The translations under genes were made by a program, and so were the position numbers. Positions 1 through 64,000 of a stretch of DNA of 64,000 nt are shown piece after piece. The notes beneath the pieces are model-generated. The model saw nothing but the letters and a program-made list of their open reading frames with translations, was not told the origin of the DNA and searched no databases. This DNA comes from Paragemmobacter ruber (GTDB taxonomy: Bacteria; Pseudomonadota; Alphaproteobacteria; Rhodobacterales; Rhodobacteraceae): the NCBI RefSeq assembly GCF_009908315.1, contig NZ_JAAATW010000001.1:124001-188000 (forward strand), given 5' to 3'. Numbering within the stretch: position 1 is the first letter of the stretch; every line of letters begins with the position of its first letter.

Positions 1-202
1 CATGATCCGGGGCATCCGGGCGGGCGTCGTTTGGGTCAACACCTACCGCGCCGTTTCGCCCATCGCCCCCTTCGGGGGGCATGGCCTGTCGGGCCACGGG
101 CGCGAAGGCGGTCTCGCCGCCGCGTTGGATTACACGGTCACCAAAACCGTCTGGCTCCGCACCTCCGACGATCCGATCCCCGATCCCTTCGTCATGCGCT
201 AG
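1..202 (+). CDS. Aldehyde dehydrogenase family protein, C-terminal end (partial)
   Basis: Only the last ~66 codons are in the window; the frame is open to the left edge, so the true start lies upstream. The visible part has the C-terminal signature of the NAD(P)-dependent aldehyde dehydrogenase superfamily: VWVNTY, then PFGGHGLSGHGREGG, then a short YTVTKTVWL strand. In known members this segment forms the oligomerisation strand and the end of the catalytic domain. The catalytic Cys and Glu would lie upstream and cannot be checked. The substrate is unknown. The next gene is on the opposite strand, so this gene ends its own transcription unit. Confidence 0.85.
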   Translation, partial: MIRGIRAGVVWVNTYRAVSPIAPFGGHGLSGHGREGGLAAALDYTVTKTVWLRTSDDPIPDPFVMR

Positions 203-420
203 GGGTTAACAAAACAGCCCAAAGTCTTAAGTAAACGCACGCCGCGTGCATACAGGTTGCTGCACGCAAAGCGGCACCGCAGGCATACCGCCACGCACAG
301 GTCATTTCCGTTCAGGATCAACGCCTTGCCCCTGCTTAGGCCGCACCGCAAACGCCTCTCGTGCAGCCGCAGGATCGCATGACAACCGCAGATCACGAAT
401 TGTGACAGCCTGCCCCCCGC

Positions 421-774
421 TCAGGCCCCCGCCGCCCCCGCAGGGCGCAGCATCGCCTCCAGCTCCGCCAGTTCCACCGCCGCCGCCTCTGCCGCCCGCT
501 CCACCACCGCCCGATAAAGCCGCAAGACCGCCTCGCCCGCCTCGGTCACTTCCGCCCCGCCTCCCCCGGCCCCGCCGCGGGTCGAGGTGACGACCGGCGC
601 CCGGAAGGCCCGGTTCATCTCTTCCACCAGCATCCAGGCGCGCTTGTAGCTCATCCCCATCTGCCGCCCTGCGGCCGAGATCGACCCAGTATCCCGGATG
701 CGCGCCAAGAGTTCCGCCTTGCCCGGCCCCAGCATCGCGTCGTCAAACAGGATGCGCAGCTTCAGCACCGTCAT
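421..774 (-). CDS. ModE-like winged-helix DNA-binding protein without a molybdate-binding domain
   Basis: 117 aa from ATG at 774. The same frame stays open further upstream, but that extension is Arg/Trp-rich out-of-frame sequence and overlaps the neighbouring gene, so it is rejected. The protein matches the N-terminal LysR-type winged helix of ModE: KLRILFDD, then ISAAGRQMGMSYKRAWMLVEE, then a wing with GGAGGGGAEVTEAG. Full-length ModE adds two Mop/TOBE domains that bind molybdate. These are absent, so this is the stand-alone DNA-binding form and its ligand, if any, is unknown. It starts 13 bp after the FG-GAP protein gene and is probably the last gene of the haloperoxidase operon. Confidence 0.8.
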   Translation of the reverse strand: MTVLKLRILFDDAMLGPGKAELLARIRDTGSISAAGRQMGMSYKRAWMLVEEMNRAFRAPVVTSTRGGAGGGGAEVTEAGEAVLRLYRAVVERAAEAAAVELAELEAMLRPAGAAGA

Positions 775-787
775 TGCACCGACCCGC

Positions 788-2395
788 TCACTCCCGCCGC
801 ACCGGCTCTGCCCCCGGCGCCAGCGTCCAGAACGCATCCGCCGCCAGCGCCTGCCACGGCCCCACCGTCCCATCGGGCCAGCGCACGCGCACCTCCGTCG
901 TCTCTGCCGTGCCCAGCCCGAAATGGTGCCAGCCCAGCACACCCCCGACATGGCCCCCGCCGATCGTCACCTCGCGCTGCTGCACCAGGCCATCGGCCAG
1001 CTTCACCTCGATCCACGCGCCCACCGCCTGCCGGTTCGGCCCCGGCATCTCCAGCGCCACCTGCACCCAGCGCCCCGCATCAGCACCCGCATCCGCCCCC
1101 ATATTCCGCCAGACCTGCGCAGGCTCGTTGCGGTTGATCACCACCATATCCAGCCAGCCATCCATGTTCAGATCGGCCAGCGCCCCGCCCCGCCCCTGCC
1201 GCATCGACGCCACCCCCGCCCGGTCGCCCGACTCAAGGAAGGTACCATCCGCCCGCTGCAACAACAGGTTGTTGGGATCGGCCTGCGCGAAATCCGGCAT
1301 CTCCCAGACATTGCCCTTCACCACGAACAGATCCGACAGCCCGTCATTGTTCACATCGCCAAACTGGGCGTGCCACGCGGTCGAAGGGCGCAGGTCATCG
1401 CCCGTATAGGGCCGGTGCGCCGTCACCCCCGCCTTCAGCGCCACATCGCGATAGCGCGGCTTGGGCGCCCCCTCGGCGGGCACCTCGGCCAGCGTCTGCA
1501 ACTTGTTGTCGGCCATGCTGGTCAGGTAGAATTCGGGAAAGCCGTCGAAGGTGATGTCCTCCTGCGCGATGCCCATCCCCCAGATACGCAGCCGCTGCCA
1601 GCCATCCGCCTCGGTAAAGGCCACGGGCGGCTGGCCGGGTTCGATCCGCCACAACTGCTCCTGCCCGCCCTTGTAATATTCGCGGTCGTTCGACACCCGC
1701 AGATCGGGCGTTCCCTGCCGGTCCCAATCGGTGAACAGGATCGACAGCGCGCAGAACCCCGGCTCCAGCGGCAGCGGCGCGGCAAAGCCGCCGCCCCCAG
1801 CCGGGCGATACAGGTGGTTGGGCGTGCAATTGCCCCAGGGAAAGGCCTCCTGCGCCCGGTCGATATAGGTGCCCACCGCCAGCGTGGGCCAATCCTGCCC
1901 GGCCTCCCATGTCGCGGCAAAGGCGGTGGACCACAGGTCCAACCCGTCAAAGCCCCAAGCCGCGCTCGCATCCTCGAACCGGCACTCGCCAAGGCCCCGC
2001 ATCAGACGGTCCGGCCCCACCCGCAACAGGGCCACGTCGATCACCCCGTCGCCGTCGATGTCGATCGGATAGGCGCCCGACACGGCCTCCTGCTCCAGCC
2101 CGCTCTCCACCGGCGTCAGGCGCAGCGCCCCGCCCGTCTCGCTGTCATTGCGGAACATTTGCCCGGGCGCCGTGCCCCCGGCGGCAAAGACATCCGGCCG
2201 CCCATCCCCCGAACAGTCAAAGACAGCGGTGCCGCCGCCCACCATGAACTCCCATTCGCCGGTGAAGCTATGGGCGAAGCCCGCCGCCTCCGTCTCTTCG
2301 GCAAAGGTCGCGATGGCCGGGTCCTCGGCCCGCACCGGGCCCGCCGCCAGCGCGGCACAGATCATCAGCAGCCCACGCCCGCGCGTCATTTCCAT
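788..2395 (-). CDS. Secreted CRTAC1-like FG-GAP/ASPIC repeat protein
   Basis: 535 aa. Residues 1-23 form a signal peptide ending VRA, so the protein is exported. Calcium-binding FG-GAP/VCBS motifs appear at about residues 59-70 (CSGDGRPDVF), 112-121 (DIDGDGVID), 345-356 (FGDVNNDGLSD) and 407-418 (LADLNMDGWLD), consistent with a beta-propeller. Residues ~455-510 match the ASPIC/UnbV domain (AVGAWIEVK, GGGHVGG, HFGLGTAE, VRWPDG). CRTAC1-like bacterial proteins are extracellular and their biochemical role is poorly known. The start overlaps the haloperoxidase stop by 10 bp, so the two are translationally coupled and may act together outside the cytoplasm. Confidence 0.85.
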   Translation of the reverse strand: MEMTRGRGLLMICAALAAGPVRAEDPAIATFAEETEAAGFAHSFTGEWEFMVGGGTAVFDCSGDGRPDVFAAGGTAPGQMFRNDSETGGALRLTPVESGLEQEAVSGAYPIDIDGDGVIDVALLRVGPDRLMRGLGECRFEDASAAWGFDGLDLWSTAFAATWEAGQDWPTLAVGTYIDRAQEAFPWGNCTPNHLYRPAGGGGFAAPLPLEPGFCALSILFTDWDRQGTPDLRVSNDREYYKGGQEQLWRIEPGQPPVAFTEADGWQRLRIWGMGIAQEDITFDGFPEFYLTSMADNKLQTLAEVPAEGAPKPRYRDVALKAGVTAHRPYTGDDLRPSTAWHAQFGDVNNDGLSDLFVVKGNVWEMPDFAQADPNNLLLQRADGTFLESGDRAGVASMRQGRGGALADLNMDGWLDMVVINRNEPAQVWRNMGADAGADAGRWVQVALEMPGPNRQAVGAWIEVKLADGLVQQREVTIGGGHVGGVLGWHHFGLGTAETTEVRVRWPDGTVGPWQALAADAFWTLAPGAEPVRRE

Positions 2396-3702
2396 GTCTT
2401 CAACCCGTTCACGAAATCCCCGACGCAGGCCCCCTGCTCCAGCCCCAAATCAATCGCCGCCCGGAAATGAATGCCCCCATACAGCCGCGATATCCCCGCC
2501 TCGCGCGCCGCCGTCCAGAAATCCGGGAAATCCCGTGGCGCCAGCCCGTCATCCACATGGGTGCTGTCGGTGAAGGCAAAGCCCTCGCCAAACACCGCCG
2601 TCAGGACCTGCGCCACGGCCCCTGACTGGGTGGAATGGCCCGACGGATATTCCGGGAAAGGCGGCGTGTTCAACAGCGGCTCCCAGGCCGGGTCGATCAC
2701 CCGGCGGATATAGGTGATGGGGCGCAGCAGATCATAGCGATACTTGTCGCGCCAGTTCACGATGAACCCGTCCGACACCGCGATCCCCAACCGCACCAGC
2801 GCATCCACCTGCGCCTCGACCGGGCGCTGATCCCGCGCGGCAATCTGGAACAGGATCGCCACCCAATGCCCGGGCGGCGTGGGCGACAGCATCGGATCAT
2901 CCGACCAGAACCGCGCGATCCGCTTCTGCTCATCGGTCAGCGCCCTCGATGTCTCGTACACCTCCATCGCCTGCGCGTGGAACTCCGACCCCGGCTCTTC
3001 CGAATAGGCCGGCGGCGGCGGCAGCGGGCAGGCCTCGCCACTGGGCAGCACCATCGGGCGGTTCGTCCCCCATGCGGGCAGAAGTGGGGCCTGCTGCAGC
3101 CGGATCAGGTTCGTGGGCACCCAATCCTGCGGCTCGCCGCCCAGCGTATGGGTCATGGGAAACCCCATGTTCTCGATCACCGCGCCCCCGTCATCCTCCG
3201 ACGCCGCGATCACATGATCGGCCACCGCCGTGCCATAGGCCGCCGACCGCGCCAGCACATCCGCCGCCACGCCCGCGCCGACCTTGCCCTCCAGTTGCTT
3301 ATAAAGTGCGGCCTTGGCGCGCTGCCCGGTCGGCCCAGTATTGGCGAAATACACATCCACCGCCCGCGCCATCGCCGCGTTCAGCACCACGTCATCGGCA
3401 TAATCCACCCCCGCCTCACGCACAGGCAGCGGGTCCAGCCAGACCAGCTGCCCCGCCAGCGTCTGCAACTCCGGCGCGCCCGAGGCGGTCGCCTCATAGG
3501 CGATGATCGCAGTATAGGCGAAGGACCGGCTCGCCACCGGCGGGGTCTGGGTAGGGGTGTGGCGCACCAGTTCAAGGATCATGCGATACCAGTTCGCCAG
3601 AACCTCGGATCGGTCATCCTGCGCAGGCCCCGCCAACGCAGGCGCGCCGCCAAGGCAGGCCACCACCGCAAGGGCCACATAGACCCCCTTGAATATCTTC
3701 AT
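2386..3702 (-). CDS. Secreted vanadium-dependent haloperoxidase-type PAP2 protein
   Basis: 438 aa with a signal peptide at residues 1-24 (cleavage after PALA). The vanadate/phosphate pocket of the haloperoxidase/acid-phosphatase superfamily is complete: Lys320 and Arg327 in KYRYDLLRP, Ser354-Gly355-His356 in PSGHS, and Arg406 and His412 in RLYGGIHFR. The spacings (K+7=R, R+6=H) are those of vanadium haloperoxidases. Family members oxidise halides with hydrogen peroxide or act as phosphatases; sequence alone does not separate these or give halide specificity. It is the first gene of a three-gene leftward unit with the FG-GAP protein and the ModE-like regulator. Confidence 0.88.
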   Translation of the reverse strand: MKIFKGVYVALAVVACLGGAPALAGPAQDDRSEVLANWYRMILELVRHTPTQTPPVASRSFAYTAIIAYEATASGAPELQTLAGQLVWLDPLPVREAGVDYADDVVLNAAMARAVDVYFANTGPTGQRAKAALYKQLEGKVGAGVAADVLARSAAYGTAVADHVIAASEDDGGAVIENMGFPMTHTLGGEPQDWVPTNLIRLQQAPLLPAWGTNRPMVLPSGEACPLPPPPAYSEEPGSEFHAQAMEVYETSRALTDEQKRIARFWSDDPMLSPTPPGHWVAILFQIAARDQRPVEAQVDALVRLGIAVSDGFIVNWRDKYRYDLLRPITYIRRVIDPAWEPLLNTPPFPEYPSGHSTQSGAVAQVLTAVFGEGFAFTDSTHVDDGLAPRDFPDFWTAAREAGISRLYGGIHFRAAIDLGLEQGACVGDFVNGLKTWK

Positions 3703-3794
3703 GTTTCCCTCCCGAAGGCCCGGCTGCGCCTGTCCGGCGTCTTCCCGTCAGGCAAGCACGATCCCGCCCGGAAAAGCAAGCGCCGCGCGCCGCA

Positions 3795-5153
3795 TCAGCC
3801 TTGGCTCAGCACCGCGCGCCGCCACGCCGCGGCATAGGGCATCAGCGCGGGATCGGGCGTAACCTCCCGCCCCGCCGCCCCGCCTCCGCCCGCCGCACCC
3901 CCGAACAGCAGCGCCGCCCCCAGCGCCGTTCCCGTCCGCGCCGACGAGGCGATCACCGGCCGCCCCGTCGCCGTGGCGAGCATCGCGAGAAAGGCCTCAT
4001 TCCCGCCAAAGGGCCCCTCGATCAGGCTCGGCCCCGCCGCCCCGATCATCCCCAGACATTCCGCCGTCATCAGCGCAAGGTAATAACCCAGTGCCACCGC
4101 CCGCTCGCCCTCTGTCGCAGGCTGTTGGGTCCAGCGATGCACCCGGCCCGGAAACGGCCCGCTCTCCCCCACGACAGAGGGCAGCAGCATCACGCCCCCC
4201 TCCCGCACCCGCGCAGCATCCCCCGAACTGCCCGTCCCCACCCGGCCCTGCCGGATCAGGTCATGCTCTCGCCCGCCCATGAACCGCGCCGAAGGCACCG
4301 GCGCGCCCAGCGCGTTCACGTTCACCAGCGTATCCCGCGCCGGGTCCAGCGTCACCGCCGCCCCACCCACCGCCATCGAGATCACCCATGTCCCCGTCGA
4401 GACCACCGCGAAGGGCGCCGCCCGCCCCCGCAGATGCGGCAGGAGCGAGGCGTTGGAATCATGGATCCCCGCCAGCACCGGCACCGCGCCGATGCCCAAT
4501 TCCGCCTGCAACTCCGCCCGCAGCGGCCCCAGCACCGCCTCCGGGCGCCGGGCAGGGGCCATCCGACCCGCCAGCCCCAGCCGCGCCACCAGCCCCGACC
4601 ACTCCCCCCGCCACGGGTTCCACAGATCGGTGTGGCAGCCCAGCGAACAGACATCCGACGCCACCACCCCGGTCAGACGGTGCCCCCAATATCCCGGCCA
4701 TGTCACCACCTGCGCCACCCGCCCGCGCAGGCCCGCCATCCCCTCCAGCATCCAGTGCAACTGCGCGCCAAGGTTCAACCCGGCGGGCAGCGCCGGGCTT
4801 CCCGTCTCGTCGAAGTCCGGGCGGATCGCGTCATAGGCGGCCCGCAGCGCGTCTGGCCCCGGATGCTCGTAATCCAGCACCGGCGCCGCCAGTTCCCCCG
4901 CCGCATCCAGAAGCGCGGCACAGGCGCCATGCGTCGTCACCACGATCCCGTCGATCCGCGCCGCACGGCCAAGCCGCCGCAGCGCGGCGGTGATAAAGGT
5001 CCACTGCCCCGCCACATCGAAATGCGGCCAGGGCGGGCCGGGGATCACGGCATTGGCCTGCGTCTCCACCGCGATCTCGGCGCCGCGGCCAAGATCGACC
5101 AGCGCCACCTTCACATTCGTCTTGCCGATGTCGATGACGGCTGCGGTCTGCAT
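3795..5153 (-). CDS. rhaK: FGGY-family sugar kinase of the rhamnose locus (rhamnulokinase)
   Basis: 452 aa. It has the ASKHA/FGGY fold: an N-terminal phosphate loop (DIGKTNVKVALVDL, residues ~8-21) and a second phosphate/adenosine segment (VVSTGTWVISMA, around residue 255). It is the last gene of the leftward rha operon and starts 3 bp after the mutarotase gene. In Rhizobium leguminosarum the equivalent rhaK is needed both for rhamnose phosphorylation and for ABC transporter activity. Here it should convert L-rhamnulose (or rhamnose, as debated in rhizobia) to the 1-phosphate used by RhaD. The family match is secure; the substrate assignment rests mainly on context. Confidence 0.88.
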   Translation of the reverse strand: MQTAAVIDIGKTNVKVALVDLGRGAEIAVETQANAVIPGPPWPHFDVAGQWTFITAALRRLGRAARIDGIVVTTHGACAALLDAAGELAAPVLDYEHPGPDALRAAYDAIRPDFDETGSPALPAGLNLGAQLHWMLEGMAGLRGRVAQVVTWPGYWGHRLTGVVASDVCSLGCHTDLWNPWRGEWSGLVARLGLAGRMAPARRPEAVLGPLRAELQAELGIGAVPVLAGIHDSNASLLPHLRGRAAPFAVVSTGTWVISMAVGGAAVTLDPARDTLVNVNALGAPVPSARFMGGREHDLIRQGRVGTGSSGDAARVREGGVMLLPSVVGESGPFPGRVHRWTQQPATEGERAVALGYYLALMTAECLGMIGAAGPSLIEGPFGGNEAFLAMLATATGRPVIASSARTGTALGAALLFGGAAGGGGAAGREVTPDPALMPYAAAWRRAVLSQG

Positions 5154-5156
5154 CGG

Positions 5157-5474
5157 TCAGGCCATGTGGAACAGCGTCACCAGCGGCACGGCGACAGGTT
5201 CAAGGTCGGGCTTGGTCTCCATGATATCGGCCATGTGCGCCCACCAGCGCTTCATCACCGGATGGGCGGGCAGGTCCGCCATCCCGTGATCCGCGCGCCG
5301 CCACAGCACGCCGAACAGCAGGTTCGTCTCGCGGTCCAGATGGATCGAATAATCCTCCACCCCCGCCGCGCGCAGCAGATCCACAAGGTCCGGCCAGATC
5401 GCATCATGGCGGCGGCGATACTCCTCTTCCATCCCCGGGTTCAGCCGCATCCGAAAGGCGTATTTCTCCATCAT
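5157..5474 (-). CDS. rhaM: L-rhamnose mutarotase
   Basis: 105 aa from ATG at 5474; a second Met one codon later would give 104 aa, the usual length. The sequence is typical RhaM/Rha[48 protein letters not shown] and a C-terminal LVTLFHMA. The catalytic His and the paired Trp residues of the dimeric alpha/beta-barrel family are present. The enzyme interconverts alpha and beta anomers of L-rhamnose, which speeds flux into the isomerase. The ATG overlaps the rhaQ stop in an ATGA arrangement, and rhaK follows after 3 bp. In rhizobia the gene is called rhaU. Confidence 0.95.
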
Positions 5475-6463
5475 CCCCTCCGCAGCAGGCGGGGCAGCGC
5501 GATCACCCCGATCAACAGCGCGCCCAGAAAGATGCTCATCACGATCCCCGGCACATTCAGCAGGCCGAACCCGAAGGTCACCATCCCCATGATGACCGCC
5601 GCCAGCACCACCCCCGGGATCGTCCCCGATCCGCCAAGGATGTTCACGCCCCCCAGCACCACCATGGTCACCACCTCCAACTCCCACCCCGTCGCGATGG
5701 AGGGCCGGGTAGAGCCGAGGCGCGACGTCAGGCACACCGCCGCCACCCCGCTCATCACCCCCGTCAGCAGGAACAGGATGAACCGCACCCGCTGCACCCG
5801 GATGCCGGAAAACGCCGCCGCCGTGGCGTTGTTGCCGATGGCATAGACCGCCCGGCCAAAGGTGGATCGGTGCAGCACCGCCCAGAAGATCACCGCAAAG
5901 GCCGCAAACAGCACCAGCTCGAACGAAATCACCCACCACACATAGCCTTGCCCGAAATAGGCGAACTCGGGCGGATAGCCGGTAAAGGCCTGATCCCCCA
6001 GCACGATGAAGGCGATCCCGCGGAACAGGCTCATCGTGCCGATCGTCACCACGATGGACGGCAGGCCCAATCCCGCCACCAGAACTCCGTTCACCGCCCC
6101 GCAGATCAGCCCCGTGCCGATCCCAACCAGCACGATCACCGGCACCCCCGCCCCCGCCGTCATGGCAAGCCCCATCGCGGTAGAGGCCAGCGCGATGATC
6201 GACGCCACCGACAGGTCGATCTCGCCCGCCACGATCAGCATCGCCATGGCAAAGGCGATCATCGCCTTTTCGGTGAAGTTGAAGGTCGCGTCCGACAGGT
6301 TCCACGCATTCAGGAAATAGGGCGACAGCAGCGTGTTTCCGATGAAGACCGCAATCGCGACTACCAGAAGGATCGCCTCCCAACTGCGCAGCGCGCGGCG
6401 CAGCGGCGAATGAAGGCGGTCCGCGACAATCCGGGGGGCGGGCTTGGTCACGGGCGCAGTCAT
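5471..6463 (-). CDS. rhaQ: Rhamnose ABC transporter permease 2
   Basis: 330 aa from ATG at 6463. Upstream in-frame sequence lies over rhaP and is not coding. It is a BPD-transp-2 (RbsC/XylH-type) permease with about 8-10 hydrophobic segments and the family's conserved [15 protein letters not shown] and [19 protein letters not shown] loops. It pairs with RhaP to form the heterodimeric membrane channel of the carbohydrate-uptake transporter-2 system powered by RhaT. Its start overlaps the rhaP stop by 4 bp (ATGA) and its stop overlaps the rhaM start, so the three are translationally coupled. Confidence 0.92.
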
Positions 6464-7425
6464 TGCGCGGCCTCCCGCAGGATCAGCCGCCCCCGGGGCC
6501 GCCGCTGCGCGGCGTTGAAGGCCACCGCCAGAATGATCGCCAGCCCCGAAATCGCCATCTGCCAAAAGGGCGAAATGCCCACCACCGGCAGCGCGTTCTT
6601 GATCACCCCAAGGAACAGCGCCCCCAGCATCGCGCCCCAAAGACTGCCCGCCCCGCCCGCGATGGCGATCCCGCCGATCACGCAGGCCGCGACCACGTCC
6701 AGCTCGAACCCGCCCGCCACATCGACATAGGCCACCGCATAGCGCGCCACCCACAGATAGCCCGTCACCCCCGCCAACGCGCCCGAAATCACAAAGGCCC
6801 AGAACTGCGTGCGACCCACATCCAGCCCCGCATAGACCGCCGCATGGGGATTGCCGCCCACCGCATAGAAGGCCCGCCCCAGCGCCGTGCGTGCCAGCAC
6901 CACCGCAAAGACCGCGATGGTGGCGATGGCGATCCAGCTCATCACCGGCAGGCCAAGGATCACATGGCGCGGCAGCGCCTTGAAGGCATCGCTCATCTCA
7001 TGGGCATTCACCCATTTGCCTTCCGTCATCAGAAAGATCGTCCCGCGGTAGATCGTCATCGTCCCCAGCGTCACCACGATGGACGGGATGCCCAGCTTCC
7101 AGACCAAGACCCCGTTCACTGCCCCCAGGGCCGCTCCCAAGGCAACCACCGCGCACAGGATCAGGGGCAGCGGCACCCCCGCCCCGTTCATCAGCGCGGC
7201 CACCATGCCGGTCAGCGCCAGATTGGCCGCCACCGACAGGTCGATGCACTTGGTCAGGATCACGATCATCTGCCCGATGGCCAGCAGCATCAGGGGCGCC
7301 GTGTCATTGAACACATTGGCCAGATTGGACGGCGCGACAAAGGCCGGAAACCGCGCCGCGATCACCCCAAGGGTGACAAGGATCGCCAGCGCCAAAAGCG
7401 CCTCGCGACTTTTGAACAGCGTCAT
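6460..7425 (-). CDS. rhaP: Rhamnose ABC transporter permease 1
   Basis: 321 aa from ATG at 7425. A TTG at 7449 would start inside the palindromic repeat, so the internal ATG, preceded by a G-rich ribosome site, is preferred. It is a BPD-transp-2 permease: about eight transmembrane helices, [14 protein letters not shown] near residue 65, and [19 protein letters not shown] near residue 270. With RhaQ it forms the inner-membrane channel for L-rhamnose. The gap back to rhaT (76 bp) is the largest within the transporter genes and contains a double palindrome, which may modulate expression of the permeases relative to the upstream genes. Confidence 0.92.
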
Positions 7426-7445
7426 CGCCCAGCCCCCCACCCGAT

Positions 7446-7491
7446 CCAAATTTGTTCGAACAAATTTGCAAAATTCTTCGAAGAATTTTGG
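7446..7491. repeat. Double AT-rich palindrome repeat, copy A (rhaT-rhaP gap)
   Basis: Two perfect 22-bp palindromes abut: one at 7447-7468 centred on GTTCGAAC, one at 7469-7490 centred on CTTCGAAG, bounded by CC and GG. Related copies lie at 46712-46756 and 59416-59463. All three are just downstream of a stop codon. The AT-rich arms contrast with the GC-rich surroundings. Each half can form a long stem in RNA or a dyad in DNA. The role is unknown; a transcript 3'-end or REP-like function is inferred from placement. Confidence 0.85.
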
Positions 7492-7501
7492 TCGCGCCCG
7501 G

Positions 7502-9010
7502 TCATGCCGCCACCGCCAATCCCGCCGCAGCGCGCACCAATGTCTCGGGCGTCATCCGCTCTCCGCTCACCTCATCCACGATCCGCCCCTCGCGCATCAC
7601 GATCACCCGGTCCGACATGCCCAGCACCTCGGGGATTTCCGACGACACCATGATGATCGACAGCCCCTCTGCCGCCAGTTCCGCCATGAAGGCATGCACC
7701 GCCGCCTTCGACCCGATGTCGATCCCCTTGGTGGGCTCATCCAGAATGATGACGCGGGGCCGCGTGGCCAGCCACTTGGCGATCACCACCTTCTGCTGGT
7801 TGCCCCCCGACAAAAGCCCCACATCCTGATCCAACGCCGCCGCCCGCAGATCCAGCCGCCGGGTATAGTCGCGCGCCAGCGCCAGTTCCTCGGCCATGCG
7901 CAGGAACCCTGCCCGGCTGACCGCCCCCAGCGACGGCAGCGTGACGTTCTGAAAGATCGGCAGCCCCTTCACCGCCCCCTGCCGCCCGCGATCCTCGGGG
8001 ACATAGACGATGCCCGCATCGACCGCCTCGGCCGTCGACCGGATCACCCGCACCTGATCATCGACCCGGCAGGCCCCCTTGGACGGGGTGGTGATGCCGA
8101 ACAGCGCCTGCATCACCTCGGACCGCCCCGCCCCCACAAGGCCGTAAAAGCCAAGGATCTCGCCCCGGTGCAGGGTGAAGGAGATGTCTGCGAATTCCGT
8201 CGGATGGCTGTAGCCCGCCACCGTCAGCACCGGAGCGCCCACATTATGCACCCGCGCCGGGAAGATCTGATCGACCGACCGGCCCACCATCATCTGGACC
8301 AGCGCCCCCTCCGTCACCTCGGCCATCCGCCCCTCGGCCACGAACTGGCCGTCCCGAAACACCGTGTAGCGGTCCGCGATGCGGAAGATCTCGTCGAACT
8401 TGTGGCTGATGAACAGGATCGCCTTGCCCTGGCGTTTCAGCTTTTCCACCAAATCGTAAAGCTCGTGGATTTCCTTGTGGCTCAGCGCCGCGGTGGGTTC
8501 ATCAAGGATCACCACCCGCGCCTCGATCGACAGCGCCCGCGCGATGGCCACCATATGGCGCGAGGCGATGCCCAGATCGCCCAGCCGCGCGCCGGGGTCG
8601 ATCTGCGCGCCGATCCCCGCCAGAAGCCGCGCCGCGCCCTCGCGCATCGCGCGACGGTCGATCAGCCCGAACCGCCCGCGCGGCGCATGGCCCAGCCAGA
8701 TGTTCTCGGCCACCGTCAATTCGTCAAACAGCACCGTTTCCTGATGGATCGCCGTCACCCCTGCCCGCGCCGCCGCATCGGCGCTGGTCAGGCGGACCCC
8801 GCGCCCGTCGATCTCGATGGTCCCCTCCTCGGGTTGGTAGATCCCCGTCAGCACCTTCACGATGGTGGATTTGCCCGCACCATTCTCGCCGATCAGGGCG
8901 GTCACCTCGCCGGGATAAAGGTCAAGCTGCACCCCCTGCAGCGCCTTGACGCCCGGGAATGACTTGGAAATGCCGCGCAGGCGGAGGACGGGTTGCATCA
9001 TCATGTCCAT
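7502..9010 (-). CDS. rhaT: Rhamnose ABC transporter ATP-binding protein
   Basis: 502 aa with two fused nucleotide-binding domains, as in RbsA/XylG-type sugar ATPases. The first has Walker A GENGAGKST at residues 41-49 and Walker B VVILDEPTAAL. The second has a classical signature LLSGGNQQK near residue 395 and Walker B VIILDEPTKGID, while its Walker A is degenerate (GLVGAGRSE), which is usual for this family. It energises uptake of L-rhamnose through RhaP/RhaQ. ATGs at 9010, 9004 and 9001 are all possible starts. A strong hairpin separates it from rhaS. This RhaT is an ABC ATPase, not the unrelated enteric rhamnose/proton symporter of the same name. Confidence 0.93.
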   Translation of the reverse strand: MDMMMQPVLRLRGISKSFPGVKALQGVQLDLYPGEVTALIGENGAGKSTIVKVLTGIYQPEEGTIEIDGRGVRLTSADAAARAGVTAIHQETVLFDELTVAENIWLGHAPRGRFGLIDRRAMREGAARLLAGIGAQIDPGARLGDLGIASRHMVAIARALSIEARVVILDEPTAALSHKEIHELYDLVEKLKRQGKAILFISHKFDEIFRIADRYTVFRDGQFVAEGRMAEVTEGALVQMMVGRSVDQIFPARVHNVGAPVLTVAGYSHPTEFADISFTLHRGEILGFYGLVGAGRSEVMQALFGITTPSKGACRVDDQVRVIRSTAEAVDAGIVYVPEDRGRQGAVKGLPIFQNVTLPSLGAVSRAGFLRMAEELALARDYTRRLDLRAAALDQDVGLLSGGNQQKVVIAKWLATRPRVIILDEPTKGIDIGSKAAVHAFMAELAAEGLSIIMVSSEIPEVLGMSDRVIVMREGRIVDEVSGERMTPETLVRAAAGLAVAA

Positions 9011-9019
9011 GAAGAAAGG

Positions 9020-9049
9020 GCCCCGGGCGGGGGAGCATCCGCCCGGGGC
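9020..9049. promoter_or_regulatory. rhaS-rhaT intercistronic hairpin
   Basis: A perfect 11-bp GC stem (9020-9030 with 9039-9049) with an 8-nt loop begins shortly after the rhaS stop, with no T-run. Such structures after binding-protein genes in ABC operons usually protect the upstream mRNA from 3' decay, raising binding-protein dosage. That role is inferred from position here. Confidence 0.7.
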
Positions 9050-9060
9050 ACGTTCACCGA

Positions 9061-10053
9061 TCAGAAGATCGACTTGAACTGATCAATGTTGGACGCGTCA
9101 TAGGTGAAGGGGTCCGACATCGCGGCCTCGTTCCCCTGATCCAGCGTGGCGGTGCCCATCCGGCCCATGCCGATCTCGGCGCCCGGCTCGGCGGCGGCGT
9201 TGCCCTTGACCAAATTGTAGGAAATCATCGTGGCCGCATAGCCCAGATCAATCGGGTTCCAGATCGCGAAGGATTTGGTCGCCCCCGACGCCACGGCGCC
9301 GGCCATCTCGGACGGCAGGCCAAGGCCCGTCACGTTGATCTCTCCGATCTTGCCCGCATCCGTCACGGCCTGACTTGCGGCAAGGATGCCCACGGTCGTT
9401 GGCGCGATGATCGCCTTCAGGTTGGGATAGGTCGCCATCAACCCCTGCGCCTCGCGATAGGATTTATCGGCAAGGTCATCGCCATAGACCGTCGCCACCA
9501 GATTGATGCCGGGATAGTTGGGCAGCACCTTCGTGGCCTCTTCGATCCAGATGTTCTGGTTCGTCGCCGTGGCAGAGGCCGACAGGATCGCCACATCGCC
9601 GCCCTCGGGCAGGTGATCGGCCGCCAGCTTGATGATCGTGTTGCCGATCAGCGCATTGGACGACGGGTTCAGGTGCATCATCCGGCCCTCGGGCGCCACG
9701 CCCGAATCCCACGAGATGACGGTGATCCCCCGCTCCATCGCCTTTTGCAGCGTGGGCACCAGCGCGTCGCGGTCATTGGCCGACACGGCAATCGCATTCA
9801 CGCCCTGCGCGATCAGGCTGTTGATCACCTCGATCTGGCCTTCCGCCGTGGTGTCGGTCGGGCCGGTATAGATGATCTCCACATCCCCCAGTTCCGCCGC
9901 CGCCTCTTCGGCGCCCTTGGCGGCGGCCTCGAAAAAGCCGATGCCCAGCGCCTTCACGACCAGCGCGATCTTCACATCCTGCGCCGCCGCCGCTTGCGCC
10001 ATCAGCGCGGTCGCAACCGCCGCCGTCGCCAGTGCCTTTGTCCAGATGCCCAT
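9061..10053 (-). CDS. rhaS: Rhamnose ABC transporter periplasmic binding protein
   Basis: 330 aa, Peripla_BP_4 (ribose/autoinducer-2 type) fold. A signal peptide (residues 1-24, ending AAAAQ) exports it to the periplasm. Visible family features are VKALGIGFFEAAAKGAEEAA near the N-terminus, a hinge-region IAVSANDRDAL, and a sugar-contact segment ISWDSGV. It should bind L-rhamnose and deliver it to RhaP/RhaQ. It follows the regulator gene by 33 bp and is followed by a stabilising-type hairpin, consistent with higher dosage than the membrane components. Confidence 0.93.
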   Translation of the reverse strand: MGIWTKALATAAVATALMAQAAAAQDVKIALVVKALGIGFFEAAAKGAEEAAAELGDVEIIYTGPTDTTAEGQIEVINSLIAQGVNAIAVSANDRDALVPTLQKAMERGITVISWDSGVAPEGRMMHLNPSSNALIGNTIIKLAADHLPEGGDVAILSASATATNQNIWIEEATKVLPNYPGINLVATVYGDDLADKSYREAQGLMATYPNLKAIIAPTTVGILAASQAVTDAGKIGEINVTGLGLPSEMAGAVASGATKSFAIWNPIDLGYAATMISYNLVKGNAAAEPGAEIGMGRMGTATLDQGNEAAMSDPFTYDASNIDQFKSIF

Positions 10054-10086
10054 TTTGTCCTCCCTATGAGCCGCTTCTCTTCCGCC

Positions 10087-10899
10087 TCAGGCTTCGCCCG
10101 CGCGGTCCTCCGTCCTGTCTGCGGCGCCGATCCGCGCCACGATCAGCCTGACCTCGGCCGCCTCCAGCATGGCGGCGTCGCGGTCGGTGATGCCTTCATC
10201 GGTGATCACCGTATGGATGCGCTTGAGCGGGCAGAGAAGCAGGCTCGACCGCGCGGCGAATTTGGAACTGTCGGCCAGCACCACCAGCTCCTCCGCCTGC
10301 CCGATCAGCTTCTGCTCTGCCTGCACCAGAAGCGGGTCCCCCTCCATCAACCCCAGCGGCCCCAGGCCCCGGCACCCCATGAACATCCGCCGCGCATAGA
10401 AGTGGCGGCTGCCATCTTCATCAAATGGTGAGAGAATGATGTTCTGCTCCCGGTAGATCGCTCCGGCGGGCAACAGAACGGTATTGCGCGAATGTTTCAG
10501 CAGATGGTCGGCGATGGGAAAGCTGTTGGTGAACACCTGACAGCGCTTCGCGCTCAGCGGGTGGACCATCTGAAAGGTCGTCGTCCCCCCGTTGATGATG
10601 ATCGCCTCGCCATCGCTGCACAACTCCACCGCCGCCCGCGCGATCGCGCGCTTCTCGGCCAGACGGATGCCCTCGTTCACGCTGAAGGGGCGCGCATTGA
10701 TCCCAACAAAATTCGGCGGCGCGATGGATTCCGCCCCGCCCCGCACCCGGCGCAGCTTCTTGGCCACATGCAGCGCGGCGATGTCGCGCCGGATCGTCGC
10801 CTCGGACGCGCCGGTCAGCGTGACCAGATCTGCCACCGTCACGACGGGACGCCCCTCAATGGCCGACAAGATGATCCGGTGCCGTTCGCTTTCGTGCAT
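10087..10899 (-). CDS. rhaR: DeoR-family regulator of the rhamnose locus
   Basis: 270 aa from ATG at 10899, with GGGAGGAC upstream; the 16-codon in-frame extension is not needed. The N-terminal DeoR winged helix is clear (LVTLTGASEATIRRDIAAL, residues ~25-43). The C-terminal DeoR sensor domain has the ribose-isomerase-like sugar-phosphate pocket (IINGGTTTFQM near residue 100; VLADSSKF near residue 220). In Rhizobium leguminosarum the orthologous RhaR represses the locus until a rhamnose pathway intermediate is present. It is the first gene of the leftward operon and sits beside five TGATTG repeats that are its probable operator. Confidence 0.9.
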   Translation of the reverse strand: MHESERHRIILSAIEGRPVVTVADLVTLTGASEATIRRDIAALHVAKKLRRVRGGAESIAPPNFVGINARPFSVNEGIRLAEKRAIARAAVELCSDGEAIIINGGTTTFQMVHPLSAKRCQVFTNSFPIADHLLKHSRNTVLLPAGAIYREQNIILSPFDEDGSRHFYARRMFMGCRGLGPLGLMEGDPLLVQAEQKLIGQAEELVVLADSSKFAARSSLLLCPLKRIHTVITDEGITDRDAAMLEAAEVRLIVARIGAADRTEDRAGEA

Positions 10900-10944
10900 G
10901 GCGTCCTCCCTACATGGAAAGCTTTCACTTGAATCGCTCAGTGT

Positions 10945-11011
10945 CAATCATTTTCAATCACACAATTTCATTCTGCACCGCAGCATGATTGAACTTGATT
11001 GTTTGTGATTG
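10945..11011. promoter_or_regulatory. Probable RhaR operator: five TGATTG boxes with 10-bp period
   Basis: The rhaR-rhaD divergent region holds CAATCA at 10945 and 10955, and TGATTG at 10986, 10996 and 11006. Units within each cluster are exactly 10 bp apart, one helical turn, and the two clusters point at each other. This pattern suits a multimeric DeoR-family protein controlling both arms. Binding is inferred. Confidence 0.75.
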
Positions 11012-11062
11012 ACTTTCCCGCTCACCTCGGCACATTTGCCACTAGGACCGAGGGAGGAGCGC

Positions 11063-13159
11063 ATGACCACAACCGCCAACCGGCTGCAAAGCCTGTGGGA
11101 TGAAACCCGCGCCAAGGGAATGTCAGAGCCGGAAAAGCTGCTCTACCGATCCAACCTGCTGGGGTCGGACAAGCGGGTGACGAATTACGGCGGCGGCAAC
11201 ACCAGCGCCAAGGTGATGGAACGCGATCCGCTGACGGGCCAGATGGTGCAGGTCCTCTGGGTCAAGGGATCGGGCGGCGATATCGGGTCGATGAAGATGG
11301 ATGGCTTCTCCACCCTCTACATGGACAAGCTGCAGGCGCTGAAGGGCCTCTATCGCGGCCTCGCGCATGAGGATGAGATGGTGAGCTACCTGCCCCACTG
11401 CACCTTCAACCTGAACCCCCGCGCCGCCAGCATCGATACGCCGCTTCATGCCTTCGTGCCCCGCGCCCATGTCGATCACGTCCATTCCGACGCGATCATC
11501 GCCCTCGCCGCGTCGGTCAATTCGCGCGATCTGACGGCGCAGATCTTCGGCGACAGCATCGGCTGGCTGCCGTGGAAGCGCCCCGGGTTCGAGCTGGGCC
11601 TGTGGCTGGAAAAATTCGCACTGGAAAACCCGCAGGCCCGCGGCTGCGTCCTGGAAAGCCACGGCCTGTTCACCTGGGCCGATGACGCGAAGGACTGCTA
11701 TCTGACAACGCTCGATGTCATCAACACCGCCGCCGACTGGCTGGCAGAACAAAGCGCAGGCAAGCCCGCCTTTGGCGGCCCGGCCCGCCCCACCCTGCCG
11801 CCCGCAGACCGCCGCGCCGTCGCCGCGCGGCTGATGCCCGCCATCCGCGGCCTGATCTCGAAGGACCGCCACAAGGTCGGCCATTTCGACGACAGCCCCG
11901 CAGTGCTGGAATTCGTGGGCTCGGCCATGCTCGAAACCCTCGCGCCGCTTGGCACCTCCTGCCCCGATCACTTCTTGCGCACCAAGATCGCGCCGCTGGT
12001 GGTGGCCTTTGATCCGGCACAGCCCGATCTCGACGCCACCCTAGCCGCCCTGCCCGCCGCCGTAGACGCTTACCGCGCCGATTACGCCGCCTATTACGAC
12101 CGCTGCAAACACGCAGACAGCCCCGCCCTGCGCGACCCCAATGCCGTGGTCTATCTGGTACCGGGCGTGGGCATGATCACCTTCGCGCTGGACAAGGCCA
12201 CCGCCCGCATCTCGGGCGAATTCTACATCAACGCGATCAACGTGATGCGCGGGGCAAGCCAAGTTTCCACCTATCAGGCGCTGCCCGAGCAAGAGGCCTT
12301 CGACATCGAATACTGGCTTCTGGAAGAGGCAAAGCTGCAACGCATGCCACGCCCCAAAGCGCTGGCCGGCCGCGTGGCGCTGGTCACCGGGGGCGCGGGC
12401 GGCATCGGATCGACCACCGCCGAACGCCTGCTGTCCGAGGGCGCCTGCGTCCTCTTGGCAGATATCGACGACGCCGCAGTGACGGCCACCGCCGATGCGC
12501 TGGCCAAACGGCACGGGCGCGATGTGGTGCGCCATGTGGTGATGGATGTGACGCAGGAAGAGGCCGTCGCCCGCGCCCATGCCGAGATCGCGGTGGAATT
12601 CGGCGGGATCGACATTCTGGTGTCGAACGCAGGCATCGCCTCCTCCGCGCCCATCGAAGACACCAGCCTCGCGCTGTGGAACCGCAACATGGACATCCTG
12701 TCCACGGGCTATTTCCTTGTCAGCCGCGACACGTTCCGCCTCCTGCGCGCGCAAGGGATCGGCGGGGCGGTGATCTTCGTAGCCTCCAAGAACGGCCTCG
12801 CCGCCAGCCCCAACGCAAGCGCCTATTGCACCGCCAAGGCGGCCGAGATCCACCTCGCCCGCTGCCTTGCGCTGGAAGGGGCCGAGGCAGGCATCCGCGT
12901 GAACGTGGTAAACCCCGATGCCGTGCTGCGCGGGTCGAAGATCTGGTCGGGCGAATGGCTGGATCAGCGCGCCAGCACCTACAAGACCGACAAGGAAGGC
13001 CTTGAAGAGATGTATCGCCAGCGCTCGCTGCTCAAGCGCGCGGTCCTGCCCGAAGACATCGCGGAAGGCGTCTATTTCTTCGCCTCTGACCTTTCGGCCA
13101 AATCCACCGGCAACATCCTGAACGTCGATGCCGGCAACAAGGAAGCCTTCACGCGCTGA
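11063..13159 (+). CDS. rhaD: Bifunctional rhamnulose-1-phosphate aldolase / short-chain dehydrogenase
   Basis: 698 aa from ATG at 11063, with GGGAGGAG just upstream. Residues ~1-400 are a class II aldolase (adducin-type) domain with metal-binding His in AHVDHVHSDAI. Residues ~430-698 are a classical SDR: TGGAGGIGS cofactor loop, NAGIASSAP, and a Y-x-x-x-K catalytic pair in SAYCTAK near residue 587. The aldolase should split L-rhamnulose-1-phosphate into dihydroxyacetone phosphate and L-lactaldehyde; the dehydrogenase should oxidise the lactaldehyde to lactate. It heads the rightward arm and faces rhaR across the TGATTG operator array. Confidence 0.93.
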   Translation: MTTTANRLQSLWDETRAKGMSEPEKLLYRSNLLGSDKRVTNYGGGNTSAKVMERDPLTGQMVQVLWVKGSGGDIGSMKMDGFSTLYMDKLQALKGLYRGLAHEDEMVSYLPHCTFNLNPRAASIDTPLHAFVPRAHVDHVHSDAIIALAASVNSRDLTAQIFGDSIGWLPWKRPGFELGLWLEKFALENPQARGCVLESHGLFTWADDAKDCYLTTLDVINTAADWLAEQSAGKPAFGGPARPTLPPADRRAVAARLMPAIRGLISKDRHKVGHFDDSPAVLEFVGSAMLETLAPLGTSCPDHFLRTKIAPLVVAFDPAQPDLDATLAALPAAVDAYRADYAAYYDRCKHADSPALRDPNAVVYLVPGVGMITFALDKATARISGEFYINAINVMRGASQVSTYQALPEQEAFDIEYWLLEEAKLQRMPRPKALAGRVALVTGGAGGIGSTTAERLLSEGACVLLADIDDAAVTATADALAKRHGRDVVRHVVMDVTQEEAVARAHAEIAVEFGGIDILVSNAGIASSAPIEDTSLALWNRNMDILSTGYFLVSRDTFRLLRAQGIGGAVIFVASKNGLAASPNASAYCTAKAAEIHLARCLALEGAEAGIRVNVVNPDAVLRGSKIWSGEWLDQRASTYKTDKEGLEEMYRQRSLLKRAVLPEDIAEGVYFFASDLSAKSTGNILNVDAGNKEAFTR

Positions 13160-13185
13160 CCGCGCGCCATCCGGGGGGAGCCGCG

Positions 13186-14430
13186 ATGACCAAAGCCTAT
13201 GATCTGGCCAGGGATGCCTATGCCGCATGGGGCGTGGATACCGAAGCCGCCCTCGCCGCCCTGTCTGCCATCGCCATCTCGGTGCATTGCTGGCAGGGCG
13301 ATGACGTGGGCGGGTTCGAACGGAAATCCGGAACGTCCGGCGGCGGAATTCAGGCCACCGGCAATCACCCCGGCCGCGCCCGCACCCCCGATGAACTGCG
13401 CGCCGATCTGGATTTCGCCTTCTCCCAGATCCCCGGCCGCCACCGGCTGAACCTGCACGCCTTCTATCTCGACAGCGCCGACAACCCCGACCGCGACCAG
13501 ATCGAATACCGCCACTTCACCCCATGGGTGGATTGGGCGCGCGACCGGGGCCTCGGGCTTGACTTCAACCCCACCTTCTTTGCCCATGCCAAGGCCGACG
13601 ACAACCTGACCCTGTCGCATCCCGATCCGGGCATCCGCGATTTCTGGATCGAACACGGCCGCCGCTCGCGCGACATTGCCGCCCGCATCGGTGCCGCCTT
13701 GGACAGCCCCTGCGTGAACAACATCTGGGTCCCCGACGGCTACAAGGATACACCCGTGGACCGGATGGCCGCGCGGCAGCGGCTCTGGGCCTCGCTCGAT
13801 GCGATGCTGGCCCCGGCGCATGACCCTGCCCACCTCCTCGATGCCGTGGAATCAAAGCTGTTCGGCATCGGGGTCGAGGCCTGCACCGTGGGCAGCCATG
13901 AATTCTACATGGGCTATGCCGCGCGCCGCGACATCGCGCTCTGTCTCGACATGGGGCATTTCCACCCTACCGAAAGCGTGGCCGACAAGCTGTCGGCGGT
14001 CGCCCTGTCGATCAGCAACCTGCTTCTGCACGTCTCGCGCCCCATGCGCTGGGACAGCGACCATGTGGTGCTTCTGAACGACGATCTTCTTGCCATGGCG
14101 CAGGAACTGGTCTTTGCCGGGCTCTTGGGGCGCACCCGCATCGGCCTCGATTTCTTCGACGCCACGATCAGCCGCACCGCCGCATGGGTCACAGGCGTGC
14201 GCAATATGCAAAAGGCGCTGCTGCGGGCGCTGCTGCTGCCGCAGGCCCACCTCAAGACGGCCGAAGAACAACTCGACTTCACCGCCCGCCTGCTCTGGAC
14301 CGAAGAGGTGAAGGATCTGCCCCATGGCGCGGTCTGGGCCGAATTCTGCGCCCGGCACGAGGTGCCTGCGGGAACCGCGCTGATCAGCAGCCTGAACGCC
14401 TATCAGCAAAAGGTCGCGGCGCGCGGCTAG
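13186..14430 (+). CDS. rhaA: L-rhamnose isomerase, enteric RhaA type
   Basis: 414 aa, close to the 419 aa of E. coli RhaA and recognisable along its length: HCWQGDDVGGFE near residue 34, GGIQATGN, HPDPGIRDFWIEH, NNIWVPDG, DAVESKLFGIG, EFYMGYA, CLDMGHFHPTE and RWDSDHVVLL. The acidic and His residues that bind Mn in RhaA are in these blocks. It isomerises L-rhamnose to L-rhamnulose. It starts 26 bp after rhaD with a GGGGGAG ribosome site. An RhaA-type isomerase inside a rhizobial-type locus is notable, because rhizobia use a different isomerase family (from memory). Confidence 0.95.
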   Translation: MTKAYDLARDAYAAWGVDTEAALAALSAIAISVHCWQGDDVGGFERKSGTSGGGIQATGNHPGRARTPDELRADLDFAFSQIPGRHRLNLHAFYLDSADNPDRDQIEYRHFTPWVDWARDRGLGLDFNPTFFAHAKADDNLTLSHPDPGIRDFWIEHGRRSRDIAARIGAALDSPCVNNIWVPDGYKDTPVDRMAARQRLWASLDAMLAPAHDPAHLLDAVESKLFGIGVEACTVGSHEFYMGYAARRDIALCLDMGHFHPTESVADKLSAVALSISNLLLHVSRPMRWDSDHVVLLNDDLLAMAQELVFAGLLGRTRIGLDFFDATISRTAAWVTGVRNMQKALLRALLLPQAHLKTAEEQLDFTARLLWTEEVKDLPHGAVWAEFCARHEVPAGTALISSLNAYQQKVAARG

Positions 14431-14623
14431 GGCCGCGCCCCTGCCCCCGCCGCCGTGACGCGGGCTATCCCGCACCCGCCCCCGCATTCGTGCGGGTCTC
14501 CCCCGTCCCGGGCGCGGCCCCGCCGTGACATTTGGCCCCACGCGGGATGTTTTCCCATGCCGCAGCGGGCTTTGCCTTTCCTGCGCCGCCCCCGGCCTTA
14601 TCTTGCGCGCCAGGAGATGCCCC

Positions 14624-15274
14624 ATGCTGCTCAGCCTGCGCGACGTGACCAAGACCTATCCCCAAGCCCCGGCCCCGGTGCTGCGCGGCATCGCGCTCGA
14701 TCTCGCGGCGGGCGAGATGCTGGCGCTCACGGGCGAATCCGGCTCGGGCAAAAGCACGCTCCTGCACCTGATCGGCGGGCTGGACCGCGCGGATTCGGGC
14801 ACGATCCGCGTGCAGGGCACCGATCTTGCGCCGCTCGACGATGCCGGTCGCGCGGCGCTGCGGCGCGGCACCGTTGGGGTGATCTTCCAGCAGTTCAACC
14901 TGATCCCCTCGCTGACGGTGGCCGCCAACATCGCCTTTCAGGCCCGTCTTGCCGGCCGCCACGATCCCGCCCGCGATGCCGCGCTGGCCCAGAGGCTGGG
15001 CCTTGCCGATCACCTGCGCAAATACCCCGAACAGCTTTCGGGTGGCCAGCAGCAGCGCGTGGCCATCGCCCGCACCCTTGCCCCCCGCCCGGCGCTGGTG
15101 CTGGCCGATGAACCCACCGGCAATCTCGATGAGGCCACCGCCGACAGCGTGCTGTCGCTGTTGCAGGAACTGGTTGCGGAAACCGGGGCCGGGCTGATCA
15201 TGGTCACCCATTCCGAACGGCTCGCCGCGCGGCTGCCGCGCCGGGTGCACCTCAGCGCGGGGCAGATCGCGTGA
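14624..15274 (+). CDS. ABC transporter ATP-binding protein (MacB/LolD type)
   Basis: 216 aa from ATG at 14624, with AGGAGA upstream. It has a full single NBD: Walker A GESGSGKST (~residues 40-48), Q-loop FQQFNLIPSLTV, signature LSGGQQQRVAIARTL, Walker B LVLADEPTGNLD and H-loop VTHSER. This is the LolD/MacB/FtsE subgroup that works with FtsX-type permeases. The next gene is such a permease and overlaps by 4 bp (GTGA), so they form one transporter. Together with the AttH-like protein the set resembles the AttEFGH system of Agrobacterium. The substrate is unknown. Confidence 0.9.
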   Translation: MLLSLRDVTKTYPQAPAPVLRGIALDLAAGEMLALTGESGSGKSTLLHLIGGLDRADSGTIRVQGTDLAPLDDAGRAALRRGTVGVIFQQFNLIPSLTVAANIAFQARLAGRHDPARDAALAQRLGLADHLRKYPEQLSGGQQQRVAIARTLAPRPALVLADEPTGNLDEATADSVLSLLQELVAETGAGLIMVTHSERLAARLPRRVHLSAGQIA

Positions 15275-17658
15275 CCGCCGCGCTTCTTTCGGCGCTGGCC
15301 GCGCATTGGCGGCGCAACCCGCTGCAACTGATCACGCTCACCCTCGGCCTTGCGCTGGCCACGGCGCTGTGGTCCGGCGTGCAGGCCATCAACGCCGAGG
15401 CGCGCGCCAGCTATGACGCCGCCGCCGCCACACTGGGCGAGGGGCGGTTCTCCCAGATCACCGCCACGGATGGCGCCCCCATCGCGCAGGAAACCTACAT
15501 CGCCCTGCGCCGCGCGGGCTGGCTCGTCTCGCCCGTGATCGAGGGGCGGCTCGCAGGCGTCCGCCTCCTGGGGATCGACCCGCTCACCGCGCCCGGCGGC
15601 CTTGGCCCCGTCCGCCCGCAGTCAGGCGGCGATCTGACCACCTTCCTCTCCGGCCCGGGCCAGATCTTCGCGCGCAGCGACACGCTGGCCAGCCTGCCCG
15701 AAACCGGGGCCACGGGCGTGGCCGCCCTCGATGTGGCCCCGAACACCGCTATCACCGATATCGGCCTTGCCCAGCGCCTGCTCGATCGCGCAGGCCAGAT
15801 CGACCGCCTGATCCTCGCCCAAGATCAGCCGCTGAACCGCCCGCCCCTGTCACAGATCGCCCCCGACCTGACCCTGTCGCCCCCGCAGGATGGCAGCGAT
15901 GTCGCCCGGCTGACCGACAGCTTCCACCTAAACCTCACCGCCTTCGGCCTTCTGTCCTTTGCCGTGGGGCTGTTCATCGTGCATGGCGCGATCGGCCTCG
16001 CCTTCGAACAGCGCCGGGCCACGCTGCGCACGCTGCGCGCGCTGGGCGTGCCGCTGCGCCGGCTGATCGCGGTGATGGCGGCCGAGCTATCGGTGATAGC
16101 GCTTCTCTCCGGGGGGATCGGCGTGGGATTGGGCTATGTGATGGCGGCGGCGCTGATGCCCGATGTGGCGGCCACGCTGCGCGGGCTCTATGGCGCGGAT
16201 GTGTCGGGACAGTTGACCCTGCGCCCGGAATGGTGGCTGTCGGGCCTTCTCATCGCGCTGGGCGGCACGGCCTTTGCCGCCACGGGGGCGCTGCGCGGCA
16301 TTGCGCGGATGCCGCTTCTCAGCGGCGCGCATGAACGCGCCGCCGCCATGGCCCGCCGCTGGGGGTGGCAGGCCGGGGCCGCCGCCGGGCTGATCGCGCT
16401 GTCGGGCGCGCTCGCGCTGGCGGGGGGCGGGCTGGTTGCGGGCTTTGCCATGCTGGGCGCGCTCCTCATTGGCGGGGCGCTGGCCCTGCCCCCCGTCCTG
16501 TCCACCCTTCTCGCCGCGGCCGAGGCGCGGGCGCGCTCGGCCACCGCGCAATGGTTTTGGGCCGACACCCGCCAGCAGGTGCCGGGCCTGTCGCTCGCGC
16601 TGATGGCGCTGCTTCTGGCGATGGCGGCCAATGTGGGCGTCTCGACCATGGTCTCCTCCTTCCGGCTCACCTTCACCGGCTTTCTCGACCAGCGCCTCGC
16701 GTCCGAGTTGTACGTCAGCGCCACCGATGCCGCGCAGGCCGACGCGATCCTCGCCATCGCCGCCACGCAGGCCGATGCCGCCCTTCCCCTGCTCAGCATC
16801 GACCGCGAGGTGGCCGATCTGCCCGCCCAGATCTATGCCGCACGCGACCACGCCACCTATCGCGACAACTGGCAATTCCTGCGCGCCGTCCCCGATGTCT
16901 GGGGCCGTCTGGCGGCAGGCGAAGGCGCGCTGGTCAATGAACAACTCTACCGCCGCGCCCAGCTGGATCTGGGAACACGGATCACCGTCGCCCCCGGCAC
17001 AAGCCTGCCCATCCTCGGCATCTATGGCGATTACGGCAATCCCATCGGTCAGGTCATCCTCGGCGAGGCGCGGTTCCGCGCGCTCTTCCCGCAGGTGCAG
17101 GCGCTGCGCTTCGGCCTGCGGGTGGCGCCCGACAGCGTCCCCGCCCTGCGCGAGGCGCTCAAATCCAGCGCAGGCCTCACCGACGCCGCGATGATCGACC
17201 AGGCCGCGATCAAGGCGCTGTCGCTGTCGGTCTTCGAACGCACCTTCGCGGTGACGGCGGCGCTGAACATCCTCACCCTTGCGGTCGCGGGCTTTGCCAT
17301 CCTGACCAGCCTGCTGACGCTGGCCGCCATGCGCCTGCCGCAGCTTGCCCCCGTCTGGGCGCTGGGGCTGACGCGGCGGCAGCTTGCGCTTCTCGATCTT
17401 TTGCGCGCGCTCATCCTTGCCGTGCTGACCGCGATCCTTGCCCTGCCCTTGGGCCTTGCGCTGGCTTGGGCGCTCCTCGCCGTGGTGAATGTCGAAGCTT
17501 TCGGCTGGCGCCTGCCGCTCTATCTTTTCCCGCTCGATTACCTGCAACTGGCCGCACTTGCCCTGCTGGCGGCCGCGCTGGCCGCGCTCTGGCCCGCATG
17601 GCGGCTGTCCCGCACGCCGCCTGCACAGCTTCTGGGGGTATTCCGCCATGAACGCTAA
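15271..17658 (+). CDS. Large FtsX-type ABC transporter permease
   Basis: 795 aa from GTG at 15271, coupled to the ATPase gene. An N-terminal helix is followed by a large periplasmic region; helix clusters lie around residues 210-300, 360-410, 430-460 and 650-785. This looks like two FtsX/MacB domains joined in one chain, as in lipoprotein- or lipid-handling exporters (YbbP/AttF-G type). These transporters use mechanotransmission to move or release envelope-bound substrates rather than import solutes. The 3' end overlaps the AttH-like gene by 11 bp. No accessory membrane-fusion protein is nearby. Confidence 0.85.
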   Translation: MTAALLSALAAHWRRNPLQLITLTLGLALATALWSGVQAINAEARASYDAAAATLGEGRFSQITATDGAPIAQETYIALRRAGWLVSPVIEGRLAGVRLLGIDPLTAPGGLGPVRPQSGGDLTTFLSGPGQIFARSDTLASLPETGATGVAALDVAPNTAITDIGLAQRLLDRAGQIDRLILAQDQPLNRPPLSQIAPDLTLSPPQDGSDVARLTDSFHLNLTAFGLLSFAVGLFIVHGAIGLAFEQRRATLRTLRALGVPLRRLIAVMAAELSVIALLSGGIGVGLGYVMAAALMPDVAATLRGLYGADVSGQLTLRPEWWLSGLLIALGGTAFAATGALRGIARMPLLSGAHERAAAMARRWGWQAGAAAGLIALSGALALAGGGLVAGFAMLGALLIGGALALPPVLSTLLAAAEARARSATAQWFWADTRQQVPGLSLALMALLLAMAANVGVSTMVSSFRLTFTGFLDQRLASELYVSATDAAQADAILAIAATQADAALPLLSIDREVADLPAQIYAARDHATYRDNWQFLRAVPDVWGRLAAGEGALVNEQLYRRAQLDLGTRITVAPGTSLPILGIYGDYGNPIGQVILGEARFRALFPQVQALRFGLRVAPDSVPALREALKSSAGLTDAAMIDQAAIKALSLSVFERTFAVTAALNILTLAVAGFAILTSLLTLAAMRLPQLAPVWALGLTRRQLALLDLLRALILAVLTAILALPLGLALAWALLAVVNVEAFGWRLPLYLFPLDYLQLAALALLAAALAALWPAWRLSRTPPAQLLGVFRHER

Positions 17659-18685
17659 GGTTCTGATCCTGCTCCTCTTCTGGCCCTTCGCCGCGCTTGC
17701 CCAGGGTTTCGCGGGCCTCGGGACCGAGGCCGGGGATTTCGCCACCCCCACCCCCGGCCGCGCCTTCGACTTTCCCGCCGATCACGGCGCCCATCCCGAC
17801 TACCGCATCGAATGGTGGTATCTGACCGCCAACATGACCGGGCCGGACGGCACGCCCTACGGCCTGCAATGGACGCTGTTCCGCTCTGCCCTCCAGCCGC
17901 GCGACGGCACGGGATGGGACACGCCGCAGCTCTGGATGGGACACGCCGCCGTCACCACGCCCGACCGCCACCATGTGGCCGAACGGCTGGCCCGCGGGGG
18001 CATCGGTCAGGCCGGGGTGATCGGCGATCCCTTCTCGGCCTGGATCGACGACTGGTCGATGGCAGGCCCCGACATGGACAACCTCCGCCTCACCGCCACC
18101 GGCCCCGACTTCGCCTATGACGTGCAACTGCGTGCCACAGGCCCGCTGGTGCGCCACGGGCAGGATGGCTATTCGGTGAAATCCGCCGCAGGACAGGCCA
18201 GCTATTACTATTCCCAACCCTTCTTCACGCTGACAGGCACCCTCAGCCTGCCGCAGGGCGACATCCCCGTGATGGGGCAGGCGTGGCTCGATCGCGAATG
18301 GTCCTCGCAACCCTTGGCCGAGGATCAGGAAGGTTGGGACTGGTTCTCGCTCTCCTTCGATACGGGCGAAAAGATGATGGGCTTCGTCCTGCGCGGGCAA
18401 AGCGATTACACGTCGGCCACATGGATCGCGCCCGACGGCACCGCCACCGCCTTCCCCGACGGGGCCTTCGCCGCCACGCCGATGGGCTGGCACCGCGTGG
18501 CGGGCCGCGATGTGCCTGTCACATGGTCCGTCCGCCTGCCCGCGCGGGGGGTGGATGTCACCGTCACCGCGCTCAACCCCGATGCGTGGATGACAACATT
18601 GGTCCCCTATTGGGAAGGCCCCGTCACCCTCAGCGGCAGCCATGGCGGCGTGGGCTATCTGGAGATGACAGGCTATGACGACTGA
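17648..18685 (+). CDS. AttH/CrtC-like secreted lipocalin-domain protein
   Basis: 345 aa from ATG at 17648. The signal peptide spans residues 1-19 (LLLFWPFAALAQ). The family motif DYRIEWWYLTANM (~residues 54-66) and repeated beta-strand blocks (GLQWTLFRSAL, WLDREWSS, WDWFSLSF) identify the AttH/carotenoid-1,2-hydratase-like lipocalin fold. AttH-type proteins act in the periplasm beside FtsX-type transporters. The gene overlaps the permease gene by 11 bp and the PNPOx-like gene by 11 bp, so all four are probably one transcript. Carotenoid hydratase activity is unlikely, because no carotenoid genes are nearby. Confidence 0.85.
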   Translation: MNAKVLILLLFWPFAALAQGFAGLGTEAGDFATPTPGRAFDFPADHGAHPDYRIEWWYLTANMTGPDGTPYGLQWTLFRSALQPRDGTGWDTPQLWMGHAAVTTPDRHHVAERLARGGIGQAGVIGDPFSAWIDDWSMAGPDMDNLRLTATGPDFAYDVQLRATGPLVRHGQDGYSVKSAAGQASYYYSQPFFTLTGTLSLPQGDIPVMGQAWLDREWSSQPLAEDQEGWDWFSLSFDTGEKMMGFVLRGQSDYTSATWIAPDGTATAFPDGAFAATPMGWHRVAGRDVPVTWSVRLPARGVDVTVTALNPDAWMTTLVPYWEGPVTLSGSHGGVGYLEMTGYDD

Positions 18686-19244
18686 TCCCCACCCTTGGGC
18701 CGAACGGCTGGACAGCCTGCTTGATCAGGCGTGGTCGCGTCTGCTGCGCGGGGTGCATGACCGCCACGCCCCCACCCGGCACCCGACGCTGGCCACGCAG
18801 GCCCCCGACGGCTGGCCCGAAGCGCGCACCGTCGTGCTGCGCGCCGCCGACCGCACGGCAGGCACGCTCGACCTGCATACCGACCTGCGGTCGCCCAAGA
18901 TCGCCGCCCTCGCCGCCCTGCCCCGCGCGGCGCTGCATGTCTGGGATGCCTCGGCCCATCTGCAATTCCGCCTGCGGGTCGAGGTGGCGGTGCTGACCGG
19001 CCCCGACACCGCCGCCCTGTGGGATCGCGTCCCGCCCGCCTCGCGCATCAGCTACGGCACCCTGCCTCCCCCCGGCCAGCCCATCCCCGGCGCACTGGAC
19101 TACAGCACGCAGCCCGATCCCGACCGCTTCGCCGTGCTGCGCTGCCATCTGGTGGAGATGGACCTCCTCCATCTCGGCCCCCGCCATCGCCGCGCCCGCT
19201 TTTCCCGGGCCGACGGCTGGGCGGGCACATGGCTCGCCCCCTGA
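18675..19244 (+). CDS. Pyridoxamine 5'-phosphate oxidase-like FMN-binding protein
   Basis: 189 aa, ATG at 18675 inside the 3' end of the AttH-like gene. It belongs to the Alr4036-type PNPOx-like split-barrel family: HPTLATQAPDGWPEARTVVLR, LDLHTDLRSPKI, AALHVWDASAHLQFRLRV and a terminal RARFSRADGW. Members bind FMN or a related cofactor. Only some make pyridoxal phosphate, and this short form lacks the C-terminal PdxH dimerisation segment, so vitamin B6 synthesis should not be assumed. Its place at the end of the transporter operon gives no obvious metabolic clue. Confidence 0.85.
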   Translation: MTTDPHPWAERLDSLLDQAWSRLLRGVHDRHAPTRHPTLATQAPDGWPEARTVVLRAADRTAGTLDLHTDLRSPKIAALAALPRAALHVWDASAHLQFRLRVEVAVLTGPDTAALWDRVPPASRISYGTLPPPGQPIPGALDYSTQPDPDRFAVLRCHLVEMDLLHLGPRHRRARFSRADGWAGTWLAP

Positions 19245-19371
19245 CACCCGCCCCGCCCCGAAACTGACCGCGCGGCCGCAGTTTCTGTTGCCATCTCCCC
19301 TGACAGGCGACATCGTTAACCTAGTTTACCGGATTGAGAAGAAGCGCCCTCTTACCCAAGGAGCATTCTGC

Positions 19372-20835
19372 ATGTGCCTGTCCTGCGCCGAGGCGGTTGC
19401 CGCCGGTCACGCGCCGATCAACCCCTGCCTCTGCGGCGCGCCGGAAACGCAGGCCGCCATGCGGCGGCTCGAGGCCGATCTCGACCGCCGCCGCCTCTTG
19501 GGCGGGATGGCCGCCATCGTGGGCATGTTCGCAGGCTTCGGCCTTGCCCCCGGTGAATTGCGCGCCCAGACCGCAGGCCGCCCCACCGTGCTGACCAACC
19601 TGCGCTTCTTCGACGGGCGCACCCTGTCGATGCAGACCGGCCGCGACATCGTGATCGAGGGCGGCCGCATCACCGCCCTGCCCGCCACCGGCACAGGCCC
19701 TGCGGATGCGGATGTGATAGATTGCGGCGGCCGCGCCGTCACGCCGGGCCTTATTGATTGCCACTGGCATTCCACCCTTGTCGCGGTCAGCCAGATCGCC
19801 GCCGTCACGCAGGATATCGCCTGGGTCCACCTAATGGCCGGGCGCGAGGCAGGGGCCACCCTCCTGCGCGGCTTCACCACGGTGCGCGATACGGGCGGCC
19901 CGGCCTTCGGCCTGAAACAGGCCATAGATCAGGGGGCCGTCACCGGCCCGCGCATCTTCCCCTCGGGCGCGATGCTGTCGCAGACCTCGGGCCATGGCGA
20001 TTTTCGCCTCCTGAACGCGGTGCCGCGCATGCCGGGCGATCCGGCCGATTACACCGAACGCACCGGCGTTGCCGCCATTGCCGATGGCGTGGACGAGGTG
20101 CTGCGCCGCACCCGCGAACAGCTGATGAAAGGCGCGAGCCAGATCAAGATCATGGCCGGCGGCGGCGTCGCCTCGCCCTATGATCCGCTCGACACCACCC
20201 AGTACACGCTGGATGAGATGCGCGCGGCGGTGCAGGCCGCGGCGGATTGGGGCACCTATGTCTGCGCCCATGTCTACACGCCCACCGGCATCCAGCGCTG
20301 CATCGAGGCCGGGGTGAAATCCATCGAACACGGCCAGCTCGCCGATACCGCCACGATCCGCGCCATGGCCGCGGCCGGCGCCTGGTGGAGCATCCAGCCC
20401 TTCCTCGCCGACGAAGACGCAAACCAGTATTCCGACCCGCGCAGTCAGGCCAAGCAGCAGCAGGTCGCCGAAGGCACCGTCCGTGCCTTTCAGGAGGGCC
20501 GCGCCGAAGGCGTCAACATGGCCTTTGGCACCGATGTGCTGTTCAACCCCACGGGGGCCGCGACCCAGGGCCGCCAATTGGCCAAACTCACCCGCTTCAT
20601 GTCCCCGCTCGAGGCGCTGCGCATGGCCACCGGCGCGGCGGGCGATCTGCTGGCGCTGTCGGGCGAACGCGCGCCCTATCCCGGCCCGCTCGGCGTGATC
20701 ACCGAAGGCGCGCTCGCCGATCTTCTGGTCTGGGATGGTGATCCCGAAACCAGCCTCGATTTCATTGGAACCCCCGATACCAGCCTCCGCCTCGTGATGA
20801 AGGGCGGCCGCATCTTCAAGGACGCCCTCGCATGA
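19372..20835 (+). CDS. Exported metal-dependent amidohydrolase
   Basis: 487 aa from ATG at 19372, with AAGGAG upstream. The HxH metal motif of the amidohydrolase superfamily is in TPGLIDCHWHST; further metal-site elements are KIMAGGG, CAHVYT, SIEHGQ and FGTDVLF, and the C-terminus has the EGALADLLVWDGDP signature. The N-terminus is unusual: about 40 residues with four Cys (C2, C5, C20, C22), then an RRR-LLGG Tat-type motif and a hydrophobic stretch ending ELRAQTA, suggesting folded export. Relatives include imidazolonepropionase- and prolidase-like hydrolases; the substrate is unknown. The stop overlaps the next start by 4 bp. Confidence 0.85.
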   Translation: MCLSCAEAVAAGHAPINPCLCGAPETQAAMRRLEADLDRRRLLGGMAAIVGMFAGFGLAPGELRAQTAGRPTVLTNLRFFDGRTLSMQTGRDIVIEGGRITALPATGTGPADADVIDCGGRAVTPGLIDCHWHSTLVAVSQIAAVTQDIAWVHLMAGREAGATLLRGFTTVRDTGGPAFGLKQAIDQGAVTGPRIFPSGAMLSQTSGHGDFRLLNAVPRMPGDPADYTERTGVAAIADGVDEVLRRTREQLMKGASQIKIMAGGGVASPYDPLDTTQYTLDEMRAAVQAAADWGTYVCAHVYTPTGIQRCIEAGVKSIEHGQLADTATIRAMAAAGAWWSIQPFLADEDANQYSDPRSQAKQQQVAEGTVRAFQEGRAEGVNMAFGTDVLFNPTGAATQGRQLAKLTRFMSPLEALRMATGAAGDLLALSGERAPYPGPLGVITEGALADLLVWDGDPETSLDFIGTPDTSLRLVMKGGRIFKDALA

Positions 20836-21557
20836 TCCGCCGCCCCGCTACAGCCCTTCTCGCTGCCACCCTTGCCCTCGCCGCGCCCCCGGCGCTGGCG
20901 CAGGACTGGTCCGGTCAGGTCACCGTCTACGGCTGGGGCGCGGGTGTGGGGGGCGATTTCACCCCCTTCACCGGCGCGCCGACCCTGTCCTTCGACAAGT
21001 CGCTCTCTGACGTGCTCGAAGACCTCGACGCCGCCGTGTTCATCACCGGCCTCGCCCGGCGGGGCGATCTCGTGTTCTTCGGCGATCTGACCTACACCGC
21101 CTCGTCGCGCGCAGGCCTCGTCCCGCCCGGCATCCCTGCCGCGGGCGAGGTCAGCCTGCGCGCCCTCACCCTCGCCGGGGGCAAGCGCCTGCAGGCGGGC
21201 GGCGGCACCACGGTCGATGTTCTGGGCGGCCTGCGCGCCTGGAAGATCGACGGCGAGGTGACCTCCCCCGTCCTCAGCGTCGCCCCCTCGGCCAGCTTTG
21301 TGGACCCCATCCTCGCCCTGCGCGTGAACACCCCGCTCTCGGATCGCTGGTCGGTCCTGTCCTATGTTGATGTGGGCGGCCTTGGCGTGGGGTCCGATTT
21401 CACATGGCAGATCGCGGTGACCGCCAACTATCAGGCGCGCGACAACCTGTTCTTGTCGGCAGGCTGGCGGCATCTGGCGGTGGATTATTCCGACGGCGGC
21501 ACGGTCTTCGACGGCGCGCTGAGCGGCCCGATCCTCGGGCTGACCTACACCTTCTGA
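20832..21557 (+). CDS. Outer-membrane beta-barrel protein
   Basis: 241 aa. Signal peptide residues 1-23 (LALAAPPALAQ). The mature part alternates hydrophobic and polar residues as in 8-10 strand barrels, includes repeated G-x-Y/F strand ends, and finishes LGLTYTF with the terminal Phe used for BAM recognition. No enzymatic motif is visible. It is coupled (ATGA overlap) to the exported amidohydrolase, so it may help that enzyme's substrate cross the outer membrane, but this is inference from position only. Confidence 0.8.
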   Translation: MIRRPATALLAATLALAAPPALAQDWSGQVTVYGWGAGVGGDFTPFTGAPTLSFDKSLSDVLEDLDAAVFITGLARRGDLVFFGDLTYTASSRAGLVPPGIPAAGEVSLRALTLAGGKRLQAGGGTTVDVLGGLRAWKIDGEVTSPVLSVAPSASFVDPILALRVNTPLSDRWSVLSYVDVGGLGVGSDFTWQIAVTANYQARDNLFLSAGWRHLAVDYSDGGTVFDGALSGPILGLTYTF

Positions 21558-21690
21558 CCGGGGGACCGGCGGATCGGCGCTGGTGCCGCCCCCCCGGCCC
21601 GCAATTTGCGGGCCGCGGGTCTGTCCACCATTGTCTGCGGGCCGAACAGGCCGCACTATGCGCAAAACGCAGACAGAGGTGAGCAGACCC

Positions 21691-22830
21691 ATGCAGATCA
21701 ACCGCCGCCAATTCGCGCTGGCCTTCTCCGCCCTTGGCCTTTCGGCCTGCATGCCCAGCCTGCCCAGCGGCAGCGGCATGTCTGCCGACCTGCCCGCCGA
21801 TTTGCGCCCTGTCCCCAACGCCGCCTATGATGCCTGGGTGCAGGCCTTCCAGTCGCGCGCCGCCGGTCAGGGCATCTCGCCCTCCACCCTGTCACTGGCC
21901 TTCCGCAATACGGGCTATCTGCCCGGCGTCGTCACCCGCGACCGCAACCAGACCGAAACCTCCCGCAGCCTCGAAGATTACCTCTCCATCGCCGTCTCCG
22001 ACGAACGCGTGGCCAAAGGCCGCGCCGCCTTCGCGCAATATCGCGGCACCCTCGCCACGCTTGAGGATCGCTACGGCGTGGATGCCGAAATTATCACCGC
22101 GATCTGGGGGCTCGAAAGTTTTTACGGCGAACGGCGCGGGAATGTCCCCGTCATCTCGGCGCTGTCGACACTGGCCTATGACGGGCGGCGCGGGGCCTTT
22201 TTCGAACAGCAACTGATCGCCGCCCTGCGCATCCTGCAGAATGGCGACATCACGGTGGACCGCATGACCGGCAGCTGGGCCGGGGCCATGGGCCATACCC
22301 AGTTCATCCCCACCTCCTATCTGGAGTTTGCCGTCGATTTCACCGGCGACGGGCGGCGCGACATCTGGTCCGACGATCCGACCGATGCGCTGGCCTCCGC
22401 CGCCGCCTATCTGCAACGCAACGGCTGGACCCGCGGCCTGTCCTGGGGCGGCGAGGTGGGCAGCAGCGCGCCGGCCGGCGCGGTGATCCAGCCGCAACCG
22501 GGCGGCCCCCGCTTCGCCACCACCGCCAATTTCCGCGTCATCAAGCGCTACAACAACTCCGATGCCTATGCGATCGGCGTGGGCCATTTGGCCGACCGGA
22601 TCGGCGGCGCGGGCCCCCTCCAGACCGCCTTCCCCCCCGATGCCAACGGCCTGACCAAGGCCGACCGCATCACCCTGCAACAGCGCCTCACCGCGCGGGG
22701 GTTTGACACGCAAGGCAGCGATGGCGTGATCGGCAAGAACACCGAAACCGCGATCCGCGCCTATCAGGCGGCGCAGGGCCTGCCCGTGACCGGCACCCCC
22801 TCGCCTGCGCTGCTGCAGATGCTGCGCTGA
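21691..22830 (+). CDS. MltB-type lytic murein transglycosylase lipoprotein
   Basis: 379 aa from ATG at 21691. The N-terminus combines a twin-arginine motif (NRRQFALAFS) and a lipobox (LSAC), so the mature protein is probably an outer-membrane lipoprotein. The SLT/MltB catalytic region spans ~residues 45-290: catalytic Glu in AIWGLESFYG near residue 144, then AGAMGHTQFIPTSY, and a DDPTDALASAAAYL segment. A C-terminal peptidoglycan-binding domain occupies ~residues 320-379. It cleaves glycan strands to give 1,6-anhydro-MurNAc ends. It is transcribed separately from the upstream barrel gene after a 133-bp gap. Confidence 0.92.
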   Translation: MQINRRQFALAFSALGLSACMPSLPSGSGMSADLPADLRPVPNAAYDAWVQAFQSRAAGQGISPSTLSLAFRNTGYLPGVVTRDRNQTETSRSLEDYLSIAVSDERVAKGRAAFAQYRGTLATLEDRYGVDAEIITAIWGLESFYGERRGNVPVISALSTLAYDGRRGAFFEQQLIAALRILQNGDITVDRMTGSWAGAMGHTQFIPTSYLEFAVDFTGDGRRDIWSDDPTDALASAAAYLQRNGWTRGLSWGGEVGSSAPAGAVIQPQPGGPRFATTANFRVIKRYNNSDAYAIGVGHLADRIGGAGPLQTAFPPDANGLTKADRITLQQRLTARGFDTQGSDGVIGKNTETAIRAYQAAQGLPVTGTPSPALLQMLR

Positions 22831-22848
22831 CCACGGGCGGCGGGCACA

Positions 22849-22869
22849 GACGGGCCGCGCAGGCCCGTC
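22849..22869. terminator. Hairpin between convergent mltB-type and lysR genes
   Basis: An 8-bp GC stem (GACGGGCC / GGCCCGTC) with a 5-nt loop lies in the 37-bp convergent gap and overlaps the LysR stop codon. It could end transcription from either side. There is no clear T-run, so intrinsic termination is uncertain. Confidence 0.5.
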
Positions 22870-23797
22870 AGGCCACCACGAACTCTTCCACCAGCGCCTG
22901 CAAAAACCGCTCTGCCGATGGCGCCAGCGTGCGCGATCGGCGGCGGCACAGGCACATCCGGGTGGATGTGCTGTCCAACCCCTCGATCTCGATGGGCAAG
23001 AGATCGCCGTCGCGATCCTCGTCCCAGATCGCCACCTCTGGCATCACCGCCACCCCGATCCCCGACCGGGCATAGGCCTTCAGCGCCGGGATGGAATTGG
23101 CCGTCATCTGGGGCGTGCTGTCCCGGTTCTGGCTGGGCACCACCGTGTCAAACGTCACGCGGCTGGTGTAACTTGGCGGCATCGCGGCATAGGGACCGGC
23201 CATCAGGTCCGCCATCGTGATGGATGACGCCCCGGCCAGCGGATGCGCCGGGCTCACCACCCCCACGATACGGTTGCGTCGCTCGGCCACGATCTCGATA
23301 TCCGGGTGGTCCGGCGCCGTCACGACCAGCGCGAAATCCGCCAGATCATGCACCAGCGCCCGTTCCGCCTGCCGCCCCGCGGCGATGTGCAGATGGGTTT
23401 TCAGATGCGGATAGGTCCGCGCCAGCCGGATCAGGCAGGGCATCAGGAACCGCTCGACCAGCGATTGCGACACATGGATGCGCACGGTGCCATGCCCGAC
23501 CTGCTCCACCTCGTCGATATCGGCGGCCAGCCGCTCCATCCGCTGGATGATCTGGCGCGCCGCCTCCACCACCAGCTTGCCCGTCGGCGTCGGCCGCATC
23601 CCGCGCGAATGTCGCTCGAACAGCGTGACGCCCAGCTCATGCTCCAGGAGCGCGATCTTCCGGCTCAGGCTTGAGGCGGTCAGATTGACGATCTCGGCCG
23701 TGGCCAGCGTCGATCCGGTTTCGGCAATCAGCACGACATAGCGCAAAACTTCCAGAGGCAAGCGCGGCAGCGCACCAACAATCTTTGACCGTCCCAT
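22868..23797 (-). CDS. LysR-family transcriptional regulator
   Basis: 309 aa from ATG at 23797, preceded by GGAGGGG. The long upstream in-frame extension has no coding character. The N-terminal LysR helix-turn-helix is clear (STLATAEIVNLTASSLSRKI, then LEHELGVTLFERHSRGMRPT). The C-terminal effector domain is substrate-binding-like. It diverges from the decarboxylase-like and tctCBA genes across a 156-bp region holding two small dyads, so it most likely activates that operon in response to the imported carboxylate. The inducer is unknown. Confidence 0.9.
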   Translation of the reverse strand: MGRSKIVGALPRLPLEVLRYVVLIAETGSTLATAEIVNLTASSLSRKIALLEHELGVTLFERHSRGMRPTPTGKLVVEAARQIIQRMERLAADIDEVEQVGHGTVRIHVSQSLVERFLMPCLIRLARTYPHLKTHLHIAAGRQAERALVHDLADFALVVTAPDHPDIEIVAERRNRIVGVVSPAHPLAGASSITMADLMAGPYAAMPPSYTSRVTFDTVVPSQNRDSTPQMTANSIPALKAYARSGIGVAVMPEVAIWDEDRDGDLLPIEIEGLDSTSTRMCLCRRRSRTLAPSAERFLQALVEEFVVA

Positions 23798-23849
23798 CAC
23801 CGCCCCTCCAGACACCTGCGCTTCACGCTTTGCAGGATATGCACAACAG

Positions 23850-23924
23850 CTGTCAACATTCACTGATTGTCGACAGCCCACCCCCGCCCCAGATTGCACC
23901 CCCGTGGCACAGGGACATTGTGCC
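23850..23924. promoter_or_regulatory. Candidate LysR operator region (two small dyads)
   Basis: In the divergent gap, CTGTC at 23850 and GACAG at 23872 form a spaced dyad with a TGTC-rich interior. GGCACA at 23906 and TGTGCC at 23919 form a second. The placement between the regulator and its probable target suits a LysR operator; no experimentally known motif was matched. Confidence 0.4.
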
Positions 23925-23953
23925 GCATCGACAGTCCAGGGAATTATCCACGC

Positions 23954-25009
23954 ATGACCTCTTCGCCGTCCGACCTTTCCTTTGATGCGGCACATCGCGA
24001 TGCCGTCCAGCCGGGCGTGGCGCGGACACGGATCACCGTGGCCACCTGGGATCATGACCGCGCCGTTCCGGTGCTCAAGGGCGATGTCCCCGTTCCCGGT
24101 TTCGTGGTGGAACCGCATGTCCTGCCCACCACCCAGCTTTTCCCCATCGCGGTGAACGAGGCGCGCTTCGACGTGACCGAACTGTCGCTGTCCAGCTACA
24201 TGCTGCAGGTGTCGCGCGGCACCTGCGCCTATACCGCCATCCCGGTCTATCTGGCCCGCGCCTTCCGCCATAACGGCTTTTTCACCCGCGCGGGCAGCGG
24301 CATCCGCACGCTCGCCGATCTGAAAGGCCGCACCGTGGGCGTGCCGGAATACCAGATGACGGCGGCGCTGTGGATGCGTGGCATCCTCAAGGATGACCAC
24401 GGCATCGACGCCACCGATCTGACATGGCGCACCGGCGCGCTGGATCAGGGCATCCGCAACGAACGGCTGGAACTTGACGCCCCGCCCAACCTGTCGATCA
24501 CCCCCATCGCCGCGGGCGAGACGCTGCAAGACCTGCTCCTGTCCGGGCAGGTGGATGCGCTTCTCGCGCCCAACCCGCCCCGCGCCTTCCGCGATGGCGA
24601 TCCTCGCATCGTCCGCATCCTGCCCGATTTCCCCCGCGCAGAAGAGGATTACCACCGCCGCACGGGGTTCTTCCCGATCATGCACCTGATCGCGGTCAAG
24701 AAAGACCTCGTCGCCGCCCATCCCGGCCTTCCGCGCGCGCTGTTCGATGCCTTCAGCGCGGCGCGCGACATCGCGCTCACCCGGCTCGAAGATGTCTGGC
24801 TCGGCTCGGCCAACCGTCTCAGCCTGCCATGGCTCAACGCCGCGATGGAACGCACGCGCGGCGCCATGGGCCGCCACTACTGGCCCTACGGCTTTCGCGC
24901 GGCGCGGGCGGAACTGGAAACCGCCTGCCGCTATTCCGTCGAACAGCACCTGTCGCGCCGCGCGCTGACCCCGGAGGAGCTTTTCTACCCAGACTTACTG
25001 GATACCTGA
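23954..25009 (+). CDS. 4,5-dihydroxyphthalate decarboxylase-like / substrate-binding-fold protein
   Basis: 351 aa from ATG at 23954, without a signal peptide, so cytoplasmic. It resembles Pht5/PhtD-type 4,5-dihydroxyphthalate decarboxylases, which use a periplasmic-binding-protein type 2 fold: ITVATWDHDRAVPVLKG at the N-terminus, FDVTELSLSSYML, LADLKGRTVGVPEYQMTA, LLAPNPPRAF, and a C-terminal YFW-rich tail ending EELFYPDLL. It heads the tctCBA operon. An enzyme acting on the acid brought in by Tct is the simplest reading; a cytoplasmic binding protein is the alternative. The exact substrate is not evident. Confidence 0.72.
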   Translation: MTSSPSDLSFDAAHRDAVQPGVARTRITVATWDHDRAVPVLKGDVPVPGFVVEPHVLPTTQLFPIAVNEARFDVTELSLSSYMLQVSRGTCAYTAIPVYLARAFRHNGFFTRAGSGIRTLADLKGRTVGVPEYQMTAALWMRGILKDDHGIDATDLTWRTGALDQGIRNERLELDAPPNLSITPIAAGETLQDLLLSGQVDALLAPNPPRAFRDGDPRIVRILPDFPRAEEDYHRRTGFFPIMHLIAVKKDLVAAHPGLPRALFDAFSAARDIALTRLEDVWLGSANRLSLPWLNAAMERTRGAMGRHYWPYGFRAARAELETACRYSVEQHLSRRALTPEELFYPDLLDT

Positions 25010-25068
25010 CCGGGCGCCCCCGGGGCGCCCGCCACACCTGAACCTGCAATCTTTGGGAGGAGATGCCG

Positions 25069-26040
25069 ATGAACATGAAACTGAACTTGGGTGCCGTGCT
25101 GGCCCTCGGGCTGACCTGCACGACCGCGTTCGCACAAGAGATGCGCGCGCCGGAAGGCCCGATCGAATTCACCGTGGGCTCTGCCGCGGGCGGCACGCCC
25201 GATGTGATCATGCGCACCATCGCGCAGATCATGAACGAGGAAGGGATCGTCGAGAACCCGATCGTCATCCAGAACCGCAGCGGCGCGGGCCATTCCAACG
25301 CCTATAACCACGTCCTCGGCCTGCCGGGGGATGAGAACACGCTGCTCACCCTCGCCTCGCCGGTCTTCACCACGCCCATCGTGCAGGGCACGCCCTCGGT
25401 GATCGACCAGATCACGCCCATCGCGGGCTTCGTGCAGTCCGAACTGATGCTGCTCACCACGCCCACCAGCGAATGGACCGGCATCCAGGACATGGTCGCC
25501 GCCGCGCAAGCCAACCCCGGCGCGGTGCGTGTCGCAGGCGGCGCCTCGGGCGGCAATGACCACATCGCCACCGGCCTTGTGGAAAAGGCCGCGGGCATCA
25601 CGCTGACCTACATCCCGCATGAAAGCGGCGGCGCGGCCCGCGCCACCTTCCTCGGCGGCAATGTGGAGTTGCACTTCGCCACGCTTGCCGAAGGCATGGA
25701 ACAGATCGCCGCGGGCACCGCCAAACCGCTGGGCCTTCTGTCGGCCGCGCGCCGCACCGAGGCGGGCGTCGCTGACATCCCCACCCTGCAGGAACAGGGC
25801 GTCGATGTCGTCTATACCCAGTTCTGGGGCGTGGGCGGCCCGCCGCAGATGGACCCGGCGCTGGCCGCGTGGTGGGCGGACAAGTTCCGTCAGGCCACCG
25901 AAACCCAAACCTGGAAGGATGGTCTGGCCGCGAACATGCAACTCGGCAACTTCTACGCGCTGGACGAGGCCAAGACCTATTTCGCCGCGGAACAGGATAC
26001 CTTCCGCGCTGTCCTCACCCAGATCGGGCTGGCCAAGTAA
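25069..26040 (+). CDS. tctC: Tripartite tricarboxylate transporter substrate-binding protein
   Basis: 323 aa from ATG at 25069, chosen because GGGAGGAG ends 6 bp before it; the ATG at 25063 is too close to that site. Signal peptide residues ~1-22 (TTAFAQ). Bug/TctC family features are FTVGSAAGGTPDVIMR, a VIQNRSGAGHSNAY loop, GGASGGNDHIA and YIPHESGGAARATFLGGNVE. It is a periplasmic binding protein for an organic acid, probably aromatic or tricarboxylic. First transporter gene of tctCBA; the decarboxylase-like gene upstream supports an aromatic acid. Confidence 0.9.
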   Translation: MNMKLNLGAVLALGLTCTTAFAQEMRAPEGPIEFTVGSAAGGTPDVIMRTIAQIMNEEGIVENPIVIQNRSGAGHSNAYNHVLGLPGDENTLLTLASPVFTTPIVQGTPSVIDQITPIAGFVQSELMLLTTPTSEWTGIQDMVAAAQANPGAVRVAGGASGGNDHIATGLVEKAAGITLTYIPHESGGAARATFLGGNVELHFATLAEGMEQIAAGTAKPLGLLSAARRTEAGVADIPTLQEQGVDVVYTQFWGVGGPPQMDPALAAWWADKFRQATETQTWKDGLAANMQLGNFYALDEAKTYFAAEQDTFRAVLTQIGLAK

Positions 26041-26067
26041 GGCCGCGGCACGGAAAGCGAGGCAATC

Positions 26068-26520
26068 ATGATGCGGTTTCTGCAAGCCGTTCCCGCCCTC
26101 TTCATGATCTGCCTCGCGGCTGGCGTGATGATCGGGACAGCGGGGCTTGCATTCTGGGATGGGTTCACCCCCGGGGCGCGCTTCTTTCCCGGTCTCCTCT
26201 CGGCGGCGGCGGTGATCCTGTCACTGGCGCTGCTCCTCACCCTGCAGCGCGGCACGGATGCGGGGCGGCCCGAACTGCCAGATGCCCCCGGCGCGCGGCG
26301 CGTGCTGGCGGCGATGGCGGGGCTGGTGACGCTGGCGCTCCTGATCCCGGTGATCGGCCTTCTGCCCGCGGCGGGGCTGTTCATGCTCTTCCTGCTCCTT
26401 GTCGTGCTGCGGGCGGCGCTCCTGCCCTCGCTCCTGACCACCGCGATCCTCCTTGTCGGGGTCGAGGTGATCTTCGTGCGCTGGCTGGCCGTGCCGCTGC
26501 CCGCACCGCTCTTCCAATGA
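26068..26520 (+). CDS. tctB: Tripartite tricarboxylate transporter small membrane subunit
   Basis: 150 aa with four predicted membrane helices (about residues 5-27, 40-55, 78-100, and a split region 103-140). Size, topology and position between tctC and tctA identify TctB, whose sequence is poorly conserved. FWDGFTPGARFFP in the first loop is typical. It forms the inner-membrane complex with TctA. It starts 27 bp after tctC; tctA follows 25 bp later. Confidence 0.88.
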   Translation: MMRFLQAVPALFMICLAAGVMIGTAGLAFWDGFTPGARFFPGLLSAAAVILSLALLLTLQRGTDAGRPELPDAPGARRVLAAMAGLVTLALLIPVIGLLPAAGLFMLFLLLVVLRAALLPSLLTTAILLVGVEVIFVRWLAVPLPAPLFQ

Positions 26521-26545
26521 TCCAGACACCCCGGGAATACCAAGA

Positions 26546-28018
26546 ATGATCGAAGCACTGCTGCAAGGGTTCTCCGTCGCCATGATGCCGGAGAACCTGC
26601 TGTTCATCTTCATCGGCGTGCTGATCGGTCAGGTCGTCGGCGCCCTGCCGGGCGTGGGCCCGGCGGCGGGCATGGCGCTGCTTTTGCCCCTCACCTTCGG
26701 GCTGGAGCCGGTCACCGCGATCATGATGCTCGCCGGCATCATGTATGGCGGCCAGTATGGCGGCACGCTCACCTCGGTCCTGATCAACGTCCCCGGCGAG
26801 GCATCGGGTGTGATGACGGCGATGGATGGCCACGCCATGGCGCGACAGGGCCGCGCCGGGGCAGCGCTTGCGATCGCGGCCATAGGATCGTTCATCGCGG
26901 GTCTCGGCGCCGTTCTTGCCGTGGCCGTGATCACCCCGCCGCTCGCCAGCATCGGGCTGAAATTCAACGCGCCCGAATATTTCCTCCTCGCCCTTCTGGG
27001 CGTGATCGCGGTGGGCAGCCTCGGCGACGCACCGATCCGGTCGCTGCTGGCGGGCGTCCTCGGCCTTCTCATCGCGCTGGTGGGGGTGGACCCGCTGACC
27101 GGGACGCCGCGCCTCAACTTCGGCATCCCGGCCCTCTATCAGGGCATCGACTTCATCCCCGTCGCCATCGGCGTCTTCGGCATCGCCGAGGTGCTGCACT
27201 CGCTCGAACGCAGCGAAAAGGTCGAACCCATCCGCACCCGGCTCAAGGACATGTGGCTCACCTCGCAGGACTGGGCCGCCTGCCGTTTCTCCATCCTGCG
27301 CGGCGGTGTCATCGGGCTGTTCGTGGGCATTATGCCTGGCGCCGGGGCCTCGGTCGCCTCGCTCCTGTCCTATCTGACGGAACGCAAATTCTCCAAACAC
27401 CCCGAACGCTTCGGCAGCGGCGCCATCGACGGCGTGGCGGCGGCGGAATCGGCCAATAACGCGGCCTCGCATGGCGCGCTGATCCCGATGTTGTCCTTGG
27501 GCATCCCCGGCTCGGCCAGTTCGGCCGTGCTGCTTGCCGCGCTGATCCTGCACGGGATCAAGCCCGGCCCGATGCTGATGAGCACGGAAAGCGCGCTGGT
27601 CTGGGGGCTCATCGCCTCCATGGTGGTGGGCAACCTCTTCCTGCTGATCCTGAACCTGCCGATGGCCCCGGTCTTTGCCGCGCTCCTGCGCGTGCCTTAC
27701 GTCTATCTCGCGCCGGGCATCCTGGTGATCTCGCTGGTCGGGGCCTATGCGGCCACGCTCAGCATGGCGACCGTGTGGATGTGCATCGTCTTCGGCCTTC
27801 TGGGCTGGCTGATGATGAAGCTCGACATCCCCCGCGCGCCGCTGGTCCTCGCCCTCGTGCTGGCCCCGCTGATGGAGGCGTCGCTGCGGCAGGCCCTGCT
27901 CCTGTCTTTGGGCAGCCCGATGATCTTCGTCGAACGGCCCATCTCGGCGGTGCTTCTGGCGGCGGTCCTCTTCGCGCTGATCGCGCCGATCGTGCGGGTG
28001 ATGCGCAAACGCCCCTGA
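26546..28018 (+). CDS. tctA: Tripartite tricarboxylate transporter large membrane subunit
   Basis: 490 aa with about 11-12 transmembrane helices. TctA motifs are intact: GVLIGQVVGALPGVGPAAGMALLLP near residue 20, MYGGQYGGTLTSVLINVPGEA near residue 70, and the mirrored GIMPGAGASVASLLSY and GIPGSASSAVLLAAL in the second half. It is the cation-coupled permease that receives substrate from TctC. It ends the operon and is followed 45 bp later by a strong terminator hairpin. Confidence 0.95.
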   Translation: MIEALLQGFSVAMMPENLLFIFIGVLIGQVVGALPGVGPAAGMALLLPLTFGLEPVTAIMMLAGIMYGGQYGGTLTSVLINVPGEASGVMTAMDGHAMARQGRAGAALAIAAIGSFIAGLGAVLAVAVITPPLASIGLKFNAPEYFLLALLGVIAVGSLGDAPIRSLLAGVLGLLIALVGVDPLTGTPRLNFGIPALYQGIDFIPVAIGVFGIAEVLHSLERSEKVEPIRTRLKDMWLTSQDWAACRFSILRGGVIGLFVGIMPGAGASVASLLSYLTERKFSKHPERFGSGAIDGVAAAESANNAASHGALIPMLSLGIPGSASSAVLLAALILHGIKPGPMLMSTESALVWGLIASMVVGNLFLLILNLPMAPVFAALLRVPYVYLAPGILVISLVGAYAATLSMATVWMCIVFGLLGWLMMKLDIPRAPLVLALVLAPLMEASLRQALLLSLGSPMIFVERPISAVLLAAVLFALIAPIVRVMRKRP

Positions 28019-28062
28019 CCGCGCCCCCGCACCCACCGCCCGCTGACGGCGCATGATCCAGC

Positions 28063-28089
28063 AAGAACCCGGCCCCCCGCCGGGTTCTT
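28063..28089 (+). terminator. Rho-independent-type terminator after tctA
   Basis: A perfect 11-bp stem (AAGAACCCGGC / GCCGGGTTCTT) with a CCCCC loop, followed by TTCGCCTTT. It ends the tctCBA transcript just before the element's left boundary. The A/T flanks make it usable in both directions. Confidence 0.8.
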
Positions 28090-28166
28090 CGCCTTTGCGC
28101 AACCCGCCACCGCCCATCGCCGCGCACGCCACCGCGCGATGCCTGCTGACCGGATTTTTAGGGAAG

Positions 28167-28212
28167 TGGTGCCGCTGAAGGGACTCGAACCCCCGACCCC
28201 ATCATTACGAAT
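28167..28212 (-). pseudogene. 3' half of the disrupted host tRNA-Thr(CGT) (left attachment site)
   Basis: Read leftward, this is the anticodon-loop-to-CCA half of a tRNA: T-arm, acceptor 3' strand CAGCGGC, discriminator A and encoded CCA at 28167-28169. It breaks off at TTACGAAT (28205-28212). A 37-bp block (28176-28212) is identical to 40952-40988 in the intact tRNA. Its acceptor strand pairs 7/7 with the 5' half at 41116-41153, not with the intact copy, which shows that the two halves were once one gene. Confidence 0.9.
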
Positions 28213-28899
28213 TGTTTTCCTAAGCAATATCAATATATTGGAGCTCGACTGACAGCGTTGCAGCAACCATCATAACGCATTGGCAGGCCTCGTCTTTCCC
28301 GAACTCAAGTCTCGCAGACCGTTGGACGCCACCGGGCCACACCTTATGGCGCTTTCGTACTATGGCCCTACAGATTTTCGTTTGCCCTACTAAATCGCGA
28401 TTGCACGGAACCATCATCAGTCGCTTGCCGAGGCGAGCCGGTTTGGCACCCTCCTACCCTGCCTTGCCCCCCACCGCACCCCATCAACGGGCCGTCCAGA
28501 ACCCAGCTGGCAGGCCGCTCTCCAGTTGACCCCTCTCTTGAGGTGGCTTGATCCTCGCGTGCGAAACTTCCTTTTTGGCGCTGTTGGTCGCCGCGATGGC
28601 TGCACTGGTTGATCGAGTCGTAGTAGCGACCGGCACTGAGGCCAACACCCTGAAAACGCACAACTTGCACAGGTGACCTCGACTGATGGACAAACTATGT
28701 CTTAAGCCAGTGATCATGCTGTTCAGGGTTCGCATGCGCGCGTTCGACCTACGCATCTACTAGGGGACCACAGCAGTCACTTCATAACGTCAGTGACAGG
28801 GCCACATCGCCTCGATCCAGCAAGCGAGTGCAATTTACAGTGTCCCACGCTCCCTGCTACACAAGATGCAGAAAAAACTTGAAGAATCAGGAGGGCGGT
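28213..28899. other. Left-end non-coding region of the element
   Basis: About 690 bp between the left core and dndC without a convincing gene. Short open frames here (for example 28368-28670 on the minus strand) have no recognisable domain and no good ribosome site. It holds the left arm-type repeats and presumably the dnd promoter. The ribosome site AGGAGGG at 28889-28895 belongs to dndC. Confidence 0.6.
28359..28393. repeat. Left arm-type repeats of the integrase
   Basis: ACTATGGCCCTAC at 28359-28371 is identical to 41040-41052 near the right end, and a variant TTGCCCTACTAA follows at 28382-28393. They lie ~150-180 bp inside the left core. Tyrosine integrases bind such short direct repeats on both sides of attP; binding is inferred. 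Confidence 0.65.
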
Positions 28900-30060
28900 A
28901 TGGGGCTGGACAACGCTTCGACCATGGAGCGTACGAAAGACAGCGCTGCGATAATCGCTGCTATTCGCGCTGACATGCTCGACGAATACCGCCAGCCTCA
29001 CAGCTACCCGTGGATCATTGGTTATTCCGGGGGCAAAGACAGCACCCTAGTGACCCATCTCGTCTTTGAAATGCTCATGTCGTTACCGCCTAGCCAACGA
29101 ACGAGACAAGTCCACGTCGTTGCAAACGACACTTTGGTCGAAAGTCCGCTCGTCGTGCAGCACCTTGTAGAGAGCGTTTCCGAAATTGAAGAAGCCGCGC
29201 AAGCTTTTGCGCTCCCCCTAGTAACGAAGATAACCCGCCCGGCTCCTGACCAGTCATTCTGGGTAAATGTGATCGGGAGAGGCTACCCTCCGCCTAACCG
29301 CACCTTCCGTTGGTGCACAGACCGGATGAAGATCCAGCCAACCAGTAGGTACATCAAGACAAAGGCCGATGAAGAGGGACAAGTTATTCTTCTCCTTGGG
29401 GTACGGCGCTCGGAAAGCGCGACACGGGCAGCATCCGTTGGGCGCTATGACAACGGTGAGCGCCTGAACAGGCACAACGATCTCATGGGATGTCTAGTCT
29501 ACCGACCAATTGTTGAGTTGGACACCGAAGATGTTTGGGAGTTTCTTGCGCTTAAGGACCCACCTTGGGGCGGATCGCACTTGAAGCTTATCGGCCTCTA
29601 TCGTGATGCCAGCGGAGGCGAATGTCCAGTCGTCACCCAGAAGTCCGACGCACCGTCGTGCGGCACCACCTCGTCTCGCTTTGGTTGCTGGACCTGTACC
29701 GTAGTGGAGAAGGATCGAAGTCTGGAAGGTTTCGTCGAAGCTGGGTACGCGGAGTTCGGCCCCTTGCTAGATTTCCGGGACTGGCTGGCTTCTATCCGCA
29801 ATGATAGGGACCGCAGACAGGCACGTCGCCGCGATGGTCGGATTACCATCACGGATGGAGGGACGTTCGTCCCCGGTCCCTTCACCTTGAAGGCACGTGC
29901 AGAGATCTTTGAACGCCTGCGTCAGCTAGAGAAGACCACCGGACAAGCCTTGATTAATGAAGAGGAAGTTGGTCTCATACATGAAATATGGGCGCATGAG
30001 ATCGTCGGGCAGACTAAGGCAAAGCCGATGGACGTCCGGGAAATCAAGAAGGGTCGTTGA
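28900..30060 (+). CDS. dndC: DndC-like sulfurtransferase (DNA phosphorothioation)
   Basis: 386 aa from ATG at 28900, with AGGAGGG upstream. It is a PAPS-reductase/ATP-pyrophosphatase family protein: PP-loop SGGKDST at residues 43-49, RWCTDRMKI with Cys139, LLGVRRSESATRA, and GCWTC (Cys263, Cys266), followed by VVEKDRS, typical of DndC. Known DndC carries an Fe-S cluster and activates the DNA backbone for sulfur insertion with DndA/IscS-supplied sulfur. No cysteine desulfurase or dndB is in the element, so a host IscS may serve. At 386 aa it is shorter than the ~500-aa examples I recall. First gene of a tightly packed four-gene operon. Confidence 0.88.
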   Translation: MGLDNASTMERTKDSAAIIAAIRADMLDEYRQPHSYPWIIGYSGGKDSTLVTHLVFEMLMSLPPSQRTRQVHVVANDTLVESPLVVQHLVESVSEIEEAAQAFALPLVTKITRPAPDQSFWVNVIGRGYPPPNRTFRWCTDRMKIQPTSRYIKTKADEEGQVILLLGVRRSESATRAASVGRYDNGERLNRHNDLMGCLVYRPIVELDTEDVWEFLALKDPPWGGSHLKLIGLYRDASGGECPVVTQKSDAPSCGTTSSRFGCWTCTVVEKDRSLEGFVEAGYAEFGPLLDFRDWLASIRNDRDRRQARRRDGRITITDGGTFVPGPFTLKARAEIFERLRQLEKTTGQALINEEEVGLIHEIWAHEIVGQTKAKPMDVREIKKGR

Positions 30061-30261
30061 ATGTCGCGGAACGTGGTAGTTTTACTGGATAACCCCGAAG
30101 GTCGCACGCTAGTAAGAGATGCCTGCAGAACGAGCGGAATCCTGTTCTTCGAATTTCAGGAATTGGTACAAGCTGAAATCGAGCAAACTGGCAAGCAGCG
30201 CAAGAAAGGCTTGTGGGATGACTTCGATGATATTCTTGATCGCATCCAGGTGGATGACTGA
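30061..30261 (+). CDS. Small protein encoded between dndC and dndD
   Basis: 66 aa. The ATG directly follows the dndC stop (TGAATG), and the stop is 5 bp before dndD, so the gene is embedded in the operon and very probably translated. It has a hydrophobic N-terminal strand (MSRNVVVLLD), a central FFEFQELVQAEIEQ amphipathic helix, a basic GKQRKKG stretch and an acidic tail ending DDFDDILDRIQVDD. It is too short for an enzyme. I recall that small proteins are annotated as associated with DNA-modification operons in similar positions, but no function is established here. Confidence 0.75.
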   Translation: MSRNVVVLLDNPEGRTLVRDACRTSGILFFEFQELVQAEIEQTGKQRKKGLWDDFDDILDRIQVDD

Positions 30262-30266
30262 GACCT

Positions 30267-32351
30267 ATGCACATTTCTCAAATTGTTCTTCGGGACTGGA
30301 AAGCCTACACAACCGCTACATTTGATTTCCCAGCACCTTCAGCTGGCCGCAACATCATTCTTATCGGCGCGCCAAACGGCTACGGCAAGACCAGCCTATT
30401 TGAAGCGATTGTTCTTGGAATGTTTGGGCGCGATGGTCTGCCGCTGATTGCGCGTTCGCCATTCTCGGGGGGGGACAAAGAGCGTCTTGCTACGTCTTAT
30501 AAGGCGTTTCTTGAAAAAGCATTGCACAAGGGCGCAACAGACGCAGGTCGTACGTCCTGTTCTGTAAAGATCACCTTTGTGGATGACGAAGGCGAACATT
30601 TAGAAATTCAACGCATTTGGCACTTCAGCGATAGCGGCGGCTACCGCCCTCTTGATGAAGAAGTTCATATCTTCGAAGGCCCGACCCGAAAGGCTGTTGG
30701 TCCAACGGGCTTGCAGGGCAATGACCGCATGGATTGGTACCGGGACTATATTGCCCGAACTTTCCTGCCATACTATCTTGCATCATTTTTTCTTTTCGAT
30801 GGTGAACAGGTAAGTGCTTTCGCCGAGCGCGAAATGGCTGCACAAGTCCGCACAGGGATTGAAGGTCTATTGGGAATTCCGGTTCTCAAGCAATTGGCAG
30901 AGGACCTACGTGCGTACGCTGCTGTACGGCGGCGTGAGTCGCCTAACGTGTCGGACAAGACCATTGAGAAGCTGGAGCTTGATCGGGATGTTCTCAAGTT
31001 TCAGTATGACGAAAAGCGCAGGCGCTTTGAAGAAATTGAACCTGACCTAGCAAAGCTGAAGGAAGAACGGGACAATCTCACTCGCGAGCTAGCTAGCTTC
31101 GGCGCAGGCTCGCAAGCACAATTGCAAGAACAATTGGAGCAACTCAATCAGTTGCGACGCGCTGTTGAAGCAGGGCGCGCCCAACTTGAAGAATTGATGG
31201 CCAAAGATATCGCGCTAGCTCTTTCCGGCCTTGGCCTCCGGGAAGCGTTAAAGGCTCGTTTAACGAGTGAGACTGTATTGGAGCGCTGGGAAAGCGGAAA
31301 GAAGCAAGGCGACACTAATCTTGAACGGTTTTTGGGGGCCGTTGACAGTGGTATGATGGGCATCGACCCACACTTGACCGAATCACAGCGTAATTCTGTG
31401 CTGACAACCGCTCGAAGTGCGTGGGAGCAGCTTTGGTATCCGCCGCCTGACAACTGCGCCAAATCTTTCCTTCATCCGCATCTAAATGAACTGGAGCGCA
31501 GTAAGGTAATTGATCGGTTGGATGAGCTTGATGAATTGGGTGCACCCGCTATTGTAGAGTTGCTTAATGATATAGCATTCAATGAAGAGGCTCTTGAGCG
31601 ACTGCAGCAAGAAGTCACGCGGACGGAGTCGGTTGCGCCTCATGTGGACAAGAAGCGCGAACGCTTGACGGTTCTGAACGGACAGATTCAGGAACTAGAT
31701 CAGGAAATTGGAGCGCTCAAGCGTGAACTTTCTGCGCTAGAGAGCCAAATCAACCAGAAGAATACGGACCTAACTAAACTAGCCGGGCAGTGGGATCAGG
31801 CAAAGCCATCAATGCGCAGAGCGATGCGCGCGCTCAAAGTTGCCAGTATGGTAGATGATATTGTGTCGCAAGCAGTTCCCAGCCAGATCGACGCTATCGC
31901 AAAGGCTATGTCCGCGGCGCATCGCTCTATGGCGCACAAGAAAGACCTTGTTGAGCGGATTGCCATCGATGAGAATTGCGATGTGCAACTCTTGAACTCA
32001 CAGGGCATCGACGTTCGGCGTTATGATCTTTCCGCAGGCGAAAAGCAGATTTTTACTCAAGCACTGATTTCAGCAGTATCGTCAGTTTCCGGGCGAGGCT
32101 TTCCGATGGTTGTTGATACCCCGTTGGGTCGGCTGGACATTGAGCACCGCAAAGGCGTTCTCAATCATCTGGTGAAGAGGGAGCATCAGGTGATTTTGCT
32201 TTCAACAAATACTGAGGTAGTCGGCGAATACCTGAAGGAAATTGAACAGCACGTGCAGAAGAAGTACCTGATTCATTTTGAGCGCGTGGGCGACATTGGG
32301 CAGTCCACCGTTAAGCCGGGATATTTTGACAATGCGGGGAGCGCGTCATGA
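30267..32351 (+). CDS. dndD: DndD-like SMC/Rad50-type ATPase
   Basis: 694 aa. Walker A GAPNGYGKT is at residues 34-42. A long central region (~220-560) contains two Glu/Lys/Leu-rich coiled-coil stretches. The ABC signature LSAGEKQ is at 588-594 and Walker B MVVDTP at 614-619, followed by GRLD. This is the SMC-like ABC ATPase architecture of DndD, which nicks or remodels DNA for sulfur insertion with DndC and DndE. No CxxC zinc hook is visible at the coiled-coil tip. It overlaps the next gene by 4 bp (ATGA). Codon use is less GC-biased than in the flanks, in line with acquisition. Confidence 0.9.
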   Translation: MHISQIVLRDWKAYTTATFDFPAPSAGRNIILIGAPNGYGKTSLFEAIVLGMFGRDGLPLIARSPFSGGDKERLATSYKAFLEKALHKGATDAGRTSCSVKITFVDDEGEHLEIQRIWHFSDSGGYRPLDEEVHIFEGPTRKAVGPTGLQGNDRMDWYRDYIARTFLPYYLASFFLFDGEQVSAFAEREMAAQVRTGIEGLLGIPVLKQLAEDLRAYAAVRRRESPNVSDKTIEKLELDRDVLKFQYDEKRRRFEEIEPDLAKLKEERDNLTRELASFGAGSQAQLQEQLEQLNQLRRAVEAGRAQLEELMAKDIALALSGLGLREALKARLTSETVLERWESGKKQGDTNLERFLGAVDSGMMGIDPHLTESQRNSVLTTARSAWEQLWYPPPDNCAKSFLHPHLNELERSKVIDRLDELDELGAPAIVELLNDIAFNEEALERLQQEVTRTESVAPHVDKKRERLTVLNGQIQELDQEIGALKRELSALESQINQKNTDLTKLAGQWDQAKPSMRRAMRALKVASMVDDIVSQAVPSQIDAIAKAMSAAHRSMAHKKDLVERIAIDENCDVQLLNSQGIDVRRYDLSAGEKQIFTQALISAVSSVSGRGFPMVVDTPLGRLDIEHRKGVLNHLVKREHQVILLSTNTEVVGEYLKEIEQHVQKKYLIHFERVGDIGQSTVKPGYFDNAGSAS

Positions 32352-33883
32352 GCATTTCCCTCGTTGAAGTGGCCGGAGCAAATTTTCGTACGGATGAGAA
32401 GAGCGACACCCTGAACACCGCATTCATGGGCAGGCTCGGCATGCGCAAGCGCTATCTGCCTGCGCGTCTAGCAATTTCGCGTTCGCTCGCAATGCCTGCC
32501 CCCCCTGAGTTGGCCGATGATGAGTCTGATCCCGGCAAGGCAATTAAGGGCGATACGCTGTTTGGTACTGGAACAACGCTATCGGTCTGGCTGGCGCTGA
32601 TGGTAGAGCGCTCAGCTGACCCTGAACTTGACTTGAAGAAGCTTATTGCTCTCGTTGGAGCTCACTGGAGGCGTGGTCTAAAGCTTCTGGACAGGGAGTG
32701 GGAGCAGGCTGATCAGGATGTCGCAAAGTTCGTCAAGCGGCTAGTGGAGGTCGCAGAGTTGCCTCTGTCCAAGCAGGGGTCCTTGCGTTCCGGCGGTGCA
32801 AGCCAAGGCATGACGTTCTCCAGCGGTCGGATTACCGTTCCGATTGGCGAGATTGCGGAAGACTTTGCAACCAAAGAGAAAATCGTCTGGGATCTCAATG
32901 GTTCTGGCGGCTCCCCGCACAGTGCGATAATGGGAGGCGTGGGGTCGGGCAAGACCAGAACTGCTGTGGCCATGCTTCGCTCGATCCGGCAGCAGGCTTC
33001 TGTCCCGCTGATCGCTTTCGACTTCAAAGGCGACCTTGGCACGGACTCAACCGGTGGAGGCTACCGGATTGACGAGCTCTTCGAAGCGAGGAGCCTTGAG
33101 CCTCCCCGCGCACCAATTCCGCTTGATGTTCTTTCGCTTCGCTCGCGAGGTGAGATTGACGTTGCGGAAGCAGCCTCGCGGTTCCGGGAATCTTTCTCGC
33201 GACTGAAGGGAAGTCGCCTTGGGGATCGTCAGCGGACCGCCTTGCACGAAGCTGCAACGCGGGCGCTTGCTGCCGAAACTCCTTGCGAATTGCACCATAT
33301 CAGGGACGCCCTCGTAAGCGTATATGCTGAACATGAAATGAAGGAAGACGGCGCAATCGCGATGATGCAGGAGCTTTGTCGCTTCCCTCTTTTCGAACCT
33401 ACCTACGATCCGGCATCTTTCTTCCAGCAAAGCTGGATCATTAAGCTGCCGCCGAACGTGGCCGAAGACAGCCGTACAATCGTGGTCAACCTCGTTCTTG
33501 ACGCGCTGGATCAGTACTTGAACAGCCTAGTCGATTCTGAGCGCAGCGCCGATGGATCGCGCGGCCTTCGGGTACTGTGTATGGTAGATGAAGCACATCA
33601 GATACTTGGGTCCAAGCTTCCGTCGTTGGCAAACCTTATCCGCATGAGCCGCTCAAAGGGTGGAGCAATCATGCTAATATCGCAATCTCCAGATGATTTC
33701 TCAGGCGAAGATGATGAGTTCCTCTCTGAAATGGGCCTAGTTGCCGCTTTCGCTACCAACGCGCCGCCCAAGAACGCAACGCGTATTCTTGGAAAGGGCG
33801 CGAATCTCAGCGCACTACAGACAGGTCAGTGCTACGCCAAACGGCGGGGGGATCAGACTGCTAAGCGGATTAAGGCATGGTAG
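32348..33883 (+). CDS. DndE-domain / HerA-FtsK-type ATPase fusion
   Basis: 511 aa, ATGA-coupled to dndD. Residues ~10-130 resemble DndE: RKRYLPARLAISRSLA, a GKAIKGDTLFG turn, and a C-terminal LVGAHWRRGLKLLDREW helix. Known DndE is a free protein of roughly 110-130 aa that binds nicked DNA. The rest (~180-511) is a HerA/FtsK-like motor: Walker A GGVGSGKT at 196-203, Walker B VLCMVDEAH with Asp414-Glu415, and LISQSPDDF resembling a sensor. HerA-like ATPases otherwise occur in the Dnd restriction arm (DptH/DndH). The fusion therefore puts a modification subunit and a motor in one chain. The ATPase part is secure; the DndE part is a recognised resemblance. Confidence 0.8.
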   Translation: MSISLVEVAGANFRTDEKSDTLNTAFMGRLGMRKRYLPARLAISRSLAMPAPPELADDESDPGKAIKGDTLFGTGTTLSVWLALMVERSADPELDLKKLIALVGAHWRRGLKLLDREWEQADQDVAKFVKRLVEVAELPLSKQGSLRSGGASQGMTFSSGRITVPIGEIAEDFATKEKIVWDLNGSGGSPHSAIMGGVGSGKTRTAVAMLRSIRQQASVPLIAFDFKGDLGTDSTGGGYRIDELFEARSLEPPRAPIPLDVLSLRSRGEIDVAEAASRFRESFSRLKGSRLGDRQRTALHEAATRALAAETPCELHHIRDALVSVYAEHEMKEDGAIAMMQELCRFPLFEPTYDPASFFQQSWIIKLPPNVAEDSRTIVVNLVLDALDQYLNSLVDSERSADGSRGLRVLCMVDEAHQILGSKLPSLANLIRMSRSKGGAIMLISQSPDDFSGEDDEFLSEMGLVAAFATNAPPKNATRILGKGANLSALQTGQCYAKRRGDQTAKRIKAW

Positions 33884-33893
33884 GGCTACGAGA

Positions 33894-34958
33894 TTAGCTC
33901 TTTGGCCTGTCGATCCTGATCGCCTGCCAGACTATATGGCTTCGACCCAGTAGGTCGCTCTGCGAGGCAAGTGACTTTACAGGGATCGACAGGTTGGAAG
34001 CAAGGCGGCGGAAATCTTCCAGTGACACGCTGTGGATTCCCCTGCTTGGCTCTTCAGGACCAATGCGCAAGGTGAGATAGGCTGTTCCTCCGGGAAGCAG
34101 CAGGCCGTAGACGGAGGTAAGTGCCTTAGCTCTATCTTCCTCTGGCAAGTGCATCCAAACAGCGCTCAGAATGACAAGGTCGAAGCGTTTTCCCGTCGCA
34201 TGGATCTCGTCCAACGTGGGCAGGGTGTCGAAGACCCAAGAAATTCCTTCGTCGCTATGCAATCGCTTGCCGATGGCCTGCATTGCTTCGGAGGGTTCTA
34301 CCGCAACGACCCGGTGGCCCCGATGCGCTAGCCAAGCTGCGTCTCTACCTGTACCTGCGCCAACATCCAGTATGTCCAAGACAGACCCAGCGCGCTCCGT
34401 CATAAGGATCCTGACAAGGTCGGGATGGGCATCTTCGAAGGCCAACGCTTCGTAGCCGTCTGCCAAATCTGCTGCATGGCGACGATAAAATGATAGTGCG
34501 TCGCTCTCTGGCTTAGGTCTCAGAACAGCCTCCCAATCGGCTTGCGATGCAGATACATAGAGCAACCCAAAGCTTACAGCCGCAGCAAGTCCTAGCATGC
34601 CCTGAAAGGCATAGCGCACGACATATTGTCGGTTGAATGGGTTTGTGCCCTCCGCCACAACAGCACCGTCCGGGTGCTTGTCTCTCAGCCAGTCTAGGTA
34701 CAAGCCCATGACATACCGAAGACGATAGAGCACTACGATCAATGCAATGTTAGCTAAGCCCGCAAGAAGTAGCAGGGCCATCGTGAAGAGAGCATAATCT
34801 TCGGTTCGCGATACGCCAAACCAAAGGCCACCTGTCAGCGTCATAGCGATCAACGGAATCTGCCACATTTGCTGGTTGAGCGACCTGAAGGCCTCGTGGT
34901 TCTGGTTGAACGCAGCTAGCCGAAACTCTTGGTCTTCAGTTGGTTCAGTCTGCAACAC
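33894..34958 (-). CDS. Membrane-anchored class I SAM-dependent methyltransferase
   Basis: 354 aa from GTG at 34958. The N-terminal ~165 residues contain three hydrophobic helices (about 33-48, 55-78 and 115-135) separated by a charged loop. The C-terminal part (~165-354) is a Rossmann methyltransferase: motif I LDVGAGTGRDAAWLA, an acidic VVAVEPSEAM strand end, and DLVILSAVWMHLP. It resembles small-molecule or lipid/quinone methyltransferases more than DNA methylases, since no DPPY or PC motif is present. It converges on the dnd-like operon with a 10-bp gap. Its role in the element is unknown; a membrane effector or accessory modification enzyme is possible. Confidence 0.8.
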   Translation of the reverse strand: MLQTEPTEDQEFRLAAFNQNHEAFRSLNQQMWQIPLIAMTLTGGLWFGVSRTEDYALFTMALLLLAGLANIALIVVLYRLRYVMGLYLDWLRDKHPDGAVVAEGTNPFNRQYVVRYAFQGMLGLAAAVSFGLLYVSASQADWEAVLRPKPESDALSFYRRHAADLADGYEALAFEDAHPDLVRILMTERAGSVLDILDVGAGTGRDAAWLAHRGHRVVAVEPSEAMQAIGKRLHSDEGISWVFDTLPTLDEIHATGKRFDLVILSAVWMHLPEEDRAKALTSVYGLLLPGGTAYLTLRIGPEEPSRGIHSVSLEDFRRLASNLSIPVKSLASQSDLLGRSHIVWQAIRIDRPKS

Positions 34959-35274
34959 GATCTCCGTCTAAGGAAAACTGTACTCGGACGGTCAACTTAA
35001 CTGATCAGCCGCTTTTCGTCGATGACTGGCTTCGACCACAAACGAGTGCGCCACCTAGAGTACCGGCGAGTTCGTCCATTTTTGTTCGCAAATCGAAGCT
35101 GTCGGTAGGACAGCCCGGCATTCCCTCGCAAGAGCTTCAGCACCATCTCATAGACTGCACTTCACGACGTTGCAGACGGCTTCACGAGGCTGGACAAAAC
35201 ACACAAACATCTGATTTTGCTTGCATTTTTGCGATCTTTTGGCGAGGATGAGCTGAGGCCAAAAGGAGGTCTCA
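34959..35274. other. Intergenic region between methyltransferase and integrase
   Basis: 316 bp with divergent start sites. It should contain promoters for the leftward methyltransferase and the rightward integrase module. A strong ribosome site AAAAGGAGGT at 35261-35270 precedes the integrase ATG. A 103-codon frame (34940-35251) overlaps the methyltransferase start and has no domain or ribosome site, so it is not called. Confidence 0.6.
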
Positions 35275-36435
35275 ATGCCAAGCCTGCGACTTACACGCCG
35301 TCAAATTGATGAACTACCGCACCCTGAGGCGGGTCAGGTCTACTACCGCGACACAGCGCTGCCGGGCTTTGGCCTCCGTGTGGGATCGCGAACTAAGATG
35401 TACTTTGCAGAAGGCCAAGTGCATGGCCGAACGCGCCGGGTCACAATCGGTCGTGCCGACGTGTTCGCACCAGAGGTTGCTCGGAAACGGGCTTTGGCCC
35501 TGCTTGCTGAAATGTCCGAGGGACAAGACCCTAATGAACAGAAGCGGAAGGCCCGGACAGAACAGATCACGCTTGCCACTGCGTTCACGAATTTCTTCGA
35601 AGCCCGTACGAACCTTTCGCCCTACACGGTCGGGAGCTACCAGCGGAGCGCGAGGCTCTATCTTAAGTCTTGGCAGAAGACGGCGCTGACCATGATCACC
35701 CGGCAAATGGTGCTGAAGCGGCACCAAGAAATCGCCAAGGCGCATGGGGAAACGACCGCGAACAATGTGATGCGCCACCTCCGGTCGGTGTACAACTTCA
35801 TCGCTGCGACCGAAGAAGATTTCCCACCGAACCCCGTCCAAATCTTGTCACAAGCACGCGCTTGGTATCGTGAACGTCGGCGGCAAACGGTGGTGACAGC
35901 CCTTGACCTGCCCATGTGGTGGAAGGCCGTGATGGCCGAGCCGGAGTACTCGCGGGATTTTCTTTTGCTTGCACTTTTCACCGGCATGCGTCGCGGCGAG
36001 TTGTCCAGATTGCGTTGGGAGAACGTTGACCTTAGGGCACGCACCCTGCACTTGCCGACCACAAAGAACGGCGATCCGCTGTCTTTGCCGTTGGCGGGTT
36101 TTCTCGTCGAACTGCTTGAAGCCCGTTCAAAAGCAAGTGGGGGTTCGGAATGGGTCTTCCCCGGCACCGGAAAGGTTGGCCACCTTGTCGAAACGAAGAA
36201 GTTCCTCGCTCGGGTCGGCGCTGGATCGGGGGTCGCCTTCACCATGCACGACCTTCGGCGGACGTTCATTACCATCGCTGAAAGTCTCGATGTGCCCCAT
36301 TACGCGCTGAAGCGCTTGCTCAACCACCGCACCAACGGTGACGTCACTGGGGGCTACATTGTGATTAATGTCGAAAGACTGCGCGATCCGGTCGAAAAGG
36401 TCGCTACTCGCATTCTGGAGCTTGCAAATGTCTGA
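35275..36435 (+). CDS. int: Tyrosine recombinase / integrase
   Basis: 386 aa. An N-terminal arm-binding domain of the DUF4102 type (YYRDTALPGFGLRV, residues ~23-36), a SAM-like core-binding domain (~100-185) and a catalytic domain follow in order. The catalytic set is visible: R239/R240 in TGMRRGEL, a Lys in TTKNGD, H325 and R328 in HDLRRTF, H351 in LNHRTN and nucleophile Y361 in GGYIV. It should recombine the TTACGAAT core in the tRNA-Thr anticodon loop. The gene lies mid-element rather than beside an attachment site, which is uncommon. It overlaps the next gene by 8 bp. Confidence 0.95.
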   Translation: MPSLRLTRRQIDELPHPEAGQVYYRDTALPGFGLRVGSRTKMYFAEGQVHGRTRRVTIGRADVFAPEVARKRALALLAEMSEGQDPNEQKRKARTEQITLATAFTNFFEARTNLSPYTVGSYQRSARLYLKSWQKTALTMITRQMVLKRHQEIAKAHGETTANNVMRHLRSVYNFIAATEEDFPPNPVQILSQARAWYRERRRQTVVTALDLPMWWKAVMAEPEYSRDFLLLALFTGMRRGELSRLRWENVDLRARTLHLPTTKNGDPLSLPLAGFLVELLEARSKASGGSEWVFPGTGKVGHLVETKKFLARVGAGSGVAFTMHDLRRTFITIAESLDVPHYALKRLLNHRTNGDVTGGYIVINVERLRDPVEKVATRILELANV

Positions 36436-37033
36436 GCAGAACGGACCGGACAACATATTTGACGACGCGGTCGTTGCCAATGCCGGGCAAGCATTCGGGG
36501 CCAGTCCCTTCGAACGGCTGCTGCTTGCGATCATTTCTGCCCATCCCGATCAAAGCGGGAAGACTTCAAAGCAGCGGTTGGATGCAGCGATGAAAATGCT
36601 GGTGGGTGAGCGCGCAACTCCGCATCCTGAGCCGGGCAACCGCGATGATCGCGCCTTGATCTGGATGGGTAGTGAGCGCCACATCGACAAAGCCAATAGG
36701 GACATGTACGCGCTCAACCTCCGTATAAAGCCTGACCGGACGGCTACTCCCCCCCGGAAACCTCGCTCTGATCTGGCCCTTGCAGAGGAGGCAGCGGACC
36801 TTTTCTTCGGGCAAGAGAATGCCGAAGCTCGTCACGCGATAGTTAATCGGCTTCGCGAGAAGTTTTCAGGCAGTTACGCCCGGAAGCAGGGCAAGGGACA
36901 CGGTGTGGACTTCGAGGCGACGTACATCTATCGGGCCGTTGAGCACGACTATGTGCAGGAAAGTCTTGAGGCAGAAACGTTGAAACGAGTTTGCGACGCA
37001 CTCGCGGAATGGGGTGTCGCAACCAAACTGTAG
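36428..37033 (+). CDS. Unknown protein of the integrase-primase module
   Basis: 201 aa, ATG at 36428 inside the integrase 3' end, so translationally coupled. No domain is recognised with confidence. It begins with an acidic stretch, then FERLLLAIISAHPDQSGKTS; it has a Pro/Arg-rich linker (PDRTATPPRKPRSD) and a helical C-terminal half with EAADLFFGQENAEARHAIVNRL. Soluble, no signal peptide. Its position between integrase and AlpA-like genes suggests a role in excision, regulation or replication of the element, but nothing in the sequence proves one. Confidence 0.75.
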   Translation: MSEQNGPDNIFDDAVVANAGQAFGASPFERLLLAIISAHPDQSGKTSKQRLDAAMKMLVGERATPHPEPGNRDDRALIWMGSERHIDKANRDMYALNLRIKPDRTATPPRKPRSDLALAEEAADLFFGQENAEARHAIVNRLREKFSGSYARKQGKGHGVDFEATYIYRAVEHDYVQESLEAETLKRVCDALAEWGVATKL

Positions 37034-37126
37034 CGTCGCCTCTGGTTGCGCAAAAAGGCGCAAGTTGTTCGCAACATTACTGTCCGGTTCACTGGCAGCG
37101 TCCTTCCATCTGCAACGGAGGGCAAA

Positions 37127-37351
37127 ATGCCAAACAGATCAACATCGCTGCTTACGACCAAGCAGCTCCCGGAAATCACTGGTCTAAGCGTTAGCTTTTT
37201 CGAGAAGGGTCGCATCTACGGGTACGGCCCACGGTACATCCGTATTCAGTCCGGTGCCAAGGCTGGGAAGGTCCTTTATCGCCGCGAGGACGTGGACAAC
37301 TGGCTCATGGCTCAGTCATGCACGCCGGAGGCAGGTCGCCATGGCCACTGA
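37127..37351 (+). CDS. AlpA/excisionase-like helix-turn-helix protein
   Basis: 74 aa from ATG at 37127, with CGGAGGGC upstream. The MerR/AlpA-type layout is visible: LLTTKQLPEITGLSVSFFEK (helix-turn-helix), YIRIQSG, and KVLYRREDVDNWLMAQS, which is the classic winged end of AlpA-like proteins. Such proteins control integrase expression or act as directionality factors in satellites and islands. Its stop lies 11 bp inside the primase-helicase gene, so both are co-translated. Confidence 0.88.
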   Translation: MPNRSTSLLTTKQLPEITGLSVSFFEKGRIYGYGPRYIRIQSGAKAGKVLYRREDVDNWLMAQSCTPEAGRHGH

Positions 37352-39638
37352 GTTTCAGCCAAACCCCACGAAGGCTGTGCAGTTCTACCGCTGGCTGCAC
37401 CCCGACGGACCACTGCACATCGAGACGATGGCAAGTGTTGGGCCTGCGAAGCCGATTGTCCGTCAGTTCGCGCCGGGAGAAGAAGCCCAAGCCGTCGAGT
37501 TCATTTCGGCGGCAAACAACGATGACTCTCGACGCAATGTCTACTTTTTGTCGACCGCTAAGTTTCTGAAAGGCTCTCGGAAGAAGGAAAATCTTTCCTT
37601 CGCCCAGACGCTTCATGTTGATCTGGACAACAAGGACTACCCCGGCACAGAAGCGGAGCAGCTTGATAGAATTCTTGCAGTGCTGCTTGATCCAAATGTC
37701 CGACCAAAGGGAGTACCTGAACCCTCGGCCGTGTGGTGCACTGGTGGCGGCTGTCAGGCAATCTGGAAGCTTTCAGAACCCATTGCTGTTGAGGCGGCGG
37801 AGGCACTGAACCTTGCCATTTTGGCAGCAACGCAGGGCGGTCCCGGCACTCACAATGCGGACCGACTTCTCCGTCTGGCTTGGACTATGAACTGGCTGAA
37901 CGACAAGAAACGTGCTGCGGGTCGGCAACCCGCAACGGCATGGCAGGTGCATCCAGTTCGCCTTGACGCACCTCCGAAAACCTATCGCCCCGCCGATTTT
38001 TTGGTGAAGGCACCAAAGTCGAAAGGTACGTCAGAACAGTTAAAGGGTGCTGGACTATCGGGGCCGGAAGAAATCGCGCCACTGCCTCTTTCCTCCAACC
38101 TGATGGAAATTGTGCCGTTTGATCCAAAATGGGTCGACGCCATCATTTCTGGCAAGAACCCACCTCACCACGACTACTCTTCCCGTTCTGAACTCGTACT
38201 TGCCGTATCACTTTGGTTGCTCAGTCAGGGGGTTCTGCCGGGCCACGTGCTGTCGATCATTACTGCACCTGACCTTGGGATTAGCGCCCATGTACGCGAA
38301 AGCCCCGATGTCATGCGCTACGCGCAACGTCAGGTGAAGCGGGCGATGGCGCTTCTTGAGGCACGGCGCGGGGATTGGCCGGTCTTGAACGAAAAGTTAC
38401 AGCCAGTGGCACACCATCCCAAAAACGTGCGCTATGCGCTCGCCCGCCTTGGGGTGGATGCACAGCGTAACCTGTTCAACAAGACTGACGAAGTCAGAGG
38501 GGCGGGGCTTGATGGCCGGGACCTGAACGATATCGCGGAAATTCTCTGTAGTCAGATTGGCCGCGAACTCGACTTCGCGGCAACTCCTGCTGCGATCAAG
38601 AGGGAACTGCTCGCGATTGCCCATGAAAACCCATACCACCCTGTTTACGACTATCTAGACGGGTTGACGTGGGATGGAACGCCAAGGATCGACCGGTGGC
38701 TAGCTACCTATTGCGGTGCCGACGATACGGAACTCAACCGAGAATTTAGTTCCAAGCTGTTGATTGCGGCCGTCCGCCGCATCAAGCAGCCGGGGTGTAA
38801 GTTCGACACGATGTTGGTACTCGAAGGTCCACAGGGTGCCGGGAAGTCGCAGGTCGCCCAACGGCTAGCGGTGCGAGACGAATGGTTCTGCGGCAGCCTT
38901 GACCTCAAGAGTGACGACAAGACCAAGGCCGAGTTGCTGGCGCGTGCGTGGATCGTCGAGTGTCAAGAGTTGGATGGGCTGACCAAGGCAACAAGCCAGA
39001 ACCTCAAACGCTTCCTTAGCACTGCAACCGACAGCTATCGGCGCGCCTATGGCCGCGATGCTGGGGAATACCCCCGACACTGCATTATCCTTGGGACCAC
39101 CAACGAGGGGGCGTATCTGCGCGACCTCACGGGCAACCGTCGGGTCTGGCCGGTGATGGTCGGGCAGATCGACCTTGTCCGCTTTAGCGCCGATCTGGAT
39201 CAACTTTGGGCAGAGGCCGTCGTCCGTGAGCAAGCAGGCGAGAGCATCACGCTATCGCCGCACCTTTGGGCTGCCGCTGCCGAGGCGCAGGGTCAACGAA
39301 TGGTCGGGGACGCGTATGCTGACGTTTTGGAGGACACCTTTGGTGACCTAACAGGCAGGGTATCCATGGACAGCGTGAAGTTTCTGCTGGGCCTTGATAC
39401 GGCACGCATGTCACCCCTCGACACCAAGCGCATAATGGCAGCCATGACCACGCTGGGGTGGGAGTACGGAACCCACCGCCTGCATGACCTTAGCGGAAGG
39501 GTGAAGACCCAAAGGAAAGGTTTTGCGCGCGGCGGCGACGATGATCGGAAACGAGAGTTCATCGCCAAACGGATGGACGGCGGGGGAGTAGTCCTTCTTC
39601 CTGTGCGTGGCGCGTCCGACGATGAGCCGCCATTTTGA
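37341..39638 (+). CDS. Primase-helicase of the VapE / RepB-primase type
   Basis: 765 aa from ATG at 37341. The N-terminal ~230 residues look like an archaeo-eukaryotic-type primase of mobile elements: LSFAQTLHVDLDNKD acidic strand, WCTGGGCQAIWKL, and NADRLLRLAWTMN. A PriCT-like region follows (~290-370). The C-terminal half is a VapE/P4-type SF3-like helicase: DGLTWDGTPRIDRWL, Walker A GPQGAGKS at 496-503, AWIVECQELDGLTKA, and ILGTTNEGAYLRDLTGNRRVWPV. It should replicate the excised element, as in phage satellites and pathogenicity islands. It ends before a strong terminator. Confidence 0.92.
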   Translation: MATEFQPNPTKAVQFYRWLHPDGPLHIETMASVGPAKPIVRQFAPGEEAQAVEFISAANNDDSRRNVYFLSTAKFLKGSRKKENLSFAQTLHVDLDNKDYPGTEAEQLDRILAVLLDPNVRPKGVPEPSAVWCTGGGCQAIWKLSEPIAVEAAEALNLAILAATQGGPGTHNADRLLRLAWTMNWLNDKKRAAGRQPATAWQVHPVRLDAPPKTYRPADFLVKAPKSKGTSEQLKGAGLSGPEEIAPLPLSSNLMEIVPFDPKWVDAIISGKNPPHHDYSSRSELVLAVSLWLLSQGVLPGHVLSIITAPDLGISAHVRESPDVMRYAQRQVKRAMALLEARRGDWPVLNEKLQPVAHHPKNVRYALARLGVDAQRNLFNKTDEVRGAGLDGRDLNDIAEILCSQIGRELDFAATPAAIKRELLAIAHENPYHPVYDYLDGLTWDGTPRIDRWLATYCGADDTELNREFSSKLLIAAVRRIKQPGCKFDTMLVLEGPQGAGKSQVAQRLAVRDEWFCGSLDLKSDDKTKAELLARAWIVECQELDGLTKATSQNLKRFLSTATDSYRRAYGRDAGEYPRHCIILGTTNEGAYLRDLTGNRRVWPVMVGQIDLVRFSADLDQLWAEAVVREQAGESITLSPHLWAAAAEAQGQRMVGDAYADVLEDTFGDLTGRVSMDSVKFLLGLDTARMSPLDTKRIMAAMTTLGWEYGTHRLHDLSGRVKTQRKGFARGGDDDRKREFIAKRMDGGGVVLLPVRGASDDEPPF

Positions 39639-39690
39639 TTGCCCGTTTCAAGTGCCGTAACCGGTAACGTAACCCAAGGGGTAAAAGAAA

Positions 39691-39725
39691 TGTGCGGGGC
39701 GCTGCTGTGCCCCGCACAGTTTTTT
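39691..39725 (+). terminator. Rho-independent terminator after the primase-helicase gene
   Basis: Perfect 10-bp stem TGTGCGGGGC / GCCCCGCACA with an 8-nt loop, followed by a run of six T at 39720-39725. It closes the integrase-to-primase operon. The remaining ~200 bp to the next gene show nothing recognisable. Confidence 0.92.
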
Positions 39726-39926
39726 GCTCTGCAACCTTTCGAACAAAGTTACGGTTACAAGTTACAAAACCATTCAAAATCATATACTTAGATCAAGCGC
39801 CGCTTGAAAGCGCCTGCTGCGCCGTTAAGGCGTGTGCTGGGCCAGCCTACAACGTATACCCAGCGGCCCTTTAACGCCCCCTGTATGGGCCGCTGCGCGC
39901 GCCGTAGGTGGATGCAACGTGCAGGG

Positions 39927-40601
39927 CTAGCCTTCAACCTTCAGTTCCAGCGTCCGCCATCCACCGCTTTCTGGGAAATACTGCACTTTTCCTTCGAAGG
40001 TGGTGCGCAGCATTGCCCCGAACCCGTTTTGAGCGTCCACCTTGCCGAACACTTGGTAGATGCAGTCACCGAGGTGCCTCGTGCCCGGCTCATATCTGCC
40101 GGGAAAATCCGCCGTCGATGGTGCGCGTAACTGCTCGCGTACTTCGTTTTGGAGCATCACGTATGCCAGCCCTGCTTTGTCGTCGGTGCACTCGGCTAGG
40201 TAGGCACCCGTCGCGGTGTTCTGGCGTCGCTTCGCTTCGACCTCGTATTCCTCGGGGCGGAGTTCCTTCAGCGCGTTCAGCCACCGGACTTCGTCTTGGC
40301 TACGCAAAGTGGTGAGATACGCTTCGACGTCGGTGGCGCGCAGATTGGCCAACTCAGCTTCCTGATGGGCTTGGATCTTCGGCCCCATGAAGATGGCCGC
40401 GCCAAAGCATACAAACATGACCATGAATGCCTTGAAGCGCCCAGTAATGCGGGGCGGCTTCCAACCGAAAAGCAAGCAGAGCGTCGCCACCACGAAGATG
40501 CCGAACGTTGTCCACATGGCGACTTCAACATGGGCATAGGTGAGGATGACCAAAAGCACCGTAAGCGCGGTCAACTCCAAGTAGGCAATCAAGAAATGCA
40601 T
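39927..40601 (-). CDS. Three-helix membrane protein with a soluble C-terminal domain
   Basis: 224 aa from ATG at 40601, with GGAGA upstream. Helices span about residues 3-22, 27-45 and 57-75, followed by a charged helical linker (~78-125). The C-terminal domain contains QNEVREQLRAPSTADFP and a VDAQNGFGAMLRTTFEG beta-rich block, ending with strand repeats. A similar soluble domain occurs in phage- and island-encoded envelope proteins; no enzymatic motif is seen. It diverges from the C-protein-like gene, with one GACT-N3-AGTC box 22 bp before its start, so it is probably co-regulated. Function unknown; exclusion or envelope defence is a guess. Confidence 0.75.
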   Translation of the reverse strand: MHFLIAYLELTALTVLLVILTYAHVEVAMWTTFGIFVVATLCLLFGWKPPRITGRFKAFMVMFVCFGAAIFMGPKIQAHQEAELANLRATDVEAYLTTLRSQDEVRWLNALKELRPEEYEVEAKRRQNTATGAYLAECTDDKAGLAYVMLQNEVREQLRAPSTADFPGRYEPGTRHLGDCIYQVFGKVDAQNGFGAMLRTTFEGKVQYFPESGGWRTLELKVEG

Positions 40602-40622
40602 CGGAAAGTCTCCACAAAACCG

Positions 40623-40696
40623 AGACTTATAGTCTGCACACGCCAAAGCAGAGCGACAATAGAAAATGAGACTCATAGTCTGTAGATCAATAGTCT
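40623..40696. promoter_or_regulatory. Three C-box-like operators (AGACT-N3-AGTCT)
   Basis: Thirteen-bp dyads lie at 40623-40635 (AGACTTATAGTCT), 40669-40681 (AGACTCATAGTCT) and 40684-40696 (AGATCAATAGTCT, one half-site degenerate). The latter two are 15 bp apart, just upstream of the regulator gene, like paired left and right operators of restriction-modification controller proteins. The first is close to the membrane-protein start. Confidence 0.8.
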
Positions 40697-40717
40697 ACAG
40701 CATTGCGCTATGGCCGT

Positions 40718-40936
40718 ATGAACATAAAGGCGGTCGTGGGCAAGAACGTGAGGCGGTATCGGGAGCTGAAAGGCATCTCACAGGAAGAACTTGCCTTCGA
40801 CGCTGAATTGCACCGCACCTATGTCAGCGGAGTTGAACGCGGGGTGCGCAACCCCACCGTTCTTATCGTAGGCCAACTAGCCAATGCGCTTGGCGTTGCG
40901 CCTTGCAAGCTGTTGGAATTTCATGAGAAATCTTGA
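40718..40936 (+). CDS. C-protein-like XRE-family controller
   Basis: 72 aa from ATG at 40718. It is a single helix-turn-helix domain: VGKNVRRYRELKGISQEELA, then LHRTYVSGVERGVRNPT, then LANALGVAPCKLLEF. Length and the RTY-SG-ER-RNPT recognition helix match controller (C) proteins of type II restriction-modification systems, which bind GACT-N3-AGTC boxes. Such boxes lie directly upstream, supporting autoregulation. No restriction or methylase gene accompanies it; the neighbour is a divergent membrane-protein gene. It may be a repurposed controller timing expression after element entry. Confidence 0.88.
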   Translation: MNIKAVVGKNVRRYRELKGISQEELAFDAELHRTYVSGVERGVRNPTVLIVGQLANALGVAPCKLLEFHEKS

Positions 40937-40942
40937 GAAGGA

Positions 40943-41018
40943 TGGTGCCGGTGAAGGGACTCGAACCCCCGACCCCATCATTACGAATGACGTGCTCTAC
41001 CAGCTGAGCTACACCGGC
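40943..41018 (-). tRNA. tRNA-Thr(CGT), intact copy carried by the element
   Basis: 76 nt with encoded CCA (40943-40945). The acceptor stem GCCGGTG/CACCGGC pairs 7/7; the D-arm, the anticodon loop TTCGTAA with anticodon CGT, and the T-arm GGGGGTTCGAGTCCC are all intact. It differs from the two disrupted host halves only at one acceptor base pair (G-C in place of C-G), a compensated change. It lies inside the element between the controller gene and the right arm repeats, so it travels with the element and can replace the host gene broken by insertion. Confidence 0.95.
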
Positions 41019-41033
41019 ATCCTTCTCTGCGTT

Positions 41034-41055
41034 GGCCCTACTATGGCCCTACTAA
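41034..41055. repeat. Right arm-type repeats of the integrase
   Basis: GGCCCTACTA at 41034-41043 and GGCCCTACTAA at 41045-41055 are tandem with an 11-bp period. ACTATGGCCCTAC (41040-41052) is identical to 28359-28371 at the other end. They lie outside the intact tRNA and ~60-80 bp inside the right core, so the element end is at 41116-41123 and not at the intact tRNA. Confidence 0.65.
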
Positions 41056-41115
41056 CAATACAACCCCCGATCTAACTACTTGGCTTTACACGTCTTTCAC
41101 GAGCGGACCCGCTAC

Positions 41116-41153
41116 TTACGAATGACGTGCTCTACCAGCTGAGCTACAGCGGC
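41116..41153 (-). pseudogene. 5' half of the disrupted host tRNA-Thr(CGT) (right attachment site)
   Basis: Read leftward, this is the 5' acceptor strand GCCGCTG, D-arm and anticodon stem to TTACGAAT (41116-41123), where homology ends. It differs from the intact copy by one base of 38. Its acceptor strand is complementary to CAGCGGC at 28171-28177, joining the two halves as the original gene. Confidence 0.9.
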
Positions 41154-41234
41154 CTGGTGGCGCGCTATTAGCACCCCTCTCTGGCGGTGTGTAGCCCCCC
41201 GGCACAGAAAAATCGCGCCGCGCGCAAAAACCTG

Positions 41235-42272
41235 TCACCGCGTGAAATCGTCGATCACCGCCACACCGGGCGGCATCGGCGCACCAAAGGCGCGCAGCTC
41301 GGCCGACGCGCCCGACAGGGGCACCCTGCGCGCGATCAGCGGCTGCATGTCCACCACGCCGCGCGTGATCATGTCCAGAAGCGACGGATATTTCCACGAC
41401 GGCATCCCCCGCGTGCCGTACAGCGCCAGCTGCTTCATGTAGACCGCGTTCATGTTGATCTCCATCCGCGCGGTATGGCCCACGGGCAGACCCACCTGCA
41501 CATGACGGCCCAGCGTCCGCAGCCCCTCGATCGAGGCATTGGCGGTGGCCTCGATCCCCAAGGCCTCGATCGACACATGCGCCCCGCCGCCCGTCACCTC
41601 GACAATCCGCGCGGCCACGTCGCCCTCGCGCGCGTCAATCGCCGCGTCCGCCCCCAAGGCCAGCGCATGGGCCAGCTTTTCGGCCACCACATCCACCACC
41701 ACCACCCGCGCGCCCAAGGCCCGGCCAAGGATCAGCGCCGACAGCCCGATCCCGCCCGTGCCATGCACGGCCAGCCACTCCCCCGCCCGCAGATCCGCCC
41801 GCCCCGTCAGCGCATGCCACGCTGTCGTCACCCGGCAGCCCAGCCCCGCCGCCAGCACGGGCGAGATGCTGTCAGGCAACCGCGCCAGATTATGCGCATG
41901 GGGAACCGAGATGTATTCCGCATAGGCCCCCGGCTCGCCAAAGCCGGGCACACGCTGGGTCTTGCAGGTGTTCGACAGGCCCGCCCGGCACTCCGGGCAA
42001 TCCCCGCAGGCAAGGATGAAGGGCGCGATAACCCGGTCTCCCACCCGCCACGTCGCAAGCGGCCCGGCCTCCACCACCTCGCCGCAATATTCATGCCCGG
42101 GAATGGCACCGGGCTTCACCTTGGGATGCTCGCCCACCCAGCCGTGCCAGTCGCTGCGACAGATGCCGCAGGCCAGCACGCGCAGCACCACGCCATCCGG
42201 CTCGCAGACCGGATCCGGCACCGTCTCGATCACCAGATCGCTGTTATAGGCTTTCAGCACCGCCGCGCGCAT
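41235..42272 (-). CDS. Zinc-dependent alcohol dehydrogenase (MDR family)
   Basis: 345 aa from ATG at 42272. Catalytic zinc ligands are in GICRSDWHGW and PGHEYCGEV; the structural zinc site has four Cys in CGDCPECRAGLSNTC (~residues 89-103). The NAD(P) fold starts with VHGTGGIGLSAL, followed by an acidic VVVDVVAEK. The family oxidises alcohols or polyols; the exact substrate is unknown. The gene starts 105 bp after purS on the same strand and ends near the right end of the integrated element, so it is chromosomal rather than cargo. Confidence 0.9.
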   Translation of the reverse strand: MRAAVLKAYNSDLVIETVPDPVCEPDGVVLRVLACGICRSDWHGWVGEHPKVKPGAIPGHEYCGEVVEAGPLATWRVGDRVIAPFILACGDCPECRAGLSNTCKTQRVPGFGEPGAYAEYISVPHAHNLARLPDSISPVLAAGLGCRVTTAWHALTGRADLRAGEWLAVHGTGGIGLSALILGRALGARVVVVDVVAEKLAHALALGADAAIDAREGDVAARIVEVTGGGAHVSIEALGIEATANASIEGLRTLGRHVQVGLPVGHTARMEINMNAVYMKQLALYGTRGMPSWKYPSLLDMITRGVVDMQPLIARRVPLSGASAELRAFGAPMPPGVAVIDDFTR

Positions 42273-42377
42273 CGTATCCCCCGCCGCTCCTTTGGCCACA
42301 GGGGAAGGCAGCGCCACCGCAAGGTCAAGGGCGTGTCGCGCCTGCGCGTCGGCGGCAGGCGCCCGCCACGCGCCGGA

Positions 42378-42617
42378 TCAGATAAGCTCCACCCGGTAGC
42401 TTTCGATCACCGTATTCGCAAGCAGCTTGTCGCACATCGCGCGCACCTCGGCCTCGGCCTTGGCGGCATCCGTCTCGGCAAGGTCCAGCTCGATCACCTT
42501 GCCCTGCCGCACGCCGTTGACCCCGGCAAAACCAAGACTGCCCAGCGCATGGCGCACCGCTTCGCCCTGCGGATCAAGGACGCCGTTCTTCAGCATGACG
42601 GTCACGCGCGCTTTCAT
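42378..42617 (-). CDS. purS: Phosphoribosylformylglycinamidine synthase subunit PurS
   Basis: 79 aa, the normal length for PurS. Motifs MKARVTVMLKNGVLDPQGEAV, LGFAGVNGVRQGKVIEL and a terminal VIESYRVEL match the family. PurS bridges PurL and PurQ in the three-protein FGAM synthetase of purine synthesis. It follows purC by 78 bp on the same strand. purQ, which commonly follows purS, is not next; an alcohol dehydrogenase gene lies there instead. Confidence 0.95.
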   Translation of the reverse strand: MKARVTVMLKNGVLDPQGEAVRHALGSLGFAGVNGVRQGKVIELDLAETDAAKAEAEVRAMCDKLLANTVIESYRVELI

Positions 42618-42695
42618 GTCGTCCCCCTTGGGCAGAAAATACAGGCCCCGTCCTAGCGCCCCGCCCCGACCGGGACAAGGCCCGAAGCGGCCTGC

Positions 42696-43463
42696 TCAGT
42701 TGATCAGCGTGGGCTTGGGCTTGTGCGTCACGTTCGACGGCAGAACCCCCAGCCGCCGCGCCAGTTCCGTATAGACATCGGCCAAGGGCCCCGGCTCGCG
42801 CACCACGCCCTCGCGCTCCATCGCCTCCGAGGCGGAGCGCACATCCCACAGGCGGCAGGAATCGGGGCTGATCTCGTCGGCCACGATCAGGCGCATGTAA
42901 TCGCCATCCCAGACCCGGCCCACCTCGATGCGGAAATCGGCCAGCCTGATGCCCACCCCCATCATCACGCCTGACAGGAAATCATTCACCCGCAGCGCCA
43001 GCGCCACGATGTCATCCAGATCCTGCTGGCTGGCCCAGTTGAAGGCGATGATATGCTCCTCGCTCACCATCGGCGTGCCGAGACGGGAATCCTTGTAGTA
43101 GTATTCCACGATCGGCCGCGGCAGCGGCGTGCCCTCCGGGATGCCCAGCCGTTCCGACAGGCCTCCGGCGGCGAAATTGCGCACCACCACCTCCAGCGGG
43201 ATGATCTCGGCCATCCGCACCAGCTGCTCGCGCATGTTCAGGCGGCGGATGAAATGCGTGGGCACGCCGATGGCGTTCAGCCCGGTCATGAAGAATTCCG
43301 ACAGGCGGTTGTTCAGCACGCCCTTGCCTTCCACCGCTGCCGGGGCGGGGATGGCGGCGGTGGGGGCGCTGTCATCCTTGAAGTACTGGATCAAGGTGCC
43401 CGGCTCCGGCCCTTCGTAAAGGATCTTCGCCTTGCCCTCGTACACCTTCTTGCGACGTGCCAT
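42696..43463 (-). CDS. purC: SAICAR synthetase
   Basis: 255 aa from ATG at 43463; the upstream frame extension is not coding. Typical PurC signatures are [53 protein letters not shown] and [26 protein letters not shown]; the last of these forms the ATP/Mg site. It joins CAIR and aspartate in de novo purine synthesis. First gene of a purC-purS unit, facing the ATPase-inhibitor gene across a 207-bp divergent region. Confidence 0.97.
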
Positions 43464-43670
43464 GAATTCTCCGCGGAAACACCGATGGCGGGGCCACCCG
43501 CTGGTTCCCCGCCTCATCCCCGGGCCTATAAGCCAAGCCGCCTTTCGCCGCAAGCTGACCCTCGGATCTCGCATCCCGCGCGCGGCCGCCCTCGGGCCCC
43601 GCCCCCTTGCGGCGCGGCCCCCGCGCAGGCATATGAAGACCCAAGCGAACACAGAACCAAGGGGCCTGCC

Positions 43671-43985
43671 ATGACCAGCTTCGACGACCGCGAACGCGCG
43701 TTTGAAACCAAATTCGCCCATGATGCCGACATGCAGTTCCGTGCCGAGGCGCGCCGCAACAAGCTGGTGGGTCTGTGGGCCGCGGGCCTGATGGGCAAGG
43801 CGGGCGATGCGGCCGCGGACTATGCCATGTCCGTCGTCTCGGCCGATTTCGAAGAGGCCGGGATCGAGGATGTGGTGCGCAAGGTGGCGGGCGATCTGGA
43901 CGGCAAGGCAAGCGCCGATGAGGTGCGCGCCAAGATGGCCGAACTGCTGCCCGTGGCCAAGGCGCAGCTGATGGAAGAGATGTGA
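43671..43985 (+). CDS. F1-ATPase inhibitor zeta subunit (DUF1476)
   Basis: 104 aa from ATG at 43671. The start [17 protein letters not shown] and the helical body ([27 protein letters not shown]) match the DUF1476 family. In Paracoccus denitrificans this protein (zeta) inserts its N-terminal helix into F1 and blocks ATP hydrolysis. It is confined to alphaproteobacteria, which supports the taxonomic call. Single-gene unit, followed at once by a perfect 28-bp palindrome. Confidence 0.92.
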
Positions 43986-43988
43986 TCC

Positions 43989-44016
43989 CGTAGGATGGGC
44001 CGCGGCCCATCCTACG
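43989..44016. repeat. Perfect 28-bp palindrome (REP-like or terminator stem)
   Basis: CGTAGGATGGGCCG joined to its exact reverse complement, starting 3 bp after the ATPase-inhibitor stop. It has no T-run. The GTAGGATGGGC arm resembles widespread REP-like repeats; it may end or stabilise the upstream transcript. Confidence 0.75.
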
Positions 44017-44137
44017 CGGGCCGCTCAGACCGCCCGATCCCCGCATCGGGCTCATGATCATGATGCGGATAATCGAATTGCCTCACGCTTCCCCGCGTGG
44101 CAGAGGGATGTGACAATCTTCCGGACAAAGGTGCCCC

Positions 44138-45151
44138 ATGGCAGACGCGCTGACCGAGTTGCTCTCCACCCGTGACTGGCTCTTGGCCGACGGGGCGACG
44201 GGGACGAACCTGTTCAACATGGGGCTCTCCTCGGGCGAACCGCCCGAGCTTTGGAATGTCGATCAGCCCGACAACATCCGCGCGCTCTACCGTGGCGCGG
44301 TCGAGGCGGGGTCAGACCTGTTCCTGACCAACACCTTCGGCGGCAATGCCGCCCGGCTGAAGCTGCACAACGCGCAGGGCCGCGTGCGCGAGTTGAACCG
44401 CGTGGGCGTCGAACTGGGGCGCGAGATCGCCGATGCCTCGGGCCGCAAGGTCGTGGTGGCGGGGTCCGTCGGCCCGACGGGCGAGATCTTCGAACCCATG
44501 GGCACCCTCACCCACAAGGATGCGGTGGAGATCTTCCACGAACAGATGGAAGGGATGAAGGAGGGCGGCGTCGATGTCCTCTGGATCGAGACCATTTCCG
44601 CGCCCGAAGAATACAAGGCGGCGGCAGAGGCCGCGAAACTGGCCGGTCTGCCCTGGTGCGGCACCATGAGCTTTGACACGGCGGGGCGCACCATGATGGG
44701 CGTGACCTCTGCCGCGCTGGCCGAACTGGTGGAGAAACTGCCCAACCCGCCCATCGCCTTTGGCGCCAATTGCGGGGTGGGCGCGTCAGACCTCATGCGC
44801 ACGGTGCTGGGCTTTGCCTCCACCGGGACGGAACGCCCGATCATCGCCAAGGGCAATGCGGGCATCCCGAAATACCATGACGGCCACATCCACTATGACG
44901 GCACGCCGGAACTGATGGCCGAATATGCCGTGCTGGCCCGCGACGCGGGTGTGCGGATCATCGGGGGCTGCTGCGGCACCATGCCCGAACACCTGCGCGC
45001 CATGCGCGCTGCGCTGGAGGCCCGCCCGCGCGGGCCGCATCCGACGCTGGACGTGATCTCGGAAAAGCTGGGCGGCTTTTCCTCGGCCTCTGACGGCACC
45101 GGTGACGATGCCGGCGGCCCCCGCCGCGAACGCCGCGGCCGCCGCGGCTGA
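44138..45151 (+). CDS. bmt: Betaine-homocysteine S-methyltransferase-type enzyme
   Basis: 337 aa. It is a homocysteine S-methyltransferase with the catalytic Zn cysteines in GANCGVG and GGCCGT (~residues 210 and 277). N-terminal LLADGATGTNLF and DLFLTNTFGGN are typical. In alphaproteobacteria this subtype moves a methyl group from glycine betaine or related donors to homocysteine, giving methionine without cobalamin. The C-terminal ~25 residues are Gly/Arg-rich (GGPRRERRGRRG), probably disordered. It is monocistronic, 289 bp before lysC; that gap is C-rich and shows nothing recognisable. Confidence 0.88.
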   Translation: MADALTELLSTRDWLLADGATGTNLFNMGLSSGEPPELWNVDQPDNIRALYRGAVEAGSDLFLTNTFGGNAARLKLHNAQGRVRELNRVGVELGREIADASGRKVVVAGSVGPTGEIFEPMGTLTHKDAVEIFHEQMEGMKEGGVDVLWIETISAPEEYKAAAEAAKLAGLPWCGTMSFDTAGRTMMGVTSAALAELVEKLPNPPIAFGANCGVGASDLMRTVLGFASTGTERPIIAKGNAGIPKYHDGHIHYDGTPELMAEYAVLARDAGVRIIGGCCGTMPEHLRAMRAALEARPRGPHPTLDVISEKLGGFSSASDGTGDDAGGPRRERRGRRG

Positions 45152-45440
45152 TCCTGCGGGCCGGCGGGGGGGTGCCACTGCACCCCCCCGCACCCCCCCC
45201 CTGCACTTCCATCCGCGCCCGCGCAGGCCATACCTGCCCTTGCGCGGCATCCCCCGCCCTGCCACGTACCGCCTCTTAAGGCTCGTCGCGCCACCGCCCA
45301 CCCCCGCCGACCGGACGTCCCGGGTCAGGCCCGGGACGCGCACCGCAGGCCAGGCGGGCACCGCGCGCCCCGACAACCCTTGCACCCCGCCCCCACCCCG
45401 CATAAGAAGCGCGCGGAAATCGGGCCTTGCGGGGGGAACC

Positions 45441-46700
45441 ATGCCGCTTCTCGTGATGAAATTCGGCGGCACGTCGGTGGCCGACCTCGCGCGGATCGAG
45501 AATGCCGCGAAAAAGGTCGAGAAAGAGGTCGCCCGCGGCTATGACGTGATCGTCATCGTCTCCGCCATGTCGGGCGAGACGAACCGCCTGGTCGGCTATG
45601 TCGAAGGCACCTCCAAGCTGTACGACGCCCGCGAATACGATGCCGTCGTCGCCTCTGGCGAAAACGTCACCGCCGGTCTCATGGCCCTGCGGCTGCAGGA
45701 GATGGGCATCCCCGCCCGGTCCTGGCAGGGCTGGCAGGTGCCGATCCAGACCACCGCCCAGCATGGCGCCGCGCGCTTCGTCGATATCCCCCGCGCCAAT
45801 ATCGACGCCAAGTTTGCCGAAGGCTTCAAGGTGGCCGTCGTTGCGGGCTTCCAGGGCGTCAGCCCGGAAGGCCGCGTCACCACGCTCGGCCGCGGCGGCT
45901 CTGACACCACGGCAGTGGCCTTCGCCGCCGCATTCGGCGCCGAACGCTGCGACATCTATACCGATGTGGACGGCGTCTACACCACCGATCCGCGCGTCAG
46001 CGGCAAGGCACGCAAGCTCGACAAGATCGCGTTCGAGGAGATGCTGGAACTGGCCTCCCTCGGCGCCAAGGTCCTGCAGACGCGCTCGGTCGAACTGGCC
46101 ATGCGCTACAAGGTGCGCCTGCGCGTCCTGTCATCGTTTGAGGATACCGACGAAACGTCCGGCACCCTTGTGTGCGACGAGGAGGAAATCATGGAATCGA
46201 AAGTCGTCTCTGGCGTCGCCTTCTCGCGCGAGGAAGCGAAGATCACCCTCTTCACCATCGAAGACCGCCCCGGCGTCGCCAGCGCCATCTTCGGCCCCCT
46301 CGCCGATGCCGGCGTGAACGTGGACATGATCGTTCAGAACATCAGCGAAAAGGACTATGACGACGCCCATCCCGGTGCCGTCACGGACATGACCTTTTCC
46401 TGCCCGATCAATCAGGTCGAACGCGCCCGCAAGGCGATGGAAGATGCCAAGGCGGCAGGCCTGATCGGCTATGACGAGCTGATCGTGGATACCGATGTGG
46501 CCAAGGTGTCGGTCGTGGGGATCGGGATGCGGTCCCATGCGGGCGTGGCGTCCAAGATGTTCAACGCGCTGGCGCGCGAGGGGATCAACATCAAGGTCAT
46601 CTCTACGTCCGAGATCAAGATTTCCGTGCTGATCGACCGGAAATACATGGAACTCGCCGTGCAGGCCCTGCACGACGCGTTCGAGCTGGAAAAGGCCTGA
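45441..46700 (+). CDS. lysC: Aspartate kinase
   Basis: 419 aa from ATG at 45441. Kinase motif VMKFGGTSVAD at residues 5-15; SGENVTAGLMAL, GRGGSDTTAVAFAAA and DVDGVYTTDPR complete the catalytic domain. Two ACT domains (~residues 265-419) include GVASAIFGPLADAGVNVDMI and VGIGMRSHAGVASKMF, so feedback inhibition by lysine and/or threonine is expected. It begins the aspartate-family pathway. A double palindrome and a GC hairpin lie downstream, before ptsP. Confidence 0.96.
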   Translation: MPLLVMKFGGTSVADLARIENAAKKVEKEVARGYDVIVIVSAMSGETNRLVGYVEGTSKLYDAREYDAVVASGENVTAGLMALRLQEMGIPARSWQGWQVPIQTTAQHGAARFVDIPRANIDAKFAEGFKVAVVAGFQGVSPEGRVTTLGRGGSDTTAVAFAAAFGAERCDIYTDVDGVYTTDPRVSGKARKLDKIAFEEMLELASLGAKVLQTRSVELAMRYKVRLRVLSSFEDTDETSGTLVCDEEEIMESKVVSGVAFSREEAKITLFTIEDRPGVASAIFGPLADAGVNVDMIVQNISEKDYDDAHPGAVTDMTFSCPINQVERARKAMEDAKAAGLIGYDELIVDTDVAKVSVVGIGMRSHAGVASKMFNALAREGINIKVISTSEIKISVLIDRKYMELAVQALHDAFELEKA

Positions 46701-46711
46701 TCTTTTCCGGG

Positions 46712-46756
46712 CCAAGTTTCTGCGAAGAAACTTGCGAAAGTTTTCGAAAACTTCTG
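46712..46756. repeat. Double AT-rich palindrome repeat, copy B (after lysC)
   Basis: Imperfect first dyad (CAAGTTTCT / AGAAACTTG arms, 46713-46734) and second dyad (AAGTTTTCGAAAACTT core), 12 bp after the lysC stop. It is followed directly by a separate 8-bp GC hairpin at 46754-46776. It has the same layout as copies A and C. Confidence 0.8.
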
Positions 46757-46870
46757 TCCCGTCGCTGCCGGGACAGGAACCCAGGCAAGGCGGAACTTCC
46801 TCTTGATGACAGGGGGTTCCGCAAGCCCCGGTCCTGTGGTCTAAAGACGGCAACAGGGACAAGAACAACC

Positions 46871-49114
46871 ATGCCGGAACGGACCGAAAGCGAAAGCCGC
46901 AAGCTGCTGCGCCGGTTGCGCGACACGCTCGCCACCACCGGGGGCGGGCAGGACAGGCTCGACCGCATCACCCATCTGATCGCGGATTCGATGGGGACAG
47001 AGGTCTGCTCCATCTACCTCTTCCGCGACCCAGAAACGCTGGAACTTTGCGCCACCGAAGGGCTGAAGAAAGAGGCCGTCCACCAGACCCGCATGAAGCT
47101 GGGCGAAGGGCTCGTGGGCCGCGTCGCCCGCAACGGCCTGCCCATCAACACCGCCAACGCGCCACAGGAAAAAGGCTTTCGCTACATGCCCGAAACGGGG
47201 GAAGAGCTCTACTCCTCCTTCCTCGGCGTGCCGATCCAGCGGGTGGGCGAAAAGCTGGGCGTGCTTGTCGTCCAGTCCAAGATCGCGCGCGAATTTTCCG
47301 AAGATGAAATCTACGCCCTCGAAGTCGTCGCCATGGTGCTGGCCGAGATGACCGAACTCGGCGTCTTCAACGGCGATGCCGACGGGATGCGCGCGCTGCA
47401 TAAGCAATCGGTGATGATCCGGGGCGGCACCGGGCAGGAAGGCGCGGCCGAAGGGCGCGTCTGGCTGCACGAACCCCGCGTCGTGGTCACCAACCCCGTC
47501 GCCGACGATCCGCTGACCGAGATCGACCGCATCCGCGAGGCGGTGGGAAAGCTGCGCGTCTCCGTCGATGATCTTCTGTCGGCCGAAAGCCTCGACAAGG
47601 ACCAGAAACAGGTGCTCGAGGCCTACCGCATGTTCGCCAATTCCCGCGGCTGGCTGCGCCGCATGGAAGAGGATATCCAGCGCGGCCTATCGGCCGAGGC
47701 GGCGGTGGAAAAGGAACAATCCGCCGCCCGCGCCCGGCTGGAACAGGTGCCGGATGCCTATTTGCGCGAACGCCTGCACGATCTGGACGATCTGTCGAAC
47801 CGCCTTTTGCGCATCCTGACCGGTCAGGGGCAGGACACCGGGGCCGCGATGCCCGACAATCCCGTGCTTGTCGCCCGCAACATCGGCCCGGCCGAACTGC
47901 TGGACTACGGGCGCAAGCTCAAGGGTGTGGTGCTGGAGGAAGGTTCCGTCGGCAGCCATGCCGCCATCGTCGCCCGCGCGCTGGCCATCCCGCTGGTGAT
48001 CCACGCCGATCGCATCGTGACCGAGGCGCTGAATGGCGACCAGATCCTTGTCGATGGCGATCAGGGCATCGTCCACCTGCGCCCCGAGGAAACCGTCGCC
48101 CGCGCCTTCCGCGACAAGATCGCCATGCAGGCCGCCGCCCAGCAGCGCTATGCCTCGCTGCGCGGCCTGCCGGCCGTGTCGAAATGCGGCACGCTCACCA
48201 CGCTGATGATGAATGCAGGCCTCATGGCCGATCTGCCCAGCCTTGAAGGATCGGGCGCCGAAGGGGTGGGCCTGTTCCGCACCGAACTGCAATTCCTTGT
48301 CCGCAACAAGATGCCCCAGCGGGCCGAACTGGCCGCGCTCTATGCCCGCGTGATGGATGCGGCCAAGGGCAAGCGCGTGGCCTTCCGCACCCTCGACATC
48401 GGGTCCGACAAGGTGCTGCCCTACATGAAGCCGCAGGATGAACCCAACCCCGCGATGGGGTGGCGCGCCATCCGCGTGGGGCTGGACAAGCCCGGCGTGC
48501 TGCGCATGCAGTTGCAGGCGCTGATCCGCGCCGCCAATGGCCGCCCGCTGACGGTGATGTTCCCCTTCATCACCGAACTGTCGGAATTCCAGAACGCCCG
48601 CGCCCATGTGATGCGCGAATTGCACCGTGAAAAAAGCCTTGGCCACCGCGTCCCGTCGCGGGTGGAGATCGGCGCCATGCTGGAGACCCCCTCTCTCGCC
48701 TATGCGCCGCGCGCCTTTTTCGAACTGACCGATTTCGTCTCGATCGGCGGCAATGACCTCAAGCAGTTCTTCTTCGCCGCCGACCGCGAAAACGAACGCG
48801 TACGCCGCCGCTATGACACGCTCAACGTGTCCTTCCTGCGCTTCCTGATGCAGATCATCGACCGCTGCCGCGAAACCGGCACGCCGCTTTCCTTCTGCGG
48901 CGAAGATGCGGGCCGCCCGGTCGAGGCGCTGGCCTTCGCCGCGCTCGGCCTGCGCGCGCTGTCGATGCGCCCCGCCTCCATCGGCCCGGTCAAGGCCTTG
49001 CTGCGCCGGGTGGATCTGGCGGAAGCGCGCGCCGTGATCGACCGCGCCATGGACGAGGGCGCCGAAACCGTGCGGCCTGCGCTGATGGACTGGCTGTCGA
49101 ACCAGCCGGAGTGA
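46871..49114 (+). CDS. ptsP: PTS-Ntr phosphoenolpyruvate-protein phosphotransferase (EI-Ntr)
   Basis: 747 aa. An N-terminal GAF domain (~residues 20-165: EVCSIYLFRDPETLELCATEGL) precedes the EI module. The phosphorylated His is H363 in GSVGSHAAIVARAL; PEP-binding motifs include GAEGVGLFRTELQF, FRTLDIGSDK and ALIRAANGRPLTVMFPF; the catalytic Cys is C676 in FCGEDAGRP. It phosphorylates NPr, which passes phosphate to EIIA-Ntr and links nitrogen status to regulation of transport and stress. The neighbour lysC is commonly found beside ptsP in this group. Confidence 0.96.
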   Translation: MPERTESESRKLLRRLRDTLATTGGGQDRLDRITHLIADSMGTEVCSIYLFRDPETLELCATEGLKKEAVHQTRMKLGEGLVGRVARNGLPINTANAPQEKGFRYMPETGEELYSSFLGVPIQRVGEKLGVLVVQSKIAREFSEDEIYALEVVAMVLAEMTELGVFNGDADGMRALHKQSVMIRGGTGQEGAAEGRVWLHEPRVVVTNPVADDPLTEIDRIREAVGKLRVSVDDLLSAESLDKDQKQVLEAYRMFANSRGWLRRMEEDIQRGLSAEAAVEKEQSAARARLEQVPDAYLRERLHDLDDLSNRLLRILTGQGQDTGAAMPDNPVLVARNIGPAELLDYGRKLKGVVLEEGSVGSHAAIVARALAIPLVIHADRIVTEALNGDQILVDGDQGIVHLRPEETVARAFRDKIAMQAAAQQRYASLRGLPAVSKCGTLTTLMMNAGLMADLPSLEGSGAEGVGLFRTELQFLVRNKMPQRAELAALYARVMDAAKGKRVAFRTLDIGSDKVLPYMKPQDEPNPAMGWRAIRVGLDKPGVLRMQLQALIRAANGRPLTVMFPFITELSEFQNARAHVMRELHREKSLGHRVPSRVEIGAMLETPSLAYAPRAFFELTDFVSIGGNDLKQFFFAADRENERVRRRYDTLNVSFLRFLMQIIDRCRETGTPLSFCGEDAGRPVEALAFAALGLRALSMRPASIGPVKALLRRVDLAEARAVIDRAMDEGAETVRPALMDWLSNQPE

Positions 49115-49142
49115 GGCCGACCGGGAAACGGTGACAAGGCAA

Positions 49143-49180
49143 AGGGGCGTTCCGCCCCCTCTTGCCGCGTGCCGCGGCAA
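49143..49180 (+). terminator. Tandem hairpins between convergent ptsP and ecsC-type genes
   Basis: GGGGCG-TTC-CGCCCC (49144-49158) is followed by CTCTTG, and then a second stem TTGCCGC / GCGGCAA (49162-49180). The first has the form of a terminator for ptsP; the convergent gene may share the region. Confidence 0.55.
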
Positions 49181-49222
49181 TTCACCCCCTGAGGATATTT
49201 GAACAACGGGGAAGCGGCGGGA

Positions 49223-49981
49223 TCAGGCCTTGGTGACCTTGGGCGGCGTCACCGCATCGGCAAAGGCCGCAAGGATCGGCTCTGCCCCGTGCTGTTCGGC
49301 CAGTTTGAGCAGGGCAAAGCGGATCTCGGCCATCTCGCGGTAATAGTTCAGGAATGCCGCGTTCAGCGTGGCCCCCGCCACCGCGCCCAGCACTGGCACC
49401 GCCTGCGTCGCCAGCTTCTGGCCCAGAGCGGCGGCCAGACGCGGCGCCACGCTGCGCGCCACCTGCGCGATGGCAGGCCCCGTCAGCGTCAGCCGCGCCG
49501 ACAGGAACGAGGTGTTGATGCCGTCATCGGCCGCAAGCGGGCTGCCCGCCATGAAGACGCGCAGACATTCCGCCCGGATCGCCGGATCGTCCGGGTCATA
49601 GCCCGCCTCGCGCGCCGCGCGGCGGATCGCGTGCAGGATCACCGTGATCGTCACCGGCAGTTCCGCAACCGATGTGGCAAGCCCGCCCGCCCCGCCCACG
49701 GCCCCGCTTAGCATCGCCGCCGCCATCGGCCCCCGCCGCCCCAGATCGGGCGCGCGATCCCCGGCCCCGGCCAGCCCATGCGCCGCAAGCAGCGCCCGCT
49801 CCGTCACCGCGCCGATCTGGGCGCGCACCCCTTCTGGCACCGCCTTCAGCCGGTCCTCCAGCGATCCGCCCAGCCGGTTGACCAGCGCCATCACCGGCCC
49901 GTTCGCACGGCGGTAGCGCCGCGCCAGCGCCGTGATCTCGGCGCGGCGGTCGGGGGCGGCGATGGCGGGCAGGTTGTCCAT
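49223..49981 (-). CDS. EcsC-family protein
   Basis: 252 aa. EcsC-family hallmarks are a Gly/Ala-rich hydrophobic centre (LATSVAELPVTITVILHAIRRAA, ~residues 103-125), followed by IRAECLRVFMAG and a C-terminal VPVLGAVAGATLNAAFLNYY. The protein is probably membrane-associated; the family's name comes from Bacillus EcsC, but its biochemical role is unknown. It is followed on the same strand by no related gene and converges on ptsP. Confidence 0.8.
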   Translation of the reverse strand: MDNLPAIAAPDRRAEITALARRYRRANGPVMALVNRLGGSLEDRLKAVPEGVRAQIGAVTERALLAAHGLAGAGDRAPDLGRRGPMAAAMLSGAVGGAGGLATSVAELPVTITVILHAIRRAAREAGYDPDDPAIRAECLRVFMAGSPLAADDGINTSFLSARLTLTGPAIAQVARSVAPRLAAALGQKLATQAVPVLGAVAGATLNAAFLNYYREMAEIRFALLKLAEQHGAEPILAAFADAVTPPKVTKA

Positions 49982-50019
49982 AGCCCGAATGTGGGGGCAT
50001 CCCCGCCCCGGCGCAAGGC

Positions 50020-50505
50020 TCAGGTGGCCTTGGTCACCGCCCCGCGCACCCCGTCCCAGGCCCCGGCCTTGAGGGCCAGCCCCAGCACCCGGTCCGGATT
50101 GGTGGGCGGTGGCATCTCCACCCCGTCCAGCTTGGTGAAACCGAAGCGCGAATAATAGGGCGCGTCGCCCACCAGCATCACCCGCTCCCAGCCCAGCCGC
50201 CGCGCCTCGGACAGGCTTTCGTTGATGAGCAGGCCCCCCAGCCCCTCACCCTGCCGCGTGGGGTGCACGGCGACGGGGCCAAGGAGCAGCGCATCCTGCC
50301 CCCCCACCTCCACCGGCCAGTAGCGGATCGCCGCCGCCATCGTGCCATCGCCATCCCGCAGCGTCAGGCACAGCGCCGCGACGGTGGGCACCCCATCCCG
50401 CAGCCGGTAGGACGAAAGCGCGGTGCGCCCCGGCGAGAAGCACAGGTCATAAAGCGCCTCCACCTCCCACCAGTCGTCCTCGGTTTCCTCTTCAAGCCGG
50501 TACAA
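50020..50505 (-). CDS. GNAT-family N-acetyltransferase
   Basis: 161 aa. The start is TTG at 50505, supported by GGAGG 7-11 bp upstream and lack of a better Met. Acetyl-CoA motif A is VAVHPTRQGEGLGGLLINESL (~residues 78-98) and motif B contains VMLVGDAPYYSRFGF, the YhbS-like subgroup. The acceptor is unknown. It precedes the EcsC-type gene on the same strand by 38 bp, so the two may be co-transcribed. Confidence 0.87.
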   Translation of the reverse strand: MYRLEEETEDDWWEVEALYDLCFSPGRTALSSYRLRDGVPTVAALCLTLRDGDGTMAAAIRYWPVEVGGQDALLLGPVAVHPTRQGEGLGGLLINESLSEARRLGWERVMLVGDAPYYSRFGFTKLDGVEMPPPTNPDRVLGLALKAGAWDGVRGAVTKAT

Positions 50506-50594
50506 GCGGGGGCCTCCGAATCTGCTGGTCTGGCGCGTAACATGCGATTACGTCAGGATCAAATCAGCCAGCCCAGCCGGAAAGCCCCCGCGCC

Positions 50595-51179
50595 ATGTTC
50601 TACCGCCCCGCCCAAGGCCATGGCCTGCCGCACAACCCCTTCAACGCCATCGTCACCCCGCGCCCCATCGGTTGGATCTCCACCCGTGGCCCGCAGGGCG
50701 ACAACCTCGCCCCTTATTCCTTCTTCAACGCCGCCGCCTATCACCCGCCGCAGGTCACTTTCGCCTCCACCGGCGTGAAGGACAGCCTCACCAACATCCG
50801 CGCCACCCGCGTCTTCGCCGTGAACGTGGTGGCCGAGGCGATGTTCCACGCCATGTCGGCCACCTCTGCCGCCCTGCCGCCCGAGGTGGACGAATTCGCC
50901 CATGCCCATGTCGCCAAGGCCGAATGCAGCACGATCCATTGCCCCCGCGTGGCCGATGCCCCCGCCACGCTGGAATGTGATCTGATCGACATCATCCAGA
51001 TGCGGGGCCAGGACAATTTCCTGATCCTTGGCGAAGTGACGGGGGTGCATCTGCGCGACGATTGCCTTGTGGACGGGCAGTTCGACGTAACCCGCTTCAA
51101 CCCCGTCGCGCGGCTTGGCTATCGCGATTACAGCATCCTGCGCGAGGTGGTGACCCTGCCCCGCCCGGATGAGGCGTAA
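50595..51179 (+). CDS. Flavin reductase-like FMN-binding protein
   Basis: 194 aa. Flavin reductase (DIM6/NTAB) family: NPFNAIVTPRPIGWIST, NLAPYSFFNAAAYHPPQV, a FAVNVV strand and ECDLIDIIQMRG. These proteins bind FMN and either reduce free flavin with NAD(P)H or act on small molecules. No partner monooxygenase is adjacent, so the role is unassigned. It diverges from the GNAT gene. Confidence 0.87.
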   Translation: MFYRPAQGHGLPHNPFNAIVTPRPIGWISTRGPQGDNLAPYSFFNAAAYHPPQVTFASTGVKDSLTNIRATRVFAVNVVAEAMFHAMSATSAALPPEVDEFAHAHVAKAECSTIHCPRVADAPATLECDLIDIIQMRGQDNFLILGEVTGVHLRDDCLVDGQFDVTRFNPVARLGYRDYSILREVVTLPRPDEA

Positions 51180-51288
51180 CGCCCCGAACGCCACCCACCC
51201 GCCGGGCTTGACGCCCGCCCCGTCCCTGTCATCTCCTGTCGGCGCGTTGCTTGTACAACGCAGCCCCCAAAGGCCCGAGGACAGCGCG

Positions 51289-51936
51289 ATGACACCCGGC
51301 CCCACGATCCCGCCCGCCGCCCGGCGCGCCGCCGCCGCCCTGGCCCTGCTGGCTTGGGCCGCGCTTGTGGTCCAGCTGGCCGCCGTGATGCAGGATGGCA
51401 CGGCCTCGCTGCCTGTCGCAGTCTGGGCCTTGCTGCGCTACTTCACCATCCTGACGAACCTCGCGCTGGCCCTTGCGATGACGGGCATCGCGCTGGGCTG
51501 GGCGCTGACCTTTCGCCCCGCCATCCTCGGCGGGGTGACGCTGTCGCTTCTTCTTGTGGGGTCCGTCTACCACCTCCTGCTGCGCGGGATCGTGCCGCTG
51601 GCCGGTCTCGGCCTGATTGCCGATCTTCTGCTGCACAGTGCCACGCCGCTGGCCGCCCTCATCTACTGGTGCGCCTTCGTCCCACGTGGCCATCTGCGCC
51701 CGCGCCACGCGCTGCTCTGGACGCTCTACCCCATCGCCTACGGCGCCTATGCCCTGACACGCGGGCTGATCGACGGCATCTATCCCTACCCCTTCCTCGA
51801 CCTGCCCCGCATCGGTCTGGCCCACACGGCCCTGAACGGCGCCGCCGTAATCCTCGCCTTCGCGGGGGCGGCCCTCGTCGTCGCGTGGCTCGACCGCCGC
51901 CATGCCCCCCTTTCCACCGCCGGGCAGAGCACCTAA
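51289..51936 (+). CDS. Pr6Pr-family membrane protein
   Basis: 215 aa from ATG at 51289; a longer in-frame start at 51169 overlaps the upstream gene and lacks a ribosome site. Six hydrophobic helices match the Pr6Pr family (FAR-17a/AIG1-like) including LLRYFTILTNLALAL, LLLHSATPLAALIYW, LWTLYPIAYGAYAL and GIYPYPFLDLPRIG. Integral inner-membrane protein of unknown function; some eukaryotic relatives are lipid hydrolases. It lies 38 bp before mtnP on the same strand. Confidence 0.8.
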   Translation: MTPGPTIPPAARRAAAALALLAWAALVVQLAAVMQDGTASLPVAVWALLRYFTILTNLALALAMTGIALGWALTFRPAILGGVTLSLLLVGSVYHLLLRGIVPLAGLGLIADLLLHSATPLAALIYWCAFVPRGHLRPRHALLWTLYPIAYGAYALTRGLIDGIYPYPFLDLPRIGLAHTALNGAAVILAFAGAALVVAWLDRRHAPLSTAGQST

Positions 51937-51973
51937 GGTCCCGCCAAAGACCCCGGAATACAAGGAGATCCCC

Positions 51974-52846
51974 ATGCAAACCATGATCGGCGTGATCGGC
52001 GGCTCGGGGGTCTATCAGATCGACGGTCTGGAAGGCGCAAGCTGGGTGCGCGTCAAATCCCCATGGGGCAAACCGTCGGATGAGGTGCTGGTCGGCCGCC
52101 TGAACGGCCTGCCGATGGCCTTCCTGCCCCGGCACGGGCGCGGCCATGTCCATGCCCCCTCCGACATCCCCTTCCGCGCCAACATTGACGCGCTGAAACG
52201 GCTGGGCTGCACCGATGTGGTGGCCGTCTCGGCCGTGGGCAGCTTGCGCGAAGATTACCGCCCCGGCGATTTCGTCATCGTGGATCAATATATCGACCGC
52301 ACCTTCGCGCGCCCCAAATCCTTCTTCGGCGCGGGCTGCGTGGCCCATGTGGGCTTTGCCCACCCGACCTGCCCCCGCCTGTCGCAGGCCTGCGCTGCGG
52401 CCGCCCGTCAGGCGGGCGTCACCGTGCATGACGGGGCCACCTACATCGCCATGGAAGGCCCGCAATTCTCCACCCTCGCCGAATCCCGGCTCTACCGGTC
52501 CTGGGGCGCCGACGTGATCGGCATGACCGGCATGCCCGAGGCGAAACTCGCCCGCGAGGCCGAGCTTTGCTATGCCTCCGTCGCCATGGTCACCGATTAC
52601 GATTGCTGGCATCCCGGCCATGATGCGGTGGATGTAGCCGCCGTGATCCGCACCCTTACCGCGAATGCGGGCAATGCACGCGCGCTTGTCGCAGGCCTCC
52701 CCGCCCTCCTTGGCCCCGACCGCTCCCCCTGCCCGCATGGCTGCGACCGCGCGCTCGACACCGCGCTGATGACCGCCCCGGACAAGCGCGATCCCGACCT
52801 TCTCGCCCGGCTCGATGCCGTCGCAGGCCGCGTGCTGCGGGCCTGA
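51974..52846 (+). CDS. mtnP: S-methyl-5'-thioadenosine phosphorylase
   Basis: 290 aa from ATG at 51974, with AAGGAGA upstream. PNP/MTAP family II motifs: IGVIGGSGVYQIDGL, LPRHGRGHVHAPSDIPFRANI, AVSAVGSLRE, YIAMEGPQFSTLAESRLYRSWGADVIGMTGMPEAKLAREAE, and VTDYDCWH. It splits methylthioadenosine into adenine and methylthioribose-1-phosphate. The apt gene ~1.2 kb downstream would recapture the adenine. Confidence 0.95.
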   Translation: MQTMIGVIGGSGVYQIDGLEGASWVRVKSPWGKPSDEVLVGRLNGLPMAFLPRHGRGHVHAPSDIPFRANIDALKRLGCTDVVAVSAVGSLREDYRPGDFVIVDQYIDRTFARPKSFFGAGCVAHVGFAHPTCPRLSQACAAAARQAGVTVHDGATYIAMEGPQFSTLAESRLYRSWGADVIGMTGMPEAKLAREAELCYASVAMVTDYDCWHPGHDAVDVAAVIRTLTANAGNARALVAGLPALLGPDRSPCPHGCDRALDTALMTAPDKRDPDLLARLDAVAGRVLRA

Positions 52847-52941
52847 CCGCACGCCGCCTTAAGGCTTCGCCAACCGCGCCCGCGCTTCCCTGCCGGTCAC
52901 CGGGTCCGCTCCGGCCCCGGTCAGCCGAGGAGCGCGCGACC

Positions 52942-53751
52942 ATGCACCCCACCCATATCTGCTTCCTGCAAACCCGCCTCGCCGGGATGGGCCTCTATAC
53001 AGGTGCCATCGACGGGCTGCGCGGCCCCCTCACCGATATGGCCAGCCGCCGCGCCCTGTCCCGGCTGGGCCATCCCCTGCCGCAGGGCTGGGCGATCTGG
53101 CCGGGCTATCGCCATGCCGCCGCCGCGCTTCAGGTCATGGCGCGACAGGCAGGCTTCGACCCCGGCCCTGTCGACGGCCACTGGGGCCTGCGCACGCTGC
53201 AAGCCGTCAACGCCCTGATCGACAGCACGGAAGAAGACCGCCCCGATCCCCCCGTCACCCCGCATCGCTGGCCCAGCGAAGGTGACGTCCCCGCCTTTTA
53301 CGGCCCCCATGGCACGCCAGAGGGCGCCCGCCCGCCGCTGGTCCAGGTGCCGACGCCGTGGCTCTTCCGCATCGCGTGGGATCTGTCACAGACCCGCCGC
53401 TTCCTCTGGGCACATGAAAAGACCGCCGCCAGCGTGACGCGCATCCTCTCCCGTATCCATCACCACTACGGCGCGGCCCGGATCCATGACCTGCGGCTCG
53501 ACATCTTCTCGGGGGATTACGCCCCCCGCCTCATGCGCGGCAGCCGAACCCGCTGGTCCATGCATGCCTGGGGCATCGCCTATGACTTCGACGATACCGA
53601 AAACCGCCTGCACTGGGGGGCCGACCGCGCCCGCCTCGCCCGCCCCGACTACCGCCCCTTCTGGGAGATATGGGAAGCCGAAGGCTGGGTCTCCCTCGGC
53701 CGGACCCAGGACCGCGACTGGATGCATGTGCAGGCCGCCCACCTTGATTGA
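52942..53751 (+). CDS. M15-type peptidase with N-terminal peptidoglycan-binding repeats
   Basis: 269 aa with GAGGAG upstream. The N-terminal ~95 residues hold two peptidoglycan-binding-like repeats (FLQTRLAGMGLYTGAIDGLRG and QAGFDPGPVDGHWGLRTLQAV). The C-terminal ~150 residues match D-alanyl-D-alanine carboxypeptidase/endopeptidase M15 proteins: SRTRWSMHAWGIAYDFD supplies His and Asp zinc ligands, and DWMHVQAAH the last His. There is no obvious signal peptide, as in phage endolysin-type members, so export or a prophage origin is possible. No other phage genes flank it. Confidence 0.82.
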   Translation: MHPTHICFLQTRLAGMGLYTGAIDGLRGPLTDMASRRALSRLGHPLPQGWAIWPGYRHAAAALQVMARQAGFDPGPVDGHWGLRTLQAVNALIDSTEEDRPDPPVTPHRWPSEGDVPAFYGPHGTPEGARPPLVQVPTPWLFRIAWDLSQTRRFLWAHEKTAASVTRILSRIHHHYGAARIHDLRLDIFSGDYAPRLMRGSRTRWSMHAWGIAYDFDDTENRLHWGADRARLARPDYRPFWEIWEAEGWVSLGRTQDRDWMHVQAAHLD

Positions 53752-54044
53752 CGCGCCATTCCCCTCCCCCGGCACGGGGAAGGGTCAGGGAGGGGGTATC
53801 CCCGCCACAAGACCCGCGCCACATCCCGGCTGTGCAACCACGCACCCTTGACCACGCCACCGCCCGCTTCTCTGCCCGATTTTGTATGCACACTGTATGC
53901 ACAGCCGTCTGCACCAGTTGCGGCACATCCGGCACACCCCCGCCCCCCGCCAAAACCCCATCGGAATAAGGGCTTACCCCCTCGACGCCCCCCGCCCCGC
54001 CCGCTAGACCAGAGCCAAACATCACACCCGCAGGGCCACAGAAC

Positions 54045-54578
54045 ATGCGCAAGACCGTCAAGGACTACATCCGCACCATCGTGGACTTCCCCCATGAAGG
54101 CATCCTCTTTCGTGACGTGACCACCCTCTTCGCCGATCCGCGCGGCTTTCGGATGTGCGTGGACCAGCTTCTCGCCCCCTATGCGGGCCTGCGCATCGAC
54201 AAGGTCGCGGGATTGGAGGCGCGGGGTTTCATCCTCGGCGGCGCGGTCGCGCATCAGCTTTCCACCGGCTTCATTCCGATCCGCAAGAAGGGCAAGCTGC
54301 CGGGGGCAACGATCAGCCAAAGCTACACCCTCGAATATGGCGAGGCGGTGGTCGAGGTGCATGACGATGCCATGCAGCCCGGCGAAAAGGTGCTGCTCGT
54401 CGATGACCTGCTCGCCACCGGCGGCACGGCCGAGGCAGGCATCCGCCTGATCGAACGGCTTGGCGCGCAGGTCGTGGGATGCGCCTTCGTCGTGGACCTG
54501 CCCGATCTGGGCGGCCGCAAGCGGCTCGAAGCGATGGGGATGGAGGTGCACGCCCTCTGCGCTTTCGAAGGCCTGTGA
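54045..54578 (+). CDS. apt: Adenine phosphoribosyltransferase
   Basis: 177 aa, usual length. Motifs: [19 protein letters not shown], the hood-like [18 protein letters not shown], and PRPP-binding [16 protein letters not shown] (~residues 122-137). It converts adenine and PRPP to AMP. It lies in the same direction as mtnP, which produces adenine. The 293-bp leader contains a GC-rich dyad (~53760-53800) and a tandem 10-bp repeat TGTATGCACA at 53883 and 53894. A strong terminator follows. Confidence 0.96.
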
Positions 54579-54698
54579 CCGTGCCAATCTGGCCCCGGTC
54601 TGGCGCTAACCCTTTCTTAACCTTCGGCCCCTATACCTGATTCCGTCGCGGTCAAAGCTGCCGCGGCGCTGCTTGCAAAGACCACACACCCCAACCCA

Positions 54699-54728
54699 CC
54701 CCGCCGGTTCACCCCGGCGGGGTTCTTT
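54699..54728 (+). terminator. Rho-independent terminator between apt and chrA
   Basis: 9-bp stem CCCCGCCGG / CCGGCGGGG (54699-54707, 54714-54722) with a 6-nt loop, followed by TTCTTT. It separates the apt transcript from chrA. Confidence 0.85.
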
Positions 54729-54767
54729 GTAATTGTCCTGTTACCCTCGGCGCGCTAGGTGCGCTCC

Positions 54768-56045
54768 ATGACACCGCTTTCACACCTGTTCCGCACCTTC
54801 GGCCATATCGGCCTCATGTCCTTCGGCGGCCCCGCCGCCCAGATCGCGCTGATGCATCGCGTTCTGGTCGATGAACGCAAATGGCTGACGGAAAAGGAAT
54901 ATCTCTCCGCCCTCTCCTTCTGCATGCTCCTGCCGGGGCCCGAGGCGATGCAACTTGCCACCTGGTCCGGCTGGCGCCTGCACGGCACGCTCGGCGGCCT
55001 GATCGCGGGGGGGCTTTTCGTCCTGCCCGGGGCCTTGGTGGTGCTGGCCCTCTCCGCCCTCTATGCGGCCTTCGGCAATGTGCCCCTGATGCAGGCCCTG
55101 TTCATGGGCATCCAAGCCGCCGTCGCGGTGATCGTGATCGAGGCGCTGCTCCGCGTCTCGAAACGCGCGCTCAAGGGACGCGCCGCCTATGTCGTTGCGG
55201 TGCTCGCCTTCCTCGCGCTCTTCCTCGCCAATGCACCCTTCCCGCTGGTGATCCTTGCGGCAGGCATCTGGGGCTGGTTCGCCGCCCGCAACACGCCCGC
55301 CTCCGGGGATCCCCTCCCCGATGCCCCCCGCGCCGCCGCCACCGCCCGGACCTTCACGCTCTGGCTCGCGATCTGGCTCGTGCCGATCGGCGCGCTCTGG
55401 CTGGTCGAAGGCGGCCTTCTGGCCGAGATCGGCCTCTTCTTCTCGCAACTGGCCATCCTCACCTTCGGCGGTGCCTATGCGGTGCTCGCCTGGATGGCGC
55501 AGGCGGTGGTCGAAGACAAAGGCTGGCTCACGCTGCGCCAGATGATGGATGGGCTGGGTCTGGCCGAAACCACCCCCGGCCCGCTGATCCTTGTGACCGA
55601 ATTCGTGGCCTTCCTTGCAGGCTTCCGGCAGGGCGGCTGGCTCACCGGCCTTGCCGCTGCGGCCATAACCCTCTGGGCCACCTTCATCCCCAGCTTCATG
55701 ATGATCTTCGCCGGGGCCCCTTGGATCGCCCGCATCACCGCCGACCCGCGCCTCTCCGGCGCGCTTTCCGGCATCATGGCCGCCGTGGTGGGCGTGATCG
55801 CCAACCTGTCGATCTGGTTCGCCGCCCATGTCTTCTTCGCCAGCGTCGGGCGCAGCGATTTCGGCCCGCTCAGCCTGCTCACCCCCGACCCCAGCAGTTT
55901 CCGGCCCGCCATGGCCGCGCTGGCCCTGATCGCAGGCTGGCTGCTCCTGCGCCGCCACATGCCCCTGCCGCTCGTCCTCGCGCTTGCCGCGCTTGGCGGC
56001 CTCGGATTGCAGGCGGCGGGCCTCCTTCAACCGTTGGCCTCCTGA
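54768..56045 (+). CDS. chrA: Chromate transporter-type (CHR family) membrane protein
   Basis: 425 aa from ATG at 54768; a GTG nine bases earlier is possible. It is a two-domain (long-chain) CHR protein: FGHIGLMSFGGPAAQIALMH near residue 11 and the mirrored FSQLAILTFGGAYAVLAWM near residue 228; each half also has the CHR segment LPGPEAMQLATW or ETTPGPLILVTEF. Eleven or so helices. CHR proteins export chromate, but many homologues have no proven substrate. Monocistronic between terminator-bounded neighbours. Confidence 0.88.
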   Translation: MTPLSHLFRTFGHIGLMSFGGPAAQIALMHRVLVDERKWLTEKEYLSALSFCMLLPGPEAMQLATWSGWRLHGTLGGLIAGGLFVLPGALVVLALSALYAAFGNVPLMQALFMGIQAAVAVIVIEALLRVSKRALKGRAAYVVAVLAFLALFLANAPFPLVILAAGIWGWFAARNTPASGDPLPDAPRAAATARTFTLWLAIWLVPIGALWLVEGGLLAEIGLFFSQLAILTFGGAYAVLAWMAQAVVEDKGWLTLRQMMDGLGLAETTPGPLILVTEFVAFLAGFRQGGWLTGLAAAAITLWATFIPSFMMIFAGAPWIARITADPRLSGALSGIMAAVVGVIANLSIWFAAHVFFASVGRSDFGPLSLLTPDPSSFRPAMAALALIAGWLLLRRHMPLPLVLALAALGGLGLQAAGLLQPLAS

Positions 56046-56132
56046 CGCAATCCGCGCGCTTCCCGGATCGGCCCCCTTTCCTTTGGGGCCGAATCCCCCG
56101 TAAATGAACACAACCACCGGAAAGGACAGCAC

Positions 56133-56591
56133 ATGGCCCGCTCCATCGACTATGGCAATCTGATGCACCGGGCGATGCGCGGACTGATCCAGACCGTCCT
56201 GCAGGATGTGGCCCGCGACGGCCTTCCCGGCGCGCACCACTTCTTCATCACCTTCGACACCACCCATCCCGGCGTCGCCATCGCCGATTGGCTGCGCGCC
56301 CGCTACCCGGTCGAGATGACGGTGGTCATCCAGCACTGGTTCGAAAACCTGACCGTCACCGATGACGGCTTCTCCGTCACCCTCAATTTCGGCAACCAGC
56401 CCGAACCGCTGGTGATCCCCTTCGACGCGGTCCGCACCTTCGTGGACCCGTCAGTAGAGTTCGGCCTGCGGTTCGAAACCCATGAGGATGACGAAGACAC
56501 CGAAGACGAGGGCGACGATGACGGCGACGATGACCCGCCGCCCCATCAGGACGCCCAGATCGTCAGCCTCGACAAGTTCCGCAAGCACTGA
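56133..56591 (+). CDS. sspB: ClpXP adaptor SspB, alphaproteobacterial type
   Basis: 152 aa. The N-terminal SspB fold binds ssrA tags ([33 protein letters not shown], then a [10 protein letters not shown] core). It is followed by an acidic linker (~residues 115-138, [12 protein letters not shown]) and a short C-terminal ClpX-docking motif ([11 protein letters not shown]). It delivers ssrA-tagged proteins to ClpXP. Divergent SspB of this length is typical of alphaproteobacteria. Confidence 0.92.
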
Positions 56592-56695
56592 GCGCCCCGA
56601 ACCGCGCGGCAAAGGCGCTGTATGCGACGGTATGCCAATTGATTTCAACGCCCCCGCCCGCTAAGGGCAGATCAGCGAAATCAGGAGGCTTGCCC

Positions 56696-58090
56696 ATGTC
56701 CGCCACCCGCACCGAGACCGACAGCTTTGGCCCGCTCGAGGTTCCCGCCGACAAGTACTGGGGCGCACAGACCCAGCGCTCGATCATCAACTTCCCCATC
56801 GGCTGGGAACGCCAGCCCGTGGCCATCATCCGCGCGCTGGGGGTGATCAAGAAGGCCTGCGCTCTGGTCAATATCGACCAGGGCGACATCGCCCCCGAAC
56901 TGGGGCAGGCCATCGCCGCGGCGGCGCAAGAGGTGATCGACGGCAAGTTCGACGACAACTTCCCGCTGGTGGTCTGGCAGACGGGATCCGGCACCCAGTC
57001 CAACATGAACGCCAACGAGGTCATCTCGAACCGCGCCATCGAAATGCTGGGCGGCGTGATGGGATCGAAAAAGCCCGTCCACCCGAATGACCATGTGAAC
57101 ATGGGGCAGTCGTCGAACGACACCTTCCCCACCGCCATGCATGTGGCCATCGGCATGATGGCGCGCGATGTGCTCTTGCCGGGGCTGGAGAAACTGTCCG
57201 CCGCGCTCTGGGCAAAGTCCCATGAATTCAAGGACATCATCAAGATCGGCCGCACCCATACGCAGGACGCGACACCCCTGACGCTGGGCCAGGAATTCTC
57301 GGGCTATGCCACGCAGGTGGACAAGGGCATCGCGCGGGTGAAATCCTGCCTGCCCGACATCTACGAACTGGCCCAAGGCGGTACCGCCGTCGGTACCGGC
57401 CTGAACACCCGTGTGGGTTGGGATACCCGCGTGGCCGCCCGGATCGCCGAAATCACCGGCCTGCCCTTCGTCACCGCGCCCAACAAGTTCGAGGCGCTCG
57501 CCGCCCATGACGCGATGGTGATGTTCTCCGGCGCGCTGAAAACGGTCGCGGCGGCGCTGTTCAAGATCGCCAATGACCTGCGCCTTCTGGGCTCCGGCCC
57601 CCGCTCGGGTCTGGGCGAGTTGATCCTTCCCGAAAACGAACCGGGCTCGTCCATCATGCCCGGCAAGGTGAACCCGACCCAGGCCGAGGCGCTGACCATG
57701 GTCTGCGCCCATGTCATGGGCAATGACGCGGCGGTGGGCTTTGCCGGCAGCCAGGGGCATTTCGAACTCAACGTCTACAACCCGATGATGTCCTATAACG
57801 TGCTGCAATCCATGCAGCTTCTGGGCGATGCGGCGGGGTCCTTCACCGACAACATGGTGGTAGGCACACAGGCCAATGTGGCGCGGATCGACAAGCTGAT
57901 GAAGGAATCGCTGATGCTCGTCACGGCACTGGCACCCACCATCGGCTATGACAACGCAACCAAGGTCGCCAAGACCGCCCACAAGAACGGCACGACCCTG
58001 AAGGAAGAGGCGATCGCCTTGGGCTTCGTGGACGAAGAAACCTTCGACCGTGTGGTGCGGCCCGAAGACATGATCGGGCCGAAAGGCTGA
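56696..58090 (+). CDS. fumC: Class II fumarate hydratase
   Basis: 464 aa from ATG at 56696, with AGGAGG upstream. The family signature [11 protein letters not shown] is at residues 317-327, with the active-site Ser318 loop; [21 protein letters not shown] and [14 protein letters not shown] are also intact. Iron-independent fumarase of the TCA cycle (fumarate to malate). DUF4169 follows after 3 bp and is probably co-transcribed. The upstream gap contains GTATGC repeats of unknown meaning. Confidence 0.97.
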
Positions 58091-58093
58091 CCC

Positions 58094-58276
58094 ATGGCCG
58101 AAATCGTCAACCTGCGCGCAAAACGGAAAGAGGCGGCCCGCAAGGCCGCCCGCGCCAAGGGAGATGAGAACGCCGCAAAGTTCGGCCGGACCAAGGCCGA
58201 ACGCGACGTGCAGAAAGCCCGCCTAGACAAGGCGCGGACCAACCTCGACGGCCATCATCGCGAGACAGAAAGTTGA
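58094..58276 (+). CDS. DUF4169-family small basic protein
   Basis: 60 aa. MAEIVNLRAKRKEAARKAARAKGDENAAKFGRTKAER is the family signature; very rich in Lys, Arg and Ala, probably one long helix. Function unknown. It starts 3 bp after fumC. In related genomes I recall it next to a ribbon-helix-helix protein, and here such a gene lies ~660 bp downstream, separated by an unrelated secreted-protein gene. Confidence 0.85.
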   Translation: MAEIVNLRAKRKEAARKAARAKGDENAAKFGRTKAERDVQKARLDKARTNLDGHHRETES

Positions 58277-58304
58277 AACTCCTTGGGCGATGCGCCTCAT
58301 GATG

Positions 58305-58339
58305 CTACCATCAATTAATTTTATGCAAATTAATGGTAG
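58305..58339. promoter_or_regulatory. Nested dyad upstream of a secreted orphan gene
   Basis: CTACCAT (58305-58311) and ATGGTAG (58333-58339) enclose TAATTT...AAATTA arms, ending 3 bp before the ATG at 58343. TCATGA also flanks both sides (58297 and 58341). The AT-rich structure in GC-rich DNA could be an operator or an mRNA leader stem over the ribosome site. Confidence 0.55.
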
Positions 58340-58342
58340 ATC

Positions 58343-58891
58343 ATGATCCGCACCGCCGCTCTCGCCGCGCTTGTTTCACTCTTCCTTCCCCATCCGACGC
58401 GCGCGGAGAACATCGGAATAGACTTCCGCACGATGCCAGTCGGCTGCAGTTGGACGGTCCGCTATTCCAACGGCAATCTCTGGATCCATACGTTTAAGGG
58501 GCGCAAGGGTGGTGCCTACGTCACGGAAGTGCGCGAGGATACCACCACGGGCCCCCTGGTTTCGCGGATCCGCTACAATAAGCGGGGCTGGATGACCGAG
58601 CGTGTCTGGGCCGATGGCAAATGGGAACGCTTTTCTCCCTATAGCTGCTTCGGTGAGTTGGGAAAGTGCAGCTCCACCTACACCAATGCCGACGGCGTGC
58701 GCTTGGAGATGGTGAACACGACCACGAAAGCAGGAAACACCTACACGGTCGAAGGCCGTGTCAAAGACGGCGACGTTTATCCGACCGAGTATTTTACCCT
58801 TGGGCCGTTCAACGTGACTACAATGAACAAATCCTCCAACTACTGGGCCGAGACAAAGAATTTCTATAACTGCGGTCTCGGATCGTCCTGA
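58343..58891 (+). CDS. Secreted protein of unknown function
   Basis: 182 aa. Signal peptide residues 1-21 (AALVSLFLPHPTRA). The mature part is beta-rich with aromatic and charged residues and paired Cys (C35, C103, C109 and C178 by count), suggesting disulfides. No domain is recognised. A WTVRYSNGNLWIHTFKGRKGG start and YTVEGRVKDGDVYPTEYFTLG repeat-like strands are notable. Codon use is a little less GC-rich than in its neighbours, and it separates the DUF4169 and ribbon-helix-helix genes, which suggests later insertion. The leader holds a large dyad. Confidence 0.75.
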   Translation: MIRTAALAALVSLFLPHPTRAENIGIDFRTMPVGCSWTVRYSNGNLWIHTFKGRKGGAYVTEVREDTTTGPLVSRIRYNKRGWMTERVWADGKWERFSPYSCFGELGKCSSTYTNADGVRLEMVNTTTKAGNTYTVEGRVKDGDVYPTEYFTLGPFNVTTMNKSSNYWAETKNFYNCGLGSS

Positions 58892-58933
58892 CGCAGGGTT
58901 TCGCGGGACTGTGCTTTGCAATAGCTTGATCCC

Positions 58934-59149
58934 ATGACCGCCCGCCCCGCCAAACACTCCCTTACCCTGCGCGGCCACCGCACCAGCGTCAGCCTTGAAG
59001 AGGAATTCTGGCAAGCCTTCCGCGCCATCGCCACCGAACGGGGCCTGACGCTGAACCAGTTGGCGGTGGAGGTGGACGAGGCGCGCGACGGCGATGTGGG
59101 CCTTGCCTCCGCGATCCGCGTCTTCGTGCTGCGGCGCTATCGCAGTTAA
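58934..59149 (+). CDS. Ribbon-helix-helix domain protein
   Basis: 71 aa. A short ribbon (HSLTLRGHRTSVSLEEEFW) and helix-helix (AFRAIATERGLTLNQLAVEVDEAR) match the RHH family found beside fumC/DUF4169 in this group; the tail LASAIRVFVLRRYR is conserved in it. It is a probable DNA-binding or membrane-associated small regulator. Its target is unknown. Confidence 0.82.
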   Translation: MTARPAKHSLTLRGHRTSVSLEEEFWQAFRAIATERGLTLNQLAVEVDEARDGDVGLASAIRVFVLRRYRS

Positions 59150-59183
59150 CCGGGTGTTTACCGACTCGATGCAAGCTGGCGGG

Positions 59184-59414
59184 ATGAGCACGGTTCCCAT
59201 CCCCATCACCCCGGACCGCTGGATCATCCAGCTTTTCAGCGCGAAATCCGTCGCAGAAGGCGGCATCATTCGGCGGAAGGTGGAAGATGTGGAGCGTCTA
59301 GTGGGGCGTCGTCGCTTTCTGACCGAAGTAAACCGGCGTTGGTTTCACGTCGTGGAAAATGCCGGTCAGTTCATCATCTTCTGCAATCAGGACCCGGTGA
59401 CGGTCCTGCTCTGA
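59184..59414 (+). CDS. Small conserved protein of unknown function
   Basis: 76 aa from ATG at 59184; an ATG at 59169 is an alternative. The sequence begins MSTVPIPITPDRWIIQLFSAKS, then GGIIRRKVEDVERLVGRRRF, and ends VVENAGQFIIFCNQDP. I recall similar short proteins annotated, doubtfully, as phosphoribosylanthranilate isomerase in Rhodobacterales; at this size an enzyme is very unlikely. The stop is one base before the double-palindrome repeat copy C. Confidence 0.65.
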   Translation: MSTVPIPITPDRWIIQLFSAKSVAEGGIIRRKVEDVERLVGRRRFLTEVNRRWFHVVENAGQFIIFCNQDPVTVLL

Positions 59415-59415
59415 T

Positions 59416-59463
59416 CCAAATTTCTTCGAAGAAACTTGCAAAGAATTTTTCGAAAAATTTTGG
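59416..59463. repeat. Double AT-rich palindrome repeat, copy C
   Basis: First dyad CAAATTTCTTCGAAGAAACTTG with one mismatched pair, second centred on TTTTTCGAAAAA, bounded by CC and GG. It starts at the stop codon of the upstream small gene and is followed by a GGCGAGA / TCTCGCC hairpin at 59463-59482. Convergent with the P450 gene. Confidence 0.82.
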
Positions 59464-59500
59464 GCGAGAACAAGCTCTCGCCATCCCCGAAGGACGGATG

Positions 59501-60850
59501 TCAGATTTCGCCTCCACGCCGCGTCACCCGCAGCCAGATCCCATCCTTCGCCCGCACCGTCAGATGCGCCACCGGCACGGGCACCCGCCCCTCCACCACC
59601 TCGAAGCGAAAGGCCCGGGCCAGCATCGCCAGCAGCAGCACCCCCTCCGCCATGGCAAAACCCGCCCCGGTGCAGACCCGCGGCCCTGCCGAAAAGGGCA
59701 GCCAGCCATCCCGCGCCGCCGCCTTCGTCTCCTCCCGCCCCCAGCGGGAGGGGTCAAAGCCATCGGGATCGGACCAGATCCGCTCATGCCGACCCAGATG
59801 CCAGGGCGACAGCACCACCTGCGCCCCGGGCTTCACTGCCCGCCCCCGAAACGCCTCGGGGCAGGTCGTCTCGCGCACCATCATCGGCACGGGCGGAAAC
59901 AGGCGCAGCGTCTCGCGGAACACATCCCGCGTCAGCCGCAGCCGCGACAGGGCAGAAAACTCCGGCACCATCCCTGCCGCCTCCGCCGCCACCGCCTCCT
60001 GCACCTCGGGATGCGCCGCCAAGAGCCACAGCGCCCAGCCCAAGGCGCTCGCGCTCGTTTCATGCCCCGCAAGAAAGAAGATGGCGACCTGATCCACCAT
60101 CTCCTCCGTCCCGAACCGCTCTCCCGTCACCGGGTCTGCCGTCACCATGATTTTGGTCGCCAGATCATCGGGCGCCGTCCCAGCCGCGATCTCTGCCGCC
60201 CGCCGCGCCGTCATCGCGGTGATCAACGCCCTGATTTCTGCCGCCGCCGCGCGCGTGCCGCGCCGGAACCCGCGCGGCAACCAGCGCGGCAGGGGAACAA
60301 AGGCCGCCAGATTCAGGATGGGCTGCCTGCGCTGATAGGCGCGGAAGGCATGGAACACCGCCGCCGCATCCCTATCCTCGATCGGGACGGAAAACAGCGT
60401 GCGAAAGATCACATCCGCCGCCGCATGGCTGGCGAATTCCTCCACCTCCACCACGCCCTCGGACAGCCGCGCCACGGCCGCCTGGGCCGCCGCCCACATG
60501 GCGGGAAAGGTGTCGCGCAGCCGCCCCCCTTCGAAGGCCGGATCGATGATCCGCCGCTGCCGCTTCCACATCTCGCCATTGGTGACAAAGACCGACTGCC
60601 CCAGCAGCGGCGCCAGCCCCTCGCGGATCCGATCGGATTTCGGGAAATCGTCGGGCCGCTCCTGCAGCACAAGCCGCACCAGCACAGGGTCATTGCACAT
60701 GTAGCTGCGGAAGAAGGGCGTGCGGAACTCCGCCATCCAGGCGCGATAAAGCCGCGCCGGCTGGGCCGACAGGATATCCGCCCGGAACAGCCGCAGATAG
60801 CGCCACCACGAAACACGCTCGGGCCTCGGCTTGGGCTTCGGCACCTTCAT
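59501..60850 (-). CDS. Cytochrome P450
   Basis: 449 aa. Haem-binding FSAGPRVCTG with Cys393; I-helix oxygen motif AGHETSAS; K-helix ExxR in ETLRL followed by FPPVPMMVRET; WGREETKAA and PFSAGPRVC are typical of the CYP4/CYP102-like bacterial class. No membrane anchor is present; it is soluble, so it depends on separate redox partners, which are not in the window. The substrate is unknown. Its ATG overlaps the stop of the upstream hydrolase-like gene by 4 bp. Confidence 0.93.
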   Translation of the reverse strand: MKVPKPKPRPERVSWWRYLRLFRADILSAQPARLYRAWMAEFRTPFFRSYMCNDPVLVRLVLQERPDDFPKSDRIREGLAPLLGQSVFVTNGEMWKRQRRIIDPAFEGGRLRDTFPAMWAAAQAAVARLSEGVVEVEEFASHAAADVIFRTLFSVPIEDRDAAAVFHAFRAYQRRQPILNLAAFVPLPRWLPRGFRRGTRAAAAEIRALITAMTARRAAEIAAGTAPDDLATKIMVTADPVTGERFGTEEMVDQVAIFFLAGHETSASALGWALWLLAAHPEVQEAVAAEAAGMVPEFSALSRLRLTRDVFRETLRLFPPVPMMVRETTCPEAFRGRAVKPGAQVVLSPWHLGRHERIWSDPDGFDPSRWGREETKAAARDGWLPFSAGPRVCTGAGFAMAEGVLLLAMLARAFRFEVVEGRVPVPVAHLTVRAKDGIWLRVTRRGGEI

Positions 60851-62076
60851 GCCACGCTCCGATGGCCCGACAGCGCCCGCTCGATCCGGCTTTTCGAAGG
60901 GCTGCGCCCGCGATACCGCGCGCCCAGCGTCAGGGGTCCCGCCGTGATGCGGAAATAGTCGTAATCACCGGGCCGGTCGAAGGCGCACATGTACTGGAAA
61001 TGCAGCCGGAACCAGCGGAACCGCATCTGCCGCCACCGCTCCGGGCTGAAAGTCTGGCTGAACGCGGCCGAGATGACCAAGGGCCAGCGCTTGCCCGCAG
61101 GCGCCACCCCCGTCACCGCCACCGGATCACACAACGCAAAGGCACAGCCATCCCCCGGCGCGGTGACATCGACCCAGGTCACCTCCTCGCGCGCCGAAAG
61201 ATAGGCCAGATCGCCCCGCAGCCGGCGGGCCTCGGGCAGGAAAGACACCATCGGCACCACCTGCCCCAGTGTCAGGAAGGAAAGTACCGGCCCCTGTGCA
61301 GGCACCCCCGCCCGGATCAGATCGGACAGGATCGACACGCCAAGGATCGCGCCAGACGAATGGCCCACGACCAGCACCTCATCCGCCCCACTGTCCAGCG
61401 CCGCCCGGATGCGCGCCCCGAACACCGCCATCCGCGCCTCCATCTCCGGCGGATAGGCCCCCCAATGCCCGGCCGAAAAGGCGTAATCATGCATCAGGTA
61501 ATAGGCAAGGAACCGGCGATCCGCCCGCTGGAACAGCCGCAGCACGGCCACAGCCAGCACCAGCCCCGCGCCCAAACCCAGCATAACCCCGGCCCAGCCC
61601 GGCACCGCCGCCGCCAAGCCAAGGCCTAGGCCCCACCCCGACAGTCCCGCCACCCCCGCCTGCAGGCTCAGCATCACCACCGGGTAAAGCGCGGCTAGCG
61701 TCGGCCCCTTGCGCAGCCGCCCCAGCCGGAACAGCGCCCCCGACGCCACATAGATCCACGCCGTCCGCAGCATCTGGCCATAAGTCGCCAGGATCGTCCG
61801 CCGCATTGACCCGCTGATGATGTCGGCCCAGGCCAGCACCTCGACCTCGGCCTCCACCCCCTCGCCGTCGATCTGCGCTGTCACCGACCAGCCATGCGCC
61901 GCATCACCGCGCTTTGCGCCGACCTCCAGCACATAGCCCGAGATCGCCGCCTGTGCCGGCCCCTCGCTGCGATAGAACTGGCGGTAGCGCCGGGTCTGCA
62001 GGGGATCGAAACCGGGGATATAGAAGACGCGCCGCCGCCGCACCTGTCCGGTCTCTCTTGCCGTCAACCCCGCCAT
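60847..62076 (-). CDS. Membrane-embedded alpha/beta-hydrolase-like protein
   Basis: 409 aa. A soluble N-terminal part with the oxyanion-type strand VFYIPGFDPL (residues ~17-26) is followed by two or three central helices (~140-190). A nucleophile elbow with Ser in VVGHSSGAILG lies near residue 242. C-terminal SFLTLGQVVPM and an LHFQYMCAFDRPGDYDYFR segment complete the domain. It is likely an inner-membrane lipase/esterase-type protein. The gene is coupled to the P450 gene, so it may prepare or process the P450 substrate. The catalytic acid and His are not assigned with certainty. Confidence 0.72.
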   Translation of the reverse strand: MAGLTARETGQVRRRRVFYIPGFDPLQTRRYRQFYRSEGPAQAAISGYVLEVGAKRGDAAHGWSVTAQIDGEGVEAEVEVLAWADIISGSMRRTILATYGQMLRTAWIYVASGALFRLGRLRKGPTLAALYPVVMLSLQAGVAGLSGWGLGLGLAAAVPGWAGVMLGLGAGLVLAVAVLRLFQRADRRFLAYYLMHDYAFSAGHWGAYPPEMEARMAVFGARIRAALDSGADEVLVVGHSSGAILGVSILSDLIRAGVPAQGPVLSFLTLGQVVPMVSFLPEARRLRGDLAYLSAREEVTWVDVTAPGDGCAFALCDPVAVTGVAPAGKRWPLVISAAFSQTFSPERWRQMRFRWFRLHFQYMCAFDRPGDYDYFRITAGPLTLGARYRGRSPSKSRIERALSGHRSVA

Positions 62077-62123
62077 TGCACGCCCCGCACCCGTTACCCC
62101 GCCACTATGGCGCGTCCCGGGCC

Positions 62124-62894
62124 TCAGCCCAAGAGCGGAATACCGAACCGGTCAAAGGTTTCCAGCAGCCACCAGCTGAAATCGGTGAAGGCCCCTGTCA
62201 GCAGCGCCAACCCCACAACCACCAGCAGCAAACCCATGGCCCGCTCGATCCAGCGCATATAGGGCTTCAGCCGCTGCATGATCCCCATCGCGCGCTCGAT
62301 GAACAGCGCGGCCAGCAGGAAGGGGATGCCCAGACCCGCCGCGTAGATGCCCAGCAGCACCGTCCCCCGCTCCACCGATCCCTCCTGCGCAGCCAGCGAC
62401 AGGATGGTGCCAAGCTGCGGCCCGATGCAGGGCGTCCAGCCAAAGGCAAAGGCAAGGCCCAGAACATAGGCCCCAAAGGCCGATCCGCCCCTGTCCCCCG
62501 CATCCAGCCGCGCCTCGCGGTCCAGCAGACCGATGCGGAACACGCCAAGGAAATGCAGCCCGAACACCAGCACCACAAGACCCGCCACCTGCGAGAACCG
62601 TTCCTGATTGGTCAGGAAGAAGGCGCCGAACGCGCTCGCCGTGAACCCCAACAGAAGGAACACCGTCGACAGGCCCAGCACGAAGAACAAGGCAGGCAGC
62701 ATCACCCGCCGCCGCGCCGCACCGGCCGCGGCCGCAGGCCCGCTGACCTCGCGCAGGCTGATCCCGCCCATATAGGCCAGATAGGGAGGCACGATGGGCA
62801 GCACGCAGGGGCTCAGAAAGGACAGAATCCCCGCCGCCAGCGCCACCAGCATCGCGGGAAGCAAGCCCGCATCTATGATGTCCAACCCGAACAT
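62124..62894 (-). CDS. ccdA: Cytochrome c biogenesis protein CcdA
   Basis: 256 aa from ATG at 62894. Six helices, with the paired redox Cys C30 in LSPCVLPIVPPYLA and C156 in WTPCIGPQLGTIL, the pseudo-symmetric CcdA/DsbD hallmark. It carries reductant from cytoplasmic thioredoxin to the periplasm for cytochrome c maturation. The upstream frame extension lies over the TusA-like gene and is rejected. Start preceded by AGAGGGG. Confidence 0.94.
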   Translation of the reverse strand: MFGLDIIDAGLLPAMLVALAAGILSFLSPCVLPIVPPYLAYMGGISLREVSGPAAAAGAARRRVMLPALFFVLGLSTVFLLLGFTASAFGAFFLTNQERFSQVAGLVVLVFGLHFLGVFRIGLLDREARLDAGDRGGSAFGAYVLGLAFAFGWTPCIGPQLGTILSLAAQEGSVERGTVLLGIYAAGLGIPFLLAALFIERAMGIMQRLKPYMRWIERAMGLLLVVVGLALLTGAFTDFSWWLLETFDRFGIPLLG

Positions 62895-62987
62895 GCCCCT
62901 CTGATACCCGCTTCCCCCCGTTCCGTCACCACGCCGGATTGTCACATTGCCGTGGCCGCGCTGCAACGATTGCGCTATCTGCCCCGT

Positions 62988-63221
62988 ATGGACCGTTGGG
63001 ATGTAGAGATTGATTGTGCGGGGCTGCTCTGCCCCCTGCCCGTGCTCAAGGCGCGCAAGGCCCTTGCCGCCATGCAGCCCGGCCAGATCCTGCGCCTGAC
63101 CGCGACCGATCGCATGGCCGCGATAGACCTGCCGCATTTCTGCACGCAGGCCGGGCACCGCTTCCTTGCAACCCGGGACGAAGGCCCCGTCACCGCCTAC
63201 CTGATCGCGCGCGGCGACTGA
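62988..63221 (+). CDS. TusA-family sulfur carrier protein
   Basis: 77 aa from ATG at 62988. The conserved CPxP motif is in CAGLLCPLPVLKARKAL with active-site Cys15. Then LTATDRMAAIDLPHFC and GHRFLATRDEG match TusA/SirA-like proteins. It may pass persulfide sulfur to tRNA thiolation, molybdenum cofactor or other sulfur pathways. It diverges from ccdA across a 93-bp gap. The downstream 201 bp is G/C-rich without a recognisable gene. Confidence 0.92.
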   Translation: MDRWDVEIDCAGLLCPLPVLKARKALAAMQPGQILRLTATDRMAAIDLPHFCTQAGHRFLATRDEGPVTAYLIARGD

Positions 63222-63422
63222 CCTGCCCTTCCGCCACGGGTTTCATCTTGGCCCAAATACCTGGGGGTCCGGGGGGCACCCCCGGGCGGAGCCAAGCGGC
63301 GAAGGCCGCGCAGGCGACCCAAAAGAATTGCGCCGCAAGGCGCGCCGCTTGGCTGGCGTTGACCAAAGCGAAGGGGGCCGGAACACGCGCCCCGGCCCTC
63401 CCGTAGTCCTGCGCCACCCGCC

Positions 63423-64000
63423 TCAGCGGCCGAGCGACCACCAGCCCTTCTTGCGCGGCTTGTCGGCCTCGGCCTTGCGTTCGGCCTCGGTCTGCGCTGG
63501 CGCGGCTGCGGGGGCCTGCGGTTCGATCGCCGCCACGGCCGCCTCGCCCGGATCGGCGATCAGCGCCGCCGTCGGCGCCGGTTCCATCCCCGGATCGGCG
63601 GGGAAGGCTTCCGCTGCCGGAGCGGGCGCCTCGGCAGGCGCCACGGCCACAGCTTCGGCCTCGGCAGCCTTGGCCTTGCTCGTGCTGCTGCGGCTGCGCG
63701 AGGTGCCTGCCTTCGGCGCACCGTCCGCGTCAGCCTTGCTAGCCCCGGCTTTGCCGCCCTCAGCCTTACCGCCCTCAGCCTTGCCACCCTCAGCCTTGCC
63801 ACCCTCAGAGTTGCCGTCCTCTGCCTTGGCGGTCTTGCTGGCGGCGGCCTTGCTCGGCGCGGCCTTTGCTGCCCCGGATTTCGACGCCGCCGTCTTCGAC
63901 GCCGTCGATCGCGATGTCGTGGTCTTCTTCGGCTTACCCTGCGCCGGGTCCTCCGCCGCAGCGTCAGTCACGGCCTCGGCCGCCGGGGCCTCGGCAACCA
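63423..64000 (-). CDS. rne: C-terminal tail of ribonuclease E (partial)
   Basis: The frame runs open to the right edge; ~192 codons are visible, so the N-terminus lies outside. The segment is low-complexity, rich in Ala, Lys, Glu and Pro, with five-residue EGGKA repeats (63740-63800) and a short terminal PRKKGWWSLGR. This matches the disordered tail and end motif I associate with Rhodobacterales RNase E, which scaffolds the degradosome. A GTG at 63971 is not a likely start. No catalytic S1 or DNase-I-like domain can be seen, so the call rests on the tail alone. Confidence 0.6.
   Translation of the reverse strand, partial: VAEAPAAEAVTDAAAEDPAQGKPKKTTTSRSTASKTAASKSGAAKAAPSKAAASKTAKAEDGNSEGGKAEGGKAEGGKAEGGKAGASKADADGAPKAGTSRSRSSTSKAKAAEAEAVAVAPAEAPAPAAEAFPADPGMEPAPTAALIADPGEAAVAAIEPQAPAAAPAQTEAERKAEADKPRKKGWWSLGR

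What the first reader, a model, noticed from the sequence alone, without database searches (positions are those of the whole stretch)
28900..33883. Compact Dnd-like operon with a DndE domain fused to a HerA/FtsK ATPase
The operon is dndC, a 66-aa gene, dndD, then a 511-aa protein whose first ~130 residues resemble DndE and whose remainder is a HerA-type motor (Walker A 196-203, Asp414-Glu415). DndA, DndB and the DndFGH restriction set are absent. Known DndE is a stand-alone DNA-binding protein, and HerA-like motors belong to the restriction side. The fusion may couple modification to DNA sensing or restriction in one complex, a compact variant of phosphorothioate defence.
Basis: partly seen in the sequence, partly recalled or inferred. 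Interest (0 to 1): 0.72.

Follow-up and report, generated by a model that had tools for sequence, protein, structure and literature searches.

The report
Sulfur-marking DNA operon with built-in motor
A mobile island carries four genes predicted to put sulfur into the DNA backbone, with the DNA-binding part welded to a DNA-pumping motor and the sulfur enzyme split in two; the weld is already in print, but the split and the stand-alone habit look new and can be tested.

Summary
Window 28900-33883 encodes dndC, a 66-aa gene, dndD and a 511-aa protein whose DndE domain (best solved matches: DndE crystals) is joined by a flexible linker to a motor whose best solved match is the DndH C-terminal ATPase. 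The fusion itself is not new: Rakesh, Aravind and Krishnan (PMC10853773) report DndE fused to HerA/FtsK beside a DndD-related ATPase. My paper searches found no experiment on it. Apparently new, within those searches: (1) the 66-aa protein is homologous to the C-terminal domain of full-length DndC that docks on DndD, and the operon's DndC stops just before it, so DndC is split. (2) All modules are found in 42 of 45 relatives with upstream room; in 32 of 32 carrier genomes searched the DndE model rings once, in a fusion-length frame, and DptF never. (3) No Pfam nuclease family recurs among the flanking ORFs scanned, though four loci carry a nuclease-like ORF. (4) A sister operon uses an FtsK-type motor. 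Best reading: a self-contained phosphorothioate-modification machine with a built-in translocase, in a 12.8-kb tRNA-Thr island. Sulfur modification, motor action and phage defence are all untested.

The parts
28900..30060 (+). dndC core, 386 aa: PP-loop SGGKDS (43-48), cysteines 139, 242, 254, 263, 266; specificity loop N133-R134-T135; its last residue aligns with E. coli DndC 422, so it lacks the DndD-docking C-terminal domain
   Evidence: TIGR03183 over cut-off; alignment with 9 full-length DndC; loop; AGGAGG-like site upstream
30061..30261 (+). 66-aa small protein, homologous to the C-terminal, DndD-docking domain of DndC (about E. coli DndC 424-490; L35, E39, K48 align with L458, E462, R471)
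   Evidence: published pull-down of L458D/E462A/R471A in PMC12193691
30267..32351 (+). dndD, Rad50/SMC-like ABC ATPase, 694 aa, without the CxC motif
   Evidence: TIGR03185 over cut-off; tree and motif
32348..33883 (+). DndE::HerA fusion, 511 aa
32348..32758 (+). DndE domain, residues 1-137
   Evidence: PF08870 over gathering score; model pLDDT 93.8; 7x4e Z 13.5, 4lrv Z 11.8
32759..32824 (+). linker, residues 138-159, of which 138-151 are below pLDDT 50
32825..33880 (+). HerA/FtsK-class motor closest to the DndH C-domain, residues 160-511
   Evidence: 7es4 Z 36.7, 333 residues, 2.4 A; 7es4_A best by sequence profile
32933..32956 (+). Walker A GGVGSGKT, residues 196-203
   Evidence: G196, G201, K202, T203 invariant in 48 of 48 fusions
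33894..34958 (-). accessory class I SAM methyltransferase with hydrophobic N-terminal stretches (seen by eye), convergent with the operon; homologues sit beside 5 of 37 relatives with 3.5 kb downstream and beside the DndE::FtsK operon L007; not part of the conserved core
35275..36435 (+). tyrosine recombinase of the island
   Evidence: PF00589 over gathering score
28167..28212 (.). left 46-nt repeat of the island (copy of part of tRNA-Thr)
   Evidence: 98% identical to 40943-40988
40943..40988 (.). right 46-nt repeat, within tRNA-Thr 40943-41018 (-)

Best explanation
A compact, self-contained Dnd phosphorothioate (PT) system on a tRNA-Thr island. DndC takes sulfur from a host cysteine desulfurase (a SufS-type gene is present) and puts it into the DNA backbone. 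Its DndD-docking domain is a separate 66-aa subunit that should clip the DndC core to the DndD head. DndD, a Rad50-like ATPase, holds DNA and carries DndE on its coiled coil. DndE is fused to a DndH-type ATPase, expected to form a ring, so a DNA translocase is a fixed part of the modification complex. The motor most likely feeds or scans duplex DNA through the complex to reach target sites, and on unmodified incoming DNA it may block or displace replication and packaging machinery rather than cut. Shown here by computation: gene order, domain identities, the DndC split, conservation of catalytic and motor residues, and the lack of other model-detectable DndE and of DptF in the carriers searched. 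Inferred: PT chemistry, complex assembly, ring and motor role, defence.
For: DndC over its equivalog cut-off with PP-loop and five cysteines shared with 9 of 9 full-length DndCs. SP profile matches 9 of 9 full-length DndCs at residues 405-497, above every other sequence in a set of 778 flanking ORFs (small proteins apart) and 787 reversed sequences, and 0 of the 39 DndC ORFs of these operons; hhalign 92.2%, E 5.7e-7, against 0.1% for DndD. That stretch is E. coli DndC 433-482, predicted to bind the DndD globular domain; L458D/E462A/R471A breaks the pull-down (PMC12193691, section 7), and L458 aligns with L35, invariant in 31 of 31 SPs. DndE fold: 7x4e Z 13.5. Motor: 7es4 DndH C-domain Z 36.7, next VirB4 27.4. 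ATPase residues invariant in 48 of 48. All modules in 42 of 45 relatives with room (40 by tblastn, all in the same order; 2 more by HMM). 32 of 32 carrier genomes have one DndE-model match, in an open frame of at least 514 aa; DptF 0 of 32 (control 2 of 2). IscS plus DndCDE suffices for PT in E. coli (PMC4611135, passages). Sister operons carry DndE fused to an FtsK motor, so coupling to a motor recurs.
Against: No PT measurement for this family turned up in what I could read. The fusion misses the TIGR03184 DndE cut-off. No recurring nuclease family was found in the flanks scanned, so a defence role rests on analogy; a cluster of ORFs of about 160-250 aa that looks GIY-YIG-like by eye occurs in 4 loci beside a DndB-like gene, without Pfam support. 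Two of the 9 full-length DndCs score no better against the SP profile than the best of 2400 shuffled sequences (9.8 and 8.7 against 10.2 bits). The split DndC also lacks the last C-terminal helix, the second DndD contact in the published model. dndD is in two frames or interrupted in some relatives (L012, L021, L034), so the system is not always kept intact. Oligomerisation and translocation of the motor are untested.
Confidence: 0.65

Rival explanations
1. Nuclease-free defence in one complex: PT marks self DNA, and the fused motor acts on unmarked DNA, stripping or stalling replication as reported for PbeABCD, which halts virus replication without cutting.
For: The motor is the DndH type, from a restriction protein; the operon lies in a mobile island; 25 of 37 loci with 3.5 kb downstream have none of the recognised accessory genes; DptF found in 0 of 32 carriers. 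PbeABCD was reported to halt virus replication without cleavage (PMC6459918, passages).
Against: No phage assay; PbeABCD is a different gene set, its ATPase is of the CxC branch (PMC10853773) and the window's is not, and PMC10853773 disputes that it acts without cleavage; a motor alone has no evident way to read PT status.
Confidence: 0.35
2. Modification only: the motor merely speeds scanning for sites, and PT serves gene regulation, redox protection or protection of the island from host nucleases, not defence.
For: No nuclease domain seen in the four genes and no recurring nuclease family in the flanks scanned; the DndCDE core is complete by homology; strong purifying selection.
Against: Patchy spread over Pseudomonadota orders and one Rhodothermota genome, mobile setting and PT-associated accessory genes fit a defence system better.
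Confidence: 0.3
3. Restriction is supplied in trans by an unrelated, PT-sensing nuclease elsewhere in the genome, or by a variable neighbour.
For: Many Dnd neighbourhoods carry varied nucleases (PMC10853773, section 17); an HNH endonuclease gene lies beside the DndE::FtsK operon of L007; 4 loci carry a GIY-YIG-like ORF by eye.
Against: No Pfam family occurred in more than 3 of the 136 flanking ORFs scanned, and no nuclease family was among the 25 of 79 listed. Neither the host genome nor the carriers were scanned for SspE or sulfur-binding-domain nucleases, so this stays open.
Confidence: 0.2
4. The 66-aa protein is an unrelated regulator (as proposed in print for the small disordered PbeB-type protein) whose likeness to DndC is convergent.
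For: Short protein; individual scores are modest (7.5 to 16.0 bits per domain), and two of them lie within the range of shuffled DndC. CxC-system small proteins score poorly (3.5 and -0.7 bits).
Against: All 9 full-length DndCs outrank the other ORFs and reversed sequences at one position, and the DndC of these operons ends right before it; three FtsK-type small proteins hit the DndC model at 383-445 independently, though weakly (E 0.003-0.005).
Confidence: 0.08

Closest known systems
DndE fused to HerA/FtsK beside a DndD-related ABC ATPase (HerA/FtsK 'clade-3' group of Rakesh, Aravind and Krishnan 2024, PMC10853773)
   Same: Same fusion and same neighbour as described in their section 22
   Different: The parts I saw (sections 16, 17, 22, 26, part 1 of 23, and passages) do not mention a split DndC, the small protein as its C-terminal domain, or the stand-alone distribution. 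The supplement was not read. Their tree clade was not re-tested here
Canonical DndABCDE PT modification system (E. coli, Streptomyces)
   Same: DndC catalytic core, DndD without CxC, DndE fold
   Different: DndC split, DndE fused to a motor, no DndA or DndB gene in the operon
DndFGH (DptFGH) restriction system, DndH C-terminal ATPase (PDB 7es4)
   Same: Motor fold: Z 36.7 over 333 residues
   Different: No DptF match in the genome; the DndH model matches only the motor, positions 1347-1648 of 1715; the motor sits on DndE
DndC - small protein - DndD - DndE::FtsK operons (Rhizobium phaseoli L007, Burkholderia glumae L068, Aureimonas L069)
   Same: Same four-gene order, short DndC plus small protein, related DndE
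   Different: Motor is FtsK/SpoIIIE type with an FtsK-alpha domain; a TusA gene follows in L007 and L069
PbeABCD / CxC ABC-ATPase systems
   Same: Small protein next to an ABC ATPase and a DndE-like protein; PADLOC's best label for the ATPase is PbeC
   Different: No CxC motif, separate tree branch; homology of the two kinds of small protein not shown

Membership tests
Dnd PT-modification system | DndC with PP-loop and cysteine set | tested here: met
   TIGR03183 368.4 against 290.4 bits; SGGKDS and five cysteines in 39 of 39 rows (38 distinct: 37 of HerA-type operons and L007) and 9 of 9 full-length DndCs
Dnd PT-modification system | DndC with its C-terminal DndD-docking domain | tested here: met
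   Present, but as a separate 66-aa gene; no match in any of the 39 DndC ORFs of these operons
Dnd PT-modification system | DndD-type ABC ATPase (not CxC) | tested here: met
   TIGR03185 over cut-off; C-x(1,3)-C motif only in the two CxC rows of 39
Dnd PT-modification system | DndE domain | tested here: met
   PF08870 over gathering score; hhalign 99.0%, 97.9% without the closest relative; DndE crystals are the top fold matches
Stand-alone DndE equivalog (TIGR03184) | Score above the equivalog cut-off, free-standing protein | tested here: not met
   21.5 and 24.6 against 71.85 bits; fused to a motor. So it has a DndE domain but is not filed as the stand-alone equivalog
Dnd PT-modification system | Dedicated or housekeeping cysteine desulfurase | tested here: inconclusive
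   No DndA over cut-off; SufS family over cut-off at C3:288174; use by this system unknown
Dnd PT-modification system | PT in genomic DNA | not testable with these tools
   Needs LC-MS or oxidative cleavage
DndFGH restriction system | DptF and full DndH beside the operon or in the genome | tested here: not met
   DptF 0 of 1 own genome and 0 of 32 carriers, control 2 of 2; the only DndH-model match in the own genome is the fusion's motor. DndG not searched
PbeABCD / CxC system | CxC zinc hook in the ABC ATPase | tested here: not met
   No C-x(1,3)-C in the window ATPase; separate branch from two CxC ATPases
PbeABCD / CxC system | PbeA (HKD nuclease with SF2 helicase) | not tested
   No genome search was made for it
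HerA/FtsK motor of the DndH C-domain type | Fold and Walker/Arg/Gln residues | tested here: met
   Z 36.7 to 7es4; K202, T203, D414, E415, R432, R435, Q446 in 48 of 48; arginine-finger and sensor roles are taken from the literature, not tested
Published DndE-HerA/FtsK group (PMC10853773) | DndE and HerA/FtsK in one polypeptide next to a DndD-related ATPase | tested here: met
   against section 22
Published DndE-HerA/FtsK group (PMC10853773) | Motor falls in their HerA/FtsK clade 3 | not tested

The most novel reading that the evidence does not exclude
The four genes alone are a complete, nuclease-free PT defence: one complex both marks self DNA and, through the fused DndH-type ring, pumps or stalls unmarked DNA, with the detached DndC docking subunit acting as a switch that lets the sulfur enzyme leave so that the complex changes from marking to interference.
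Probability: 0.2. Interest if true: 0.85.

Novelty: new variant of a known kind. Interest (0 to 1): 0.5.

Why it matters
Modification (DndCDE) and restriction (DndFGH) are described as separate machines. Here a DndH-type motor is bound covalently to the modification side, and an FtsK motor is in a sister lineage. A four-gene unit without an evident nuclease makes the question of what the motor does directly testable by motor-dead mutants. Reading the small protein as the DndD-docking part of DndC gives a concrete interface to mutate and replaces 'unknown small protein' by a role. The DndC specificity loop (N-R-S/T/N in 36 of 37 distinct DndCs of these operons, the window's included) matches none of the three published patterns, so a new target motif is possible.

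Tried and rejected
PADLOC's best label for the ATPase, PbeC (1057 bits), was rejected as a functional label: no CxC motif and a separate branch from two CxC ATPases. That tree is unrooted (drawn at the midpoint), has only two CxC rows and five long branches.

PADLOC's best hit of the fusion is mad8 (7e-17), ahead of DndH; solved-structure comparison favours DndH. I did not compare with MADS proteins directly.

Homology of the small protein with CxC/PbeB-type small proteins: L070c 3.5 bits, L075c -0.7; others L071d 4.6, L006c 8.8; not shown for the CxC ones.

A recurring nuclease partner: 173 flanking ORFs were listed; 26 were left out by hand and 11 for size, and 136 were scanned with Pfam: no family in more than 3 members; only 25 of 79 families were printed. 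Some of these ORFs in high-GC loci are antisense and spurious. One ORF cluster (L017, L045, L048, L051) looks GIY-YIG-like by eye but had no Pfam match over threshold in the three of four members scanned.

Viral source: one IMG/VR contig (L060), none in the phage collection; the single-protein scan of viral contigs found none. The sigma-70 promoter scan found nothing (0, shuffles 3.5), which is uninformative for this host.

The fold search of the whole fusion tests only the motor, so the DndE domain was modelled and searched alone.

Rows dropped: L028, L030, L037, L056 (short) from the fusion conservation count (48 of 52); L020 from alignments A5 and A9 and L050 from A9, by oversight; L004 from both because the structure tool does not take plasmid records; L059 as a false match; L047 (fragment) from the DndC alignment. 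In one search L030 and L056 were put among the loci with room by hand. Loci with broken genes count there as having the module.

Papers: PMC10853773 sections 16, 17, 22, 26, part 1 of 23, and passages; PMC12193691 sections 7 and 10 and passages; PMC6459918, PMC4611135, PMC12707154, PMC12839542 passages only; others in search listings only. Searches for prior reports. The 2020 ABC-ATPase survey, which I believe from memory to be reference 24 there, is not held, so parts of this may already be in it.
Full report
What is there. Between 28900 and 33883 four genes lie head to tail: dndC (386 aa), a 66-aa gene, dndD (694 aa) and a 511-aa gene whose start overlaps the dndD stop by 4 nt. DndC and DndD pass the NCBIfam equivalog cut-offs. 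The 511-aa protein passes Pfam's gathering score for DndE over residues 25-117 but not the TIGR03184 cut-off. All four genes look to be under purifying selection against the nearest relative, L010 (dN 0.026-0.050, dS 1.5-2.2; dS is near saturation, so ratios are rough).

The fusion. An AlphaFold2 model from 46 sequences has mean pLDDT 86.9, with a low-confidence linker at 138-151. The motor, residues 160-511, matches the DndH C-domain 7es4 at Z 36.7 (333 residues, 2.4 A), well above VirB4 at 27.4; 7es4_A is also the best solved match by sequence profile. The DndE domain modelled alone (pLDDT 93.8) has the DndE crystals 7x4e, 4lrv and 5wtu as best matches (Z 13.5, 11.8, 11.7), then chains of the F relaxosome at 8.9 (I take these to be TraY, which PMC10853773 compares with DndE). 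A profile of 45 such domains matches 12 of 12 stand-alone DndEs (9.0 to 129.5 bits); hhalign gives 99.0%, and 97.9% (E 4e-13) when the closest, L006, is left out. It did not match the one CxC-type DndE tried (L070). K202, T203, D414, E415, R432, R435 and Q446 are invariant in 48 of 48 full-length fusions.

The 66-aa gene. Small proteins of three related DndE::FtsK operons hit the DndC model at positions 383-445 of 447, weakly (E 0.003-0.005), while the window's DndC match ends at model position 363. A profile of 41 small proteins of HerA-type operons matches 8 of 8 full-length DndCs at residues 405-497, and DndDs only below the inclusion threshold. With an E. coli DndC added, 9 of 9 outrank all of 778 flanking ORFs, other than the small proteins themselves, and 787 reversed sequences; none of the 39 DndC ORFs of these operons matches. 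Against this: the best of 2400 shuffled DndCs reached 10.2 bits, so the two weakest full-length DndCs (9.8 and 8.7) are not separated from shuffles on their own. The window's DndC ends at the residue aligned with E. coli 422. Fu et al. (PMC12193691, section 7) predict that E. coli B7A DndC 433-482 binds the DndD globular domain and report that L458D/E462A/R471A breaks the pull-down. The same three residues occur at those numbers in the E. coli DndC used here (strain ST2747) and align with L35, E39 and K48 of the small protein; L35 is invariant in 31 of 31. The small protein is therefore best read as the DndD-docking domain of DndC, encoded apart.

The ATPase. It lacks the CxC hook and lies apart from two CxC ATPases; 21 ATPases of HerA-fusion operons form one group (97/99) and ten canonical DndDs another. 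DndC specificity loops of 37 distinct DndCs of HerA-type operons read N-R-S (23), N-R-T (9, the window's among them), N-R-N (4) and N-Q-S (1) (the printed tally counts the window twice), unlike the three published patterns.

Distribution. One pattern-based scan of the collection of 84,980 species genomes gave 50 loci, of which 49 are relatives (L030 keeps the motor only; L059 is a chance match); this is a lower bound. With one megaplasmid (Methylorubrum extorquens AM1) and one IMG/VR contig this makes 51 relatives: mostly Alphaproteobacteria (21 Rhodobacterales), some Gamma- and Betaproteobacteria and one Rhodothermota genome, two without a listed origin. A draw of 385 genomes of the window's class had 3, the window's own included. 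Of 45 relatives with at least 3.3 kb upstream, 40 show all modules by tblastn, all in order, and two more (L036, L049) have the small protein by HMM; L027, L030 and L056 are incomplete. In 32 of 32 carrier genomes searched (of the 51 relatives) the DndE model rings exactly once, in an open frame of 514 aa or more, i.e. the fusion; a divergent DndE could escape this model, as it does in L068. DptF is found in none of the 32 (2 of 2 positives ring), and a DGQHR (DndB-type) protein in 12, 11 of them over the cut-off. Of 37 loci with 3.5 kb downstream, 25 have none of the recognised accessory genes, 7 have a DGQHR protein of the dnd type, 5 the methyltransferase, 2 a DndB-like protein and 2 a dnd-related methyltransferase.

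A sister operon. Rhizobium phaseoli, Burkholderia glumae and Aureimonas plasmids carry dndC, small protein, dndD and DndE fused to an FtsK/SpoIIIE motor with an FtsK-alpha domain. Pfam's DndE is over its threshold in L007, under it in L069 and not listed in L068, but the DndE profile from this family matches all three at 84-98 bits. Two unlike motors on related DndEs suggest that a motor is needed, or has been swapped.

Mechanism. Shown by computation: modules, split, conservation, distribution. From the literature: IscS with DndCDE suffices for PT in E. coli (PMC4611135, passages); DndE binds the DndD coiled coil (PMC12193691, passages). Inferred: the small protein clips DndC to DndD, the DndE-bound motor pumps duplex DNA through the complex, PT is made with host sulfur (SufS family present), and unmarked DNA may be blocked rather than cut.

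Prior art. [quoted passage not shown] The small protein of CxC systems is there called mostly disordered and a likely negative regulator. In the parts I read it is not equated with the DndC C-terminal domain; the supplement was not read, and the 2020 survey is not held.

Setting. A 46-nt repeat of part of tRNA-Thr at 28167 and 40943 bounds a 12.8-kb island with a tyrosine recombinase and a VapE-domain protein; GC falls from about 0.67 to 0.51-0.58 inside it.

Noticed in passing
window 28167-40988: A 12.8-kb integrative island in tRNA-Thr(cgt), bounded by 46-nt repeats (98%), with a tyrosine recombinase (35275-36435) and a VapE-domain protein (37254-39638); its shape recalls small phage-satellite-like elements.
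   Followed up: partly
window 41106-41153: A second, 90% identical 48-nt copy of part of the tRNA-Thr lies just outside the island and is not called as a tRNA; perhaps a relic of an earlier integration.
   Followed up: no
window 33894-34958 (-): Methyltransferase with hydrophobic N-terminal stretches; homologues lie beside some PT operons, in several together with a DGQHR protein and an about 181-aa hydrophobic protein. It is only 58% identical between the window and L010 although the operon proteins are 92-95% identical, so it was exchanged or evolves fast.
   Followed up: partly
L017 11352-12098, L045 8018-8506, L048 7672-8160, L051 14973-15455: A family of ORFs that looks GIY-YIG-like by eye, each followed at once by a DndB-like gene, near the operon; no Pfam match over threshold in the three scanned. 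A possible variable nuclease partner.
   Followed up: partly
L012, L021, L034, L030, L027: dndD is split into two frames (L012, L021) or interrupted by about 1.4 kb (L034, Xanthomonas); L030 keeps only the start of dndC joined to the motor; L027 lacks the 5' part. Loss of function may be frequent, though draft assembly errors are possible.
   Followed up: partly
L006 5503-16227: Mesorhizobium plasmid with a cysteine desulfurase, a short DndC, a DndD-like ATPase, stand-alone DndE, then a small protein, a second ABC ATPase and another DndE::FtsK fusion: two ABC-DndE pairs with one small protein.
   Followed up: partly
L007 11554-11757 and L069 10587-10823: A TusA-like sulfur carrier gene directly follows the DndE::FtsK gene, a possible extra sulfur relay for PT.
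   Followed up: no
L071 6953-9541: Priestia plasmid with small protein, dndD and a 122-aa protein beside DptFGH, with no dndC annotated in the stretch fetched.
   Followed up: no
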